Origin: Planctomycetaceae bacterium | GTDB taxonomy: Bacteria; Planctomycetota; Planctomycetia; Planctomycetales; Planctomycetaceae | Reading direction: 5' to 3' | Length of the DNA stretch: 55,262 nucleotides | Assembly (NCBI GenBank): GCA_021732845.1 | Contig: JAKFUF010000014.1 | Coordinates: 1 to 55,262, forward strand | In this document: positions 1-55,262 of the stretch, in pieces | Position numbering within the stretch: position 1 is the stretch's first letter | Layout: each line of letters starts with the position of its first letter | The notes under the pieces: model-generated | Told to the model about the DNA's origin: nothing | The model's database searches: none | Seen by the model: only the letters and a program-made list of their open reading frames with translations | Translations under genes and position numbers: made by a program

Positions 1-2
1 AG

Positions 3-104
3 TCCAACCTAAACGCCTTCATGCAGAGGCTCGCACGGCTCCCCCAGCATGTCATGGCCTTCTTCCAGCACCCCTGCGCCCAATACGCCGCCGAACTTAG
101 GTGA
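3..104 (+). CDS. Possible C-terminal end of a protein entering from the left
   Basis: One plus-strand frame is open from the left edge to a TGA at 102-104 and would encode about 33 residues beginning SNLNAFMQRLARLPQHVMAF. It has no in-window start, so it could be the tail of a truncated gene or a chance open frame. No family is recognised. The antisense frame over the same bases is also open and is equally unconvincing. Between 105 and 295 I see no feature. Confidence 0.2.
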   Translation, partial: SNLNAFMQRLARLPQHVMAFFQHPCAQYAAELR

Positions 105-295
105 TGTTGTTTCAGGCCGAGGTAATATTCCCCCCAATACTCCGTCCAGTGCCCATTCCCGAGTGGGATGTGACCAGTCACAGCGAGAAGTGCAAGCGTC
201 GAGGCGGTCACGCACCCCTTGGAAGTGTCCCATTGAGGGGTGTCCACGCGAAGACTCAGCCGCTTTCGCGAAAACATTCCATCCCATATTCGGCC

Positions 296-673
296 TCAAT
301 ATCGGAGCAACTGGCAGTCGCTCAATTCGAATTCAGAGCCATCGCTGACTCGCAGTTTTCCTTCAATGCCGACACCCCAACGCCGTTGCTGTTGGCTGCA
401 CCACATTTTCCAGACTTCCCACCAGCGCGTGGTGTCACCTCGAAAGGTAAAGCAGCCAAATCGAATCCCATTAGGGGTCACTGCAATTAGGAAGTACGCG
501 AACGATCCCGCCCCCTGCGGCAGGACTTCAAGATCAGTGGATGCGTAGTAGTCCGTGAGCACATCGTCTGGATCCTCCTCGCCGGAAATCTCAACGTAGA
601 TGTAATCCTCCAGCGGTGACTTTACGATAGTGCCGGGGACCGGAATCGTTCCGTCGACCCAGAGCTGCTTCAT
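296..673 (-). CDS. Hypothetical protein, 125 aa
   Basis: Unrecognised soluble protein with no signal peptide or membrane segment. The frame is open upstream to 760, but the ATG at 673 (MKQLWVDGTIPVPG) is the likely start because AGGAG lies seven bases before it. The product is rich in acidic and aromatic residues, with EEDPDD near residue 35 and a tryptophan-rich stretch (WWEVWKMW) near residue 85. The neighbourhood is gene-poor and looks less GC-rich than the core genes. No operon partner is visible. The good ribosome binding site makes this a likely real gene; its function is unknown. Confidence 0.55.
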   Translation of the reverse strand: MKQLWVDGTIPVPGTIVKSPLEDYIYVEISGEEDPDDVLTDYYASTDLEVLPQGAGSFAYFLIAVTPNGIRFGCFTFRGDTTRWWEVWKMWCSQQQRRWGVGIEGKLRVSDGSEFELSDCQLLRY

Positions 674-1002
674 GCCAATTCTCCTATTGGAAAAGGGCGA
701 ATTTGATTCGAGAGAACTGTTCTGGAGTGATCTCGAAAGCTTTCCAGAGGCCGGTATCATCTGTCACTCCGGTCGGATCGACCCAGCTCATACCGGAGTG
801 ATTGCGTCACACCGCCAGCGGATCGCATCGCGGCCCCTGCACCGGCGAGATCGAGACAGGTGTGCCGCGATCTCGCCATTCATAAACTGGTCGTTGGCCA
901 CCATGAGCGACAGCTTCAGGTCCGCGGCCAGCCGCCGCTTGGCAAACTGCGCCTGAGGGACGTGGCTCACGGCCGGGGAAGGCCGTCCTCAATGGACGTG
1001 GC
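674..1002. other. Gap of about 330 bases with a short hairpin
   Basis: Short open frames cover this gap (for example 788-970 on the minus strand), but none has a clear ribosome binding site or family resemblance. A perfect 6 bp stem with a 6-base loop (ACGGCC/GGCCGT, 969-986) lies about 16 bases past the stop of the minus-strand gene that ends at 1003. It could act in transcription termination, although no T-run follows. A phrase GCCACGTCC occurs on both sides of this hairpin. Confidence 0.35.
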
Positions 1003-2493
1003 TTACTTCCAGTAAGCTTTACGATATGCGGCGAAGCGCTCTATGGCGGGCTTCAGCGTGCCATCCGGCCGCATCAACCCGGCATGCGGGAAGCGGTGTG
1101 GCTGCCCGTCGGCAAAGTGTGACCAGAAAACGGCAACCACCGACGGTTTGGCGAGCAGCAGCGGCAGGTAGTTCTCAACCCACTCCGTCTGGGCCTCTTC
1201 GCTGTAGGAGGTCTTCCAGGCACCGGGCTGCACTTCCAGATCCGTGGTGATTTCCAAATCGGGCGTTTGCGCGGAGGGCAGGGCGAGCGTCACCTGCAGA
1301 GGGAGCCCGAGAGTAGACCAAAGGTCGATCATCCGGGAGAAATCGAGCATGTCGCGCAGGGGGGAACTGCGGGGAGAATACCCCACGGCGACTTCCAAGT
1401 TCAGCGCCGAGACACCCAAGCCGGCGCGAATCAGTGCATCGGCAAACTGCAGCGGAGAAAGTTTATGCTGGCCGCGGGCCAGGTACTCTCCCCAAGGCTG
1501 ATCAATGCGGACCACCAGTTGGGCCTCTTCGTCGGCCTTTCGGGCGGTCTCCAGAATTGCAGCCACGAGGGTCAGCCGATTCTCTTCCGTGAGCTGCAGG
1601 GCTCCGCCGCTGTTGCCACGCGCCGCCACCTCCCACAGGCGGATGCGGCTGGAATACCGGGCAACGGCAGTTTCGACGAAATCCTTGATGAAACTTTGCA
1701 AATTCCAGTAGTCATGCGACCATTGTGACAGCCAGTCGGGCAGTCCCCGGGTCGACAGGTCGATCAGAGGACCGCCATTGATCATCAGCCCCTGCGACTG
1801 GCACCAATCGATCTGGGCGTCGTAGGCTTCCCAACGATAGTCGCTTTCGTACGGCTCGACGGCGCGCCATTCGATGGGGACCACCGCACAGTTGAAGGCA
1901 GCGGTGAACGGCTTTTTCCACCCATCGACCGGGATGCTGTCTCCCAGGCCACACCCCAGCGCCGTGGGAAGGTTCGGATACTGCCGGTGCCGGGAGTCGA
2001 GCCGCTGCCGGGTGTAGGCCCGCATCAGCACATCCGCGGCATCACAGGCCCGGGCCAGCGCGCGCTGGGCGACTTCTGAACACTCAGCCAAGACATCCTG
2101 GCTGGAGGCAGCCCTGCCAAACAGTGAGTGTGCCTCCCGCATTGTCGAGGCATATTCCGCCGGAAGAACCATTCCGGCCGCCTGCCAGAGGGCAGCCTGA
2201 TTCCGCACCTGCACAATTTTTCCGCGGGCCAGCTCGACGACGAGGATGTACGGTTGTTCGCGTTCTGGGAGGGAGGCGGTGGTGAGCACGGGGCGGCCCA
2301 AACTCGGAACCGGCCAGCCAACATGCAGTTTGCCACTGTCGGAACAATGCCGCCGGCAGGTGAGAATCCCCTCCTTATATTCGACGCGGGTCGGCCAAAC
2401 GGTCTGGTCCACAGCGCTGAGGTAGGCCCGATGCACTTCGGGCCACTCTCCCAGCATTGCGTCCGGGTGGACGATGAACCGCATGACCCCCAT
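1003..2493 (-). CDS. GH10 (endo-1,4-beta-xylanase)-like TIM-barrel protein
   Basis: A 496-residue protein whose C-terminal two thirds resemble the (beta/alpha)8 barrel of glycoside hydrolase family 10. The characteristic run of strands includes a WRAVEP segment, a DWCQSQGL segment and RIRLWEVAARGN at the place where GH10 enzymes carry the acid/base motif WDVVNE. The expected Asn-Glu reads Ala-Arg here, and the strand that normally ends in the nucleophile (ITELD) reads VTLALP, so both catalytic glutamates appear to be missing. No signal peptide is seen, so it is probably cytoplasmic. The ATG at 2493 has AAGGAAA about six bases upstream. The N-terminal 170 residues are an additional unknown domain. 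It could bind a glycan rather than cleave it; hydrolase activity is doubtful. Confidence 0.6.
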   Translation of the reverse strand: MGVMRFIVHPDAMLGEWPEVHRAYLSAVDQTVWPTRVEYKEGILTCRRHCSDSGKLHVGWPVPSLGRPVLTTASLPEREQPYILVVELARGKIVQVRNQAALWQAAGMVLPAEYASTMREAHSLFGRAASSQDVLAECSEVAQRALARACDAADVLMRAYTRQRLDSRHRQYPNLPTALGCGLGDSIPVDGWKKPFTAAFNCAVVPIEWRAVEPYESDYRWEAYDAQIDWCQSQGLMINGGPLIDLSTRGLPDWLSQWSHDYWNLQSFIKDFVETAVARYSSRIRLWEVAARGNSGGALQLTEENRLTLVAAILETARKADEEAQLVVRIDQPWGEYLARGQHKLSPLQFADALIRAGLGVSALNLEVAVGYSPRSSPLRDMLDFSRMIDLWSTLGLPLQVTLALPSAQTPDLEITTDLEVQPGAWKTSYSEEAQTEWVENYLPLLLAKPSVVAVFWSHFADGQPHRFPHAGLMRPDGTLKPAIERFAAYRKAYWK

Positions 2494-2842
2494 AGCTTTT
2501 CCTTACGAGCCGCGAACGGCAAATTCCTTCATCTGACTCGATGTGTCGGCCAATGGCGAGCAGAATGCCCGCTGTTGTCGCGCGCTCAATTTCGCATCTT
2601 ACAGTTGCGCCGACAGGCGTTGCAACTGCCAGTCGTAACAGCGGCAAGCCCGGCCAGTTTTTGAAGATCGTGAAGCCCATCGTCAACCGACGCCTGCGGG
2701 AGGCCGGCCACCTTCCACCCTCAATCTGGCATGTTGATGTTGAGCGGTTTCTCCGAATTCCGCGGTTCGCTCAAGGCGAAATGAAGGGGACGGCACCACA
2801 AAGGAGGCCGAGATTCGCCGCAGAAGCAAAAGCGTGTGCCAC
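2494..2842. other. Gap of 349 bases with a hairpin
   Basis: No convincing gene. An imperfect stem-loop at 2603-2627 pairs AGTTGC with GCAACT and an inner GCC with GGC around a GACA loop, leaving a small bulge. It lies downstream of the DnaA-family gene and upstream of the GH10-like gene, both on the minus strand, so it may be a terminator or processing site between them. A single poor DnaA-box-like sequence (7 of 9 bases) occurs near 2849, which is not enough to call an origin. Confidence 0.3.
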
Positions 2843-3856
2843 CTATTGTGGATCCGTTCCCAGCAGCTTTCGCACCTGCGCCAGGTGAATGCGGAGTTCC
2901 GGGTCCGCCTCCATCCGCTCACGACACCGGTCGCAGGCGTGGACCACCGTGCTGTGATTGCGGTTGTAGAACTTGCCGATTTTCTCGAGGCCCGCTCCGG
3001 TCAGTTCCCGCGACAAGAGCATCGCGGCCTGGCGGGGGAGCATCACCTGCTGTGACCGGACCGGCGACCGCAGCGCCGCCAGGGTCACGCCGAATTGGCG
3101 GGCCACGGCGCGGGCAATGTCTCCCAGATGAATCGTCGCGGGGCGAACCTCGGCGGCCAGCACCTGCTGGATCAGCGGCACCTGAATGATGCTGTCAGCC
3201 CGCCGCGCCCGCTGGTCCAGTTGCAGCAGCAGCCCCTGCAATTCACGGGGCGAGACCGGCATCTCGCGGGCGAGATGCGCGGCGGCGGCGGGTGGCAGCG
3301 GGATCTGGTGCGCGGCGGCAAAGTGTTCCAGCAGGCTCTGCCGGCTCGATTCCTCGGGCATCCGCATCAGGACGGGGACGCCGCCGCGAAAGCGGCTGAC
3401 CAGCTTGGGCAGAAAGTCAATCAATTCTCCGGGCGATTTCCGGCAGGTCCACAGCACGCGGCCACCGTGGGCCGCCAGTTCATCCACCAGGGTCAGCAGT
3501 TGCTGCTGTGTCGGCAGGCGGCCTTCCAGCGCCTGCAGATCCTCCACAACCAGCGCGTCCAATTCGCGGTAGCTGTTCTGGAACTGCCGGACACCACGGG
3601 CAGCACTGGCGGCGGCGAGTTCTGCCGCGAATTCGCTGGCGTCCACATGCCTCAGTTTCAACTCGCGGGCACCCCGCAGCAGGCGAACCCCGTGGCGGAC
3701 AAGGTGCGACTTGCCGATGCCCGAAGAGCCATAGATATAGACGGCGGGTCCCGCGGTTTTCCGTTCGGCCCAGGCGACGACAGCCGTATAAGCCAGCCGG
3801 TTTTCCGGCAGGATCAGCAGTTTTTCGGAGGTGACGGTGTCGTGCAGGCGAGCCAC
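2843..3856 (-). CDS. DnaA-family AAA+ ATPase with DnaA domain IV
   Basis: A 337-residue protein with the nucleotide-binding domain III and DNA-binding domain IV of the replication initiator DnaA. Walker A is GSSGIGKS (43-50). Walker B is VVED (103-106), where classical DnaA has IDD. An arginine-finger context (LVSRF) and a sensor II arginine (SPRELQG) are present. Near residues 293-307 the DnaA signature reads IGKFYNRNHSTVVHA, the helix-turn-helix that contacts DnaA boxes. Domains I and II are absent or extremely short, so contact with DnaB and partners must differ. The GTG start at 3856 has an in-frame stop 18 bases upstream and no clear Shine-Dalgarno. No dnaN neighbour or DnaA-box cluster is seen, so it could be the chromosomal DnaA of this lineage or a paralogue used as a regulator. 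Confidence 0.8.
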   Translation of the reverse strand: MARLHDTVTSEKLLILPENRLAYTAVVAWAERKTAGPAVYIYGSSGIGKSHLVRHGVRLLRGARELKLRHVDASEFAAELAAASAARGVRQFQNSYRELDALVVEDLQALEGRLPTQQQLLTLVDELAAHGGRVLWTCRKSPGELIDFLPKLVSRFRGGVPVLMRMPEESSRQSLLEHFAAAHQIPLPPAAAAHLAREMPVSPRELQGLLLQLDQRARRADSIIQVPLIQQVLAAEVRPATIHLGDIARAVARQFGVTLAALRSPVRSQQVMLPRQAAMLLSRELTGAGLEKIGKFYNRNHSTVVHACDRCRERMEADPELRIHLAQVRKLLGTDPQ

Positions 3857-3995
3857 GGAAAACCGAACTGGCTGTCAATCACTGGGCGATCACGCATATC
3901 TTGGCACAAACTCAAGCCTTCTGATTGAAGCAGTTTAGCGAATTCCTTCGCAAAATGAGAACCGATTCGGCCCACAAACCGGCAAAACGCTGGAT

Positions 3996-4023
3996 TTGAC
4001 TCAGGCAGTCGATCTGCTAAACT
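3996..4023 (+). promoter_or_regulatory. Candidate sigma-70 type promoter for rpsU
   Basis: TTGACT (3996-4001) and TAAACT (4018-4023) are separated by 16 bases and match the -35 and -10 consensus at five and four of six positions. They point at the S21 gene, whose start lies about 97 bases downstream. This is a consensus match by eye only. Confidence 0.4.
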
Positions 4024-4119
4024 TCTCGGTTCGCTGTGTTCGCCCGCGGAGGGTGTCGGCGAAGGATGTCTGGGCCTGAACTGGAGGGTCCGTGATGGTA
4101 TCGGCCAAAGGAGAAATTT

Positions 4120-4314
4120 GTGGTCAAGTTGCGTCTGCGTGAGCGCGAGTCGATTCAAGAAGCGGTGCGTCGTTTTCGGAAGCTGGTCGAACATAGCGGC
4201 ATCAAGAAGGAAATGCGTCGCCGCGAGTTCTATGAAAAGCCCAGCGACAAGCGCCGCCGTGCTCGTCGTCGTGCAGAACGCCGGGCCCGCATGGCTCGTC
4301 TCCCAGTGGTCTGA
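4120..4314 (+). CDS. rpsU: 30S ribosomal protein bS21
   Basis: A 64-residue, strongly basic protein that starts [20 protein letters not shown] and ends in an arginine-rich tail, typical of bS21. The protein sits on the small-subunit platform near the 3' end of 16S rRNA and helps base-pairing with the Shine-Dalgarno region. The GTG start is supported by AAAGGAG six bases upstream. It is monocistronic here and divergent from the DnaA-family gene, with 263 bases between them. Length and composition match the family well and nothing is missing. Confidence 0.96.
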
Positions 4315-4716
4315 GAGTTTCGCAAGATCCAGACCAGCCGCAACAGATCCCGCAGATTGAAACTGGGCGAAATCCGCGATTCCCATCGTCGGAATTCGCC
4401 CGCTGCGTTTGGCCCTTCAGAAATTTTGTGCCGGAACGCTTACACGGGATTGCTCGCCGTCGAACAAGCCGTCGAACAAGCTCATTTGTAGCGGCACGGC
4501 GCAAGCCGTCCGGTGATGAATTTCCCACTGCGTGGGCATTCACCGGGGGGGGGCTCGCGCCGGCTCAAGTTGGTGCTTCCTTCTTCAACTTGAAATACTG
4601 GCCAGCCTTCAGGCTCCTCGAATGATTTCTGGCGGCAATTCGGCAGTTCAGGTATGCTCCTGCCAGAGACGCCGTAATGTCCTGTTCGTTGACCCCATTC
4701 CAAGCAGTTGCCCGTC
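4315..4716. other. Gap of about 400 bases containing a palindromic repeat
   Basis: No gene is visible between rpsU and the dehydratase gene. The gap holds a 12-base direct duplication (GTCGAACAAGCC type, 4457-4482), the long imperfect palindrome described separately at 4492-4575, and a short inverted repeat CAAGTTG/CAACTTG (4564-4590). Confidence 0.5.
4492..4575. repeat. Imperfect palindromic intergenic repeat
   Basis: A core hairpin has a 7 bp outer stem (CCGGTGA 4510-4516 with TCACCGG 4540-4546) and a 5 bp inner stem (CCCAC/GTGGG) closed by TGC. The flanks extend the palindrome imperfectly: GGCGCAAGCC on the left faces GGGCTCGCGCC on the right, together with a run of nine G. From memory, Planctomycete genomes carry many intergenic palindromes of this type. 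No second full copy exists in this window, so dispersal is inferred. Confidence 0.5.
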
Positions 4717-5220
4717 ATGCCTCCCCCTGTCCTGTACGACCTCAGCGGCATCGATTTCAGCCGCCCCGTGTTTGACATTGAGGCGATTCGCCGCGTCAAC
4801 CCGCAGCGGAACCAGATGGAGCAGCTCACGGCGGTGGTCTATGTCGACACCGTGAACCATGGTGTCGTGGGCTATAAGGACATCACCGAGAATGAGTTCT
4901 GGGTGCCCGGCCACATGCCCGGGTTTCCACTGATGCCTGGCGTCATCATGTGCGAATGCGCCGCTCAACTCGCCTCGTTCTACGCGCAGAAATATAAACT
5001 GCTCGGCGGCGATTTCGTCGGCTTTGGCGGCATGGACGACATCAAGTTTCGTGGTCCGATCTTTCCGCCATCCCGGTTGATTCTGCTCGCCAAGATGAAG
5101 GAGCTGCGCACAGGCCGCCGTGCATTGTTCGACTTCCAGGGCATCGTCGAAGACCGAATCGTCTTCAGCGGCACCATGACGGGCGTGCCGATTCATCGGG
5201 AGAAGAGCCGCGCGGAGTGA
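4717..5220 (+). CDS. FabZ-type (3R)-hydroxyacyl-ACP dehydratase
   Basis: A 167-residue hot-dog-fold protein. The FabZ active-site block is clear: GHMPGFPLMPGVIMCE places the catalytic His at 66 and Glu at 80, the same 14-residue spacing as in FabZ. It would dehydrate 3-hydroxyacyl-ACP during fatty acid elongation in the cytoplasm. The N-terminus is slightly longer than in E. coli FabZ and continues into a DFSRPVFDIEAI segment. ATG 4717 is chosen; an in-frame TTG at 4708 is an alternative, and neither has a strong ribosome binding site. A KAS III-type synthase lies immediately downstream in convergent orientation, which suggests linked lipid roles, although the family also includes FabA and polyketide dehydratases. 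Confidence 0.82.
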   Translation: MPPPVLYDLSGIDFSRPVFDIEAIRRVNPQRNQMEQLTAVVYVDTVNHGVVGYKDITENEFWVPGHMPGFPLMPGVIMCECAAQLASFYAQKYKLLGGDFVGFGGMDDIKFRGPIFPPSRLILLAKMKELRTGRRALFDFQGIVEDRIVFSGTMTGVPIHREKSRAE

Positions 5221-5255
5221 GGCTGGCCAGTGTGGCTGACCAGTGTGGCCGGACC

Positions 5256-6302
5256 TCACCACTCGAACCCCAGCATGATCGAATTGAGTCCGCTGCCGAT
5301 TCCCAAAAAGGCGACACGATCGCCTTTTTGGACGTGACCTTGTTCGACCCCCATCGCCGCGGTCAAGGGCAAGGCGGCGGCACCGGTATTGCCCAGGAAA
5401 TCGACGGTGGAAAAGTCGATTTCCTGTTTCAACCCCAGCCGTTCATACAGCAGTTTGCGATGTGCCCGCCCAACCTGATGGGTGAACGCCTTGTCGACAT
5501 CGGCATTCTCCCATTCCAGCACGCGGCGGGCGTCGTCCCAGGTGACCGCGGCCAGGTTGACTCCGGCATGCAGCAGGGCTTCGGAATCGGTCTGCATCCG
5601 CGGGCGGTCATCTCCGTAGGTGGCGGTCTCAACGCCTCCGGCACACAGTTCGTGAGCCGTTGTGTCGGCACGGCAGGCACCACCCAGCAGCTTATGGCCG
5701 GTGTGGCTCAGATCCCGATGGCACAGCACAATCGCCGCCGAACCTGACCCGATCGTGAGTGAGGCAAACGCCAGCTTCACATCCTTGCGCGTCGTGTCTG
5801 GGTTGTCGCGCAGCGTGGCGATGGTGCCCTCGACCAGATCGCGCCCCACTTCCGTGCCCACCAGAATCCCCGCCCGTACCTGGCCCAGTTCGATCATGTT
5901 CGCCAGCACCAGAATTCCGTTCAGCAGCCCGAGGCAGGCGTTGCTCACGTCCAACACAATGGCCGTGCCCGGCAAATTGAGTGCGTGATGCACGCCGCTG
6001 GCGGTTGCCGGCTCCAACTGGTCGCGGCAAACCGAACCATGAATCAACAGGCCAATGTCCTCTGGCCGAAGTTTCGAGGCGGCGAGTGCTTTGGCGGCCG
6101 TCTGGGCGCTGATGGTGCCCGGCAGCGTCCCGCGATCCCAATACCGTCGCTCGCGAATGCCCGTCATCAATTCCAGCCGCCCGGCGGGCAGACCCAGGCG
6201 GTCGTAAACCGGTGCCAGTTGGTCTTCGATGTCGGCGGACGACAGCACATGCGGCGGCAGGGTGTAAGCCAGGGCCTCCAGACAAACATTCTCGTACCGC
6301 AT
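5256..6302 (-). CDS. 3-oxoacyl-ACP synthase III (KAS III/FabH-type) condensing enzyme
   Basis: A thiolase-fold enzyme of 348 residues from the chosen ATG at 6302, which has GGGGA seven bases upstream. The frame extends to an ATG at 6338 without a ribosome binding site. The KAS III catalytic triad is visible: Cys123 in VSNACLG, His275 in AFTHQVG and Asn305 in FLGNTGA. The glycine-rich C-terminal loop (GIGSGLNS) is also present. It would catalyse decarboxylative or acyl-acyl condensation. FabH initiates fatty acid synthesis with acetyl-CoA, while relatives such as OleA condense two long chains. No oleBCD genes are adjacent and the only lipid gene nearby is the convergent dehydratase, so the substrate remains open. 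Confidence 0.85.
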
Positions 6303-6631
6303 CACCGTTCCCCAAGCCGCCCAGATCCACCGTCGCATGTCCGCGCAGGCACCAGGGATCGCGAATCAACTGTTTACTGACGTTTCCGACAAAAGTCCCG
6401 TCTCTGAATTCGATGGAATTTCAAATTTCAGATTTCAAATTTCACAGTAAAATGCTTTGTCGCAGCATCCACACCGCAGGGCAACAGTTACGTTCGCACC
6501 CTTGAAGCTCAGTCGACAGTTCGGTGTGGCTGCACAGACTGTGAAATTTGAGATTTTAAATTGGCTTTTGTCGGACACGTCTTTACTAACCTTAAGAGTA
6601 TTACAGAGGCCGTCGATTGCCCAAAATCGCC
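6303..6631. repeat. Gene-free gap with AT-rich inverted repeat
   Basis: Two arms, 6424-6447 and 6539-6562, form an imperfect inverted repeat (21 of 24 positions) around about 90 bases. The arms are built from alternating AAATTT and GAAATC units. The 24 bases at 6422-6445 recur exactly, as reverse complement, at 21291-21314 inside another intergenic repeat. No open frame with a ribosome binding site is seen, so this is best read as a member of the dispersed repeat family in this genome. Confidence 0.6.
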
Positions 6632-7204
6632 TCAAACTTCGACGACGATGGTGAGCGAGCCGGTGGCTGGATCCTCGGTCAGCTCCTTGATCTGACCAAT
6701 CTGCGCGGCGCGCTGCTTCAGCGCTTCCGCCGTGACCCGGTTCACCGCTTCGTCGAGTTCCCGCCGTACGTCGCCCAGCACCCCTTCAAGCCGGTTGGTC
6801 GCCTGCTCCTGGAGCACCTGCTTGCGCTTATCGAACTGTTTGTCCAGTTCCTGCTTGACTTCTTTCCGCAAGTTCTCTTCGGCCATCGCCTTCTGGGCCG
6901 CGGTCCAGTCCGAATCGCCGCGTCCCTGCCGCAGGCCTTCCAGTTCAATCTCGGTCTCCGTCTCCGCGCGGACCGTCACGGTTCCAGTCGCCACATCGAC
7001 ACTGATGGTGACGCCATCTTCCACCCGCGACAGGACGTTCGCTTTTCGCTCGAAGCCACGGCGGACGAGTTCCTGCGCCAGCAGTTCCGCCATCTGGTCT
7101 TGAGGGAGAATTCCCAAGACTTCCAGTTGGGTCGAGACATGGTCACTGGCGCGAACGACTCGGTTCACGGATTCTCGAACGCGGATGCGGTAGGCGCGGC
7201 TCAT
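6632..7204 (-). CDS. Conserved-looking hypothetical protein, 190 aa, with charged coiled coil
   Basis: The likely start is ATG 7204 (MSRAYRIRVRESVNRVVRASD); the frame runs up to 7267 but the extra residues look non-coding. The protein has an N-terminal alpha/beta region with RGFERKANVLSRVEDGVTIS, a VDVATGTVTVRAE strand pair, a long charged helical stretch (about residues 95-160, KKEVKQELDKQFDK type), and a short C-terminal hydrophobic strand. There is no signal peptide. I have an uncertain memory of similar small proteins next to MoxR/vWA or FtsH-type ATPases in other bacteria, but no such partner is present here. Function unknown. Confidence 0.6.
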   Translation of the reverse strand: MSRAYRIRVRESVNRVVRASDHVSTQLEVLGILPQDQMAELLAQELVRRGFERKANVLSRVEDGVTISVDVATGTVTVRAETETEIELEGLRQGRGDSDWTAAQKAMAEENLRKEVKQELDKQFDKRKQVLQEQATNRLEGVLGDVRRELDEAVNRVTAEALKQRAAQIGQIKELTEDPATGSLTIVVEV

Positions 7205-7318
7205 AGTCGATCGACCTGCAAACGGGGACACAACGGCAGATGTGGCCATTATACCAGCCACGGTCAATCCCGGTCAGGTGACTGCGGGAACGCGGCGGAA
7301 TGCGGAATGCCGCTCTGG

Positions 7319-7347
7319 TTGACATCCACGGAACGCACTCTGATACT
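7319..7347 (+). promoter_or_regulatory. Strong consensus promoter upstream of an early terminator
   Basis: A perfect -35 hexamer TTGACA (7319-7324) is followed after 17 bases by GATACT (7342-7347), a four-of-six match to the -10 consensus. Transcription would start near 7354 and run into the terminator at 7373-7398, giving a transcript of about 45 nt unless it reads through to the methyltransferase gene. Confidence 0.5.
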
Positions 7348-7372
7348 TTGGAGAATATTCTTTGGATCCAAG

Positions 7373-7398
7373 AAGGGTCGCCGTGGCGGCCCTTTTTT
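7373..7398 (+). terminator. Rho-independent terminator (possible attenuator)
   Basis: AAGGGTCGCC pairs with GGCGGCCCTT (7373-7394, one G-T pair) and is followed directly by a run of six T to 7398. This is the clearest intrinsic terminator in the window. No plus-strand gene lies upstream of it before the divergent gene, so it most likely ends a short leader or small RNA made from the promoter at 7319. Confidence 0.7.
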
Positions 7399-7506
7399 GT
7401 TTGAGTGGCCCCAAACCTGCAAAACAGACAATTCCAGCGCACCATCCGACCGTTTTGAGTGTCCCGAAAGCACTGGCTGTCACGTGTTGGAACCAAGCGA
7501 GTTGAA

Positions 7507-8229
7507 ATGCATTCGACCTCAGAAAAATCGACGGTGGAGGAGATTCGGCAGCGGTTTGACGCCGATGTCGAGCGTTTTTCCAACCTGGAAACCGGGCAGT
7601 CCGCAACCGTGGATGCCCCGCTGGCGATGAGCCTCGTGGCTCAAGCCGCCGCGGCAGCCACCCCCCATTCCCGGCACGTGATCGATGTCGGCTGCGGCGC
7701 GGGAAACTACACGCTCAAACTGCTCCAGCACCTTCCCAACCTGGATGTGACGCTCATCGACTTGAGCCGCCCAATGCTCGACCGGGCACAGTCTCGCGTC
7801 GGTCAGGCCACGACTGGTTCCGTCAACACGATCCAGGAGGATATCCGACAGATTCAGTTCCCACCGGCGTCGGCCGACATCATTCTGGCCTCGGCGGTGC
7901 TGCACCACCTGCGCACCGAGGCGGAATGGAAGCAGGTCTTCAGCGCCTTGTTTGCCGCGTTGCGGCCGGGCGGTTCCTTCTGGATCTTCGATCTCGTCGA
8001 AAGCTCGATTCCCGCCGTGGACGCGCTGATGCACGAGAAATATGGCGAATATCTCGCGTCCTTCAAGGACGCGGCGTACCGCGACCATGTCTTTGCGTAT
8101 GTCGCCAAGGAAGACACGCCGCGGCCCCTCATGTTCCAACTGAACCTGCTCACCGAATCCGGCTTCGCGCAGGTCGACATCCTGCACAAAAACGTCTGCT
8201 TCGCCGCCTTTGGCGGGGTGAAAGGTTAA
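7507..8229 (+). CDS. Class I SAM-dependent methyltransferase
   Basis: A 240-residue Rossmann-fold methyltransferase. SAM motif I is HVIDVGCGAGNYT (57-69), motif II lies at VTLIDLSRPML, and the post-II acidic motif is QEDIRQIQFP. A later LRPGGSFWIFDLVE segment is typical of the UbiE/Methyltransf_12-25 group that methylates small molecules. The start at ATG 7507 is favoured over an upstream GTG at 7459 because SAM-binding homologues need only a short N-terminus. The gene is preceded by a promoter-terminator pair that suggests attenuation. The substrate cannot be told from sequence; the next gene is hisI, with no evident link. Confidence 0.85.
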   Translation: MHSTSEKSTVEEIRQRFDADVERFSNLETGQSATVDAPLAMSLVAQAAAAATPHSRHVIDVGCGAGNYTLKLLQHLPNLDVTLIDLSRPMLDRAQSRVGQATTGSVNTIQEDIRQIQFPPASADIILASAVLHHLRTEAEWKQVFSALFAALRPGGSFWIFDLVESSIPAVDALMHEKYGEYLASFKDAAYRDHVFAYVAKEDTPRPLMFQLNLLTESGFAQVDILHKNVCFAAFGGVKG

Positions 8230-8277
8230 AATGTCCACAGCCACAGCCGAAGTGATTTGAGTCTAATTCTTTTGTGG

Positions 8278-8337
8278 CCAATGACCCAATGACCCAATGA
8301 CCAAATCCCAATGACCAAATGGCAGTCCGACTGCCAT
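8278..8337. repeat. Octamer tandem repeat followed by a perfect hairpin
   Basis: CCAATGAC is repeated three times without gaps (8278-8301) and a fourth time at 8308-8315, separated and followed by CAAATC/CAAATG. It is followed directly by a perfect 8 bp hairpin, ATGGCAGT-CCG-ACTGCCAT (8319-8337). The element lies between the methyltransferase stop and hisI. No T-run follows the hairpin. Confidence 0.6.
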
Positions 8338-8448
8338 GCCATTCGCAATACGCGAGCGGTCGTTCCATTAAAATCTCGGCTTCAGCTCAGTCCCAAACAT
8401 TCGCGGACGACGCGTGCATCTCACGGCGGAAGACTCTAAGGTTCCCCA

Positions 8449-8823
8449 ATGTCACCCGACTTCAAAAAATCTCCGCTGATCCCCGTCATCGCCCAGGATG
8501 CCGCCTCGAAAGACGTGCTGATGCTGGCCTTCATGAATGAAGAGGCGTATCAGGAGACGCTCCGCACCGGCCGCGTCTGCTACTTCAGCCGCAGCCGCAA
8601 CAAGCTGTGGCGCAAGGGCGAAGAGAGCGGAAATGTCCAGGAGGTCCGCGAGATCTTCTTCGACTGCGACAACGACACCCTGCTGATCACCGTCAACCAG
8701 ATCGGCGGCGCGGCCTGCCACGAAGGCTACCGCAGTTGCTTCTTCCGCAAACTCGCCCCCGATGGCCAGACGGGCGAGGTGGTGGGCGAACGCGTGTTTG
8801 ATCCGAAAGCCGTGTATAAATGA
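8449..8823 (+). CDS. hisI: Phosphoribosyl-AMP cyclohydrolase
   Basis: A 124-residue protein matching HisI along its full length. It opens the adenine ring of phosphoribosyl-AMP in the third step of histidine synthesis. Typical blocks are [20 protein letters not shown], the [20 protein letters not shown] region, and the zinc and magnesium ligand segment FDCDNDT with later Cys residues in [12 protein letters not shown]. The fused HisE pyrophosphohydrolase domain found in many bacteria is absent, so this is a stand-alone HisI. ATG 8449 has AAGG nine bases upstream. No other his genes are nearby. Confidence 0.95.
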
Positions 8824-8903
8824 GTGTGAATTGAGTTCTCACCCAACGCCCGCTCAACAGGCCTGATGATCAACGACTCAGGCACTCTTAAGGCTGACTC
8901 AAG

Positions 8904-10028
8904 ATGTTGGAACGCCTATATGTCGACAACTACCGCTGCCTGGTGAATTTTGAGTGCCGGTTTGGGCAGTCGCAATTGCTTCTCGGCCCAAATGGTGCTG
9001 GCAAGTCAACCGTATTCGATGCCATTTGCCTCATTCGCGATTTTTGTGCAAGCGGCAATGGCGGTGAAGCCATCTTTACCGAGCAGTCCAGGACTCGATG
9101 GCAGAGTGTCAAGGAGCAATCATTTGAGTTGGACGTATCTGGAAATGGAGGTATCTACACGCTGCGGTTGGTCGTCGATCGCTGGGGAAAGCCTGAGCGT
9201 CCTCGCGTCGTGAAAGAGGAACTGTACTACTCTGGGCGCCCGATTTTTCGCTTCACATTCGGGGAGGTCCACCTATTCAACGATAATCACGACGAAAAAG
9301 TCAAATACCCATTTGACTGGCATCGCTCCGCCCTGGCAACAATCACGAACCGCCCAGAGAACACGAAACTGTCGTGGTTCAAGCAATGGCTGGCAAACGT
9401 CCTCTATCTGGCCCCCGATCCTCATCAGATGCTAACGGCGGGACTTGCCGCAAGTGAATCGCGAGTTCCCGCGCGCAACTTCAGCAACTTCGGTGCGTGG
9501 TATCGACACCTACGGCTCGAGAGCGATGATCAATCTCTGTTGAACGACCTTCGGCAGGTTATTCCAGGGTTCGAAAGCATGCACCTGAAGGATGCCGGAT
9601 TGGGCAACCGAGTACTGATGCTCTCATTCGGAGCCGAGAACGAGTCTGACACGCGCGTTCAACCGTATTTTCAGTTCTTCGATGAAATATCAGACGGGCA
9701 ACGCGTACTCGTCGCCCTCTATACGGTCTTGCGGGCCGTTCTAAACCCGGACACCACGCTTTTGTTTGATGAGCCTGACAATTTCGTGGCCCTCAAGGAA
9801 ATCACGCCATGGCTTGAAGCACTTCTTGAGAAGACGGAAGAACAGTCGAATGCGCAGGTGCTGCTGGTTTCACACCACCCCGAGATGATGAATCGATTGG
9901 CGTTCGGTGGCGGCCTGCATTTCAAGCGGCCGGGGGGCAGGCATGTGCGAGTAGAATCGTTCAGTGACCCATCGGAAACGGGTCTGTCACCATCAGAGCT
10001 GGTCACTCGCGGGTGGAATAATGAGTGA
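8904..10028 (+). CDS. AAA15/ABC-type ATPase of a two-gene cassette (OLD/PARIS-like)
   Basis: A 374-residue ATPase of the SMC/ABC-like AAA_15/AAA_21 group. Walker A is GPNGAGKST (28-36), the signature-like loop is ISDGQR (262-267), Walker B is TTLLFDEPDN (284-293) and the switch histidine lies in LVSHH (321-325). The N-terminus MLERLYVDNYRCL is typical of OLD-family and PARIS AriA proteins. The stop overlaps the start of the next gene by 8 bases, so the two are translationally coupled. Base composition is visibly more AT-rich than the flanking genes, which suggests acquisition by transfer. By analogy with AriA/AriB and AbiL pairs it should sense a phage component and control the Toprim-like partner. 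This role is inferred. Confidence 0.85.
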   Translation: MLERLYVDNYRCLVNFECRFGQSQLLLGPNGAGKSTVFDAICLIRDFCASGNGGEAIFTEQSRTRWQSVKEQSFELDVSGNGGIYTLRLVVDRWGKPERPRVVKEELYYSGRPIFRFTFGEVHLFNDNHDEKVKYPFDWHRSALATITNRPENTKLSWFKQWLANVLYLAPDPHQMLTAGLAASESRVPARNFSNFGAWYRHLRLESDDQSLLNDLRQVIPGFESMHLKDAGLGNRVLMLSFGAENESDTRVQPYFQFFDEISDGQRVLVALYTVLRAVLNPDTTLLFDEPDNFVALKEITPWLEALLEKTEEQSNAQVLLVSHHPEMMNRLAFGGGLHFKRPGGRHVRVESFSDPSETGLSPSELVTRGWNNE

Positions 10029-10575
10029 TCGAGTATCAGAGACAATTCTTCTATGTGAAGACGACATGCATTCGAGGCTCGTTACAGCCTTTATGAAAAT
10101 AGCTGGCCTTGAGACAAAACTCCCGATGTTGAAGCGGATCGTTGCCAGCCGCGAACAACAAGGCGGAAATTGCCGATGGGTTTTAGACCGATTTCCAATT
10201 GAACTCCACGCCTGCCGGAAGCGACACGCCAAGACTCAGTTGATTGTCGTAATTGATGCCGACTTCATGACCGTCGATGAGCGTTTGACGGAATTGAAAG
10301 AAAAAGTTGGCGAGGCGAAACTAGAGAAACTCGAACCGAGTGAACCAGTAGTTTTCTTGATCCCGAAGAGAAATATAGAGACTTGGATCTTGGCACTGAA
10401 TGAGGAGGAAGTCTTCGAGGATGAGGACTACAAGAAGAAGTCCAAAGCGACAGACAGGTCTGTCATTAATTCGGCAGCGGCCAAATTGCACGACTTGATA
10501 TTGAATAAAGCCCCAGACCACAACTGTATTGCTTCGCTCAGATCCTCATTGCCCGAGTGGCAGAAAATCAGCTAA
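10021..10575 (+). CDS. Toprim-like (DUF4276/DUF4435-type) effector of the ATPase cassette
   Basis: A 184-residue protein beginning at ATG 10021, inside the last codons of the ATPase gene (8-base overlap). It has the layout of a small Toprim nuclease domain: an early strand ending in acidic residues (ILLCEDD, Glu13), a central strand with an Asp-x-Asp pair (VVIDADF, Asp79 and Asp81), and a later PKRNIETWILAL block resembling that of DUF4276 and RloB proteins. It is shorter than the DUF4435 effector AriB of PARIS, so this is not the canonical system. In such pairs the Toprim protein is the toxic nuclease released on infection. Catalytic activity is inferred from the motif only. Confidence 0.65.
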   Translation: MSDRVSETILLCEDDMHSRLVTAFMKIAGLETKLPMLKRIVASREQQGGNCRWVLDRFPIELHACRKRHAKTQLIVVIDADFMTVDERLTELKEKVGEAKLEKLEPSEPVVFLIPKRNIETWILALNEEEVFEDEDYKKKSKATDRSVINSAAAKLHDLILNKAPDHNCIASLRSSLPEWQKIS

Positions 10576-10619
10576 GCTTCTGACGCACTCGGGCTGTATC
10601 GAATCAACTGGCCAGAGAA

Positions 10620-12707
10620 CTACCTCCCAATCTCCGCTGCCAGTGCTCCCGCTCCATAAATCTTACGCAGCGATTCCAAAATCGCCGCGGCATGGACGGA
10701 GACAGCGCGATTTTGGCGTTCGTCGTAGACGAAGTCGCCCACGAGTGACTGGATGTTGCCGTCGAAGATGATGCCGACGAACTCCCCCGCGCGGTTGAGC
10801 ACCGGGCTGCCTGAGTTGCCGCCGATGATGTCGCAGGTCGACACGAAATTGAACGGCGTGTCGGGGCTGATGTCATTCTTGTGCTTGTGCCAGCTTTCAG
10901 GCAGCGCCCAAGGATCTTTGTTCCCATGTTTTGCAGCATGATCGAAGGTGCCGCCCATCGTGGTCATGGGCGAAATCTTGTTGCCACCCTCTTCATAGCC
11001 CTTGATTGAGCCGTAGGAGAGCCGCAGGGTGAAGGTCGCGTCGGGGTAGGTGCTGTCGCCCTGCAGTTCGAACAACGCCTTCGAGATTTGAGCATAAGCC
11101 TGACGCTCGACTTCGACGACCTGCTCTTCGAGTTTTTTGCGGATCGCGCGGGCTTCCGGATCGATCATTTTCGCGAGCTGAATCAGCGGATCGGTCGAGG
11201 CGGAGATCGCTTTCTTGCCGCCCTCCGCGAGCCGCTTCCGCTCGGCCACCTCTTTGAGCTTCGTCCCCCCGATCAGTTCTGCCGCCCGACCCGCGGGGCT
11301 TTTGCCATTCAGGATCTTCTGTGCCAGCGGGGCATCGCCCCCGAATTTTTCCAGGAGATAGCCCAGGCTGTCGGTGAGCTTCGTCAGTTCCAGGTCGTCA
11401 TGAATCGGAGCGGTGGAGTAGAGTTCCAACTCAAGCGACTCCCGGCCGGCTTCCGTGAACCCCGTTAACCGCTCGCGGTTCGGCTTCTCGTTCTCTTCGG
11501 CGAGGCGGACGAGAGTCCGCGCGATGTCGAACAGTTTCGATTCAAACCCCCTCGCACCCTCCAAAACATTGTACTGCGTGGCGATTTCGCGGCGTACTTG
11601 CTGCGTTTTCTCCAGTTGCGTCCATGCATTGCCGTAGGCTGTCTTCATTTTTGGATCAGCATCGATCTTGGCCCGCAGGGCTTTCTCCGTGGCTTCCTTC
11701 CGCCCCATGATTTCCGGGTCCTGCAGTCCGCCAATCTTGCCAAACCAGGCTTTCATCGAATTCTGGGTGCCGAACAGGTCATCCTGCGCAATCCGGGACT
11801 GCTCTTCACTCCGCTGAGCGAACTTTTGCAGCATGATCTCCTGGCGGCGAAGCCAGTCGAGCAGCATCGGTCCCTGGGTGTCGCGGGTGTACTTGAGTGC
11901 TGCCACGGTGTTTAGCCGGCTCGTCCGGCCAGGATGGCCAGAGACGAAAACGAGTTCGTCCGGTGCCGTCTTGCCCCACTTGAGGAAGTGTTCGATCTTG
12001 GCCGGCTTGTCATCTTCGTAGGCGCGGAACAGGCAGGCATCCAGGTCGTACCGCGGGTATTCAAAGTTGTCCGGGTCGCCGCCAAAGAAGGCGATGGCGA
12101 ACTCCGGAGCCCACACCAATCGGATGTCGGTGTACTTCTTGTAGCGATAGAGATGATACGCTCCGCCCTGGTACAGCGTGACGACATCGCTGCGCAGCCC
12201 CGTCTTGTCCAGCGACTGCTTCTCCAAAGTGGAGATCGCCCCACGACGGGCGACGAACGCCTCGGACGCGGACATTTCCGCGTTGACCGCCATGTTCACC
12301 TGGTCGGTGACATCCTCGATCGACTGCAGGACGTTCAGTTCCAGGTCCAGAGCCTTTTGCTCTTCGCCAGGGGTCTTGGCCCAGAAGCCTTCGTGGTAAT
12401 AGTCATGTTCGGCTGTGCTGATCTTTTGGAGCGTGTCGGCTCCGACATGGTGATTGGTCAGCACCAGTCCTGTCGACGAGACAAACGAGCCCGACCCGCC
12501 GGAATTGAACCGGACCGAGGACTTCATCACATGCTCGGTCCAGCCGGCGGGGAATTCGAAGTCGTATTTCTGCTTGAGTTGCTGGCGGGGGAGGTTGTTG
12601 AAGAGCCACATGCCTTCGTCAGCCTGCACCCGGCCGGCATCAGGGTTGGTGGCCAATGCAAGCCCCAGCAAAACAAGGACGATCAGTCGTCGACGCAAAA
12701 ACACCAT
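10620..12707 (-). CDS. S46-family dipeptidyl-peptidase (DPP7/DPP11 type)
   Basis: A 695-residue exported serine peptidase. An N-terminal signal peptide (FLRRRLIVLVLLGLALA) precedes a mature region starting near DEGMWLFNNLP, the hallmark N-terminus of S46 enzymes. The triad is visible: His in VLTNHH (82-87), Asp in FGGDPDNFEYPRYDLD, and Ser in GGNSGSPVLN near residue 645. S46 enzymes remove dipeptides from the free N-terminus of peptides in the periplasm. A helical insert with many Glu and Lys residues lies between the two halves of the chymotrypsin fold, as expected. ATG 12707 is chosen; a GTG two codons earlier is possible. The P1 preference (DPP7 or DPP11) is not assigned. Confidence 0.9.
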   Translation of the reverse strand: MVFLRRRLIVLVLLGLALATNPDAGRVQADEGMWLFNNLPRQQLKQKYDFEFPAGWTEHVMKSSVRFNSGGSGSFVSSTGLVLTNHHVGADTLQKISTAEHDYYHEGFWAKTPGEEQKALDLELNVLQSIEDVTDQVNMAVNAEMSASEAFVARRGAISTLEKQSLDKTGLRSDVVTLYQGGAYHLYRYKKYTDIRLVWAPEFAIAFFGGDPDNFEYPRYDLDACLFRAYEDDKPAKIEHFLKWGKTAPDELVFVSGHPGRTSRLNTVAALKYTRDTQGPMLLDWLRRQEIMLQKFAQRSEEQSRIAQDDLFGTQNSMKAWFGKIGGLQDPEIMGRKEATEKALRAKIDADPKMKTAYGNAWTQLEKTQQVRREIATQYNVLEGARGFESKLFDIARTLVRLAEENEKPNRERLTGFTEAGRESLELELYSTAPIHDDLELTKLTDSLGYLLEKFGGDAPLAQKILNGKSPAGRAAELIGGTKLKEVAERKRLAEGGKKAISASTDPLIQLAKMIDPEARAIRKKLEEQVVEVERQAYAQISKALFELQGDSTYPDATFTLRLSYGSIKGYEEGGNKISPMTTMGGTFDHAAKHGNKDPWALPESWHKHKNDISPDTPFNFVSTCDIIGGNSGSPVLNRAGEFVGIIFDGNIQSLVGDFVYDERQNRAVSVHAAAILESLRKIYGAGALAAEIGR

Positions 12708-12890
12708 GCTCACACACCCGGGGAGAACGCTGGGGATTCGAAGCTCGCGGCGTCACCGCGCATTCCTGCCGCGATGACGACAGCGTATTTGTATTGGGCG
12801 GGAGCTTCGCAGGCAAACCACGCCGTGCCAAAGGCCAAAGGTGTCAGGCGGGTGGTACGTCATGCCCTGATTGTGAAGAGAACCGCGCGG

Positions 12891-14309
12891 CTATTTCGCC
12901 TTGGCCTCGGCTTCAGCTTTCGCATTCTCTTCAGAGATTTTGCGAAGCTCGTTCAGTTCTTCTTCCAGTTGCCGCACCTTGTCTGGATCCAGGTAAACGG
13001 CAATTAATTCTTTGGCGTCGACGCAGAGCTGTTTGATCCGGGCCTCCGCAGCCCGATCGCGCGCCACCTTGGCCGACTCGACCCCGTTGATTCGGATCGC
13101 CTCCAACTGGACGGCGAATTCCTCAATCTTTCGAATCTCCCGAACTTGCTTGATGGCGTCGGAAACTTCCGTCCATTGCTTGGCCTTCAGGCGTTTGCGG
13201 GCCGTGGCCATGAGCGTGGCCCGGCGAGCCACGGCGTCCATCAGTTCCGCCTGAAGAAATGCCACTTCGCCCTCCACCCGCAGGCGAAGCGAGTCGTCCG
13301 GAAGTTCGAGAATGTCGACGGCATGCAACCCGGGCACCATCGGCAGCTTGGCCAGAATCTCCTGCCCGCTGCGGATATGGATCCAGGGGTGGGGATGCGT
13401 CGGATCCCGCCCGACGGTGGCGGACCCGTGGCGGTCAGAGATCAACCGTAGCGGAGTTTTAAGGTCGAAATACACATCGATCTCCACGCCGGCCTGTGGC
13501 TTAGGCCCGCTGACGAGTCGCAGTTCCGTCGCGAATCCGTGCGGAGCGACTGCCAGGGCCACCACATCCGTTCGCTGCCGGCGGCGGGTCAAGGGATCAC
13601 GCAGCCCACTGAGCACTTTTCCCTGCCCATACGACCGCATCAGTTTGTCGACCAGCACGAAGGTCCAGGGAACGGGTTGAATCTTCTTGAGCTTCAGATC
13701 TGGTCCGTAAAAACGGTAAAAGGGCTCCCACATCCGACCAGATTGTTGTGGCGTCCAGTCGGCGTCCGGTGGAGGCAGTTCGCCGGCGCGTGCGAGCAGA
13801 CCCACATTGCCACCCCCTCCGGCAATCACGGCAACCGGACGGAACGCCTGCTGAGTGACCTGCCACAGGGCGGTGGCGAGTTCCTCGCGGGAGGCAGCAT
13901 ACGCTGTCGTCGGCAGTCCGGATTGCTGGGTGGCGGCGTCCCATTCCAGGCCAGCCACGCGAAAGCCTTCAGACTCAACGCTGACGACCAGGGAAAACAG
14001 CTTGTCGTACTTCGCCGCCAGAGACTGGGCAGCGGCGGCCATTCGTCGTTCCAACCCCGCCGGCAGATCACCCGCCAACGGTGGTTCAAGCAAGATCTCG
14101 GTCTGCCACATCTCTCCCAGGCACCGCTGACCAGTCTCCGCCATCTCGGCCACAACTGCCTGCTGGCCCATCGGCGAGAGTGCCGGATGCGCCTCGAAGG
14201 TCACCCGCAACTGGACCTGGTAGGGCCGCAGCTCCGGGGCATCATTCGCCTGCACCGAAATCGCGCCGAATGCCAGGAGCCCGATGAAGCAGAGAAGACG
14301 CAGCAGCAT
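12891..14309 (-). CDS. Exported hypothetical protein with C-terminal coiled coil
   Basis: A 472-residue protein with a clear signal peptide (MLLRLLCFIGLLAFGAISVQA), so it is exported. No family is recognised. The middle region is alpha/beta with several long beta segments. The last 110 residues are rich in Ala, Glu, Lys and Arg, ending EENAKAEAEAKAK, and predict a coiled coil. The start is ATG 14309; a TTG two codons upstream is possible. The gene lies between the S46 peptidase and a phosphoesterase on the same strand, with 183 and about 100 bases of spacing, so co-transcription is possible but not evident. Confidence 0.75.
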   Translation of the reverse strand: MLLRLLCFIGLLAFGAISVQANDAPELRPYQVQLRVTFEAHPALSPMGQQAVVAEMAETGQRCLGEMWQTEILLEPPLAGDLPAGLERRMAAAAQSLAAKYDKLFSLVVSVESEGFRVAGLEWDAATQQSGLPTTAYAASREELATALWQVTQQAFRPVAVIAGGGGNVGLLARAGELPPPDADWTPQQSGRMWEPFYRFYGPDLKLKKIQPVPWTFVLVDKLMRSYGQGKVLSGLRDPLTRRRQRTDVVALAVAPHGFATELRLVSGPKPQAGVEIDVYFDLKTPLRLISDRHGSATVGRDPTHPHPWIHIRSGQEILAKLPMVPGLHAVDILELPDDSLRLRVEGEVAFLQAELMDAVARRATLMATARKRLKAKQWTEVSDAIKQVREIRKIEEFAVQLEAIRINGVESAKVARDRAAEARIKQLCVDAKELIAVYLDPDKVRQLEEELNELRKISEENAKAEAEAKAK

Positions 14310-14410
14310 GTTCAATACTCAGCCAGGAGGGGTCTGAGTATCCACCATATCTGGCCGCAGGACGATTTCCTACTCTGGCTTCAGCGTGTTCTGTGGCCGC
14401 AAGCAATCTT

Positions 14411-15034
14411 TCAGCGAGCCCGCTTTCTGCGGACGCTGATCGGGGTCAACAAGTCCTCGGCGACGTCATAGATGGCACACCAGCCCTCACACACGGCATG
14501 CACGAAGACAATTGCCCGTGGCAAGCCCGCCAGTGACAGCGGACGCTGCCCGGCCCAGTCCAGAATTTGCCCGGGGGCGGCCACTTTCCAGCGATGGTGA
14601 TGGCCGCAAAAAATGCGGCGATGACCGACGGCATTGAAGCTCTTGTCCATCGCCTCGGGTGTTTCCGGCAGCCCGCCGAAATACCACAGGTCGAACAATA
14701 CCTCGGGGTTGAGCCACGGTTCGACGTGGGTGAAGAGACAGCCCTCCACCTCCAGCCGTGGCTTAAGCCGGCTCATGAACTCGATGACCGGCCGGCCATA
14801 CTTGGCGGCGATCTCGGGATGCGGATCGACGCACAGGCCATAATCGTGGTTGCCCCAGACCCCTTCCACCCGCGCGGCATTGAGCAGTTCGACGGTCGGG
14901 CCGATCAGTTCCCCCATGCGAAACACATCGCCGATAAGGATGATGCGGTCGACATGCTGCTCGGCGAAGACTGCCAGGGCGCGGCCCAGATGCGCGGTGT
15001 CTTCGTGGATGTCGGTCACCAGTCCGAGGCGCAT
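14411..15034 (-). CDS. Calcineurin-like metallophosphoesterase (YfcE/MJ0936 type)
   Basis: A 207-residue metallophosphoesterase. Metal-binding motifs occur in order: TDIHED (Asp8, His10), IGDVFRM (Asp36), WGNHD (Asn62-His63), FTHVEP, and GHHHR. These match the two-metal site of the YfcE-like phosphodiesterase group. The start ATG 15034 begins directly at MRLGLVTDIHED, the conserved first strand; the frame extends to 15106, but that part overlaps the upstream lipoprotein gene. With this start the spacing to that gene is 7 bases, so the two are probably one operon. It is cytoplasmic, and the substrate is unknown. Confidence 0.88.
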   Translation of the reverse strand: MRLGLVTDIHEDTAHLGRALAVFAEQHVDRIILIGDVFRMGELIGPTVELLNAARVEGVWGNHDYGLCVDPHPEIAAKYGRPVIEFMSRLKPRLEVEGCLFTHVEPWLNPEVLFDLWYFGGLPETPEAMDKSFNAVGHRRIFCGHHHRWKVAAPGQILDWAGQRPLSLAGLPRAIVFVHAVCEGWCAIYDVAEDLLTPISVRRKRAR

Positions 15035-15041
15035 GGGGCTC

Positions 15042-15731
15042 TCAGCGTTTGGCGACAGAGTAACCAGGATGCGGGGCTGCAGCAGATTCGTGGGAGACGA
15101 AGCCACTCAGGCGGCCTTCCGTCTGCACGCGGCTCACAAAGTCATCCAGCCGTGGCTCAGGTGACCAGTTCTTCGCCGTCTTCCCCCGATTCAGCTCCAC
15201 TTCAAGCCGGGTCCCTGGATCGTTCCGAAGCTGGTTGTCGAAGAATCCACACTGCTGCAGGTCCGTCAGCAGGAGGTCCAACTGCTGCTTGGGGAAATCC
15301 AGCACCCAGACTTCGTCGTCACGCAGCGGCCGCAGAGCGATCAGGTCACCCGGATCCTGCGAGACGGGGAATGGCTCGTAAGGCTGGTAGACCTTTGCGT
15401 CGAGCCGCGCGGGGGCAGGCTGCCCGGAAAGCCGCAACGTGGCCCGGGCAAGTCCAGGCGTGCCATCAGGGTGTGGATACTGAATGGCGAGTCTGGCTCC
15501 CATCCAGTGCTCGGACTCCGTGGCGGCGGGAGTTTCCGAGGTGTACTCAAACGCCTCGGTGCTGATCTGCCGGATGGGAATGTCCCGAAACCGGCCATTC
15601 AGCTCATAGACGAGATTGACCTGTTCATACCGCGGCGAACTGCCATCGCCCACCTTCTCGAAGCGTCCGGACCGACACCCCACGGGTGCCAGCGTCAGGA
15701 TCAGCAGCGATAGATAGGCGAGTTTGCTCAA
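15042..15731 (-). CDS. Putative lipoprotein, unknown function
   Basis: The reading frame is open from 15854, but the best product starts at TTG 15731. It then begins with a classic lipoprotein signal, LSKLAYLSLLILTLAPVGC, so the mature protein would be attached through the Cys and lie in the periplasm. The rest (about 210 residues) has beta-rich segments and no recognised domain. No ATG start is present in this frame; the upstream alternative at 15854 is also TTG. The gene precedes the phosphoesterase gene by 7 bases. Function unknown. Confidence 0.6.
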   Translation of the reverse strand: MSKLAYLSLLILTLAPVGCRSGRFEKVGDGSSPRYEQVNLVYELNGRFRDIPIRQISTEAFEYTSETPAATESEHWMGARLAIQYPHPDGTPGLARATLRLSGQPAPARLDAKVYQPYEPFPVSQDPGDLIALRPLRDDEVWVLDFPKQQLDLLLTDLQQCGFFDNQLRNDPGTRLEVELNRGKTAKNWSPEPRLDDFVSRVQTEGRLSGFVSHESAAAPHPGYSVAKR

Positions 15732-15968
15732 GATCAGAGAGTCGTTGCGGATGGGGTCAAGTGGGTCCAACGGCTTCGCCGTCTCGTCCTGCGCTCCACA
15801 CCGTGTTTCACGCCGAAAAAAAGGTGTGATGGGCGCATTGAGACTTATCGACAAAACGCGACGACGTGCTTCAGTCGCAATTTGAATATTGCGCGAACTG
15901 TAGGGGGATTGCGGGTACTGCGGAGCATGGTGAACTGTGATTGAACGCTCGCTCTGCCATCTATTCCA
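15732..15968. other. Gap upstream of the lipoprotein gene
   Basis: About 240 bases without a convincing gene. It probably holds the promoter of the lipoprotein-phosphoesterase pair on the minus strand; no clear consensus was picked out. Confidence 0.3.
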
Positions 15969-16196
15969 TCAAATCCCGCGCGACTCCAACATCTCTCCAA
16001 GGAGGTCATCGTGACTGTCAAAAGGCCTTAGAACTGCACCGAGACTGACAGGAGGTCTGTCCAAGCTCTGTAGTGCCGGCCGTGCTGCGGCGTCTGTGGT
16101 GACCTGAGCGAGATTTTGGATGTGTCGATACAAGGCAGCTTTATCCTCCGGCGAAAGGGCATCAATGGCGGATTTGATTTCGGCCAGACTGTTCAT
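15969..16196 (-). CDS. Small antitoxin-like protein without visible toxin
   Basis: A 75-residue protein starting at ATG 16196 (MNSLAEIKSAIDALSPEDKA), with GAGGG about nine bases upstream. The N-terminal helices resemble small antitoxins and regulators that begin with an AIEALSPEEK pattern. The C-terminus (GEMLESRGI) resembles tails of VapB/RelB-type antitoxins. No toxin gene flanks it: the upstream gene is the sulfatase-like protein and the downstream gene the lipoprotein. It could be an orphan antitoxin or an unrelated small regulator. Confidence 0.5.
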   Translation of the reverse strand: MNSLAEIKSAIDALSPEDKAALYRHIQNLAQVTTDAAARPALQSLDRPPVSLGAVLRPFDSHDDLLGEMLESRGI

Positions 16197-16253
16197 GTCG
16201 GCTTTCCCTCGCAGGATCGGCAGATACAAATTGAGTTGTGATCCACCCGTGGC

Positions 16254-17564
16254 TCAACCAATCCTTTCCAGTTTCGCTTCCAACTCCTCCACCAAACCAT
16301 GCGAAAGCATGGCCACGTTCGCCAGGTCCCAGCGATCGTGGGGTTTGTCGTACAGCTCGGCGGACTCTTGGCGGGCGACGGTGTCCTCGCTCCGGCTGGT
16401 GAGAAAGTAATGCTCAGGCGTCCGCAGGCCGCGGCGCTCGGGGCTTTCGCGATAGAGGAATTCACGCAGTGAGTCGGTCTCCTGCCGCGCCACGGGCAGG
16501 ACGCTGGCGGCGGCATTCATGGAGGCCGCTGGTGACGGCAGTTCGATGCCGAACCACTCGCCGAGGGTCGGTCCGATATCGGCGGCTTGGACGAGGGCGG
16601 CGCGGCGGCTGCCGTCCATCAGGTCGGGGGCCGAAAACTGGACGATCAACGGCGTTTGCAGCAATGAAGAATCCAACCCATCGCCGTACTGACCGAGTTC
16701 CGCATGCTCACCGAGTTGTTCGCCAGCGGCGGCGGTGATGATCACCAACGGTGGCTCAGGCAACTTGGCCAACACCTGAAACAACTTCGCGAGCCACCGG
16801 TCAATCAGCGAGACGTACGACGCGTACAACGCGCGGGCATAGACGGCGTCGAGCAGTTCTTCCGCGCTGACGGGAGGCGGTTCAGGTGCTTCAGGCGTTT
16901 CCGCCGGAGCGGTATGGTACTCGGACCACGCCTCTGCCATTTCCGCCAGTTCCTCAGCTTCGGCCGAATCTTGTTCTGGCGCTGGGGTTGATCCAGCCTC
17001 GGGTTCGGGCTCTTCGTCCGGATCGGGATGAATGCGGAATTCATCAAAATAGAGGTCGACGAATTCCTCGGGCGGGAGCCACGGGTGCGGGACGCCGCGC
17101 GACTTGATCCACAGGAGCCACGGCTGGCTGTCGTGGCTTGCCTTGTTGACGGCTTTGGCGGCCGCTCCCATCAGTTTGGCGATGCTGGTCTCGGCCTCAG
17201 CAATCCCGGCCCCATCGGCACCGCGAATCTTCTGGACTGTCTCAAACCCGGGATTCTCCAGCGGCTGCGAAGTCACATCCGCCAGCAGTTCCGAGCGAAC
17301 ACCACCTTCGCGAAGCCGGGTCAACCAGTTGGCATCGGCGGTTGAAGCGGGGCTTTGGACCGCGGTCCACCACGCATGCCGGAGGGTATTTGGGTCGGCC
17401 GTGTCGCCCAGGCACTGGTCGAACATCACCGACCTGGCCGCGAAGGCGTTCAGGTTGGGCGTCTCGATCCAATCGTTGCCATAAGGGCCGAGGTATCCCA
17501 GATGCAGCCGGTCGAACGACAGAACAATTGCCGATTTTGCCGGCTGGTTGGACTCCACCATCAT
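16254..17564 (-). CDS. Sulfatase-like protein lacking the formylglycine motif
   Basis: A 436-residue member of the alkaline phosphatase/sulfatase superfamily. Family marks are the first strand SAIVLSFDRLHLGYLGPYG, the TPNLNAFAARSVMFDQ helix, and the later VIITAAAGEQLGEH segment where active sulfatases have a metal-binding Asp-Asn-Gly. The usual Cys-x-Pro-Ser/Thr-Arg motif is replaced by CLGDTADPNTLRHAW (Cys51), so the formylglycine nucleophile cannot form in the standard way. An acidic Glu/Pro insertion lies near residues 180-235. There is no signal peptide, so it is probably cytoplasmic. Its ATG overlaps the stop of the DUF1570 gene by 4 bases (ATGA), which couples the two. Confidence 0.75.
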   Translation of the reverse strand: MMVESNQPAKSAIVLSFDRLHLGYLGPYGNDWIETPNLNAFAARSVMFDQCLGDTADPNTLRHAWWTAVQSPASTADANWLTRLREGGVRSELLADVTSQPLENPGFETVQKIRGADGAGIAEAETSIAKLMGAAAKAVNKASHDSQPWLLWIKSRGVPHPWLPPEEFVDLYFDEFRIHPDPDEEPEPEAGSTPAPEQDSAEAEELAEMAEAWSEYHTAPAETPEAPEPPPVSAEELLDAVYARALYASYVSLIDRWLAKLFQVLAKLPEPPLVIITAAAGEQLGEHAELGQYGDGLDSSLLQTPLIVQFSAPDLMDGSRRAALVQAADIGPTLGEWFGIELPSPAASMNAAASVLPVARQETDSLREFLYRESPERRGLRTPEHYFLTSRSEDTVARQESAELYDKPHDRWDLANVAMLSHGLVEELEAKLERIG

Positions 17565-19033
17565 CTCCCAAATTCAGGTACGGGCAGGGCGGTTTTCCAG
17601 GCATCAGCCTGTTCGCTGCCTGCCGGAAGCGAGCGCACCCGCACGCGAAATGTCTGCGAACGGCCGCCGGGTGCGCCCAGCATCCGCTTGGTCACATTCT
17701 GCGCCGGCAGTTGAGCCTGCTTTTGCACATCGAGCGATGGGAAATGCCATTCGGCATACATCCCGCTTTCAGTCTCCACCGTCACATGATAGGCCATCGC
17801 GCGAATCGGCGAGGTATTGCGCAGCACCCCTTGAACCTCCAGCCGCCCTTCATCGACATAGTTGGTGGCGCTCAGCTCCACCTCACCCATGTTTTCCGAG
17901 GTTTTGGAGACGCCGGCGGGCTTCACGGGATTCAGCACGACTTTCTGACGCTTGATGCCGGTCTCCAGGGCGGGCTTGAAGTCGCTTTCGAACTCGGTCA
18001 GATCTTTGCCAAATGCTTCCTTGAATTCCGCCATTCGCGTCTCGGCATCGTCCTTTTGCAGCGGTTCCTTCTCCGCCAGCATCCGCACATATTTGCTGTA
18101 CTGCACGCGATACTTCGAGACCAGCAGCCAGTGCAGGCTCCAGGCGTGGCCGTAGGCCTCCCCCGCCAGCACGTCGCCGGCAAAGACGCTGTCATCGCCC
18201 ATCATGTCGCTCCACGACAGTTCCCGGGCGGCGAGGGCCTGCTTGGCATAACGGGTGCTGATCTTGGTCGGGCCGATGTTGATCTGTCCCTGGTTCGACT
18301 CAAAGCCGGTGGCGATTCCCTCATCAAACCAATGGGGCACCGGAGACAGCCGCCGGAACATGTTGCGGTTGTAGACCTGCTGATGAATCGCCTCGTGCAA
18401 GGGCACATCGAAGGTGTTGCATTCGCTCAGCCGGATTGCCAGATAGTTCGTCACGCCAGAATAGAACCCCGCGATGCGCGAGGCCGACAAGCCATTGCCG
18501 CCGGTCCCTTCGGTCGTGTACTTTTCAAAATCCTCTTCCGTCTCAAAGATCAGGATCACCAGCGGAAAAGTCGGGTTCTTGATCGGGAGCCGGACCTCCT
18601 TGGCAAACGAGCCGAAAGCCGCATCCACGTTTTTGAAGAAGCTTGTCGCCTTGCGCAACATGTTCTTCGCCCGGCCCTCCGAGGCTTTGGGCAGCGGCGA
18701 ACCCAGCACCAGCCCCATCACATACGGTTCCTGCACGTTGCTGCGAAACAACGCCTCACCGAACCGCGTCGCCAGGGCCGCCGCAACTTCATCGTGGGTC
18801 ATCGGCTTGGGACCATCGCCGGGCTTCCGTTCGAGCACCTGCCCCTCGGCGACCAATTTGTACTGCCCATCCGCCAGTTCCAGGATCAACGCCCCCTGGC
18901 CGGCCCCCGCGAGCCGCGCCTCGACCCTCGACATCGTTCCGTTTTCTTCCTGAATCGTGAACGTGTCCGCCCGCAATGCCGGCAACAGCGACAGCACAGC
19001 GGTCATGACCAGACAGCAGGTGAATGAACGCAT
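17561..19033 (-). CDS. Exported DUF1570 protein, gluzincin-like
   Basis: A 490-residue protein with a signal peptide (MRSFTCCLVMTAVLSLLPALRA). The DUF1570 core contains HEAIHQ (213-218), an HExxH zinc motif, followed by a gluzincin-type third ligand Glu238 in WFDEGIATG. This is the expected active site of a zinc peptidase, although activity of this family is not established from what I can see. An N-terminal SH3-like or beta domain (about 25-70) and a C-terminal beta domain (about 390-480) flank the core. The stop overlaps the start of the sulfatase-like gene by 4 bases. The protein is probably periplasmic or at the outer membrane. Confidence 0.8.
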   Translation of the reverse strand: MRSFTCCLVMTAVLSLLPALRADTFTIQEENGTMSRVEARLAGAGQGALILELADGQYKLVAEGQVLERKPGDGPKPMTHDEVAAALATRFGEALFRSNVQEPYVMGLVLGSPLPKASEGRAKNMLRKATSFFKNVDAAFGSFAKEVRLPIKNPTFPLVILIFETEEDFEKYTTEGTGGNGLSASRIAGFYSGVTNYLAIRLSECNTFDVPLHEAIHQQVYNRNMFRRLSPVPHWFDEGIATGFESNQGQINIGPTKISTRYAKQALAARELSWSDMMGDDSVFAGDVLAGEAYGHAWSLHWLLVSKYRVQYSKYVRMLAEKEPLQKDDAETRMAEFKEAFGKDLTEFESDFKPALETGIKRQKVVLNPVKPAGVSKTSENMGEVELSATNYVDEGRLEVQGVLRNTSPIRAMAYHVTVETESGMYAEWHFPSLDVQKQAQLPAQNVTKRMLGAPGGRSQTFRVRVRSLPAGSEQADAWKTALPVPEFGR

Positions 19034-19526
19034 GACAGGAATTCCAGGTTGGTGCGGCGGCGATGCAGAGAAACCTTCCTTGAAGGTGACTCAATGATGC
19101 GCCCCGCGCGGCAGACACACAAGACTGCGGCTGTGTCGTTCATCAGGACCACGACGATTGGCGCAGCAGTTTTAGGCGAAACAAATCTCAAGTTTCACTC
19201 GGTGCTTGATCACTGGGCGGGCGCCACATCCATCAAAGGCTGTCGGCAACACTCTCGTGCTGTTCGTGGTTCAAATCCCGTGATCTGAATCCTCCGCCCT
19301 CATCAAACTCCTTATGGAAACAGTTCTGCCACACAATGTTTTTCGATGAGTTGGGTATCGCCGTCGGTTACGGGCACAAACAGATCCTTTCCTCATCCTC
19401 TGTCATCCTTTTTCATCCTGTCCAATATCTAGACCATCTCCATCGACACGACGGGGCCGCCCCCCAATTCCGTGACGCTCAGGAAATTTGAAATTCCACT
19501 TGCCCAGGAACGCACGCTGCCGCAGC
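19034..19526. repeat. Gene-free gap with dispersed repeat copy A
   Basis: About 490 bases without a gene. The part 19374-19497 is copy A of a dispersed repeat: as reverse complement it matches 21291-21423, with about 65 of the first 70 positions identical by eye. It includes a pyrimidine-rich stretch of degenerate CATCCTTT units (19383-19431) and ends in an AAATTTGAAATT block. A separate module at 19263-19295 (TTCGTGGTTCAAATCC, then TGAT-TGAAT and TCCG) recurs at 21594-21627. Confidence 0.75.
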
Positions 19527-20282
19527 TCAGCCCGCGCGGTGCAACTGGTCGATCACGCCCTCAAGGAATGTCGCCAGTTTGTCGGCGGCACCCATGGCGT
19601 CGGTCCGCAGCTTCCACATGTCTGTGATGCTGCCGGGACGGTTCCACAGCGCGCTGACCGCGGCGCCGAGACGGACGGCTCCCGTCGACCCGACGACGGT
19701 CAGGATTTCCGGCGGCAGGTCGGCGGTCATGTCATCGCTGATGACGCGGATCGCCAGAAAGCGGGTCTTAAATTGCTGGCATTTGCGAGCCACGGCGATC
19801 GACTCCATGTCCACCGCCAGCGCCTGGTACTTCTCGCCCAACGCCTGCTTCTCAGCCACCGTGCGGACCATGGTGTCGGACGTGAACAGCCGTCCGACAT
19901 GCAGGCCCCGCGCCGGGTCGGCCGGCATCTTCAGATCGATCGTCAGTGGCACACCCGCGGCATCCACAATGCTGTCGGCCACGACGATATCGTTGCGCTT
20001 CAGTTCGGGACGCAGCGCTCCCGAATAGCCAGCCGACAGGATCCACTCCGGCGAATGCGCGTCGATCAGCGCCTGCGTGGCTTTGGCGGCCCGGGCGGGT
20101 CCCATCCCAGACTGCACGAAAGCGACGCGGGTCTTGTCGAACTTTCCGCCGCGGACGACCAGGTCGCCGCCGGTATACTTGCTCACGCGGTCGCAACGGC
20201 TCAATAGCGGCGAGATCTCCATCTCGGTCGCATGCACAATCCCCACTTCCGCGTGGGTGAGATCATCCTTCGAAACAGGCAT
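19527..20282 (-). CDS. Purine nucleosidase/phosphorylase family (MTA/SAH nucleosidase-like)
   Basis: A 251-residue member of the PNP_UDP superfamily. Typical elements are the N-terminal VGIVHATEMEISPLL, the ribose and phosphate site segment VQSGMGPARAAKATQ, the ILSAGYSGAL turn, and AVDMESIAVAR near residue 160, where the Glu of DMES contacts the ribose. It probably cleaves 5'-methylthioadenosine or S-adenosylhomocysteine, or a related nucleoside. The hopanoid-associated phosphorylase group has similar sequence, so the exact substrate is unclear. It precedes the dehydrogenase gene's end by 39 bases on the same strand, so co-transcription is plausible. Confidence 0.8.
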   Translation of the reverse strand: MPVSKDDLTHAEVGIVHATEMEISPLLSRCDRVSKYTGGDLVVRGGKFDKTRVAFVQSGMGPARAAKATQALIDAHSPEWILSAGYSGALRPELKRNDIVVADSIVDAAGVPLTIDLKMPADPARGLHVGRLFTSDTMVRTVAEKQALGEKYQALAVDMESIAVARKCQQFKTRFLAIRVISDDMTADLPPEILTVVGSTGAVRLGAAVSALWNRPGSITDMWKLRTDAMGAADKLATFLEGVIDQLHRAG

Positions 20283-20321
20283 GGGCAGTCACGACCGGTC
20301 CAGAAATCTTCAGAATGCGCG

Positions 20322-21113
20322 TCAGAAATCGCGCGTATAACCGGCGGTCCAGCCACCATCGACCGTGAGGATATGGCCGTTCATGTAGCTGTTTTCGGGG
20401 TCGGCCAAGAACAGGGCCGCCACGGCAATCTCCTCCACCGTGCCCGGCCGGCCCAGCGGCACATGGTCCAGCATCCGCTGCACCTTGTCGCTGAACTTGC
20501 CATCGGCCCCGTAAAACAGTTGCCGCGTTCCCTCCGTCAGCGTCGAGCCGGGGGCGATGCCGTTCACCAGAATGCCCATCGGCCCCAGTTCCAGGGCCAT
20601 CCCCTTGGTGAGGTTCACCACGCCCGCCTTGGCCGCGATGAAGGCACACTGCAACCGCAGGGGAACCAGCCCCGCGATGGAGGCGATGTTGATGATCCGC
20701 CCGGAGCCCTGCTTCCGCATGACTTTCGCCGCGGCCTGGCTGCATTGAAAGACGCCATCCAGGTCGACCGACAGAATTTTGTCCCATTCGGAACGCGGAA
20801 ATTCATCGATCGTCACGCGATGCTGCATCGTGTTGATGCCGGCATTGTTGACCAGCACGTCCAACCGCCCATACTCGGCCACCACCCGGCTGATCACGTC
20901 GTCGATCTGCTCGGGCAGCGTCACATTCAGCGCCATCGCCCTGGCGGGAATCTCTCCGCCAATCTCGCGCGCCGACTGCTCCGACGCTCCCAGATCGACA
21001 TCGGTGACGATCACCTGCGACCCGTTGGCCGCATAGCGTTTGGCAATCGCCTGCCCAATCCCCCGCGCCGAACCGGTGATGAGACTGACTGTTCCACGCA
21101 GGTCCGATTTCAT
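20322..21113 (-). CDS. Short-chain dehydrogenase/reductase with Tyr-to-Phe at the active site
   Basis: A 263-residue SDR of the classical type. The cofactor motif TGSARGIG (13-20), the NNAG motif (89-92) and the catalytic Ser145 are present, and the C-terminal VDGGWTAGY segment is normal. At the YxxxK position the protein reads FIAAK, with Phe158 in place of the catalytic Tyr (codon TTC, one base from TAC) and Lys162 retained. Without the Tyr hydroxyl normal oxidoreductase chemistry is unlikely, unless a neighbouring residue substitutes. ATG 21113 starts the conserved first strand and lacks a strong Shine-Dalgarno. The upstream gap contains dispersed repeats. Confidence 0.85.
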   Translation of the reverse strand: MKSDLRGTVSLITGSARGIGQAIAKRYAANGSQVIVTDVDLGASEQSAREIGGEIPARAMALNVTLPEQIDDVISRVVAEYGRLDVLVNNAGINTMQHRVTIDEFPRSEWDKILSVDLDGVFQCSQAAAKVMRKQGSGRIINIASIAGLVPLRLQCAFIAAKAGVVNLTKGMALELGPMGILVNGIAPGSTLTEGTRQLFYGADGKFSDKVQRMLDHVPLGRPGTVEEIAVAALFLADPENSYMNGHILTVDGGWTAGYTRDF

Positions 21114-21180
21114 TTTCGATTTTCGATTGGTGATTTTCGAGTGTTGGGAATCAGCGTCGCCTTGTGGGCGGCAAAGCCTT

Positions 21181-21627
21181 AACCACGAAAGGCACGAAGG
21201 ACACGAAATTGTGTGCGAGAATCATCCAGATGGCGGTGCCGTAATGTTTCACATTCGCTTCTATTTTGTCGTTGCCAGAGGCACTTTACCGTGAAATTTG
21301 AAATCTGAAATTTGCTGACCGTCACGGGTTTTGGGGGCGGACCCGTCGCGTAGATGGAGGTGGCCTAGATATTGGACGGGATGAAAAAGGATGGAAGAGG
21401 ATGAGGAAAGGATCTGTTTGTGCCAGCTTTCAATGAGAACATCCTTTTTTATCCTCTGTCATCCTTTTACATCCTGTCTCAAAAACCTCTTTTCAAACAA
21501 TCAGCCAGCCCCCCCAAAATCCGTGACGGTCAGAAATTTGAAATTCATTCCACGGTTCGGCACACAGCCACACTTTCGTGTTCTTCGTGCCTTTCGTGGT
21601 TCAAATCCCATGATTTGAATTCTCCGG
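21181..21627. repeat. Composite inverted repeat element, copies B and C
   Basis: Outer arms at 21181-21208 and 21574-21601 are inverted copies of each other with one mismatch in 28 bases. Inside lie copy B (21291-21423, inverted relative to copy A at 19374) and copy C (about 21436-21553, direct relative to A), each with the CATCCTTT-type tract and the block CCGTGACGGTCAG next to AAATTT. The whole forms a roughly 420-base palindromic structure between the dehydrogenase and the coiled-coil membrane gene. No open reading frame is supported within it. Confidence 0.75.
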
Positions 21628-21646
21628 CTCGTCCGCCGACGTCACG

Positions 21647-23020
21647 CTATTTATTGAAATACTTCTGCACCACATTCCGGTGTCGCGGGCTGAGATTGCG
21701 TTTCACGGTGGCATCGCCGGTGGCGGGGCCGCTGTCGCGGGCGGCGGATTTCGGCGCGGAGTCGACGGTTTCTTCCTTGGGGGCATTCTTGCGGATCCCC
21801 ACGATCTCGTCCTTCGGATCCTCCTCGAACCCCTTGGGCAGCACCGTTTCCTTGAACTTCACTCCTTCCAGGTCCGACTCGTCGCCCCACGTCATTTCGG
21901 CATCGCCACGTCCCCGGGATACGCCGCCACGACCGGGCCTGCCGTTGCCGTTCCGTGGATTGCCGTTGCCGTCGCACTCGCCTTCGCATTGCCCGTCACC
22001 CTTGCATGACTGGCACTTGCCGCGGGCGTCGTCGAGCTTCTTCTTTTCCTTGTTAAGGAACTCCTTCAGACTGTCCAGCATTTCCTGGCGTTCTTTGGGA
22101 TCCTTCGGCAGGCCCATCTTGCCATTCGATTTCTTCGCCAGCCGCTGCAGTTGATCGCGCAGTTCATCGGGTGCCCCCTTGAAGGCCCCTTTTTCCATCA
22201 GCTTGTCGAGGGATTCGCCCATCTTCTTTTCCAACTGCTCGACCTGCTCTTCCGTCAGGGCCTCCATGTCGCCGTTTTGCAGGGCGGCGAGCGCTTCAGA
22301 CATGGACAGCGTCTGCATCACGACAGCCGAGGCATCTTCGATCCGCAGTTGGATCCGTTCGCGCATGGCGTCGACCGTTTCCCACTTCTCGTGAGACAGC
22401 GGGTTCTGTTTGGTTTCTTCCGCCAGCTTCTTGATCTCTTCTTCAATCTGCTTCTTCTCCTCTTCTTCCAGCACGGCCTTCTCTTCAATGTCCTTCATCA
22501 GTTCTTCGAGGCTGTTCGTGGCCTGTGCGGCAACGGTATTCGGAATGACCGGGTTGGCCGTGATCGTTCGCAGCGGGATGAAGCAGGCACCAATCGCAAA
22601 CAGCAGCGGCAGCGCGATGTGGCTCGCAAACCGTTTCGGCCGTAGCCGGGGCATCGCCTGCTGCCAGTCTTCTTCGTACTGCGGCAGCCGCTCGCGCCAA
22701 TGCTGGTCGGGCAGTTCGGCCAGCGTCATCAACAGGCCGCCGGTGTTGAGCGCCTTGTCCAGGCGGGCAATCGACTGTGTCCGCGACCAGGGCTGCCGGC
22801 CCGCCCAAAACCACGCGAGCACAGCCGCCGGGACGCAGCCCACGGCGAGCCACAGGACATGTGGCCAGAACTGGGGCATCGTGAGCTTGACGAGCAGCAC
22901 CAATCCGCCGAAGGCGAACAGAAAAATGGCCCCGGCATCGGCGGCCCGCTTCAGGAATTCGCCGAATTGCAACTTGCGGACGTAACGAGAAATCCACCGG
23001 TCCATCGAGCTGGTTTGCAT
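21647..23020 (-). CDS. Membrane protein with coiled coil and cysteine-rich motif
   Basis: A 457-residue protein starting at ATG 23020 with GAGGA six bases upstream. Three membrane segments are visible near residues 28-47, 53-72 and 134-152. A long Glu/Lys-rich coiled coil (about 165-330) follows. A compact cysteine cluster CQSCKGDGQCEGEC then resembles one DnaJ-type CxxCxGxG unit and may bind zinc. A Gly/Asn/Arg-rich linker and a C-terminal segment complete it. The layout recalls membrane partners of MoxR/vWA operons in Planctomycetes, but none of those genes is adjacent. The coiled coil likely extends from the membrane, on a side that cannot be decided here. Confidence 0.7.
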   Translation of the reverse strand: MQTSSMDRWISRYVRKLQFGEFLKRAADAGAIFLFAFGGLVLLVKLTMPQFWPHVLWLAVGCVPAAVLAWFWAGRQPWSRTQSIARLDKALNTGGLLMTLAELPDQHWRERLPQYEEDWQQAMPRLRPKRFASHIALPLLFAIGACFIPLRTITANPVIPNTVAAQATNSLEELMKDIEEKAVLEEEEKKQIEEEIKKLAEETKQNPLSHEKWETVDAMRERIQLRIEDASAVVMQTLSMSEALAALQNGDMEALTEEQVEQLEKKMGESLDKLMEKGAFKGAPDELRDQLQRLAKKSNGKMGLPKDPKERQEMLDSLKEFLNKEKKKLDDARGKCQSCKGDGQCEGECDGNGNPRNGNGRPGRGGVSRGRGDAEMTWGDESDLEGVKFKETVLPKGFEEDPKDEIVGIRKNAPKEETVDSAPKSAARDSGPATGDATVKRNLSPRHRNVVQKYFNK

Positions 23021-23229
23021 CGAAATCCTCGAGTAAAGCCGAGAACGAACCTCAAGACCTGTCGTGCCGCAACTGCCGAACGTGAGTCACTTCAGGATTA
23101 TCGTCCAGAAACCCGCTCTCCGCAATCGTAAATCTGGCCGTTGGATGCGTCTGATGGCGTTGCAGTGAGTTTGCACGCCGCGTTGACAATGCGTCGGAGA
23201 TGATTCGGTCTGTTGAGGGATCTTTGGAC

Positions 23230-24849
23230 TCAAAACTCGAACTCTTCATCCCATGTTTCATCATGGAATACGCGCCAGATGCCATCTCCTTCCTGGACCA
23301 GCCATACCATGTGGCGAAATCGACCCCGAGAATCCGCCGTGAATCGCAGGACACGCACGGTTGTTTGATGTCGAGCGATGGGTAGTCGTTCCTTCAACGG
23401 ATTCCCGTGGCAAATTGGGCAATATCCTACTTCAAATCTGATCTTGGGCGCGGCTACCAGCGGGGTATCCCGGCTCTCATCGGCAGGGCCTAATTCCCGC
23501 TCGATCTGAAGTTCCGAGTATCCAACTCGGCGGTCAACATCAACGCCAAAGGGCGGTTTTCGCTCCTCAGCAGGGAGGGGAACCGTGGTGAGGAATCTGC
23601 CATCTGGAGAAAGGAACCCCTGCTCGAAATCTTCTGTAATGGCGAGAAATGAGACTTGGTTGACGACTTGGATTTGCCGGTAATCCTGCTGTGTCACTTC
23701 TTTCCCCTGCCTGTCAATCAGTTGCCATTTCCCGTGTCTGGCGACCGGAGCCACATTGCCAACGAAGTCCCGTGCGGCAGAGTACGCGGCCGGAATCATC
23801 AACTGCCCCCGACTATCGACATATCCCCATGTGTAGCGTTCCAAGCCAGCCTTGTTCTCGACCTGTACAGGTGCCAGACCTCCGGAAAAATGACCGGCAT
23901 CGAAGTAACTTGGCGGAATCTGGTATTTGCCCCGGATGTCAATGAATCCGATCGGCGGTTGGACCGCCTCAGCATCGTTCCACTGGTCTTTGAATGCTGG
24001 AGCGACGCCAATTCGTGCCAGCCCCTCATGGAACGCAGGCAACTCTGTGTGCTCTCCGGGAACAGCAAAGGTGGGTTGGATCGCCCATTCACCCGTTGCG
24101 TCAAGGAACCCCAACCGCTGCTTGTCATCGAGTCCGACAACAGCGGGAGCCAGCCCCTGATGAAACGGCCCAGCCCGGACAAATCGCGGGGGGATGGCCC
24201 AGGCTCCGGCCCGGCTGACGTATCCCACTGAGACCGATTTGTCGCGGTTGGTGACCCCGGCGCAGGCCAGCCCTTCGCTGAAGGGTTCGAAACTGGCAAA
24301 CCGCAGGGGAAGCACCAGGCGTCCTCGTGAATCGACGCAACCGGATTTGCCATTTCGTTCAATGGCGCTGAGCCCCTCGGAGAAAGAAGTCGCCGAATCT
24401 GTCGAAAGAGAACAGACCACTTTTCCCTTGGGCGAGACTGCCACAGCGTGGCTGCCGCGACGGACGATGGCAAGGCCCTCCTGAAACGGCGCGCCAATTC
24501 CACCCGTCTTGAACACGACCTTCCCGTCGCGCGAGTCAACGTAGATGGTCGTATTGGGCCGTTCGCCGGGCAGCGGCACATAATATTTTTCCGGCGGGTC
24601 GAGCGGTGCGCTGATCGCAGGCCGGACAGAATCCAGCGAAAAACCAACGATCAGCGCCAGCCAGCGGGGTGAGCCACGGCGCGAAGCTACGCCGTAATAG
24701 GATCGACATGCGTCTGCCTCCCGGAACGGTGGAGCATCAGACGCACGCGGGGGCGGCGAAGTTCCAGAAATCTTTGTCAAGCTGCGCAAAAACCAACGAG
24801 GATACCTGACCCAACGATCACCCCAACGGGTCCAGCAGTTGAACCACAT
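23230..24849 (-). CDS. WG (KWG) repeat protein, probably exported
   Basis: The frame is 539 codons, but the first 60 residues look non-coding, overlap glcF by 32 bases at the 5' end and lack a clear start. The real protein probably begins nearer RRGSPRWLALIVGFSLDSVRPAISA, which resembles a signal peptide, but no ATG is available there. The mature region contains at least seven WG-type repeats (for example GYVDSRGQLMIPAAYSAARDF and GFLDATGEWAIQPTF), which form a beta-rich surface domain. The C-terminal 90 residues hold a CPICHGNP motif that could bind a metal. Base composition looks lower in GC than the neighbours. Function unknown. Confidence 0.7.
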   Translation of the reverse strand: MWFNCWTRWGDRWVRYPRWFLRSLTKISGTSPPPRASDAPPFREADACRSYYGVASRRGSPRWLALIVGFSLDSVRPAISAPLDPPEKYYVPLPGERPNTTIYVDSRDGKVVFKTGGIGAPFQEGLAIVRRGSHAVAVSPKGKVVCSLSTDSATSFSEGLSAIERNGKSGCVDSRGRLVLPLRFASFEPFSEGLACAGVTNRDKSVSVGYVSRAGAWAIPPRFVRAGPFHQGLAPAVVGLDDKQRLGFLDATGEWAIQPTFAVPGEHTELPAFHEGLARIGVAPAFKDQWNDAEAVQPPIGFIDIRGKYQIPPSYFDAGHFSGGLAPVQVENKAGLERYTWGYVDSRGQLMIPAAYSAARDFVGNVAPVARHGKWQLIDRQGKEVTQQDYRQIQVVNQVSFLAITEDFEQGFLSPDGRFLTTVPLPAEERKPPFGVDVDRRVGYSELQIERELGPADESRDTPLVAAPKIRFEVGYCPICHGNPLKERLPIARHQTTVRVLRFTADSRGRFRHMVWLVQEGDGIWRVFHDETWDEEFEF

Positions 24850-26050
24850 GCCGGACGAGGAAGGGGCGTTTCACCTGGCCGGTTGCTCCGGCCGAATTCC
24901 ACTGCATCATGCAGACGTGATTGCTGGTGGCCAGGATCACCGGGGTGCCGGCGGCCTCGTTGAGGAACGCGGATTTGCGGGACAGGATTTCGCGGGCGTT
25001 CTCCGGTTGCTGAAGGTTGTAGACGCCGCCAGATCCGCAGCAGTCGCGGGCCTGCGGGGCCAGTTCCCACGAATAGCCGGTGGCATCCAGCACGGACTTG
25101 GGAATGCCGGCGAGTTTTTGGCCGTGAACCAGATGGCACGGTAGATCGACGTAGACTCGGGCTCCGGCATCCGCCCGCTTGCGTTGAACAAGCTTTAAGC
25201 CACCGAGGAAATCGAGCACATCGCGGACCGGGACTTCGTCGCGAATCGCCTTGCCGAGCGCCAGTCCGCAGCCAGAGGAATTGCAGACAACAGCCTCGAC
25301 ATCGAGTGCTCCAAACGCGCTGCGGTTCTGGTTCCGCAGGACATCGACGCCATCCACTCCCAGGTGCTCCTGCATCGCGCCGCAGCAGCCTTGAGTCCGC
25401 GGAACCACCACCTGCACATTGTTTTCAATCAGGACGCGGACGGTGGCGAAGTTGATCTCGCGGAACACCGATTCCATCAGGCAGCCGGTCAATAGAGCCA
25501 CGCGCGGGCCGGTCGGTCGGTGCTGCCGCATCAACTGCTCGGCGTAGCTGGCGGTGGACTGGCTCAGTGCCGGTTGACCGGCGAACAGGAATTTGTGGGG
25601 GAGAATTCCCCACCGGCGCAACAGCCGCGCCGGAAGCATGGCGAGGTTGAACAGCCACGGCCGGGTGGCCAGGGCGGCTGCGAGTCGCAGTTTCAGCGGC
25701 GTGCGGGTCCGTCCCGAGGCGACATGGGCGTGACGTGTCTGTTCGAGGATTTCTCCGTAGGGAACATTCGCCGGGCAGGCCGATTCGCAGGCCAGGCAGC
25801 CGACGCAATCCTGAGTATAGGTGGCGGTCCAGGGATCGGGGGCCAGCCGGCCCTCCGCCTCTTCACGCCACAGTCGCAGCCGCCCACGCGGGGAATTGTT
25901 CTCATCGCCGGACAACTGGTAGGTCGGGCAGACTTCCAGACACAAGCCACAGTGGACGCAGCTCGTGAGCAGGTCGCGTTCACCGTGCGGCGCTGGACAA
26001 GCGTGTGACCCGGCTGACGGGGTGGTGCTGGGAGTCATTGGAGAGGTCAT
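24818..26050 (-). CDS. glcF: Glycolate oxidase iron-sulfur subunit GlcF-type
   Basis: A 410-residue protein from the ATG at 26050, which overlaps the stop of the GlcDE gene by 4 bases (ATGA). Two ferredoxin-type [4Fe-4S] motifs are visible: CVHCGLCLEVCP (31-42) and CVGCLACESACP (82-93). The C-terminal half carries the paired CCG-type motifs typical of GlcF/HdrB proteins, GCCGAMQEHLG and CCGSGGVYN. It would receive electrons from the FAD subunit and pass them to the respiratory chain at the inner face of the membrane. The frame reaches 26170, but the extra residues overlap the upstream coding region and are not expected. Confidence 0.9.
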   Translation of the reverse strand: MTSPMTPSTTPSAGSHACPAPHGERDLLTSCVHCGLCLEVCPTYQLSGDENNSPRGRLRLWREEAEGRLAPDPWTATYTQDCVGCLACESACPANVPYGEILEQTRHAHVASGRTRTPLKLRLAAALATRPWLFNLAMLPARLLRRWGILPHKFLFAGQPALSQSTASYAEQLMRQHRPTGPRVALLTGCLMESVFREINFATVRVLIENNVQVVVPRTQGCCGAMQEHLGVDGVDVLRNQNRSAFGALDVEAVVCNSSGCGLALGKAIRDEVPVRDVLDFLGGLKLVQRKRADAGARVYVDLPCHLVHGQKLAGIPKSVLDATGYSWELAPQARDCCGSGGVYNLQQPENAREILSRKSAFLNEAAGTPVILATSNHVCMMQWNSAGATGQVKRPFLVRHVVQLLDPLG

Positions 26051-28479
26051 ACGGAGGCGAATTCCTGGCCCAGCAGTTCCATCCACGTGGCTTCGCTCGC
26101 GGCGGGAGCCACGCTGGGGAGATGTCGTGACTGCCAGTCTCCGCCGACATCGTGGAGCAACGGCGAGCAACGTAGAACAATACTTTCGACTTGAGTCTGC
26201 GGGTCGGCCTCGGGCTGCTTCAGATAGCCGTGAACCACACCGTTGTAGGCCAGGGCGATACAGGTGGCGAGGCCGTCGGCGGCGATTTGACGGGCCAGCG
26301 TCAGGGCCTGATCTGGCGTCGTCTTCAGGGCGAAGTCAGGACAACCATCAGGCTGGAGCGCGGCTGATAAATCTTCCTGCAGCGACAACCCGTGAGACAC
26401 AGCGAGGGATTGCAGATACGCCTTGTAGACCGGCCATTCCTCGGCCGGGCAGTTGAGGGCAACGCGCATCCGGCAGGCCTCGGGGTTCTCCGCAAACAGC
26501 ACGTCGACGGCATCAAACCAGTGAACCCAGCACGTCGCCAGCAGAGCCGCCGTGGCTCGCGAAACAGCCTCAAAACTGCCCGCGAGTGAGAACACTCCAG
26601 AGGTCCCACAGTCTGGCCGCAACCGCAGCACAAAATCGATCGGCTCGCCGAGGCTTCCGGAAGAATTCAGCAGGAATCGCAGCAGGTCGTAGCCGGTGGT
26701 CGACTTCACGACCCGCTCGCCAATCCGCACAACCCGTCCACTGGGAAGTCTCCAGTTCATGCCCAGGATGTTGTCGCAATAGGGACCGAAGCGCGAGGAG
26801 CCCGGCGCGAAGCCACTGGAGACAACCTGTTCACGGATCGAGCGGTGTTGATCGAGCAGCAGCGGAAAGCGGAAACGATGGTCAACCCGCAGGGCTTCGA
26901 GATCGGCGGCGGTCATGCTGGCCGGGCCGCTCATGACGCCGTCGATCGGATCAAAGAACGGCTCGAAGGTGCGTTCGCCCTTCGCTGCTGCATGGCCTGA
27001 TGCCGTGCTGCTTTGCAGGGTGGGAGCTTCATCGTGTCCGGTCGCATGCGAGGCGGTTCCACTGCCACCATTTGGCCGGCCGTCCTCAAAACGCCGGGAT
27101 GCAAACACCTTGAGCGGGTTCAACTGGTGCCGGGGGTTGAAGACTTTGGGCACGGCGAGCTGCAGCCGCAGGGTGTGCTCGCCAAAGACAAGGGGCATGT
27201 ACGCCGTCTTGTCATTGCCGATCCCGTGTTCGCCGGACAGAGTGCCACCGACGGCGACCACCCGCTGCATCAATCGCTTGCTGATCGCTTCGACCTTCTC
27301 GATTTCGCCGGGCTTGCGGGAATCGAACAGGAAGTTGGGATGCAGATTTCCATCACCCGCGTGGAACACATTCACCGCCGGCAGCCCCGCCGCGTCGGCT
27401 TCGTCGTAAACCAGTTGCAGGAGTTCGGCGAGCGCCCGCTTGGGAATGACCGCATCCTGCACGAGGAAGTCCGGACTGATCTGCCCCATCAGGCCGCCGG
27501 CCACCTTGCGGGCCTTCCACAGCCCCTTCCGCGTGGCTTCGTCGTCACTGTACTCAACGCTCAAAGCTCCCGCCGCATTCATCAGCGTCGACACAGCCGT
27601 GGCTCGCGCGTCGACCAGCGCCGTCGGCCCGTCGATCTCGGTGACCAGCAAAAATGCGTCCTTCGGCAGGCCAACGGCCATCGGGCTGTTCTCGACCATC
27701 GCCACGCAGCGCGGGTCCATCAGCTCGATCGCCACCGGGAACGAAGCATGCACCGCCAGGGCGTGGATGGCGCGTTCGGCCGATTGCAGATCGGCGAAGG
27801 TGGCCCGATACGTCCAGACTTTTTCCGGCCGTGGCAGCAGCCTGAGCCAGAACCGGGTGAACGCCCCCAGCGTCCCCTCCGAGCCCACCATCAGCCGCTT
27901 CCAGTCCTCGCGCCAATCGCCGCGCCCGCCCGCCGGACCTCCAAAGCGATGTACGCTGCCATCCAGCAGGACGACCTCCAAACCAAGCACGTAATTGCTG
28001 GTCACGCCGTAGCGAAAGCAATGCGCCCCGCCGGCATTCATGGCGATATTACCGCCAAGGGTACAGACCGGACCGCTGGAAGGGTCGGGCGGATAGAACA
28101 GGCCATACGGCAGCAATGTCGCATCGAGCTGGTTGAGCACGACACTGCATTCGACCTCGCACCACAGCCCTTCAGCACTGATCGTGCGCACCTTTTTCAA
28201 CGACGACGTATGGACGACCACGCCGCCCTGTGCCGCCACGGGGCCACCCGACAGCGATGTTCCCGCTCCACGGATGGTGACGGGCACATTGAGTGCCGCT
28301 GCGTCCCGCAGAAGCTGCACGAGTTCCTCGGCATCCGCCGGAATGACAACTGCATCCGGCCGATAGGTTTTGTAGCCCAGCCCGTCTGTGTCATACCCCG
28401 CCAACTGAGCCGGAGCCGTCAGCACGCGCCCCCGATGGATCGAGCGCTTGAGCCGCGCACCCAGGTTTTCCCCGCTCAT
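26047..28479 (-). CDS. GlcD-GlcE fusion, FAD-linked (S)-2-hydroxy-acid oxidase
   Basis: An 810-residue protein from ATG 28479 (MSGENLGARLKRSIHRGR). Residues 1 to about 450 match GlcD: a PCMH-type FAD domain with RPDAVVIPADAEE, RGAGTSLSGGPVA, the GLFYPPDPSS loop and NPRHQLNP at the end of the cap domain, with VFHAGDGNLHPN and GEHGIG at the catalytic face. After a linker rich in Gly, Ser and His, the second part from about residue 510 resembles GlcE, with the FAD-binding segment NWRLPSGRVVRIGERVVKSTTGYDLLRFL. In E. coli these are two separate genes. Coupling to glcF by a 4-base overlap supports a glycolate or D-lactate type oxidase. An upstream TTG at 28542 is an alternative start. Confidence 0.88.
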   Translation of the reverse strand: MSGENLGARLKRSIHRGRVLTAPAQLAGYDTDGLGYKTYRPDAVVIPADAEELVQLLRDAAALNVPVTIRGAGTSLSGGPVAAQGGVVVHTSSLKKVRTISAEGLWCEVECSVVLNQLDATLLPYGLFYPPDPSSGPVCTLGGNIAMNAGGAHCFRYGVTSNYVLGLEVVLLDGSVHRFGGPAGGRGDWREDWKRLMVGSEGTLGAFTRFWLRLLPRPEKVWTYRATFADLQSAERAIHALAVHASFPVAIELMDPRCVAMVENSPMAVGLPKDAFLLVTEIDGPTALVDARATAVSTLMNAAGALSVEYSDDEATRKGLWKARKVAGGLMGQISPDFLVQDAVIPKRALAELLQLVYDEADAAGLPAVNVFHAGDGNLHPNFLFDSRKPGEIEKVEAISKRLMQRVVAVGGTLSGEHGIGNDKTAYMPLVFGEHTLRLQLAVPKVFNPRHQLNPLKVFASRRFEDGRPNGGSGTASHATGHDEAPTLQSSTASGHAAAKGERTFEPFFDPIDGVMSGPASMTAADLEALRVDHRFRFPLLLDQHRSIREQVVSSGFAPGSSRFGPYCDNILGMNWRLPSGRVVRIGERVVKSTTGYDLLRFLLNSSGSLGEPIDFVLRLRPDCGTSGVFSLAGSFEAVSRATAALLATCWVHWFDAVDVLFAENPEACRMRVALNCPAEEWPVYKAYLQSLAVSHGLSLQEDLSAALQPDGCPDFALKTTPDQALTLARQIAADGLATCIALAYNGVVHGYLKQPEADPQTQVESIVLRCSPLLHDVGGDWQSRHLPSVAPAASEATWMELLGQEFASV

Positions 28480-28789
28480 CAATTGGCACTCACACAGTTG
28501 ACGGTAGAGTCGATACGAATCGGAAGTGGCGAAGCGGGCCAATCGCGGTGCGGACAGTGGCGCGAGCCACGCCTCGCGCCAAGCCTGCGGGAGCCAGAAA
28601 TCGAGAGGTAAGGCAGTGTCATAGAGACATGATAAACAATTTCAAAGGCAAATGTGGGAGAAGAAGTTCCCCGTTGCCCGGTGTACAATCCGGGGGCTTC
28701 ATCACGAGTAACAAGCTGTGTCGGCGAAACCTGGACATCAAACGCCCTCCGAGATCGTTTTTCCCCGACCTGATTTGAAGGATTCCGGA
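28480..28789. other. Divergent intergenic region with a hairpin
   Basis: About 310 bases between the minus-strand GlcDE gene and the plus-strand sulfatase gene, and so likely to hold both promoters. A perfect 9 bp stem (TGGCGCGAG/CTCGCGCCA) with a 6-base loop lies at 28558-28581. No open frame is supported. Confidence 0.5.
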
Positions 28790-30247
28790 ATGCTGCGGAC
28801 TCTCATTCCTTGTTGCGTGGCACTGATGCTCGGCTGCTGCGCAACGATGGCATTGTCGGCCGAGAAGCGGCCCAACGTGGTGTTCATTCTCGCCGACGAC
28901 CTGGGCTGGACCGATGTCGGCTGCAATGGCAGCAGATATTACGAAACGCCGCAGATTGATCGGCTGGCCGCCAGCGGTGTGCGCTTCACCTGTGGCTACA
29001 CCTGTGGTCCCAACTGCCAGCCCACCCGCGCCGCGCTGTTGAGCGGTCAATACGGACCGCGCACGGGAATTTACACCGTGGGCGGCATCGACCGTTTCGA
29101 TTGGCAGAGCCGCCCGCTGCGGCCCGTCGACAATGAGCAAAAGCTCCCGCTCAGCAAGATCACCCTGCCCCAGTCGCTGAAGCAGAGCGGATATGGGACG
29201 GGCATGTTTGGGAAGTGGCACCTCGGCAACGATCCCGCCCACCATCCGTCGAAGCGTGGCTTCGACGAGGCGATTGAGTCGGCCGGCGCGCACTTCAATT
29301 TCAAGACGGATCCACCGACTGAGTCTCCCGCGGGAACGTATCTTGCCGATTTTCTGACCGACAAGGCTGTCGACTTCATTCGGCGGCATCAGGACAAACC
29401 ATTTTTGCTGTATCTTCCCCACTTTGGCGTGCATGCGCCGCATCAGGCCAAGCCGGAGCTGATCCAGAAATTCAAGGACAAGGCGGGGGTCGGCGGCCAC
29501 AAGGACCCCGCCTATGCCGCCATGATCGCCAGTGTCGACGAAAGCGTGGGCCGGATCGTGGGTGTGCTGGACGAACTCAAGCTGTCTGAAAACACGCTGG
29601 TCATCTTCGCCAGCGACAACGGCGGCGTGGGCGGCTATGAGCGTGAAGGCATCCGGGGTGGCTCCGTCACCGACAACACGCCGCTGAAAGGCGGGAAAGG
29701 GATGTTGTACGAAGGGGGCATCCGCGTCCCGTACATCTTCCGCTGGACGGGAAAGATTGCCCCGGGCGCGGTCAACGACACCCCCATCAATTCCGTCGAC
29801 CTGTACCCGACGCTCTTGGAGATCACCGGCACCGACAAGCCCGCCGGCTACCCCCTGGATGGTGTCAGCTATGCGACCCTCCTGACCTCCAACGGCAAGA
29901 GTCCCCTGCAGCGCGAAGCGTTGTACTGGCACTTCCCCGGCTACCTGGGGGCCGGCGGCAACACCTGGCGGACGACTCCCGTCGGAGCGATCCGCTCGGG
30001 CGACTGGAAGCTGCTGGAGTTCTTCGAAGACCACCACGTCGAACTCTACAACTTGAAGGAAGACGTGGGCGAACGGCACGATCTGGCCCAGAGCCAGCCG
30101 GACAAAGCTGCCGAACTGCGGAAAAAGCTGGCAAACTGGCGTCAAGCGGTTGGGGCCAAGATGCCAACCCCGCAGGAGCCAGCCAAGACCACCGCCTCTG
30201 GCAAACAGAAGAAAAAGAAACGTGCCCAGCAGAACCAGGATGATTGA
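28790..30247 (+). CDS. Exported sulfatase (S1 family)
   Basis: A 486-residue sulfatase with a signal peptide (MLRTLIPCCVALMLGCCATMALSA) and a short mature N-terminus. The first metal ligands are in FILADDLGW (Asp36, Asp37). The formylglycine motif is CQPTR (76-80) inside GPNCQPTRAALLSGQYGPRTG, a Thr variant of the common CxPSR. Further ligands are in GKWHLG and FASDNGG. The start ATG 28790 has GAAGGA eight bases upstream. The C-terminus is Lys-rich (KQKKKKRAQQNQDD). A second sulfatase gene starts about 85 bases downstream on the same strand, so the two may be an operon. It should release sulfate from a sulfated glycan outside the cytoplasm; the exact substrate is unknown. Confidence 0.92.
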   Translation: MLRTLIPCCVALMLGCCATMALSAEKRPNVVFILADDLGWTDVGCNGSRYYETPQIDRLAASGVRFTCGYTCGPNCQPTRAALLSGQYGPRTGIYTVGGIDRFDWQSRPLRPVDNEQKLPLSKITLPQSLKQSGYGTGMFGKWHLGNDPAHHPSKRGFDEAIESAGAHFNFKTDPPTESPAGTYLADFLTDKAVDFIRRHQDKPFLLYLPHFGVHAPHQAKPELIQKFKDKAGVGGHKDPAYAAMIASVDESVGRIVGVLDELKLSENTLVIFASDNGGVGGYEREGIRGGSVTDNTPLKGGKGMLYEGGIRVPYIFRWTGKIAPGAVNDTPINSVDLYPTLLEITGTDKPAGYPLDGVSYATLLTSNGKSPLQREALYWHFPGYLGAGGNTWRTTPVGAIRSGDWKLLEFFEDHHVELYNLKEDVGERHDLAQSQPDKAAELRKKLANWRQAVGAKMPTPQEPAKTTASGKQKKKKRAQQNQDD

Positions 30248-30331
30248 AACGAGACAGTCAGCACCTCCTTGCCGATGGTCCACCGCTCACAGAACCGCTC
30301 GACACAGCTCCGATGGAAAGGTCCGCCAATC

Positions 30332-31759
30332 ATGTTCGCAGTTCGACTTCTCACGATGTTCTGCGCGGTGCTGCTCGCCCTTCCCGGTCTGGGCGTGGCT
30401 GCCGGCCCGCCTTCGCGGCCGAACATTGTGTACATCCTGGCGGACGATCTCGGGTCGTATGATGTCGGCTGGCGCGGCAGCGAGATCAAAACGCCGAATT
30501 TGGACCGGCTCGCCAACAGCGGCGCGCGGCTTGATCAATTCTACGTCCAGCCGGTCTGCACCCCCACGCGGGCGGCACTGATGACCGGCCGATATCCATT
30601 TCGTCACGGACTGCAGGTGGGCGTCATCCGCCCCTGGGCTCAGTACGGACTGCCGCTGGAAGAACGGCTGCTGCCGCAGGCGCTGAAGGAGGCCGGGTAT
30701 CAGACGGCCATCACAGGCAAGTGGCATCTCGGCCATGTCCAGCCCGACTATCTGCCGACCCGCCGCGGGTTCGATCACCAATACGGACACTACAACGGCG
30801 CACTGGACTATTTCAAACACGAGCGTGACGGGGGTTTCGACTGGCACCGCGATGACAAGGTGAGCCACGACGAGGGCTATTCCACGGAATTGATCGGACG
30901 CGAAGCCTGCCGGCTGATCAAGGAGCGGGACGCCGGCAAGCCGTTGTTTTTGTATGTGCCCTTCAATGGTGTGCATGCCCCGCTTCAGGTTCCCGAAAAG
31001 TATGCGGCGCCGTACACCCAGTTCGAGGGCAAGCGGCGCACGTATGCCGGCATGGTCACGGCCTTGGATGAGGCGGTGGGGAAAATCGTTGCGGCCCTGG
31101 ACGATGCCAAGCTGCGTGAGAATACGCTGATCCTCTTTTCCAGCGACAATGGCGGCCCCAATCCACGCACCCTGACCAGCAACGGGAAGCTGCGGGCTGG
31201 CAAGGGAACGCTCTACGAAGGCGGCGTGCGTGTCTGTGCGTTCGCGGCCTGGGAAGGTCAGATCAAGCCAGGCGTCATTGAAACACCGATCCACATGACC
31301 GACTGGTACCCCACGCTGCTCAAGCTTGCCGGTGCCAAGGCCGAGCAGCCACTACCGGTCGATGGCCACGATGTCTGGGCGGCCCTTAATGGAGGTGCGT
31401 CGACACGCGACACATTTGTGTTAAACGTCACCCCCAACGCCGGCGCGATTCGCGTTGGCGACTGGAAACTTGTCGTCAATGGTGGAGCCGCGGCCGCCGA
31501 AGACGAGGAGGCGGCCCCAGCCACCGCAGCGCAGCCCAAACGGAAGAAAAAAACGCAGCAGAGTCCGGAGTCCGTCGAACTTTTCAACCTGGCCGAGGAT
31601 TCCGCCGAGCAGCACAACATCGCCACCAAGCATGCGGACAAGGTGAAGGAGCTGCGGGCGCGGCTGGCGGCCTATTCCGCACAGGCCGTAAGGGCCAAGT
31701 CCGCACCGAAGGCCGCCGGGTTCGTCGTGCCCAAGGTCTGGGGAGACTTTTCCAACTGA
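30332..31759 (+). CDS. Exported sulfatase (arylsulfatase B/GALNS-like)
   Basis: A 475-residue sulfatase with a signal peptide (MFAVRLLTMFCAVLLALPGLGVAAG). Metal ligands are in YILADDLGS (Asp38, Asp39). The formylglycine motif is CTPTR (76-80) in VQPVCTPTRAALMTGRYPFRHG, and GKWHLGH and FSSDNGGP follow. The GLQVGVIRPWAQYGLPLEERLLPQ stretch recalls arylsulfatase B-type enzymes. GGAAAGG lies about ten bases before ATG 30332. A Glu/Ala and Lys-rich insert (AAAEDEEAAPATAAQPKRKKK) near residue 400 resembles the tail of the upstream sulfatase. Maturation would need a formylglycine-generating enzyme or an anSME elsewhere in the genome. Confidence 0.92.
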   Translation: MFAVRLLTMFCAVLLALPGLGVAAGPPSRPNIVYILADDLGSYDVGWRGSEIKTPNLDRLANSGARLDQFYVQPVCTPTRAALMTGRYPFRHGLQVGVIRPWAQYGLPLEERLLPQALKEAGYQTAITGKWHLGHVQPDYLPTRRGFDHQYGHYNGALDYFKHERDGGFDWHRDDKVSHDEGYSTELIGREACRLIKERDAGKPLFLYVPFNGVHAPLQVPEKYAAPYTQFEGKRRTYAGMVTALDEAVGKIVAALDDAKLRENTLILFSSDNGGPNPRTLTSNGKLRAGKGTLYEGGVRVCAFAAWEGQIKPGVIETPIHMTDWYPTLLKLAGAKAEQPLPVDGHDVWAALNGGASTRDTFVLNVTPNAGAIRVGDWKLVVNGGAAAAEDEEAAPATAAQPKRKKKTQQSPESVELFNLAEDSAEQHNIATKHADKVKELRARLAAYSAQAVRAKSAPKAAGFVVPKVWGDFSN

Positions 31760-31864
31760 CACGCTCGGCAGTGCGAGTGCTTCAGCGCCAAGTCGGCGGT
31801 CGCTCGGACATTGTCTCGTCATGCAGTTTGATTTTTAGCGACCCCGCGTGCCGACACGGCAGAG

Positions 31865-34800
31865 TCACCTGCCGCTCATGGCAGGCGTCAGGAACTCAAC
31901 TTCGCATTCCGGCAGCGCGGCCTTCAGCGCGGCGACTCCCGCGGCAGTGACTTCCGTCTTTCCAAGGTTGAGGCTCCGCAGCCGTTTCAGCCGGTGCAAC
32001 TCGGCCAGTCCCTTGTCGGTCAGCGGATTCCTGTCGAGGCTCAGGCTCTCAAGCGTCGCGCAGTCCGCCAGTTCGGCCACCACCGCATCGTCGACCTGCG
32101 CGTTGTTGAGGATGAGATGCGTCAGCGGGATCCGGGCGATGGCTGCGGCCTCCTGCGGTTTGCACACGCTCTCGGAAAGGTTGAGATAATGGAGCTTCGG
32201 CAGCATTGCTAACTGGTTGACCAGAGCCGGCCGCACCTCCGCGAGTTCAACCAACGTGAGGTCGGTCAACCCCTTGCAGGCTCCAATCCCCTTCCCGGTG
32301 AAGTCCCTGGATGGTCTCCAGGCGTTGATGTCGGCGAGTTCCGACAGCTTCGACAACGGCACGAGCATCTGGTCACTGAGCCCGTCGATGGCGATCCAGA
32401 TCCCTTTCAGACCGGAAAATTCCGGCAGGGCGACCAGCTTCTCCAGTCCGGCCGCCGTCACCGATTGAGGCAGGAACAGCCGCGCCACGGAATTTCCGTG
32501 AAGCGGTTCCGCCAGAGCCTCGGCAAGACCATCGCCGAAACGTTCCAGTCTGCTCCGCTCGCCATGGAGTTCGGTGATGCGGAACGGTCTGTTGGGCAGC
32601 GGATCGGTGGGGCCGACATCGAACCCCAGATCGACACCAAATATTGCTCCTTCCCCCTGAAGCCACGCGGCCGCGCGGCGGGCGGGGTCATCCGGGATGG
32701 CGGCGGGCCGAGGGCTATCCCGGCCATCTTCCAGGGACGACTCGACCATGCAATCCGGCAGTGCGGCCCGCAGCGCGGCGATCCCCATGGCGGTGACCTG
32801 GGTTTCACGAATCACCAGCTTCCGCAACCGCTTCAGCCGGTGGAGTTCGGTCAGTCCCTTGTCGGTGAGCGGATTGGTGTGCAGTTCGAGGGTCTCGAGT
32901 GTCGCGGCGTTCGCCAATTCGGCGGCGGCCGCATCATTGATGGCGCAACGGCTTAAGAGCAACTGCTTCAGCCGCAGCCGGGCGAGGGCCGCCGCTGCCT
33001 TTTGTCCGCACGGCCCGCCGGTCAGGTTCAGGTAAGCCAGCTTTGGCAGGGGGGCCAGGTTTTCCGCCAGGACTGCCTCCACTCGTTCGAGATGAACCAG
33101 CGTTACATCCGTCAATCCCCTGCAGGTGCCAATCCCCTCTCCGGTGAACGTGTGGTGAGGGGCGTTCGCGCCGATGTTCGAAAGGTTCGGCAGTTTTGAC
33201 AGCGGGACGAGCATCCGGTCGTCCAGGGTGCCCTTTTGGAAACCGACGAGACTGAGTTCGGAAAGCGCCGGAAGGGCGACCAGTTTCTGGAATCCGACTG
33301 GCGTGACCGCTCTGGGCAGGTGCAGAGACAGCACCCGTGTTCCCCGCAACGGCTCGGCCAGTGCGTCTGCCAGATCGTCCCCGAAGCGCTCCAAACCAGA
33401 GTTTCCGGCCCGAATCGCAATGATTTGGAACGGCGTGTCGGGGAGCGGCTCGCCGGGACGGATCGTCACATTCGGAATGGTATCAAACTCGACCCGTTCC
33501 TGCCGAAGCCACGCGGCCGCCCGGCGGTCGGGATCGTCCGCGGCGGGCGCTGGCAGTGCCGGCTTCGAACCGGGCGGGGTGTCGGGCTGGCGGGTGAACG
33601 AGATCTCAGCCGTGTCGTCCGCTTCGATCCTGATGGTCGACCCGTCGCGGTTGCGGATCTGGATCACGATCACTCCGGCCAGCAACAGTGCCGCCACGCG
33701 ACCGCCGAGCGCGAGTTTGTTGAACCGCGCGGTGGGGGGACGGCCCGCGGCGTTCCCGCTGTTGGGATGCGCTGTGGCAGAGAGAGTGGGCGCGGCAGCG
33801 GACTGGTCCGCGGGCGACTCGACGGGGGAGCGGGCGGGAAACTTCGCTGCCACGGGGCCAGCGGGAGGTTCAAGCGCCAAAGTTCCGAGGAGTTCGGTTC
33901 CGGAAACCGTTGACGGCGCGGGCGGGAGCACAGCGGTGGTGGAAGCCACGGCCGACCGCGCCCCGGGCAGCGGATCGTTGGCGTCATCCAGGCAGGCGGC
34001 CAGCGCCGCCGCCACGTCCTGCATGCTCTGGAACCGGGCCTCGATCGGTTTCGCCAGCATCCGCAGGCAGACCGCCTCGAGCCTCGGGGAGATGTCGGGG
34101 CGGAGAGCCGACGGCTTTGGCGGCGATGTGGCTTCGTTCGCCACATCGACCAGCATCGACATCATGGGTCCGGCGAACGGGAGCCGACCGGTCAGGAGTT
34201 CAAACAGAATGACGCCGAGGCTGTAGACATCGCTGGCGGGACCGACGCGGGAGTGCTCGCAGCGGACCTGCTCCGGCGGCATGTACGACGGCGTGCCGAG
34301 AATCATCCCGTCCTGCGTGAGCCGCGCCTGGCTCTCGTCGGCGGCCTGATGGGCGAGACCGAAGTCCATGACAATCGGCTCGCCGTCGGCGTCGATCAGG
34401 ATGTTGGCCGGCTTCAGGTCGCGGTGCACCACCCCGGCGCGGTGGGCCACGTCCAGCGCCTGGGCGATCTTCCGGACAGTGTCGGCGACCTGCCTTGGCG
34501 CATGGCGGTGGTACTTCCCGATCATGCTCGACAGTGGTTTCCCGTCGATGTATGCCATCGCGATATAAGGGATCCCGTCGGCCGTGGCGACCTCGTAAAT
34601 CGGACACAGGTTGTGGTGCCGCAGCCGGGCGGTGGCCCGCGCCTCGCGCAGAAAGCGGGACAGGATTTCCGGCTGCGCGATCACCTGCCGCCGCGGCATC
34701 TTGATCGCCACTTTGCGGCCGAGGCGGGCGTCCTCGGCCTCGTAGACTTCCCCCATCGCTCCCTGCCCCAGCAGTCCCACGATGCGGTACTGGCCGAATT

Positions 34801-35143
34801 GGACCGGAAACGGACCAGGCAGAAGTTGTTGTTGTGGCTCAAAACCATTCGCGCCGAGGTCGGCCGGGTGCCGCTGGCCCGCTTGCAAAAACTTGAGGCC
34901 GGGGAACGCGGTGCCGGCCCCCACCGCGTTGGATGTGTCGCCGGACGCGGCGCACCCGCCCAGGACTCGCACCTGCGCGTCCATTTTGAGAAACGCCAGC
35001 ACCTCGTCGCGGAAGTCCGCATGGGCGTCCAGGAACTCGCCCAGCGGAACGTCTTCCCCCGAGTCAGTTCGCGCCCAATACTCGCCCAGGATTCGGTCGA
35101 ACGGCGAGATCTCGAGTTCCGCTGGATCAGTGGTTGGTGTCAA
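31865..35143 (-). CDS. Membrane Ser/Thr protein kinase with duplicated LRR ectodomain
   Basis: A 1092-residue kinase. Its N-terminal 110 residues have an ECF-linked-kinase-like leader, then a Hanks-type domain: GQGAMGEVYEA (127-137), Lys148 in VAIK, HRDLKPANI (240-248), DFG (260-262) and a GTPSYMPPEQV activation segment. One membrane segment lies near residues 485-505. The outer part is two similar modules of about 270 residues (about 545-815 and 815-1085), each with the phrases ERFGD-LA-ALAEPL, LEKLVALP, TDKGL-ELHRLKRLR and VTA-GIAALRAALP, a leucine-rich repeat pattern. Its ATG overlaps the stop of the upstream ECF sigma gene by 4 bases, so signalling from the kinase to the sigma factor is likely. 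Confidence 0.9.
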   Translation of the reverse strand: MTPTTDPAELEISPFDRILGEYWARTDSGEDVPLGEFLDAHADFRDEVLAFLKMDAQVRVLGGCAASGDTSNAVGAGTAFPGLKFLQAGQRHPADLGANGFEPQQQLLPGPFPVQFGQYRIVGLLGQGAMGEVYEAEDARLGRKVAIKMPRRQVIAQPEILSRFLREARATARLRHHNLCPIYEVATADGIPYIAMAYIDGKPLSSMIGKYHRHAPRQVADTVRKIAQALDVAHRAGVVHRDLKPANILIDADGEPIVMDFGLAHQAADESQARLTQDGMILGTPSYMPPEQVRCEHSRVGPASDVYSLGVILFELLTGRLPFAGPMMSMLVDVANEATSPPKPSALRPDISPRLEAVCLRMLAKPIEARFQSMQDVAAALAACLDDANDPLPGARSAVASTTAVLPPAPSTVSGTELLGTLALEPPAGPVAAKFPARSPVESPADQSAAAPTLSATAHPNSGNAAGRPPTARFNKLALGGRVAALLLAGVIVIQIRNRDGSTIRIEADDTAEISFTRQPDTPPGSKPALPAPAADDPDRRAAAWLRQERVEFDTIPNVTIRPGEPLPDTPFQIIAIRAGNSGLERFGDDLADALAEPLRGTRVLSLHLPRAVTPVGFQKLVALPALSELSLVGFQKGTLDDRMLVPLSKLPNLSNIGANAPHHTFTGEGIGTCRGLTDVTLVHLERVEAVLAENLAPLPKLAYLNLTGGPCGQKAAAALARLRLKQLLLSRCAINDAAAAELANAATLETLELHTNPLTDKGLTELHRLKRLRKLVIRETQVTAMGIAALRAALPDCMVESSLEDGRDSPRPAAIPDDPARRAAAWLQGEGAIFGVDLGFDVGPTDPLPNRPFRITELHGERSRLERFGDGLAEALAEPLHGNSVARLFLPQSVTAAGLEKLVALPEFSGLKGIWIAIDGLSDQMLVPLSKLSELADINAWRPSRDFTGKGIGACKGLTDLTLVELAEVRPALVNQLAMLPKLHYLNLSESVCKPQEAAAIARIPLTHLILNNAQVDDAVVAELADCATLESLSLDRNPLTDKGLAELHRLKRLRSLNLGKTEVTAAGVAALKAALPECEVEFLTPAMSGR

Positions 35144-35766
35144 TCTGGTTCTCCCAGGTCACCGAGGCGGCTCCTCAACGCGATGAGCGCCCGTCGCAGC
35201 AGGCTCGTCACCGCGTCAGGCGTCAGACTCATGTGCTGGGCGATCTCACTCACCGACCATCCCTCCAGGTATCGCAGGATCGCGACCGCCTTCTGCGCCG
35301 GCGGCAGTCCGTCGGTCGCCTCGACCAACCTCAAGGAGTCCTCGCTCAACTGGAGGCGGCGTTCGGGTGAAGCCTCCACGCTCGCAATCGGCCCCATCGC
35401 CTCCAACGGCACCTCTCGCCCGACCGCCCGCTGGCTGGCAGCGACGTTTCGCCGCACTTCGTCTCGAATGTTGCAATGGTGAATTTCCCGGACCCATGCC
35501 AGGAACTGAGCCACGTCCTCCCCCGTGAACTGCTGGATCCTGCGGTGAACCGACAGGCACGTTTGCTGAACCAGATCGGACGCATCGACCCGGGCGGTAA
35601 AGCCCCCTCCCAGCATGCTCTCGGCCATCACCTTCATCCACGGCCGCAGTCGAAGCAGCAGCCGCCCCAGCGCCTCCGCCTCTCCAACTCGAGCCTGGCG
35701 CAATAAAATGCGGGACTCGGACTCTGGCGCGACAGACTGCCCTGACACAGACTCCGGCATCGACAT
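35140..35766 (-). CDS. ECF-type RNA polymerase sigma factor (Planctomycete kinase-linked type)
   Basis: A 208-residue sigma-70 family factor starting at ATG 35766 (MSMPESVSG); ATG 35760 is also possible. Region 2 is visible in ALGRLLLRLRPWMKVMAESM and VDASDLVQQTCLSVHRRIQ. Region 4 holds the helix-turn-helix YLEGWSVSEIAQHMSLTPDAVTSLLRRALIALR. Such sigma factors paired with Ser/Thr kinases are a known Planctomycete feature (ECF-STK groups). The 4-base overlap with the kinase ATG is consistent with that pairing. The kinase probably phosphorylates this sigma factor or its regulator, and the target promoter is not known. Upstream lies a 300-base divergent region. Confidence 0.88.
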   Translation of the reverse strand: MSMPESVSGQSVAPESESRILLRQARVGEAEALGRLLLRLRPWMKVMAESMLGGGFTARVDASDLVQQTCLSVHRRIQQFTGEDVAQFLAWVREIHHCNIRDEVRRNVAASQRAVGREVPLEAMGPIASVEASPERRLQLSEDSLRLVEATDGLPPAQKAVAILRYLEGWSVSEIAQHMSLTPDAVTSLLRRALIALRSRLGDLGEPD

Positions 35767-36067
35767 GCCGTGGCTCACTGTTAGAAAATCGCAAAGACGA
35801 CAACAACCCGTCGCGGGAGTCTGCGGAAAATCGATATTCTTCCGCCCACCCTTCGCGAACTGCCTCCCCACCACTCTACTCGGGACATCTCCGGCAGAGA
35901 AGCGGACCGACGGTCTGCAGTCTGCAGCGAACACCTGGAGATTTGGGAACTCCCTCTTTTTCCGCGCCGCGACGCGCGCAATTGCCGGTTGAACTTTCTA
36001 TCATACGAGCGCGCCGGGTGGCATGTGCCACCCGGCGAATCTCATACACTCTGAATGCAGCGAAATC
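35767..36067. other. Divergent region with a perfect palindrome
   Basis: About 300 bases between the ECF sigma gene (minus) and the DUF1015 gene (plus), probably with both promoters. At 36012-36037 two 12-base arms, CGCCGGGTGGCA and TGCCACCCGGCG, flank the dinucleotide TG. It sits 30 bases before the DUF1015 start, in the leader of that gene. No open frame is supported. Confidence 0.55.
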
Positions 36068-37375
36068 ATGGCGGATGTGCATCCTTTAAGCGGCTGGCGA
36101 TATGATGTGGGACAGGTGGGGGATCTCTCGCAGGTCACCTGTCCTCCCTACGACGTGATCGACGCTGCTTTCCAGGAAAAGCTGTATCAGCAGCATCCCT
36201 GCAACGTCATCCGGCTGGAGCTGAACCGCGAAGAGCCGGGTGACGCCACCCCCGACGATCGCTATGCCCGGGCCGCGGGTTTTCTGCGGAAGTGGATTCA
36301 GCAGGGGGTGCTGATCCAGGAACACGAGGCGTCGCTGTACGTCTACCACCAGGTTTTCACCTGGGAAGGGCACACCTACACCCGCAAGGGGTTTATGGGT
36401 CGCATCCGGCTGGAACGCTTTGGCGAAGGCAAAGTCTATCCGCACGAACAAACGCTGTCCGGCCCCAAGGCCGACCGGCTCAAGCTGCTGAAGACCTGCC
36501 AGGTCAATTTTTCGCCAATCTTCGGACTCTATCCGGACGAAACCGGTGCCGCGCAGGATGCCCTGGAAAAGGCGATCCTGGGGCTGACGCCGCTGGAAGC
36601 CACGGATCATCTGGGGGTGCTGCACCGGTTGTGGCCGGTGTCGAAGGTGGATGTCGTCAACACTGTCCGCCGCGAGCTGCAGGACAAGCCGGTGTTCATC
36701 GCCGACGGCCATCACCGCTACGAAACCGGCGTCAACTACCGCGACGAACTGGCCGCCGCCGGGAAACTGGGCGGGACCGAGTCGCCGCCAAACTTCACCC
36801 TCATGCATTTCTGCGGCATGAGCGACCCCGGCCTCGTCATCCTGCCGACGCACCGGCTGGTCACAGGCGTGGGTGACCTGACCGCCGAGCAGTTGAAGCA
36901 GGCATTGAGCAAGAATTTCGACGTCCAGGTGATCGGCGAAGGTGCCGCCGCGGCGAAGGAAACCTGGGAGCTGATTGAAGCTGATGGCAGCCAGGGAGTG
37001 CTGGGATTTGGCACGACTGCCGACAACAAGTGGTCGCTGGCCAAGCTGACCGATGCCAGCCCGATGCTCACACTGGCCCCCCAGCAAAGCGATGCCTGGC
37101 GGGAACTCGCCGTCAGCGTCCTGCACAAGCTCGTGCTCGACCACCTGCTGCCGCAGGCGGTCCCCGAGGCGAAGGCCGCCTGCAAGTATGTGCATCTGCT
37201 GGACGAAGTCACCACCGCCCAGGCCGCCGGACAATGCCAGTTGGGCTGCCTCGTCCCCCCGGCGCAGATCTCGCATGTCGAAGAGATCGCCGAGAAGCTC
37301 GAGAAAATGCCTCCCAAGAGTACGTACTTCTATCCCAAGCTGCAGACGGGGCTGGTGTTCAATTCGGTGAGTTGA
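36068..37375 (+). CDS. DUF1015 family protein
   Basis: A 435-residue protein matching the DUF1015 family (COG4198). Typical blocks are the N-terminal HPLSGWRYDVGQVGDLSQVTCPPYDVI, the YVYHQVFTWEGHTYTRKGFMG region, YPHEQTLSGPKADRLKLLKT, and IADGHHRYETGVNYRDEL, where DGHHRYE is a likely active or metal site. There is no signal peptide and the protein is soluble. The biochemical role of the family is not established to my knowledge. Start ATG 36068 (MADVHPLSG) fits the family N-terminus; the frame extends upstream to 36023, over the palindromic leader. Confidence 0.85.
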   Translation: MADVHPLSGWRYDVGQVGDLSQVTCPPYDVIDAAFQEKLYQQHPCNVIRLELNREEPGDATPDDRYARAAGFLRKWIQQGVLIQEHEASLYVYHQVFTWEGHTYTRKGFMGRIRLERFGEGKVYPHEQTLSGPKADRLKLLKTCQVNFSPIFGLYPDETGAAQDALEKAILGLTPLEATDHLGVLHRLWPVSKVDVVNTVRRELQDKPVFIADGHHRYETGVNYRDELAAAGKLGGTESPPNFTLMHFCGMSDPGLVILPTHRLVTGVGDLTAEQLKQALSKNFDVQVIGEGAAAAKETWELIEADGSQGVLGFGTTADNKWSLAKLTDASPMLTLAPQQSDAWRELAVSVLHKLVLDHLLPQAVPEAKAACKYVHLLDEVTTAQAAGQCQLGCLVPPAQISHVEEIAEKLEKMPPKSTYFYPKLQTGLVFNSVS

Positions 37376-37433
37376 GGCGTGGAGGCAAACCGTTGAGCAG
37401 GGAAATCGAAAGCGGGAAACGTTCGCAAGCGCT

Positions 37434-38375
37434 CTACGGCTGCGGATCGTTGTTTTCCGGCCGCCCTTCCACATAAAACCAGTTGTGGATCGGCTCCAGA
37501 ATCGTCTCCACCTCTTCCAGCAGTTCCTCGTTCAACGGCGTCTCTGCCCAGGCGGCCCAACTGCGAATGTTGTGGGGGTTCGCCGAACCCACCACGCAGG
37601 TCGCCATGTCCGGGTGAGCCATGGAGAATTGCAGGGCGAGTTCGGCGATGTCTCCGCCGTTCGCCGCGCAGTGGTCGGCGGCCTGTTTGCAGAGCCGGCG
37701 GACCAGCGGCGTGGCCTTGTGCCACGGCGGCAGCGGGGCGTTGGTGAGCAGCCGCGCCGAGAAGGGGGCGGCGTTCATGATCCCCACATTCTTTTCCTTG
37801 AGGTACGGAACCAGGTCCGCCAGCATCGAGTTTTGCAGCGTGTAATGGTTGTACGACAGGATCACATCCAGCGGCACCTGGTCAAGCACGTATTTGAAGA
37901 TCTTCATCGGGTATCCGCTGATCCCAATGAACCGCACCTTTCCCTGCTCCTGAATCTTGCGGAGCGCGGGAAGCGTCTCATTCACGATCTGCGACATCTC
38001 CACGAACTCGATGTCGTGGCACAGCATGATGTCGAGATGATCGACCCCCATCCGGTGCAGGCTGACATCGACGCTTTCGACCACCCGCTTCGCGGAGAAG
38101 TCGAAATGGTCCTTGTCATACCGGCCCAGTTTGGACCCGAGAATGTAGGAGTCGCGCGGCACCCCCCGCAGGGCGACCCCCAGCAGCACCTCGCTCATCC
38201 CCCGACCGTAGAACGGCGAGGTGTCGATGAAGTTCATCCCCAGATCGAGAGCCACGCGGACGGAGGTCAGGGCCTCCTGCAGGTCCACGGAGCGAAACTC
38301 CTGACCGAGGGAGGAAGCTCCAAAACTGAGCGCGGGGAGCATCAAACCAGTACGGCCAAGCGGACGGCGTTCCAT
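37434..38375 (-). CDS. Aldo/keto reductase
   Basis: A 313-residue AKR-family enzyme from ATG 38375 (MERRPLGRTGLMLPALSFGA), with AGG about eight bases upstream; ATG 38390 is an alternative. The (beta/alpha)8 barrel shows DTSPFYG with the catalytic Asp and Tyr, GSKLGRYD with the Lys, and the conserved His in IMLCHDIEF. A C-terminal segment MATCVVGSANPHNI is typical of NADPH contacts. Sequence is closest in feel to the L-galactose dehydrogenase group (AKR with a Ser-Phe-Gly start). It would reduce or oxidise a sugar or aldehyde. Convergent with the DUF1015 gene, with 58 bases between them. Confidence 0.88.
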   Translation of the reverse strand: MERRPLGRTGLMLPALSFGASSLGQEFRSVDLQEALTSVRVALDLGMNFIDTSPFYGRGMSEVLLGVALRGVPRDSYILGSKLGRYDKDHFDFSAKRVVESVDVSLHRMGVDHLDIMLCHDIEFVEMSQIVNETLPALRKIQEQGKVRFIGISGYPMKIFKYVLDQVPLDVILSYNHYTLQNSMLADLVPYLKEKNVGIMNAAPFSARLLTNAPLPPWHKATPLVRRLCKQAADHCAANGGDIAELALQFSMAHPDMATCVVGSANPHNIRSWAAWAETPLNEELLEEVETILEPIHNWFYVEGRPENNDPQP

Positions 38376-38487
38376 TGTCGAAACCTGCATGTCATGAGGG
38401 ATGGACAGGCATTTTATAGCAAGACCGCGCGGCACAGGGCAGCAGGCTCCGCACGAATCCGATTCGTCAGAGCAAGAACAATTGCCG

Positions 38488-38889
38488 TCAATTTTCCCTG
38501 TTCAGTTCCTCAAAGGCGGTCCCAATCTCGTTCAACTCTCCGGTTTCGTGATCCCACCAGTATACGGCATCTGCAAAGCGATCAGTGGCTGCGTCTGCCA
38601 GGAATACCAGCAGATCCCCACCACCGTTCTCCCCAATTGCCACGGCGTCGTGTGGAAAGTCTGGCCGCCGACGGGCTGACACTGTCTCACGAACGATGTC
38701 GTTGCAGGTGCGTTTGAGTCGCCTTCGATCACTGTCATCGAAGATCGGAAACAGATTCCAAGATTCGGGCGTTGCAAGCACCTGACCGCCGTTGTGCTGA
38801 CACATTCTGGCGATATAGCCGAGCGGCAGTTTCCTTCCAAGCTTGGCTTCGGCGCGCTTCACGAAGGCGATGTCGAGAGGGAACCCCAT
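38488..38889 (-). CDS. SMI1/KNR4 (SUKH)-like protein
   Basis: A 133-residue protein from ATG 38889 (MGFPLDIAFVKRAEAKLGRKLPLGYIARM). The opening helix and the LGRKLPLGYIARMCQHNGG segment match the SUKH fold. Later blocks DSDRRRLKRTCNDIV, DAVAIGENGGGDLLVFLAD and YWWDHETGELNEI also fit. SUKH proteins often act as immunity proteins for polymorphic toxins or as general adaptors. No toxin gene is adjacent, so its role is unclear. The frame extends to 39024, but the additional residues do not look like family sequence. No strong Shine-Dalgarno is visible. Confidence 0.65.
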   Translation of the reverse strand: MGFPLDIAFVKRAEAKLGRKLPLGYIARMCQHNGGQVLATPESWNLFPIFDDSDRRRLKRTCNDIVRETVSARRRPDFPHDAVAIGENGGGDLLVFLADAATDRFADAVYWWDHETGELNEIGTAFEELNREN

Positions 38890-39040
38890 GGTGGATAAAT
38901 CTGAGAGGCAAGTCGAAACAACCCCTGGCTGACAGTAACCGTCACACAACCAGTCTAAGGAACGCAACAAAAACAACTGTCCGATTTCCGATTTCGACTC
39001 GTTGATCCGCCAATGAGCCGGCACGCGTTGCCGCGCGTTG

Positions 39041-39070
39041 GCGTCCGGTTTTTCGACCGGAACCGGACGC
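39041..39070. repeat. Perfect hairpin at the end of the RND gene
   Basis: GCGTCCGGTT (39041-39050) is an exact inverted copy of AACCGGACGC (39061-39070), with a 10-base loop that itself contains CGACCGG. It begins eight bases past the stop of the RND permease gene (minus strand). There is no T-run after it in that direction, so it is a weak terminator candidate or a dispersed palindrome. Confidence 0.55.
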
Positions 39071-39077
39071 TAAATAC

Positions 39078-42000
39078 CTACTCGGCTTTCGCCAGCCACC
39101 GGTTCCAAATCAGTTCCGTCACACCTTGGATGACGTAGAAGAACACCGGTGTCAGAAAGATGCCGAACAGCGTCACGCCGAGCATGCCGGAGAACACGGC
39201 AGTGCCCAGCGTTTGGCGCATTTCGGCGCCGGCCCCCTGGCCGAAGACCAGGGGGATCACGCCGAAGATGAACGCCAGGGAGGTCATGATGATCGGCCGC
39301 AGGCGGAGGCGGCAGGCTTCCAGAGTTGCCGTGCGGATGTCGGCCCCCGACTCGCGGCGGGCGCGGGCGAATTCGACGATGAGGATGGCGTTTTTACAGG
39401 CCAGACCCACGAGCACCACGAAGCCAATCTGGGTGAAGATGTTCACGTCCATTTTGGCAAAAGCCACACCGGCAATCGAGCACAACAGACACATCGGCAC
39501 CACGAGAATCACCGCCAGCGGCAGCGACCAGCTCTCATACTGGGCGGCCAGCACGAGGAACACCAGCACCACGGCCAGCACGAAGGCGATGAGCGCGGTA
39601 TTTCCGGCCATCTGCTGCAGCAGTGCCAATTCCGTCCACTGGGCGCGCATGCTGGGCAGCAGATGTTTCTTGGAGATCTCTTCCAGGCGGGCGAGGGCCT
39701 GGCCGGAACTGGTCCCTGGTGCCGCGTCGGCGTTGATGGCCGCCGACGGATAGAGGTTGTAGCGGGTGATCAGCACCGGGCCGCTGATTTCATGGACACT
39801 GGCGACGGCCGACAGCGGAGCCATGCCGCCGTGGTCGTTCTTCATCTTGAGCCGCTTGAGGTCTTCCATCTGCATCCGGTATTTGGTGTCGGCCTGCACA
39901 TTGACCTGCCAGGTGCGGCCGAAGCGGTTGAAGTCGTTGACATACAGTGACCCGAAGTTGACCTGCAGGGTGTCGAAGATTTCAGAAAGGGAGACACCCA
40001 TCTTGCGGGCGGCCTCGCGGTCGAGGTCGATCTGCAGCCAGGCCGCATCCGCGCGGAAGCTGGTGAACACACCCTGCAGTTGGCCGTCGCTTGCTCCCTC
40101 ATCCACGATCGCCTGGCTGGCGGTTTGAATCGCCCGCAGTCCGTTGTCGCCGCGATCCTCGACCATGATGCGGAACCCGCCGGCGGTGCCGAGGCCTTCG
40201 ACGGCGGGAGCGCCAACGACATCAATCAGCCCGTCCTTGACATCTTCCTTGAGGACGCCGCGCAGCTTGTCGGCGATCACATTGCTGGAGAGGCCATGCG
40301 GGGTCCGTGCATGAAAGTCATCGAGCATGACATACATCGAGCCGAAATTGGGGGCGTTGGCCCCCATCAGGATCGACTGGCCGGTCACGGCGACGGTGTG
40401 CTTCACACCGGGGATTTCCTTGACCCGAGTTTCGATTTGCCGCATGGCCGTCGCCGTGCGTTCCTGCGAGGCCGCGTCGGGCAACCGCAGGTTGACCAGC
40501 AAATACCCCTTGTCCTGGGCGGGGATGAATCCGGTGGGCGTCTCTTCGAACAGCCGCTGCGTCTGGAACAGCAGTCCGCCATAGACCACCAACACCACGA
40601 CCGACAGCCGCAGCGACCAGCCCACGGCCCGGACGTAGCCTTCGGTCAGCCAGTTGAACGCCGCATTAAAGGCCTTGAACGACAGGCTCAGCAGTTTGTT
40701 AAGGATGGAACTCAGCGCCCAACTGATCAGCAGCGCCAGCCCGGCGGCGATCCAGGGTGCGTGGACGGCGGCACTTTGGAAGTGTTGTTCTGGCCGATTA
40801 CCGAGCCACGTTTGGAGCCACGGGCCGAGGAACATGTAGGCGGCGATCGTCGCCACCAGCACGATCCCGGGGCGTGGCAGAGGCTCGGCCGTCCGCCTGG
40901 CTTTTTCCTGGAGCAGCAAGACCGCCAGCGCGGGGCTCAATGTCAGCGAGTTAAAGGCGGAGATGATCGTCGACACGGCGATCGTCACGGCGAACTGCCG
41001 GAAGAACTCACCAATGATGCCTGTGATGAAGGCACACGGAATGAACACCGCGGTCAGCACCAGCCCCACGGCGACCACCGGTCCGGAAACCTCCTGCATC
41101 GCCTGGATCGCGGCATCGCGGGGAGCCAGGCCGTGGTCGATGTGATGTTCGATCGCCTCCACCACCACGATCGCGTCGTCCACCACGATGCCGATCGCCA
41201 GCACCAGGCCGAACAGGGTCAGTGTGTTGAGGCTGAAGCTGAACGCCGCCATGGCGGCAAACGTCCCCACCACGGCCACGGGCACGGCGACGAGCGGAAT
41301 GATTGCCGCCCGCCATCCCTGCAGGAACACCAGCACCACAATGGCCACCAGCACGATGGCGTCGCGGAGGGCAATGAAGACTTCGTTCACGGATTCTTGG
41401 ATGAACGGCGTGGTGTCATACACGACGGAGTAATCGACGCCGTCCGGAAATCGGCCCCGCAGCTCCTGCATCTTCTCCTTGAGCATCCGAGCGGTGTCCA
41501 GCGCGTTGGAGCCTGGAAGCTGATAGACGGAGAGGGCGACGGACGGCTGTCCGTCCAAGGTACACGCCTGGTCGTAGCCGAGGGCACCGAGTTCCGCGCG
41601 GGCCACATCCTGCAGGCGAATCGCATGCCCGGTGGCATCGGTCTTCACGATGATGTCATTGAATTCCGATTCTTCGATCAACCGCCCGCGGGTGGTCATC
41701 GTGTATTGGAACACCTGCCCGTTGGGGACCGGTGGCTGCCCAATCTGTCCGGCGGCCACCTGGGCGTTCTGCTGCTCGATGGCATGCACGATGTCATCGG
41801 ATGTGACCCCGCGCTGGGCGGCCCGTTCGGGGTCGACCCAGATCCGCATGCTGTAGTCGCGCTGACCCATGAACGAGATGTCGCCAACACCCTGCAATCG
41901 CGACAGCTCATCCCGCAGTTGAATCGTGGCATAGTTGCTCAGATACAGGTTCGAGCGGCTTCCATCGGGCGAGAACAGATTGACGATCATCAGCACCGTG

Positions 42001-42404
42001 GGCGACTTCTTTTTCACCGTCACGCCGCGGCGCGTCACCAGGGAGGGCAGCACCGGTTGGGCGAGAGCCACGCGGTTTTGCACGAGCACCTGGGCCAGGT
42101 TCAAATTGGTGCCGGCGCGAAAGGTGACGGTCAGGGTGTAGACACCGTCGTTGGTGCATTGGGATGACATATACATCATCCCTTCGACGCCGTTGACCTG
42201 CTGTTCAATGGGGGCGGCCACGGTGTCCGCCACGACCTGCGAATTCGCCCCGGCATACACCGCCGAGACCTCCACGGTGGGCGGTGTGATCTCCGGATAC
42301 TGCGTCACCGGCAAATTGAAAATCGCAATGCCACCGGCAATCGTGATGACGATTGACAGGACCGCGGCAAAAATGGGGCGGTCGATGAAGAACCGTGAAA
42401 ACAT
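39078..42404 (-). CDS. RND efflux permease (AcrB/HAE-1 type)
   Basis: A 1108-residue inner-membrane transporter from ATG 42404 (MFSRFFIDRPIFAAVLSIVITIAGG). It has the twelve-helix RND layout with two large periplasmic loops. The proton-relay Asp pair is in GLVLAIGIVVDDAIVVVE in the TM4 region. Other AcrB marks are NLPVTQYPEITPPTVEV, the QNRVALAQPVLP block and PTGFIPAQDKGYL at the start of the second periplasmic half. It should export hydrophobic compounds with a periplasmic adaptor and an outer-membrane channel. Neither partner is adjacent: the next gene upstream is over 1 kb away. The start has no strong Shine-Dalgarno. Confidence 0.93.
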   Translation of the reverse strand: MFSRFFIDRPIFAAVLSIVITIAGGIAIFNLPVTQYPEITPPTVEVSAVYAGANSQVVADTVAAPIEQQVNGVEGMMYMSSQCTNDGVYTLTVTFRAGTNLNLAQVLVQNRVALAQPVLPSLVTRRGVTVKKKSPTVLMIVNLFSPDGSRSNLYLSNYATIQLRDELSRLQGVGDISFMGQRDYSMRIWVDPERAAQRGVTSDDIVHAIEQQNAQVAAGQIGQPPVPNGQVFQYTMTTRGRLIEESEFNDIIVKTDATGHAIRLQDVARAELGALGYDQACTLDGQPSVALSVYQLPGSNALDTARMLKEKMQELRGRFPDGVDYSVVYDTTPFIQESVNEVFIALRDAIVLVAIVVLVFLQGWRAAIIPLVAVPVAVVGTFAAMAAFSFSLNTLTLFGLVLAIGIVVDDAIVVVEAIEHHIDHGLAPRDAAIQAMQEVSGPVVAVGLVLTAVFIPCAFITGIIGEFFRQFAVTIAVSTIISAFNSLTLSPALAVLLLQEKARRTAEPLPRPGIVLVATIAAYMFLGPWLQTWLGNRPEQHFQSAAVHAPWIAAGLALLISWALSSILNKLLSLSFKAFNAAFNWLTEGYVRAVGWSLRLSVVVLVVYGGLLFQTQRLFEETPTGFIPAQDKGYLLVNLRLPDAASQERTATAMRQIETRVKEIPGVKHTVAVTGQSILMGANAPNFGSMYVMLDDFHARTPHGLSSNVIADKLRGVLKEDVKDGLIDVVGAPAVEGLGTAGGFRIMVEDRGDNGLRAIQTASQAIVDEGASDGQLQGVFTSFRADAAWLQIDLDREAARKMGVSLSEIFDTLQVNFGSLYVNDFNRFGRTWQVNVQADTKYRMQMEDLKRLKMKNDHGGMAPLSAVASVHEISGPVLITRYNLYPSAAINADAAPGTSSGQALARLEEISKKHLLPSMRAQWTELALLQQMAGNTALIAFVLAVVLVFLVLAAQYESWSLPLAVILVVPMCLLCSIAGVAFAKMDVNIFTQIGFVVLVGLACKNAILIVEFARARRESGADIRTATLEACRLRLRPIIMTSLAFIFGVIPLVFGQGAGAEMRQTLGTAVFSGMLGVTLFGIFLTPVFFYVIQGVTELIWNRWLAKAE

Positions 42405-43450
42405 GAGGCGGGAGGGCAGGGCCAGGCGGGCGCGCAAATCCTGAAGGGTTCAGAATTTTGCATGAATTATTGCGTCACCCAGGGTCGCGAAATCCTCGCT
42501 TGCCGAGGGTTGCATTGCGCCAGACAATTGACGGTGACACTTGTCGGTGACACTTGTCGTCCTGAAGATTTCATGGCTGAGCCGTCTGCGTACTTCCGAA
42601 CAAGCCGAAAAGAATCTGAGTCCATGACGGCTGAGGCATGCTTCGATCCCCAAGGAAGGGTGTCTTCAACATCAAGTAGCTGCGTGGGAGAGTTGTGCGT
42701 TAGTTTCCCGCATGCCACATCTTGGGGGCACACGCTCGATCGGCGGCCAACGACCGGATCGGAGCAAAATGAAACAGGTTCGACGGTTATTATTCCCCAG
42801 CGAATTGCCCGAAGTCAATTGCGAAGGTCGCCTTTATAAACAGAATATTCCGAACTGTGTCCCCACCCGGAATGGTCCACTTCGTGGTCACGGTTTTTTG
42901 CCGTTGGATGAGGGTCATACACTGTTTGACGTCTGCCTGGCTCTGGTCAACTGGAGTTGCCGCTCAGCATCAGGTTTGGCCAATTGCTGAAAGCAGTTGG
43001 GGGATCCTTAAAGATCAACCTTCTGTACAACCGCAAACTCGACTCGCTGGCTCCGTACACTTCGCATCAACCGGCATCCCACGCATCATCGGCGAACGTT
43101 GTCACCAAGATCGAGTTGCCGCCACCCCGTTAGACCAGAGAGGTACAGATTGCCGATTTTTCCCTGTAGGAATCCCTCGTTCATACGACCCGAGAAGCAT
43201 ATGGGTCGAGATCTGACGGGCTCCCCATAAAAGTGGCAAATGGCGAACTGTCACTCTTGATGTTCCCAGTTGGAACAGCGCAGCCAGAGTGTACCGGGCT
43301 GATTCGAGTTTTCGAGAGCACCAGCAAACTTGCACGTCATTCGCCCCACCTGTCCCGGGCGAATGTAGGACTTATGAAAACGGTTTTGTCATAATTCCCG
43401 TGCAATGGGGTGCTAGAGGGTCTACGATAAAGCCGGTGTGTCAATCGTCG
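42405..43450. other. One-kilobase gap between RND permease and mannose-6-phosphate isomerase
   Basis: Divergent region of about 1050 bases. Open frames exist, but none has a ribosome binding site plus a family match. It contains a 13-base tandem duplication CGGTGACACTTGT (42532-42557) and a possible 6 bp stem ATTCCG/CGGAAT near 42846-42873. It may hold promoters, a degraded gene or a non-coding RNA; I cannot tell which. Confidence 0.45.
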
Positions 43451-44458
43451 ATGGGCCGACGGTGGGAATTGCCGGAGTTCAGTAGTCCAGTGTCACTGCT
43501 GCGATTTCATCCATTGATAAAACGAAGCCGTTGGGGAGGAACCCTCCTCGCCGAGCGTTTCCAGAAGCCGACTGGACATGCGCCAAATGTCGGCGAAAGC
43601 TGGGAGCTGTGCGATCATACGACGGATCAAACCTGCGTCAAGAACGGAGTTTGGGCCGGGAAGACTTTGCAGGAACTGATCAGCGGACGGCGGCGGGAGA
43701 TCCTCGGGCGGCATGCCTCCCACACGCGTTTTCCGCTCTTGTTGAAATTCCTTGATGTGCACGACTACCTGTCCGTGCAGGTTCATCCCAATGATGCCCA
43801 GGCAAAGGCCTATTTCCCGGGCGAACTGGGAAAGAATGAAGCCTGGGTCATTTTGGAGGCCCACCCAGACAGCAGGGTGTTTGCCGGGTTGAAATCAGGA
43901 GTCGATGAGTATTGCCTGCGAGCAGCACTGGCCGAAGGGCGCGTGGCGGAGTTGTTGCACGCCGAACCTGTGGTTCCGGGTGATGTGCTGTTTATACCAG
44001 CGGGGACGGTGCATGCCCTGACCCCCGGATTATTGCTGGCGGAGGTGCAGCAGGCGAGTGTTCAAACCTATCGCTTGTACGACTGGGACCGGCCGGGGGA
44101 AAATGGACTCCCGCGGGAACTGCACATCGAAAGGGCTCTGGCGTGCATTGACTTCACTCGTGGCCCCATAAAACGGACCTCTGCCCAAATCCTTGAAACG
44201 TGCTGCAACCGCGTTGAAAACCTTGTCGAATCTTCCTGGTTCGTCGTTCGTCGGCATTCGGGGACCGGCTCGGTGCTGCTTGAGGAAGATAACCGCTTTC
44301 GGGTTATAATGGTGCTCCAGGGGCAGGGAATTGTGCGGAGCGGCGAGTTGGCGGAACACCTCGATTGTGGTGAAACCCTGCTGGTGTGTGCGCAGAGGCC
44401 TCCGACAATCGTCCTTCCCCAGAGCGGATTTGAATGGCTTGAGATTTATCTGCCCTGA
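43451..44458 (+). CDS. Mannose-6-phosphate isomerase, type I (class I)
   Basis: A 335-residue cupin-fold enzyme starting at ATG 43451 (MGRRWELPEFSSPVSLLRFHP). Zinc ligands are visible: Gln110-His112 in SVQVHPNDAQAKAY, Glu130 in GKNEAW, and His in FIPAGTVHAL. It interconverts mannose-6-phosphate and fructose-6-phosphate, linking mannose use or GDP-mannose synthesis to glycolysis. It is on the short side of the family and lacks the long C-terminal cupin extension of some manA products, but the core is complete. The upstream frame opens at 43289, but that part does not match the family. Related short forms exist in Bacillus (ManA/GmuF type). Confidence 0.88.
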   Translation: MGRRWELPEFSSPVSLLRFHPLIKRSRWGGTLLAERFQKPTGHAPNVGESWELCDHTTDQTCVKNGVWAGKTLQELISGRRREILGRHASHTRFPLLLKFLDVHDYLSVQVHPNDAQAKAYFPGELGKNEAWVILEAHPDSRVFAGLKSGVDEYCLRAALAEGRVAELLHAEPVVPGDVLFIPAGTVHALTPGLLLAEVQQASVQTYRLYDWDRPGENGLPRELHIERALACIDFTRGPIKRTSAQILETCCNRVENLVESSWFVVRRHSGTGSVLLEEDNRFRVIMVLQGQGIVRSGELAEHLDCGETLLVCAQRPPTIVLPQSGFEWLEIYLP

Positions 44459-45026
44459 TGTGCTGCTTCACCTGCGCCGGCTGCCGATCGTAAATCCCTT
44501 TTCGGTAGGCTCGCGATCGCGTCGGTTTGCTGCCTATTCGTAAGGAAGCCTTTTTCAAGCACTTTCCAGACTTCTGACATTGAAGGATTCCGGGAGGTGC
44601 CCGCTGATAGCTAAAAAACGCCGATCACGGGCACTTCGTGATTGACGCGACCGGTGCATCAGCCTGCGCTGCCAAACCATGCGGCCAGCGGTGGCGGCCC
44701 AGTCTCGACGACAAAGGGATCGGTGAACGCGACGCGCTGGTGTGTCGCCTGAATGATGCAACGGCGTCCAATGCCGCGCCGTGGCTCAGGGCGTTGTTGG
44801 AAGCCAGTTCAGAAGGCCCATTCCTGCGATTTCACTGCGGACTGACTGCCGCTGAGGGTGTCGCCTGCCCGACGACAGAGGCGACGAGATTCCGCCGCGA
44901 GCACAGCCAGACAGCTCACTTTGCAGATTTGTGGCAGGTTTTCCGATCACAAGCGCATTTCCATGTGCGACGAATCGGGCAGTGCCATCACAGACGGTCC
45001 GTTCAGACCGTTTCAGGGAGAGAAAA
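44459..45026. other. Gap with a bulged hairpin
   Basis: No gene is supported in these 568 bases. A stem-loop at 44597-44634 pairs GTGCCCG with CGGGCAC and TGAT with ATCA across one bulged C, around a 15-base A-rich loop. It lies 139 bases past the mannose-6-phosphate isomerase stop and has no following T-run. The rest shows nothing I can name. Confidence 0.4.
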
Positions 45027-46976
45027 ATGCGGGGCCAATCAAATCCGCGAAACATGCTGCATTGCTCGTCGAAACTGGTGACATTCACGCAGAGCCCGCC
45101 GGACGCGACGACCATCCACCGCATCTCTCCGCATTCGACGGGAATCTCCACGGCTTCACCCGCCGGTGTTTCAACGGCTTCACCCGCGGGGGTGGGCGCG
45201 GGGCGTTGGTGCCAACCGAGCGAACCGTCGCTCGCTCCGAATCAGTGCTTTGGGAGATACCGCATTGTCCGGCAGCTTGGCAAGGGCGGGATGGGAACGG
45301 TCTACCTGGCGTACGATCCTCAGTTGGACCGGCACATTGCCCTGAAGATCCCGAAGCTGGGGGATGCCCCCGACGAAACCATCCAGCGCTTTTACCGGGA
45401 AGCGCAGGCGGCGGGGAATCTGCGCGATCCCCGCATCTGTCCGGTGTACGATGCCGGCCAGATTGATGGAGTGCATTACCTGGCGCTGGCGTACATTGAG
45501 GGCCGTTCGCTGGCGCAGGTGCTGCGGGAGGGCGGGCCGCTGCCAGCTGCGCAGGCGGCGGAGATCATCCGTCAGGTGGCTCAGGCGCTGGACGAGGCGC
45601 ATGCCGCGGGCATCATCCACCGGGACCTCAAGCCGGCCAACATCATGCTCGACACGCATGGCCTGCCGGTCGTGATGGACTTTGGGCTGGCCCACAAGGA
45701 ACACCCCGGCGACGCGCACCTGACGCGGACCGGGACGATCATGGGCACGCCGGCCTACATGTCCCCCGAGCAGGTCCGCGGGGAAACCGTCGGCCCGGCG
45801 GGGGACATTTACAGCCTCGGAGCCACGCTGTACGAGCTGCTAACGGGGGTCGCCCCATTTACCGGACCGCACATCTCGGCAGTGCTGACAGGCGTGCTGA
45901 CGCGGACTCCCAAAGACCTGCGGGAACTCCGGTTGGACCTGCCGACGGCATTGTGCGACATCTGCCTGAAGTCGCTGCAAAAACTCCCTCAGGATCGCCA
46001 CGTCTCGGTGGCGGAGCTGGCGGACGCGCTGGCTCGCTGGCAGCCAGTGTCGGCGTCGCGCGCCTCGGACACTTCGCAGCGGCTGGTTTCTGCCACAACC
46101 GTGGTCCAATCGCCCGCAGCCACCGCGCTGCCGCTGCCTGCTGCCGACCGCGGTTCGTCGCGGTCACCGCTCCTGCAAACGAGTTGTCTGCTCCTTGCGG
46201 CATCCTTCCTGCTTGTCGCCTGGTGGCCGCGCAGCTCCTCGAGCGGGGCGGCCCCGCAGTCGGCAGTGGCTGTAAGATCCAGCACCTTTCGCGCCGCCGT
46301 GCCAATCTCGTCCGTTCAGCCCGACGGCGTTACGCCCCCTACGGTTGTCCCCGCCGCCGCACCGGCCCTGGCCGACGACGGAATGCACATGGAGCTGGTT
46401 GTCCAGCCCGCCGAGCAAAAGACTGGCTGGCAAATTCTGAGTTCGAACAACGCCCTGCTGCGGAACGGTGACAAGGTTCAGGTCCATCTTCAGCTTGCTG
46501 CTACCTCCTATGTGTATTTGTACTGGATGGATGGCACCGGACATCTCAAGCGGCTCTGGCCAAAGTCGCTGGATGACCAGCGCGCTGTCCAGGAGGTCTA
46601 TGATCCCCCCGCTGTCGACAACCGGATGCGTCAGCTCTGGTACGAAGTGGGAGGCGAAACCGCTGCCGCTGAATTCCTGTTGGCCGGAAGCTCGCAGACG
46701 CCGCTTTACGGTCAGGATCTGCAGGTGCTCGAATCGGTGACGATCGGCTTGAGGAAGGAAAACATCGCGGACAGCACGCGCACGCACTGGATTTCGCCGC
46801 CGGCCGTAAAGGAACTGCGAATCCTCCGCCCGTCTGCGGTTCACCGGAGCAAGGTGACGCGGGAACCAACCGGGATGGTCTCATCCCAAAAGGGCGGCCA
46901 GATCAAGGAACTCACCCTTGAAGAGGTTCTCGGCGTCTTCGACGATTATCGCGGGTTGCTGGCACCGCGGGGATGA
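45027..46976 (+). CDS. Membrane Ser/Thr protein kinase with C-terminal DUF4384-like domain
   Basis: A 649-residue kinase starting at ATG 45027, with AGGGAG six bases upstream. Hanks-domain marks are GKGGMGTVYLA (85-95), Lys107 in IALKIPK, HRDLKPANI (198-206), DFG (218-220) and GTPAYMSPEQV. A repeated STASPAGV motif (about 41-56) precedes it. One membrane segment lies at 382-400. The last 200 residues contain a beta-rich region resembling DUF4384 (GDKVQVHLQLAATSYVYLYW, DGTGHLKRLWP), which would be outside the membrane and may bind a ligand. No sigma factor gene is adjacent, unlike the other kinase in the window. Its target is unknown. Confidence 0.9.
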   Translation: MRGQSNPRNMLHCSSKLVTFTQSPPDATTIHRISPHSTGISTASPAGVSTASPAGVGAGRWCQPSEPSLAPNQCFGRYRIVRQLGKGGMGTVYLAYDPQLDRHIALKIPKLGDAPDETIQRFYREAQAAGNLRDPRICPVYDAGQIDGVHYLALAYIEGRSLAQVLREGGPLPAAQAAEIIRQVAQALDEAHAAGIIHRDLKPANIMLDTHGLPVVMDFGLAHKEHPGDAHLTRTGTIMGTPAYMSPEQVRGETVGPAGDIYSLGATLYELLTGVAPFTGPHISAVLTGVLTRTPKDLRELRLDLPTALCDICLKSLQKLPQDRHVSVAELADALARWQPVSASRASDTSQRLVSATTVVQSPAATALPLPAADRGSSRSPLLQTSCLLLAASFLLVAWWPRSSSSGAAPQSAVAVRSSTFRAAVPISSVQPDGVTPPTVVPAAAPALADDGMHMELVVQPAEQKTGWQILSSNNALLRNGDKVQVHLQLAATSYVYLYWMDGTGHLKRLWPKSLDDQRAVQEVYDPPAVDNRMRQLWYEVGGETAAAEFLLAGSSQTPLYGQDLQVLESVTIGLRKENIADSTRTHWISPPAVKELRILRPSAVHRSKVTREPTGMVSSQKGGQIKELTLEEVLGVFDDYRGLLAPRG

Positions 46977-47192
46977 GGATACACGAAGTCTCCACGCGAT
47001 TAATGCAGTCTGTCGGGTGACATCCGCTCGGCACCCACACGATTTGCGCAGTTCTGGAGATTTCACGAAATCCATGCTGCAAATGGTGATTTGCACCTCT
47101 ACGATGCCAAGCTTCGGCCTGACTGACGCCGAATTCTTACGACCTGCAAACCAATTCATTCATCACCGTGCCCCTGGGCCAAGAGACCTGCG
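46977..47192. other. Gap before the giant exoprotein gene
   Basis: Only 216 bases and no gene. It probably carries the promoter of the giant gene; no consensus stands out. Confidence 0.3.
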
Positions 47193-50100
47193 ATGCTGAT
47201 CCGCAATGCTCTGCTGCGTTTGGCAGATTTCCTGCGAGAATCGCTGCCGCAACCGTCGAGACGCCGGCCGCCCTGCCGCGAATGGCGTTACCACGAAGTC
47301 GAGCGGCTTGAAAACCGCGCGCTGCTGACGACGCAAACGTACCACAGCACCGACACGCCGCTCGCCGTTCCGCCGATCGAATCCGGCGCAACCACTGTTT
47401 CGACCCTGCTCGTTTCCGACGACCTGGTCATCAGTTCGCTGCAGGTTGCCCTCAATATCGAGCACACGTGGGACTCCGACCTGATTGTGGAACTGGTGAG
47501 CCCCGAGGGCACGCGGATCACGCTCTTCAGCTTTGTGGGCGGATCAGAGGACAACTTCAGTGGCACAGTTTTGGATGATTCCGCCGGTGTCCCCATCTAT
47601 TTCGGCTCTGCCCCATTCATCGGCACATATCAGCCTGTCCAACCGCTTGGAACCTTCAACGGGGAACATTCACTGGGGGCTTGGCAGCTCGTGGTGACCG
47701 ATGCCTATTTGCAGGAAGACTCCGGATTCTTGATCGAATGGTCATTGACGGTTTCGGATGAAATTCCGGATGTTGGCAGCACCATTGCCACTGCTCGCGC
47801 CGTGGATGTGGGCTATTTTCTCCCGATCACGGTCAACTCTGTCATCAATTCAACCGGGGATGTGGATCTGTTCGCCGTCGGCCTGGCGGCGGGTGAGGTA
47901 TTGACTGCCGACATTGATGCCGCCGTGAATGGCAGTTCGCTGGACAGTGTCCTGCGGATTTTCTCCGCGGACGGAACGGAACTCGCCTTCAATGACGACT
48001 TCGGCAGCTCTACGGATTCGCGGTTGACCTTCACGGCTCCTCTGTTCGCCCTGTATTACGTGGGAGTGTCGAGCGCCCCAAATTCTGCCTACGACCCCGC
48101 CATGGAGACTACCGACACCGGTGATTCTGCTGGCAGCTATTCGCTGCGGCTGTCCCGTGAGGATGCGATCGGCAGTTCCCTGGCCACCGCCAGCGAACTC
48201 AATGTCGGATATGGGACTGATGTCGCAGTCAGCTCCAGCATTGAAGCGACCGGAGACGTGGATCTGTTCGCTGTCACCCTCGTGGCGGGAGATATGTTGA
48301 CGGCTGATATCGACGCCGCCGTGTACTATATCTCGCTGGACAGCATCCTCCGGATTTTTGACAGCTCGGGACTGGAAGTCGCGGTAAACGATCAGGACGG
48401 ATTCTCGAATGATTCTCTGGTGAGATTTACGGCGCTTGCATCCGGTATATATTACGTCGGAGTGTCCAGTTATCCAAACTTCGCCTATGACCCGGTAGTA
48501 AACTCGCAGGGGTCAGGTTTCAGTGCCGGCCCCTATACATTGCGGCTATCCCGCACGGAGACTGGAGACACCTTTTACAGTGCCAGGCCGTTGAGTCTCG
48601 GCTATGAGCAGTCATCGACAATCAATGCGAGCATCCATCGGCCGGGCGACGTGGATCTGTTCTCCGTCACACTGGCACCGGGAGACGTGCTGACTGCCGA
48701 CATCGACGCTGCCGTGTATGGCAGTTCGTTGGACAGCGTGCTGCGTATTTTCGCGGACGACGGAAGCGAACTGGCCTTCAACGATGACTTCGGCGGCTCC
48801 ACCGATTCGTATCTGACATTCACCGCAACCACTTCCGGCGTCTATTACGTGGGAGTGTCGAGCTATCCCAACGGCACCTACGACCCCGTCCTGGGGTCGC
48901 CAAGTTCCGGGGGATCGGCAGGCAGCTATTCCTTGCGGCTTTTGCGGCGAGACTCCATCGGCAACACCCTGCTGTCAGCCAGCCCGCTCTTTGTCGGCAC
49001 AGGTTTTGATGCCACTGTTGACTCCAGTATCGATTTCTTCGAGGACGTGGATCTGTTCTCCGTCACTCTCACTGCCGGAGATATATTGACGGCGGATGTC
49101 GACGCCACTGTGTACTACAGCTCGCTGGACAGTGTGCTCCGCATTTTTGACGGCGCCGGCCTTGAACTCGCTGCAAACGATCAGGACGGGGAGTCAAATG
49201 ATTCGCGGCTGACGTTCACGGCCCTTGCATCTGGCACATACTATGTCGGAGTTTCGGGCTTTCCACAGGTGACCTACAACCCCGTGACTGGAGCGAATCC
49301 AGGCATTCAGGGCTTTTCGACCGGAAACTATTCGTTGCGATTGCACCTCAATGCCGTCAACCTGAACCCGTTCGCACTCATCATCCCCGACGGTCCCATC
49401 ACCTGGGGCGAGCCCACACGGATCCAATTTACTGTTCGCAATACGGGAGAATTAAATTCGGCGGACTTTGATGTGACATTCGCGATTCAGCCATCCTCCG
49501 ACACTGGCCCTCAGCCTCTTGAGATTGCCACCGTCAGAGTCCAGGGGATCGCAGCGCACTCGTTGTACACGGGGGAACTGGCCGTTGTCATGTCCGGAAC
49601 TCCGCGGACGCCACCACCAGGCTTCGCTGTTGGCGGAGACATCCGGTTCAGCATGGTGGTCGATTCGCGGAATGAAGTTCTGGAGGCTGACGAAAACGAC
49701 AATGGTGACCAGGGACCAAGCATCGATCGGACAGATGTCGCAACCCTGGCACTTCTGTCAGACCCCGGTCCCAATGCGCCAGACAGCGCGCTCACACTCT
49801 CGCTGAACAGTGAAGTGAATGGGTACCTCGGCGCGGCCGGCAGCCGTTGGTATCGACTGCTGCTCCCCACGAGTGGGAACGTGAGTCTGACCGTCGCCTC
49901 TGACCCGGCGGCGGCCTCAGGGCTTCGCCTCTCGCTCTACGATTCACAAATGCAATTGCTCCAGACGGCCGGGAGTTCGGCAGTGGGAAGGACCTCCAGT
50001 TTGCAGTCGCTGCTGACCGCCGACGTGTTCTATGTGAAGCTTGAAGGAGATTTTTCTCGTGTGGGAAGCTGGCAGTTCAGAACCAGCTTTGAGTCCGCCG

Positions 50101-53100
50101 CTCCAACAAATGCTGTCGGGAGGTCATATAAGGGCGCAGGCCCGATGCCGATTGAGACCCTGCTGCAAGTCACTGATGTGAACGACGACGGACTCCTCGA
50201 TCTGGTGACCGCGAATTATGTATCCAATGACGTGTCGGTTCTCCTCGGGCGCAGAGACGGCACGTTTGCGGCTGAACTCAGGTTTGGTGTCGGAGATAGT
50301 CCATATGCACTGCGAGTCGCGGATCTCAATGGTGATGGCCGGACAGACCTGATAACGCCGAATTTCTTTTCCAACGACGTGTCGGTCCTGCTGGGCAGGG
50401 GTGACGGCACGTTTGCGACACAGGCCCGGTTTCGGGTTGGGGCGGGTTCCGCCTCCATTCAGGTCAGCGATCTGAATCATGATGGATGGTTGGACTTGGT
50501 CACGGCGAATCGATTTTCCAACACAGTCTCCGTGCTGTACGGCAATGGTGACGGCACGTTTGCCAGGCAGACTGAGTACGCCATCGGCACCACGGTCAAC
50601 TTCCTCCAGGTTGCAGACCTCAATCATGACAATCGGGTTGATCTGATCGTTTCAGAAGATCTGGAATTCGGAGAACCTGGAGGCGTGTCGGTTTTGCTTG
50701 CCCGGGAAGACGGGCTCTATTCACCAGCAGTCAGGTATGTCGTTGGAGTCGGTCCTCGACCGTTGGAGGTCTCGGATCTGAACAGCGATGGCCACATTGA
50801 CTTGGTCACAGTGAATGAACTCTCAAATGATCTGTCAGTGTTGCTGGGCAGAGGGGATGGAACCTTTTCCGCGGAGGCGCGCTTCAGGGTGGATACCGGC
50901 CCCAAATCGCTGAAAATCATCGACGTCAATGGCGATGAACGAATGGATCTTGTCACCGTGAACGGGGGCTTGGATTCGTTTGTCGCCCTAGGCAGCGTCT
51001 CAGTCTTGTTGGGAAATGGGGACGGCACATTTGCGACTAAGGCGGACTTTGGTGTTGGGAACTCCCCCGGCAAATTGCAGTTCGTCGACGTCAACGGTGA
51101 CAATCGGCCCGATCTGATTGTGAGCAATGCAGATTCAAACGATGTCTCGGTGTTGTTCGGCTCTGGAGACGGGATGTTTGCCAGGGAGGTGCGTTACGCT
51201 GTCGGCATTGAGCCAATCATGCTGGAGGTTGTGGATCTCAATGGAGATGGGCATCCGGAACTCATCACGCTCAATGAGACATCGGACGATCTGTCGATTT
51301 TGCTGGCCAGAGGGGCCGGTACGTTCGCAGCACCGTCGCCGTTTTCTGTAGGAGTCCGGCCCGTCGCATTTCAAATTGTCGATTTGAATGGCGATGATCA
51401 GATTGATTTGGTCTCCGTGAACCGCCGAAGCGGTGATCTCTCCGTCTCGCTGGGACGGGGTGATGGGACATTTCGGGCGCAATCCCTCGTCCCGGTCGGC
51501 CAACGACCGGAGGCATTGCTGGTGAGGGATTTGAACGGTGATGGCCGGCCGGATTTGGTCGCCGCGAATAGTGACTCCAATGACGTGTCGGTATTGCTCG
51601 GCAGGGGTGATGGCACCTTTGGCAATCAGGCCCTGTTCGATGTGGGATTAAGGCCGTATTCAGTTCAAGCTGTCGACCTGAATGGCGACGGGCGACTGGA
51701 TTTGGTCACTGCAAATGCCAACTCGAACGACATCTCCATACTGTTCGGTCGGGGAGATGGCACGTTTGTAGAGCAAGTTCGTCATTCAGCCTCCTACTCA
51801 CCGTTCTCGGTGAGTAGTCAGGATGTGAATGGCGATGGGTGGCCAGACTTGATCACCGGGAATTTCGGATTTTACGGTACAGGCAATGTCTCAGTCTTAT
51901 TGGGAAGCGGGAATGGTGGATTTGCCCCAGAAGTACGCTATGCATTCGGTGCACCAACGTCTGTGGAGCTCTCCGATGTGAATGTTGATGGGCGGCCGGA
52001 TTTGATCATCACCGACGGGATCTCAAACGAAGTGTTAGTCCTGTCAAACAATGGCGATGGTTCATTCGCCGAGGGAATGCGTTTTGATGTCGGCGACTAT
52101 CCAGCCTCGTTGATTGTGGCAGATCTGGACGGGGACGGATGGCCGGACTTGGTCGCATCCGGCAAATTGGTCGGAGCCAATGAACGAACGGTCGTGTCGG
52201 TGTTGCTGGGCCGCGGAGACGGAAGTTTCGCCCAGCAGGTGCAGTATGCGGCTGACTCCGGCATATCTTCTATCGAAGTCGCAGATGTCAACGGCGACGG
52301 GGTGCTTGATCTGATTTCAAGGAATGCCAACTACACGAATGGCGGAACTGTCTCGGTTCTGTTGGGAAACGGGGACGGCACCTTTGCGGCTCAACGCTCA
52401 ATTCCAGTGGGACAAAGTCCGGCATCTCTGCAAATCATGGATGTGAATGGTGACGGGCGGCCTGACATCCTCACCGTGAATTCTTCTTCAAATGATGTCT
52501 CAGTCCTGTTGGGCGGTGGCGATGGATCATTCGTAAATACGGAGAACTCGGAGAGGTCCGGCGCACAATTAATCCTCGCCGACCTTGACCAAAATGGTGC
52601 TCTGGAGATGGTTTCCCTCAATCGACAGGGCGAAATCCTCGTCCGGACAGGCCTGGGTGTCCCTGGTGCCTTTTCGCCGGCCAGACAGCTTCCTGCTAAC
52701 GGCGAGCCGATGATTGACCTGGCGCAGCTGCATGCACGCAATCCCGACGGCTCGCCGTCGACGGTTTTGGCGGCTCTCCGACGAGCCGGTTCCGGTGTGG
52801 ACTTCTTCGGAATGGGAGCCGACGGAACATTGAGTCTCCGGGAAGACCTCACCATCACGTTCAACGCCAGTGTTGCGAAGTTGGCCGTGGGCGATCTGAA
52901 CGGCGATGGATTCGATGAACTCATAGTCACCCTGACCCAGAACCTGTGGGTTTTCAGCAACACGGCGGGCGGAGCGTTTGTAAGGCGTGCCGAACTGGCG
53001 ACTGGCTTCGGCGTTTCTACGGTGTCGGTCATTGATGCCGATCACAACGGATTGCTCGACCTCGTCGTCGCCGAATCCGAGAGCAGCAGCATTGGCCTGT

Positions 53101-55262
53101 TCCACAATCTCGGGAATTTCCAGTTCGCGGCTTCCAGATATCAAGCTGTCAATTTGCCATATGTGCAGAATGACACTGGTCTAGGACAATCATTTCTAAG
53201 TGCCCTCGACAAGGTGTCCGGGCTGGCTGTCGCCGATTTCAATCGCGATGGCCGGACGGATGTCGCCACGCTAAACGTCAACGCCCGTTCGATCGTCATT
53301 CTGGCAGGCGGTGCGACGGGCGGAATCGTATCCGCGGCACACGCCACGATGGTTCCGCTGGGGACGACGCCTAGAGCGTTTGGCACCGGGGACTTCAACG
53401 GAGATTCGATCGCGGATTTCGCCGTTCTGTCTTCAGAAGGTCAGTCGATTTCAATTTTCGTCAATGATGGACATGGGAATTTCAGCGAACGCACTGCGCC
53501 CGGTGGCAAACAGTTGGCCGTCGGTCCCGGCAGCGTCAGTCTGAGCCTTCAGGATGTGACGGGACCGCTCGGAACTGCGGATGATCGTGTGGATTTGCTC
53601 GTCGCCAACGAATTTGGGGACGTGTTGATTCTGGCCGGGAACGGGGACGGAACCTTTGCTCCGCTGACCCGTACTGACCGAGATGTGCCCCTGGTGGTGG
53701 CGGACTTGGATGGCGATGGTAAGGACGATGTGATCTTTGCCAACCGTTCGCTGGACCAGGTCTCGCTGGTCACGGGTGTGCAGTTGACGGCAACCGGCTC
53801 GAACGGCGCGTTCGTGGCTCAGGGTACCACGGAGACGAAGACGCAGGGGATTCTGGGGCCAGGTGCCGTGCGGTTGGCCAATCTGAACGATGACAATGGC
53901 GACGGAGTCATCAATGCGAGTGACATCGCCGACCTTGTTGTGGCGAACAGCGGTGCCAACACGGTGCTTGTTTACCAGGGCTTGGGACAGGGTGAGTTTG
54001 GCGAGGGCGTGACCTACTTCGCGGGCGGGAGCCCGGCGGGGGTGACGATTGCCGACATCAACGCGGATGGACGCCCGGACCTGGTGATTGCCAATCAGGG
54101 TTCAAACGACGTCTCAATCTTGCTGAACCAGGCACCGGCCACCGCCCGCGGCGCGGCGACGTTCACACCCGGACCGAGGCTCAACACGGGAGCAGGGTCG
54201 GGGCCGGTTTCGACAGCCGTGATGGATCTGACAGGGGACGGAATACTGGATCTGGTCGTCACCAACGCCCAGGGCGGAACGGCGACACTGCTGCCGGGCG
54301 TTGGTGGCGGGTTCTTTAATGATGTTGATCCACGCTTCTTGGCCATCGGCAACACGGGGCTGCAGGGCAGCGTCCTGACGCCCAACGGGAATGGCGGCAC
54401 CTCCCTGGTGGCGACCAACCCACAAACGGGACAGGTCGCATTTGTCCCAGACCTGGTCCAGGCCTTCCAGTCGTTCAATCCATCGTCCTTCGTCCAGCGG
54501 TTCGATTCCGGTGGAACGCTTCCCACCGGCCTGGCGGTGACCGACTTCAACCGTGACGGCCGGTTTGACCTGATCATCGCCAATACCGGCAATGGTGCGG
54601 TCACCCTGTTCGCCAACAACGGCTCGGGATTCGACTTGTTCCGCGAGCTGCGGAGCAATTCCCTGCAAAACCCCAGTGCGTTGGCGCTGTCGAGCGATGG
54701 CCTGCAGCTCTTCTGCACAGATGAAGGCGAAGAAGTGGTCACCGTCTTCGACTTGCGAAAGCTGCTGGCCATGGAGGACGAAAAGCTGGATGAAGGCCCC
54801 GTCACGAATGACCGCCGGGTCGGAGATTCGGTACAAAAGACCGTGGAGACCGTGAAGCAGGCGCTCCTTGCCGGGCTGACAATTGGCGGTCCCGGTGCCG
54901 TGGCGATCACTTCCATCCTCGCTCAGCTGAGATTCGGATCCCTGTCAGCGGAACTGGGCGAAGGTCAGTTCAGTCTGGCGGTGGAACTGTTTGACTTCCG
55001 TGGCGGCGGGGTTCAATCAATTCTGCGGAACCTGTATGACCAGTTCACGGACTCGCGGGATTCCGTCGAGACCCTGTACACCCGGCTTTCGGTGCAGACG
55101 ACCACAACGGTCTTCGTGTCGGTGGCCGGACTCGCTGGCATTCGATTTTCGCCTGAGTCCGTGGCTGCGGTGGCCGGACGGCTGACTCCGCTCATTCGCC
55201 GGTATGTCGAGCTGACCGAATCGACTCCCGAGCAGTTGTTCAAGATTGGCATCACGATCCTG
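47193..55262 (+). CDS. Giant exoprotein with P domain, PPC, CARDB and FG-GAP/VCBS repeats (3' end cut by window)
   Basis: The frame from ATG 47193 stays open for 2690 codons to the window edge, so the C-terminus is not seen. The N-terminus carries a LEPR-like Planctomycete exoprotein motif, VERLENRALLT (36-46), in place of a classical signal peptide. Domains in order are: a proprotein-convertase P domain (about residues 75-190); four PPC-type domains with the repeated phrase DVDLF, LTADIDAAV, SLDSVLRIF and YYVGVSS (about 195-715); a CARDB-like domain (about 730-850); another PPC-like domain (about 870-970); then at least 25 FG-GAP/VCBS repeats of about 50 residues. The repeats follow the Ca-binding pattern DLNGDGRPD and carry the phrase NDVSVLLG-GDGTF (about 985-2460). 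A different C-terminal part follows from about residue 2500. It is probably a Ca-binding surface or matrix protein. Confidence 0.9.
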   Translation, partial: MLIRNALLRLADFLRESLPQPSRRRPPCREWRYHEVERLENRALLTTQTYHSTDTPLAVPPIESGATTVSTLLVSDDLVISSLQVALNIEHTWDSDLIVELVSPEGTRITLFSFVGGSEDNFSGTVLDDSAGVPIYFGSAPFIGTYQPVQPLGTFNGEHSLGAWQLVVTDAYLQEDSGFLIEWSLTVSDEIPDVGSTIATARAVDVGYFLPITVNSVINSTGDVDLFAVGLAAGEVLTADIDAAVNGSSLDSVLRIFSADGTELAFNDDFGSSTDSRLTFTAPLFALYYVGVSSAPNSAYDPAMETTDTGDSAGSYSLRLSREDAIGSSLATASELNVGYGTDVAVSSSIEATGDVDLFAVTLVAGDMLTADIDAAVYYISLDSILRIFDSSGLEVAVNDQDGFSNDSLVRFTALASGIYYVGVSSYPNFAYDPVVNSQGSGFSAGPYTLRLSRTETGDTFYSARPLSLGYEQSSTINASIHRPGDVDLFSVTLAPGDVLTADIDAAVYGSSLDSVLRIFADDGSELAFNDDFGGSTDSYLTFTATTSGVYYVGVSSYPNGTYDPVLGSPSSGGSAGSYSLRLLRRDSIGNTLLSASPLFVGTGFDATVDSSIDFFEDVDLFSVTLTAGDILTADVDATVYYSSLDSVLRIFDGAGLELAANDQDGESNDSRLTFTALASGTYYVGVSGFPQVTYNPVTGANPGIQGFSTGNYSLRLHLNAVNLNPFALIIPDGPITWGEPTRIQFTVRNTGELNSADFDVTFAIQPSSDTGPQPLEIATVRVQGIAAHSLYTGELAVVMSGTPRTPPPGFAVGGDIRFSMVVDSRNEVLEADENDNGDQGPSIDRTDVATLALLSDPGPNAPDSALTLSLNSEVNGYLGAAGSRWYRLLLPTSGNVSLTVASDPAAASGLRLSLYDSQMQLLQTAGSSAVGRTSSLQSLLTADVFYVKLEGDFSRVGSWQFRTSFESAAPTNAVGRSYKGAGPMPIETLLQVTDVNDDGLLDLVTANYVSNDVSVLLGRRDGTFAAELRFGVGDSPYALRVADLNGDGRTDLITPNFFSNDVSVLLGRGDGTFATQARFRVGAGSASIQVSDLNHDGWLDLVTANRFSNTVSVLYGNGDGTFARQTEYAIGTTVNFLQVADLNHDNRVDLIVSEDLEFGEPGGVSVLLAREDGLYSPAVRYVVGVGPRPLEVSDLNSDGHIDLVTVNELSNDLSVLLGRGDGTFSAEARFRVDTGPKSLKIIDVNGDERMDLVTVNGGLDSFVALGSVSVLLGNGDGTFATKADFGVGNSPGKLQFVDVNGDNRPDLIVSNADSNDVSVLFGSGDGMFAREVRYAVGIEPIMLEVVDLNGDGHPELITLNETSDDLSILLARGAGTFAAPSPFSVGVRPVAFQIVDLNGDDQIDLVSVNRRSGDLSVSLGRGDGTFRAQSLVPVGQRPEALLVRDLNGDGRPDLVAANSDSNDVSVLLGRGDGTFGNQALFDVGLRPYSVQAVDLNGDGRLDLVTANANSNDISILFGRGDGTFVEQVRHSASYSPFSVSSQDVNGDGWPDLITGNFGFYGTGNVSVLLGSGNGGFAPEVRYAFGAPTSVELSDVNVDGRPDLIITDGISNEVLVLSNNGDGSFAEGMRFDVGDYPASLIVADLDGDGWPDLVASGKLVGANERTVVSVLLGRGDGSFAQQVQYAADSGISSIEVADVNGDGVLDLISRNANYTNGGTVSVLLGNGDGTFAAQRSIPVGQSPASLQIMDVNGDGRPDILTVNSSSNDVSVLLGGGDGSFVNTENSERSGAQLILADLDQNGALEMVSLNRQGEILVRTGLGVPGAFSPARQLPANGEPMIDLAQLHARNPDGSPSTVLAALRRAGSGVDFFGMGADGTLSLREDLTITFNASVAKLAVGDLNGDGFDELIVTLTQNLWVFSNTAGGAFVRRAELATGFGVSTVSVIDADHNGLLDLVVAESESSSIGLFHNLGNFQFAASRYQAVNLPYVQNDTGLGQSFLSALDKVSGLAVADFNRDGRTDVATLNVNARSIVILAGGATGGIVSAAHATMVPLGTTPRAFGTGDFNGDSIADFAVLSSEGQSISIFVNDGHGNFSERTAPGGKQLAVGPGSVSLSLQDVTGPLGTADDRVDLLVANEFGDVLILAGNGDGTFAPLTRTDRDVPLVVADLDGDGKDDVIFANRSLDQVSLVTGVQLTATGSNGAFVAQGTTETKTQGILGPGAVRLANLNDDNGDGVINASDIADLVVANSGANTVLVYQGLGQGEFGEGVTYFAGGSPAGVTIADINADGRPDLVIANQGSNDVSILLNQAPATARGAATFTPGPRLNTGAGSGPVSTAVMDLTGDGILDLVVTNAQGGTATLLPGVGGGFFNDVDPRFLAIGNTGLQGSVLTPNGNGGTSLVATNPQTGQVAFVPDLVQAFQSFNPSSFVQRFDSGGTLPTGLAVTDFNRDGRFDLIIANTGNGAVTLFANNGSGFDLFRELRSNSLQNPSALALSSDGLQLFCTDEGEEVVTVFDLRKLLAMEDEKLDEGPVTNDRRVGDSVQKTVETVKQALLAGLTIGGPGAVAITSILAQLRFGSLSAELGEGQFSLAVELFDFRGGGVQSILRNLYDQFTDSRDSVETLYTRLSVQTTTTVFVSVAGLAGIRFSPESVAAVAGRLTPLIRRYVELTESTPEQLFKIGITIL

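Follow-up and report, generated by a model that had tools for sequence, protein, structure and literature searches.

A small hairpin-bearing MITE of planctomycetes, probably mobilised in trans by an insertion sequence with the same terminal repeats

This analysis, made from sequence, indicates that the dispersed repeats of the window are very probably copies of a small planctomycete MITE, which has a hairpin but no gene and would be mobilised in trans by an insertion sequence sharing its terminal inverted repeat (TIR). The window is the whole stretch of 55,262 nucleotides that was analysed; it is contig C47 of a genome of 9,251,679 bases in 262 contigs. The repeats had been read in an earlier note on this DNA as a non-autonomous mobile element or a structured repeat family, and that reading is supported by the number of copies, by target-site duplications and by insertion sequences that share the TIR. 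A mobile family is thereby identified in a planctomycete genome of 9.25 Mb.

A complete MITE of 219 bp lies on the plus strand at 21315–21533, from TIR to TIR, and aligns with positions 1–218 of the family profile (nhmmer). Its left TIR, CTGACCGTCACGGGTTTTGGGGGC (21315–21338, plus strand), has one mismatch to the 20-nt TIR, and its right TIR (21511–21533) is the exact 20-nt TIR on the minus strand; the element opens with CTGACC at 21315 and closes with GGTCAG at 21533. The heptamer AAATTTG stands on the left (21308–21314, plus strand) and on the right (21534–21540, plus strand) and is a probable target duplication, the flanks being identical at 7 of 7 positions in this shifted register, read by eye, and at 4 of 8 in a fixed 8-bp register. 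The hairpin core of about 110 nt (21372–21482, plus strand) consists of AGGAT blocks spaced about every 10 nt, which face their reverse complement across a loop of about 25 nt. No frame of 80 aa or more was found inside 21315–21533, and the copy at G000:C112 shares 96% identity with the element over 251 nt.

The window had been described as holding three copies, of which A and B were inverted and alike and C was separate and direct. Three separate copies are ruled out by the profile alignment, in which B forms the left half and C the right half of one and the same imperfect palindrome, the element at 21315–21533. The likeness and inversion of A and B were borne out: 110 of 126 positions agree (87%), the reported agreement at 65 of the first 70 positions is an exact count, and their local alignment scores 169, whereas none of 1000 first-order resamplings of B exceeds 30. 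Copy A (19353–19482, minus strand) is truncated and retains the left TIR, the left arm and part of the loop only; since its alignment covers profile positions 1–131 only, it is half an element, cut at about 19353. The degenerate units and blocks said to mark the copies were also recognised, as CATCCTTTT-type units and a CCGTGACGGTCAG block.

A larger composite at 21181–21601 had also been proposed, and this proposal held for its inverted arms, not for the composite as a repeated element. The arms are 33 nt long and 94% complementary (left arm 21181–21213, right arm 21569–21601, both plus strand), but they match a different dispersed hairpin family, with CACGAA units about 9 nt apart, and the part common to the aligned copies of the MITE lies inside them, so that the composite was rejected as a mobile unit. 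With 40 of 95 candidates scored, this second family has at least 56 matches across the own genome. A partial copy with a tail at 19255–19296 (plus strand) is 88% identical to 21585–21626 (plus strand), the second copy of this 42-nt direct repeat, which overlaps the right arm. The arms are 355 nt apart here, compared with 23–87 nt in 16 inverted pairs picked from the matches listed. As the 219-bp MITE and its duplication explain most of this excess, the MITE likely inserted into the loop of a CACGAA hairpin and split its arms, although removing both from the gap leaves about 128 nt, which exceeds the 87 nt of the widest of these pairs.

Copies of the element are scattered across many contigs of the own genome. 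With copy A as the query there were at least 52 matches (40 of 165 candidates scored), and with the larger composite at least 82 (40 of 402 candidates scored). A covariance model of the hairpin core (R1) gave at least 131 matches with both strands of the palindrome counted, corresponding to at least 81 places, a lower bound because 150 of 1726 candidates were scored. This provides the genome-wide copy count that the earlier note had suggested, and the outcome it had named as speaking against its reading, a lack of other copies in the genome, did not occur. The TIR, with up to three mismatches, was present on both sides of 12 of the 81 hairpin places, on one side of 16 and on neither side of 53; most places in the own genome are thus without one or both TIRs, many through decay. 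An apparent excess of copies that retain the left end over those that retain the right, counted by eye, was set aside. The 11 own copies with both ends intact measure 184–219 bp, less than 500 bp, and contain no transposase gene. When a 266-base query was used, none of the 58 related genomes matched, and the own genome was the sole match among 59; the genomes listed included none of the same genus.

The TIR is about 23 bp long, CTGACCGTCACGG[A/G]TTTTGGGGG, and occurs with up to three mismatches at 70 sites in the own genome, against 0 for the reversed control. Target-site duplications, another check suggested earlier, were evaluated in the 11 of 15 own candidates that have both outermost bases intact (L011, L032, L019 and L077, each with one end incomplete, were left out). 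The 8-bp flanks are identical in 6 of these 11 copies, while shuffling of the flank partners gives a mean of 2.08 (p 0.003), and the summed flank identity is 72 versus 65.2 in shuffles (p 0.004). Among the other own flanks, L014, L016 and L020 agree at 6–7 of 8 positions and L024 at 1 of 8; an inverse orientation suits L020 better (8 versus 6 of 8), and neither orientation suits L024 (2 and 1). In eight elements from other genomes, among them L148, which is likewise better suited by the inverse orientation (8 versus 6 of 8), there was one perfect duplication, with a summed flank identity of 43 versus 28.5 in shuffles (p 0.0004). The flanks are AT-rich, mostly CAAATTTC, GAAATTTG or CAAATTTT, and often lie within AAATTTC-type heptamer arrays; such AAATTT arrays may be the preferred insertion target.

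A scan of genome contigs with the pattern CTGACCGTMACGSWTTTTGGGG yielded 71 stretches, 69 of them in records that are planctomycete by title; the other two are titled Candidatus Nealsonbacteria bin.20 and may, as a guess, be mis-binned. Singulisphaera sp. GP187 has two complete elements with the TIR pattern at both ends, L150 (4514–5864, 1351 bp) and L194 (3806–5148, 1343 bp), each of which encloses one long frame of 427 or 439 aa; L150 has CAAATTTC on both sides. A third element, L161, measures 1357 bp and runs to the end of the fetched stretch. The MITE therefore has its ends in common with an autonomous element, complete in Singulisphaera and partial in the own genome, and the transposase with matching ends that the earlier note had proposed to look for is represented by the Singulisphaera insertion sequences and by breaks of own contigs. 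The frame of 427–439 aa would be this transposase, which would act on the ends of the MITE to move it in trans.

The partner would be an insertion sequence without a family name, possibly of a Mutator-like kind. At an E-value of 1, two of three partner proteins had no match in Pfam and the third had one chance match (E 0.19, below the cut-off), which points to an insertion-sequence family not recognised by Pfam. The same three proteins reached 18.4, 22.7 and 16.8 bits against the NCBIfam IS256 model, a weak likeness far below its cut-off of 150, and the protein of L161 reached 21.3 bits against IS1249, whose cut-off is 300. Target duplications of 8 bp fit IS256. Comparison with solved structures gave one chance match (E 0.37), comparison with PHROGs gave none, and the predicted structure, with a mean pLDDT of 42, was too poor to use. 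Of 397 genomes in the class, 21, among them the own genome, contain a relative of the partner protein at E 1e-10. Its matches in plasmids were confined to 5 of 72,556 records, all from cyanobacteria, and the gene is annotated as a hypothetical protein in the two of these regions that were inspected, H4 and H2. In an alignment of three proteins, a C-x2-H motif was seen by eye downstream of a conserved Asp, like the p-MULT C/D(2)H signature, but the distance from Asp to Cys is 21 residues here by eye, compared with 11–19 in the accessible part of the p-MULT report (PMC3942029).

Five contigs of the own genome, C54, C96, C117, C196 and C257, open with the identical last 127 bases of such an element, comprising the coding end, then the TIR and an AT-rich flank. 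These bases code for 39 aa, a 75% match to the L150 protein end, with four of the five contigs listed. Contigs C107, C19 and C189 break in the left-end type, whose frame starts with MADGSASKSP and resembles the MAEGSASGLC of L161. The own bin does not contain the body of the partner, and no intact transposase was seen in the own genome, presumably because a repeated element collapses in assembly. Three right ends of the MITE match the right end of the insertion sequence at 81–83% over 40–48 nt, and the MITE therefore probably kept this end, from which its own right end would derive; two more matches of 27–29 nt, one of them made by a left end of the MITE, hardly reach past the TIR. An IS1182-like transposase on C132 was rejected as the partner: a 95%-identical copy on C121 is without the 79-nt TIR-bearing end, and C132 therefore looks like a junction with a truncated end. 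Six paired sites of 211–241 bp in three other planctomycete MAGs (L140, L143 and L156; L147 and L190; L148) have the same TIR around interiors that differ by eye, which suggests that more than one kind of short element is driven by this TIR.

The element is comparable with the bacterial MITEs QMITE2 and Chunjie, which, in the accessible part of a review (PMC10969869), likewise measure less than 500 bp, have TIRs and an AT-rich target with direct repeats, and combine a stem-loop interior with many truncated REP-like copies. The same part of the review reports that 10 of 78 QMITE2 copies in Coxiella burnetii are full-length, that QMITE2 is found chiefly in 3' untranslated regions, and that the copies of Chunjie in Geobacter measure 178–235 bp. 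By inspection of unaligned sequences, the TIR and partner of the present element differ from those of QMITE2 and Chunjie, as do its AGGAT blocks, spaced about one helical turn apart. A short tandem repeat within a MITE is also a feature of BrickBuilt in Porphyromonas gingivalis, whereas the present repeats face each other and form a hairpin, a difference judged by description, not sequence, from the available portion of the BrickBuilt report (PMC4596501). REP elements are likewise intergenic palindromes in many copies, but those described in the accessible part of PMC3733652 measure 20–40 bp and have a GTAG or CGTC tag, while the present element has 219 bp, long TIRs and other ends. A text search of one library of papers found no description of the hairpin or TIR sequence, which says little, as sequences are rarely printed.

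The covariance model also matched hairpins in 9 of 98 related genomes (10 of 99 with the own genome), five of which have 8–35 matches each, with up to 38 candidates scored per genome and both strands counted. The matches listed number at least 35 in G047, 29 in G083, 28 in G089, 17 in G067 and 8 in G086, and at least 3 in G058, 2 in G012 and 1 each in G034 and G098. Forty regions were examined, 13 from G083, 10 from G047, 9 from G089, 2 from G086, 4 from G067 and 1 each from G012 and G098. The arms measure 27–61 bp with 0–1 mismatch in 26 of the 34 regions from G083, G047, G089 and G086, and have 2–4 mismatches in L264, L266, L274, L289, L293, L295 and L298; measured without gaps, the arm of L286 reaches just 16 bp. 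Arms in the four G067 regions measure 26–37 bp with 1–4 mismatches, and those of L279 (G012) and L280 (G098) measure 31 bp with 2 mismatches and 33 bp with 1. None of the 40 regions yielded the TIR; the best match is 13 of 20, and the maximum for shuffled TIRs averages 13.9.

These hairpins bear on an explanation that we consider unlikely, namely that the core is a separate dispersed element which spreads without the TIR and that the MITE is a chimera that captured one. It accords with the absence of the TIR from both sides of 53 hairpin places and from the similar hairpins of other genomes, and with some own copies that align over the core only. However, L309, L319 and L306 have no TIR and yet align past the core into the arms of the MITE, and they are therefore regarded as decayed MITEs. 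Beside the core of 34 own copies, most of which lack a TIR by the three-mismatch rule, the best TIR matches average 10.97, compared with 10.30 (sd 0.17) for shuffled TIRs, and exceed the maximum of 10.82 of 300 such shuffles, although L310, L316 and L303 partly raise this average. Moreover, the likeness of the own hairpin to those of other genomes is weak and could represent convergence on AGGAT repeats. An origin by local replication slippage and fold-back copying, not transposition, is far less probable still. Slippage and template switching can yield short-period blocks and inverted arms, and template switching both makes and repairs hairpins, as stated in the accessible part of PMC8794818, but the present copies, spread across many contigs, have 8-bp duplications and defined ends that they share with full insertion sequences.

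It also appears improbable that the repeats, instead of being a transposon, are a structured RNA or an element of the REP type that selection maintains, in spite of their very stable fold. Folded as RNA, the window element reaches -110 kcal/mol (z -10.1) and its other strand -97.7 (z -7.9), but any palindromic MITE is expected to fold stably. When the consensus was mutated at random in a simulation without gaps, 40 of 42 observed cores folded better than the simulated mean, 24 of the 42 at the 5% level, which speaks for a selected RNA; the conservation of the AGGAT blocks, which the changes avoid, explains this result. Among 32 distinct own copies, 88.4% of cells pair versus 88.2% in shuffles, the covariation score is 0.102 versus 0.100, and the two-sided changed cells number 9 versus 5.0 (29 of 500 shuffles reach 9, and slid controls reach 15). 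Covariation was ruled out as proof of a selected RNA in the own genome, since pairing is no better than in shuffles, and the fold is conserved because the AGGAT blocks are, not clearly via compensation. RNAalifold recovered no more than 5 pairs from the gappy full alignment, and Rfam at the gathering score gave 0 matches in the window. The position of the copies relative to genes is also in line with a selected RNA, as a stop codon lies within 50 nt of the core in 14 of 20 further own copies, fetched in score order, and in 11 of 24 further incomplete ones, a total of 25 of 44 incomplete copies. The chance of such nearness for a uniform intergenic point in the window is 0.13, a value that rests on crude gene calls, seemingly wrong in parts of 43–55 kb, and the probability of 25 of 44 is 8e-12 at 0.13 and 2e-4 at 0.3. 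Under the MITE reading too, such nearness to stop codons would suit an mRNA 3'-end hairpin, either tolerated or kept. Complete own copies are near a stop in 3 of 11 cases (L011 counted as complete, the window copy, 113 nt from its nearest stop codon, excluded); with distances taken from the TIR in complete copies and from the core or profile edge in incomplete ones, complete and incomplete copies are not significantly different (Fisher p 0.10), and this comparison thus gives no clear backing to a separate core either. Against the selected-RNA reading, the TIRs, the target duplications and the partner insertion sequence indicate transposition.

Under the preferred reading of the repeats as a MITE, its AGGAT hairpin may belong to a broader dispersed class in planctomycetes, whose arms would be complementary by template switching or perfect at birth, and of which insertion-sequence ends would have captured and multiplied one member here; this extension is tentative and rather doubtful. 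The relevant covariation was counted in G083 only, from regions chosen by a structure-aware model and thus biased to paired copies, in an alignment that was not fitted to the structure. In the 13 G083 copies, 43 cells are changed on both sides, compared with a shuffle mean of 14.5 (sd 3.2), and the covariation score is 0.208, compared with 0.113 (sd 0.011); 0 of 500 shuffles reach either value, and both are lower in all six slid controls. The further pair types, 36 versus 33.3, are not unusual. Two-sided changes exceed one-sided changes of the G-U type by 43 to 15, which would fit template switching or the birth of perfect palindromes better than slow RNA compensation. With both arms varying jointly, the related hairpins are a natural series for asking if long hairpins owe their perfection to RNA selection or to DNA template switching. 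Members of the proposed class are inverted arrays of 3–4 units of 9–10 nt, about one helical turn, with nearly perfect arms of 27–61 bp. They often sit in short gaps beside gene ends. A stop codon lies within 50 nt in 10 of the 15 regions from G083 and G089 and in 1 of the 5 from G047, although the gaps on either side are short in these genomes.

A third end type carrying the same terminal repeat as the MITE and its partner element, the 1.34-1.35-kb insertion sequence, was found in the same genome on contigs C62, C119 and C6 (regions L091, L094 and L093, respectively), with the sequence CTGACCGTCACGGATTTTGGGG, then CCAGTTCGGAG. On C6, as read by eye, this end is followed by a stretch resembling a promoter and by a frame beginning MNCKPMDAAAG; the third end type possibly represents another type of element sharing its ends with the MITE and the partner.

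A 469-aa IS1182-like transposase (DDE_Tnp_1), located at 496-1905 of L106 on contig C132, adjoins one end of the partner element, truncated and 79 nt long, and a 95% copy of this transposase lies on C121 without such an adjoining end. Relatives of the partner protein on Acaryochloris and Leptolyngbya plasmids (L321 and L322) are labelled hypothetical protein, and the partner-protein family may therefore go unrecognised by annotation.

Concerning the hairpins, seven from the related genome G089 (L270, L271, L272, L291, L292, L294 and L295) have arms that are 33-61 bp long, contain 0-3 mismatches and are built from GGATGAAGAGGATG or ACGGATGGACACGGATG units, and are a variant of the AGGAT hairpin design. 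Additionally, a dispersed, hairpin-forming family with CACGAA units about 9 nt apart occurs in the window at 21181-21213 and 21569-21601, the outer inverted arms around the MITE copy, and at 19255-19296; it has at least 56 matches in its own genome, many of them arranged as inverted pairs.

The hairpin of the MITE copy L015 (contig C45) is interrupted at about 850-1066 by a second short element with the ends GGACCGCGGCAA...TTGCCGCGATCC, flanked on both sides by the 4-base repeat CAAG, and pieces resembling this element are also present in L099. Among the short-period arrays of the window, one of period 7 (AATTTCA, 6417-6444) is of the kind probably favoured as a MITE insertion site, and another, at 8278-8321, has periods 8 and 14, its unit being CCAATGAC or one of 14 bases.
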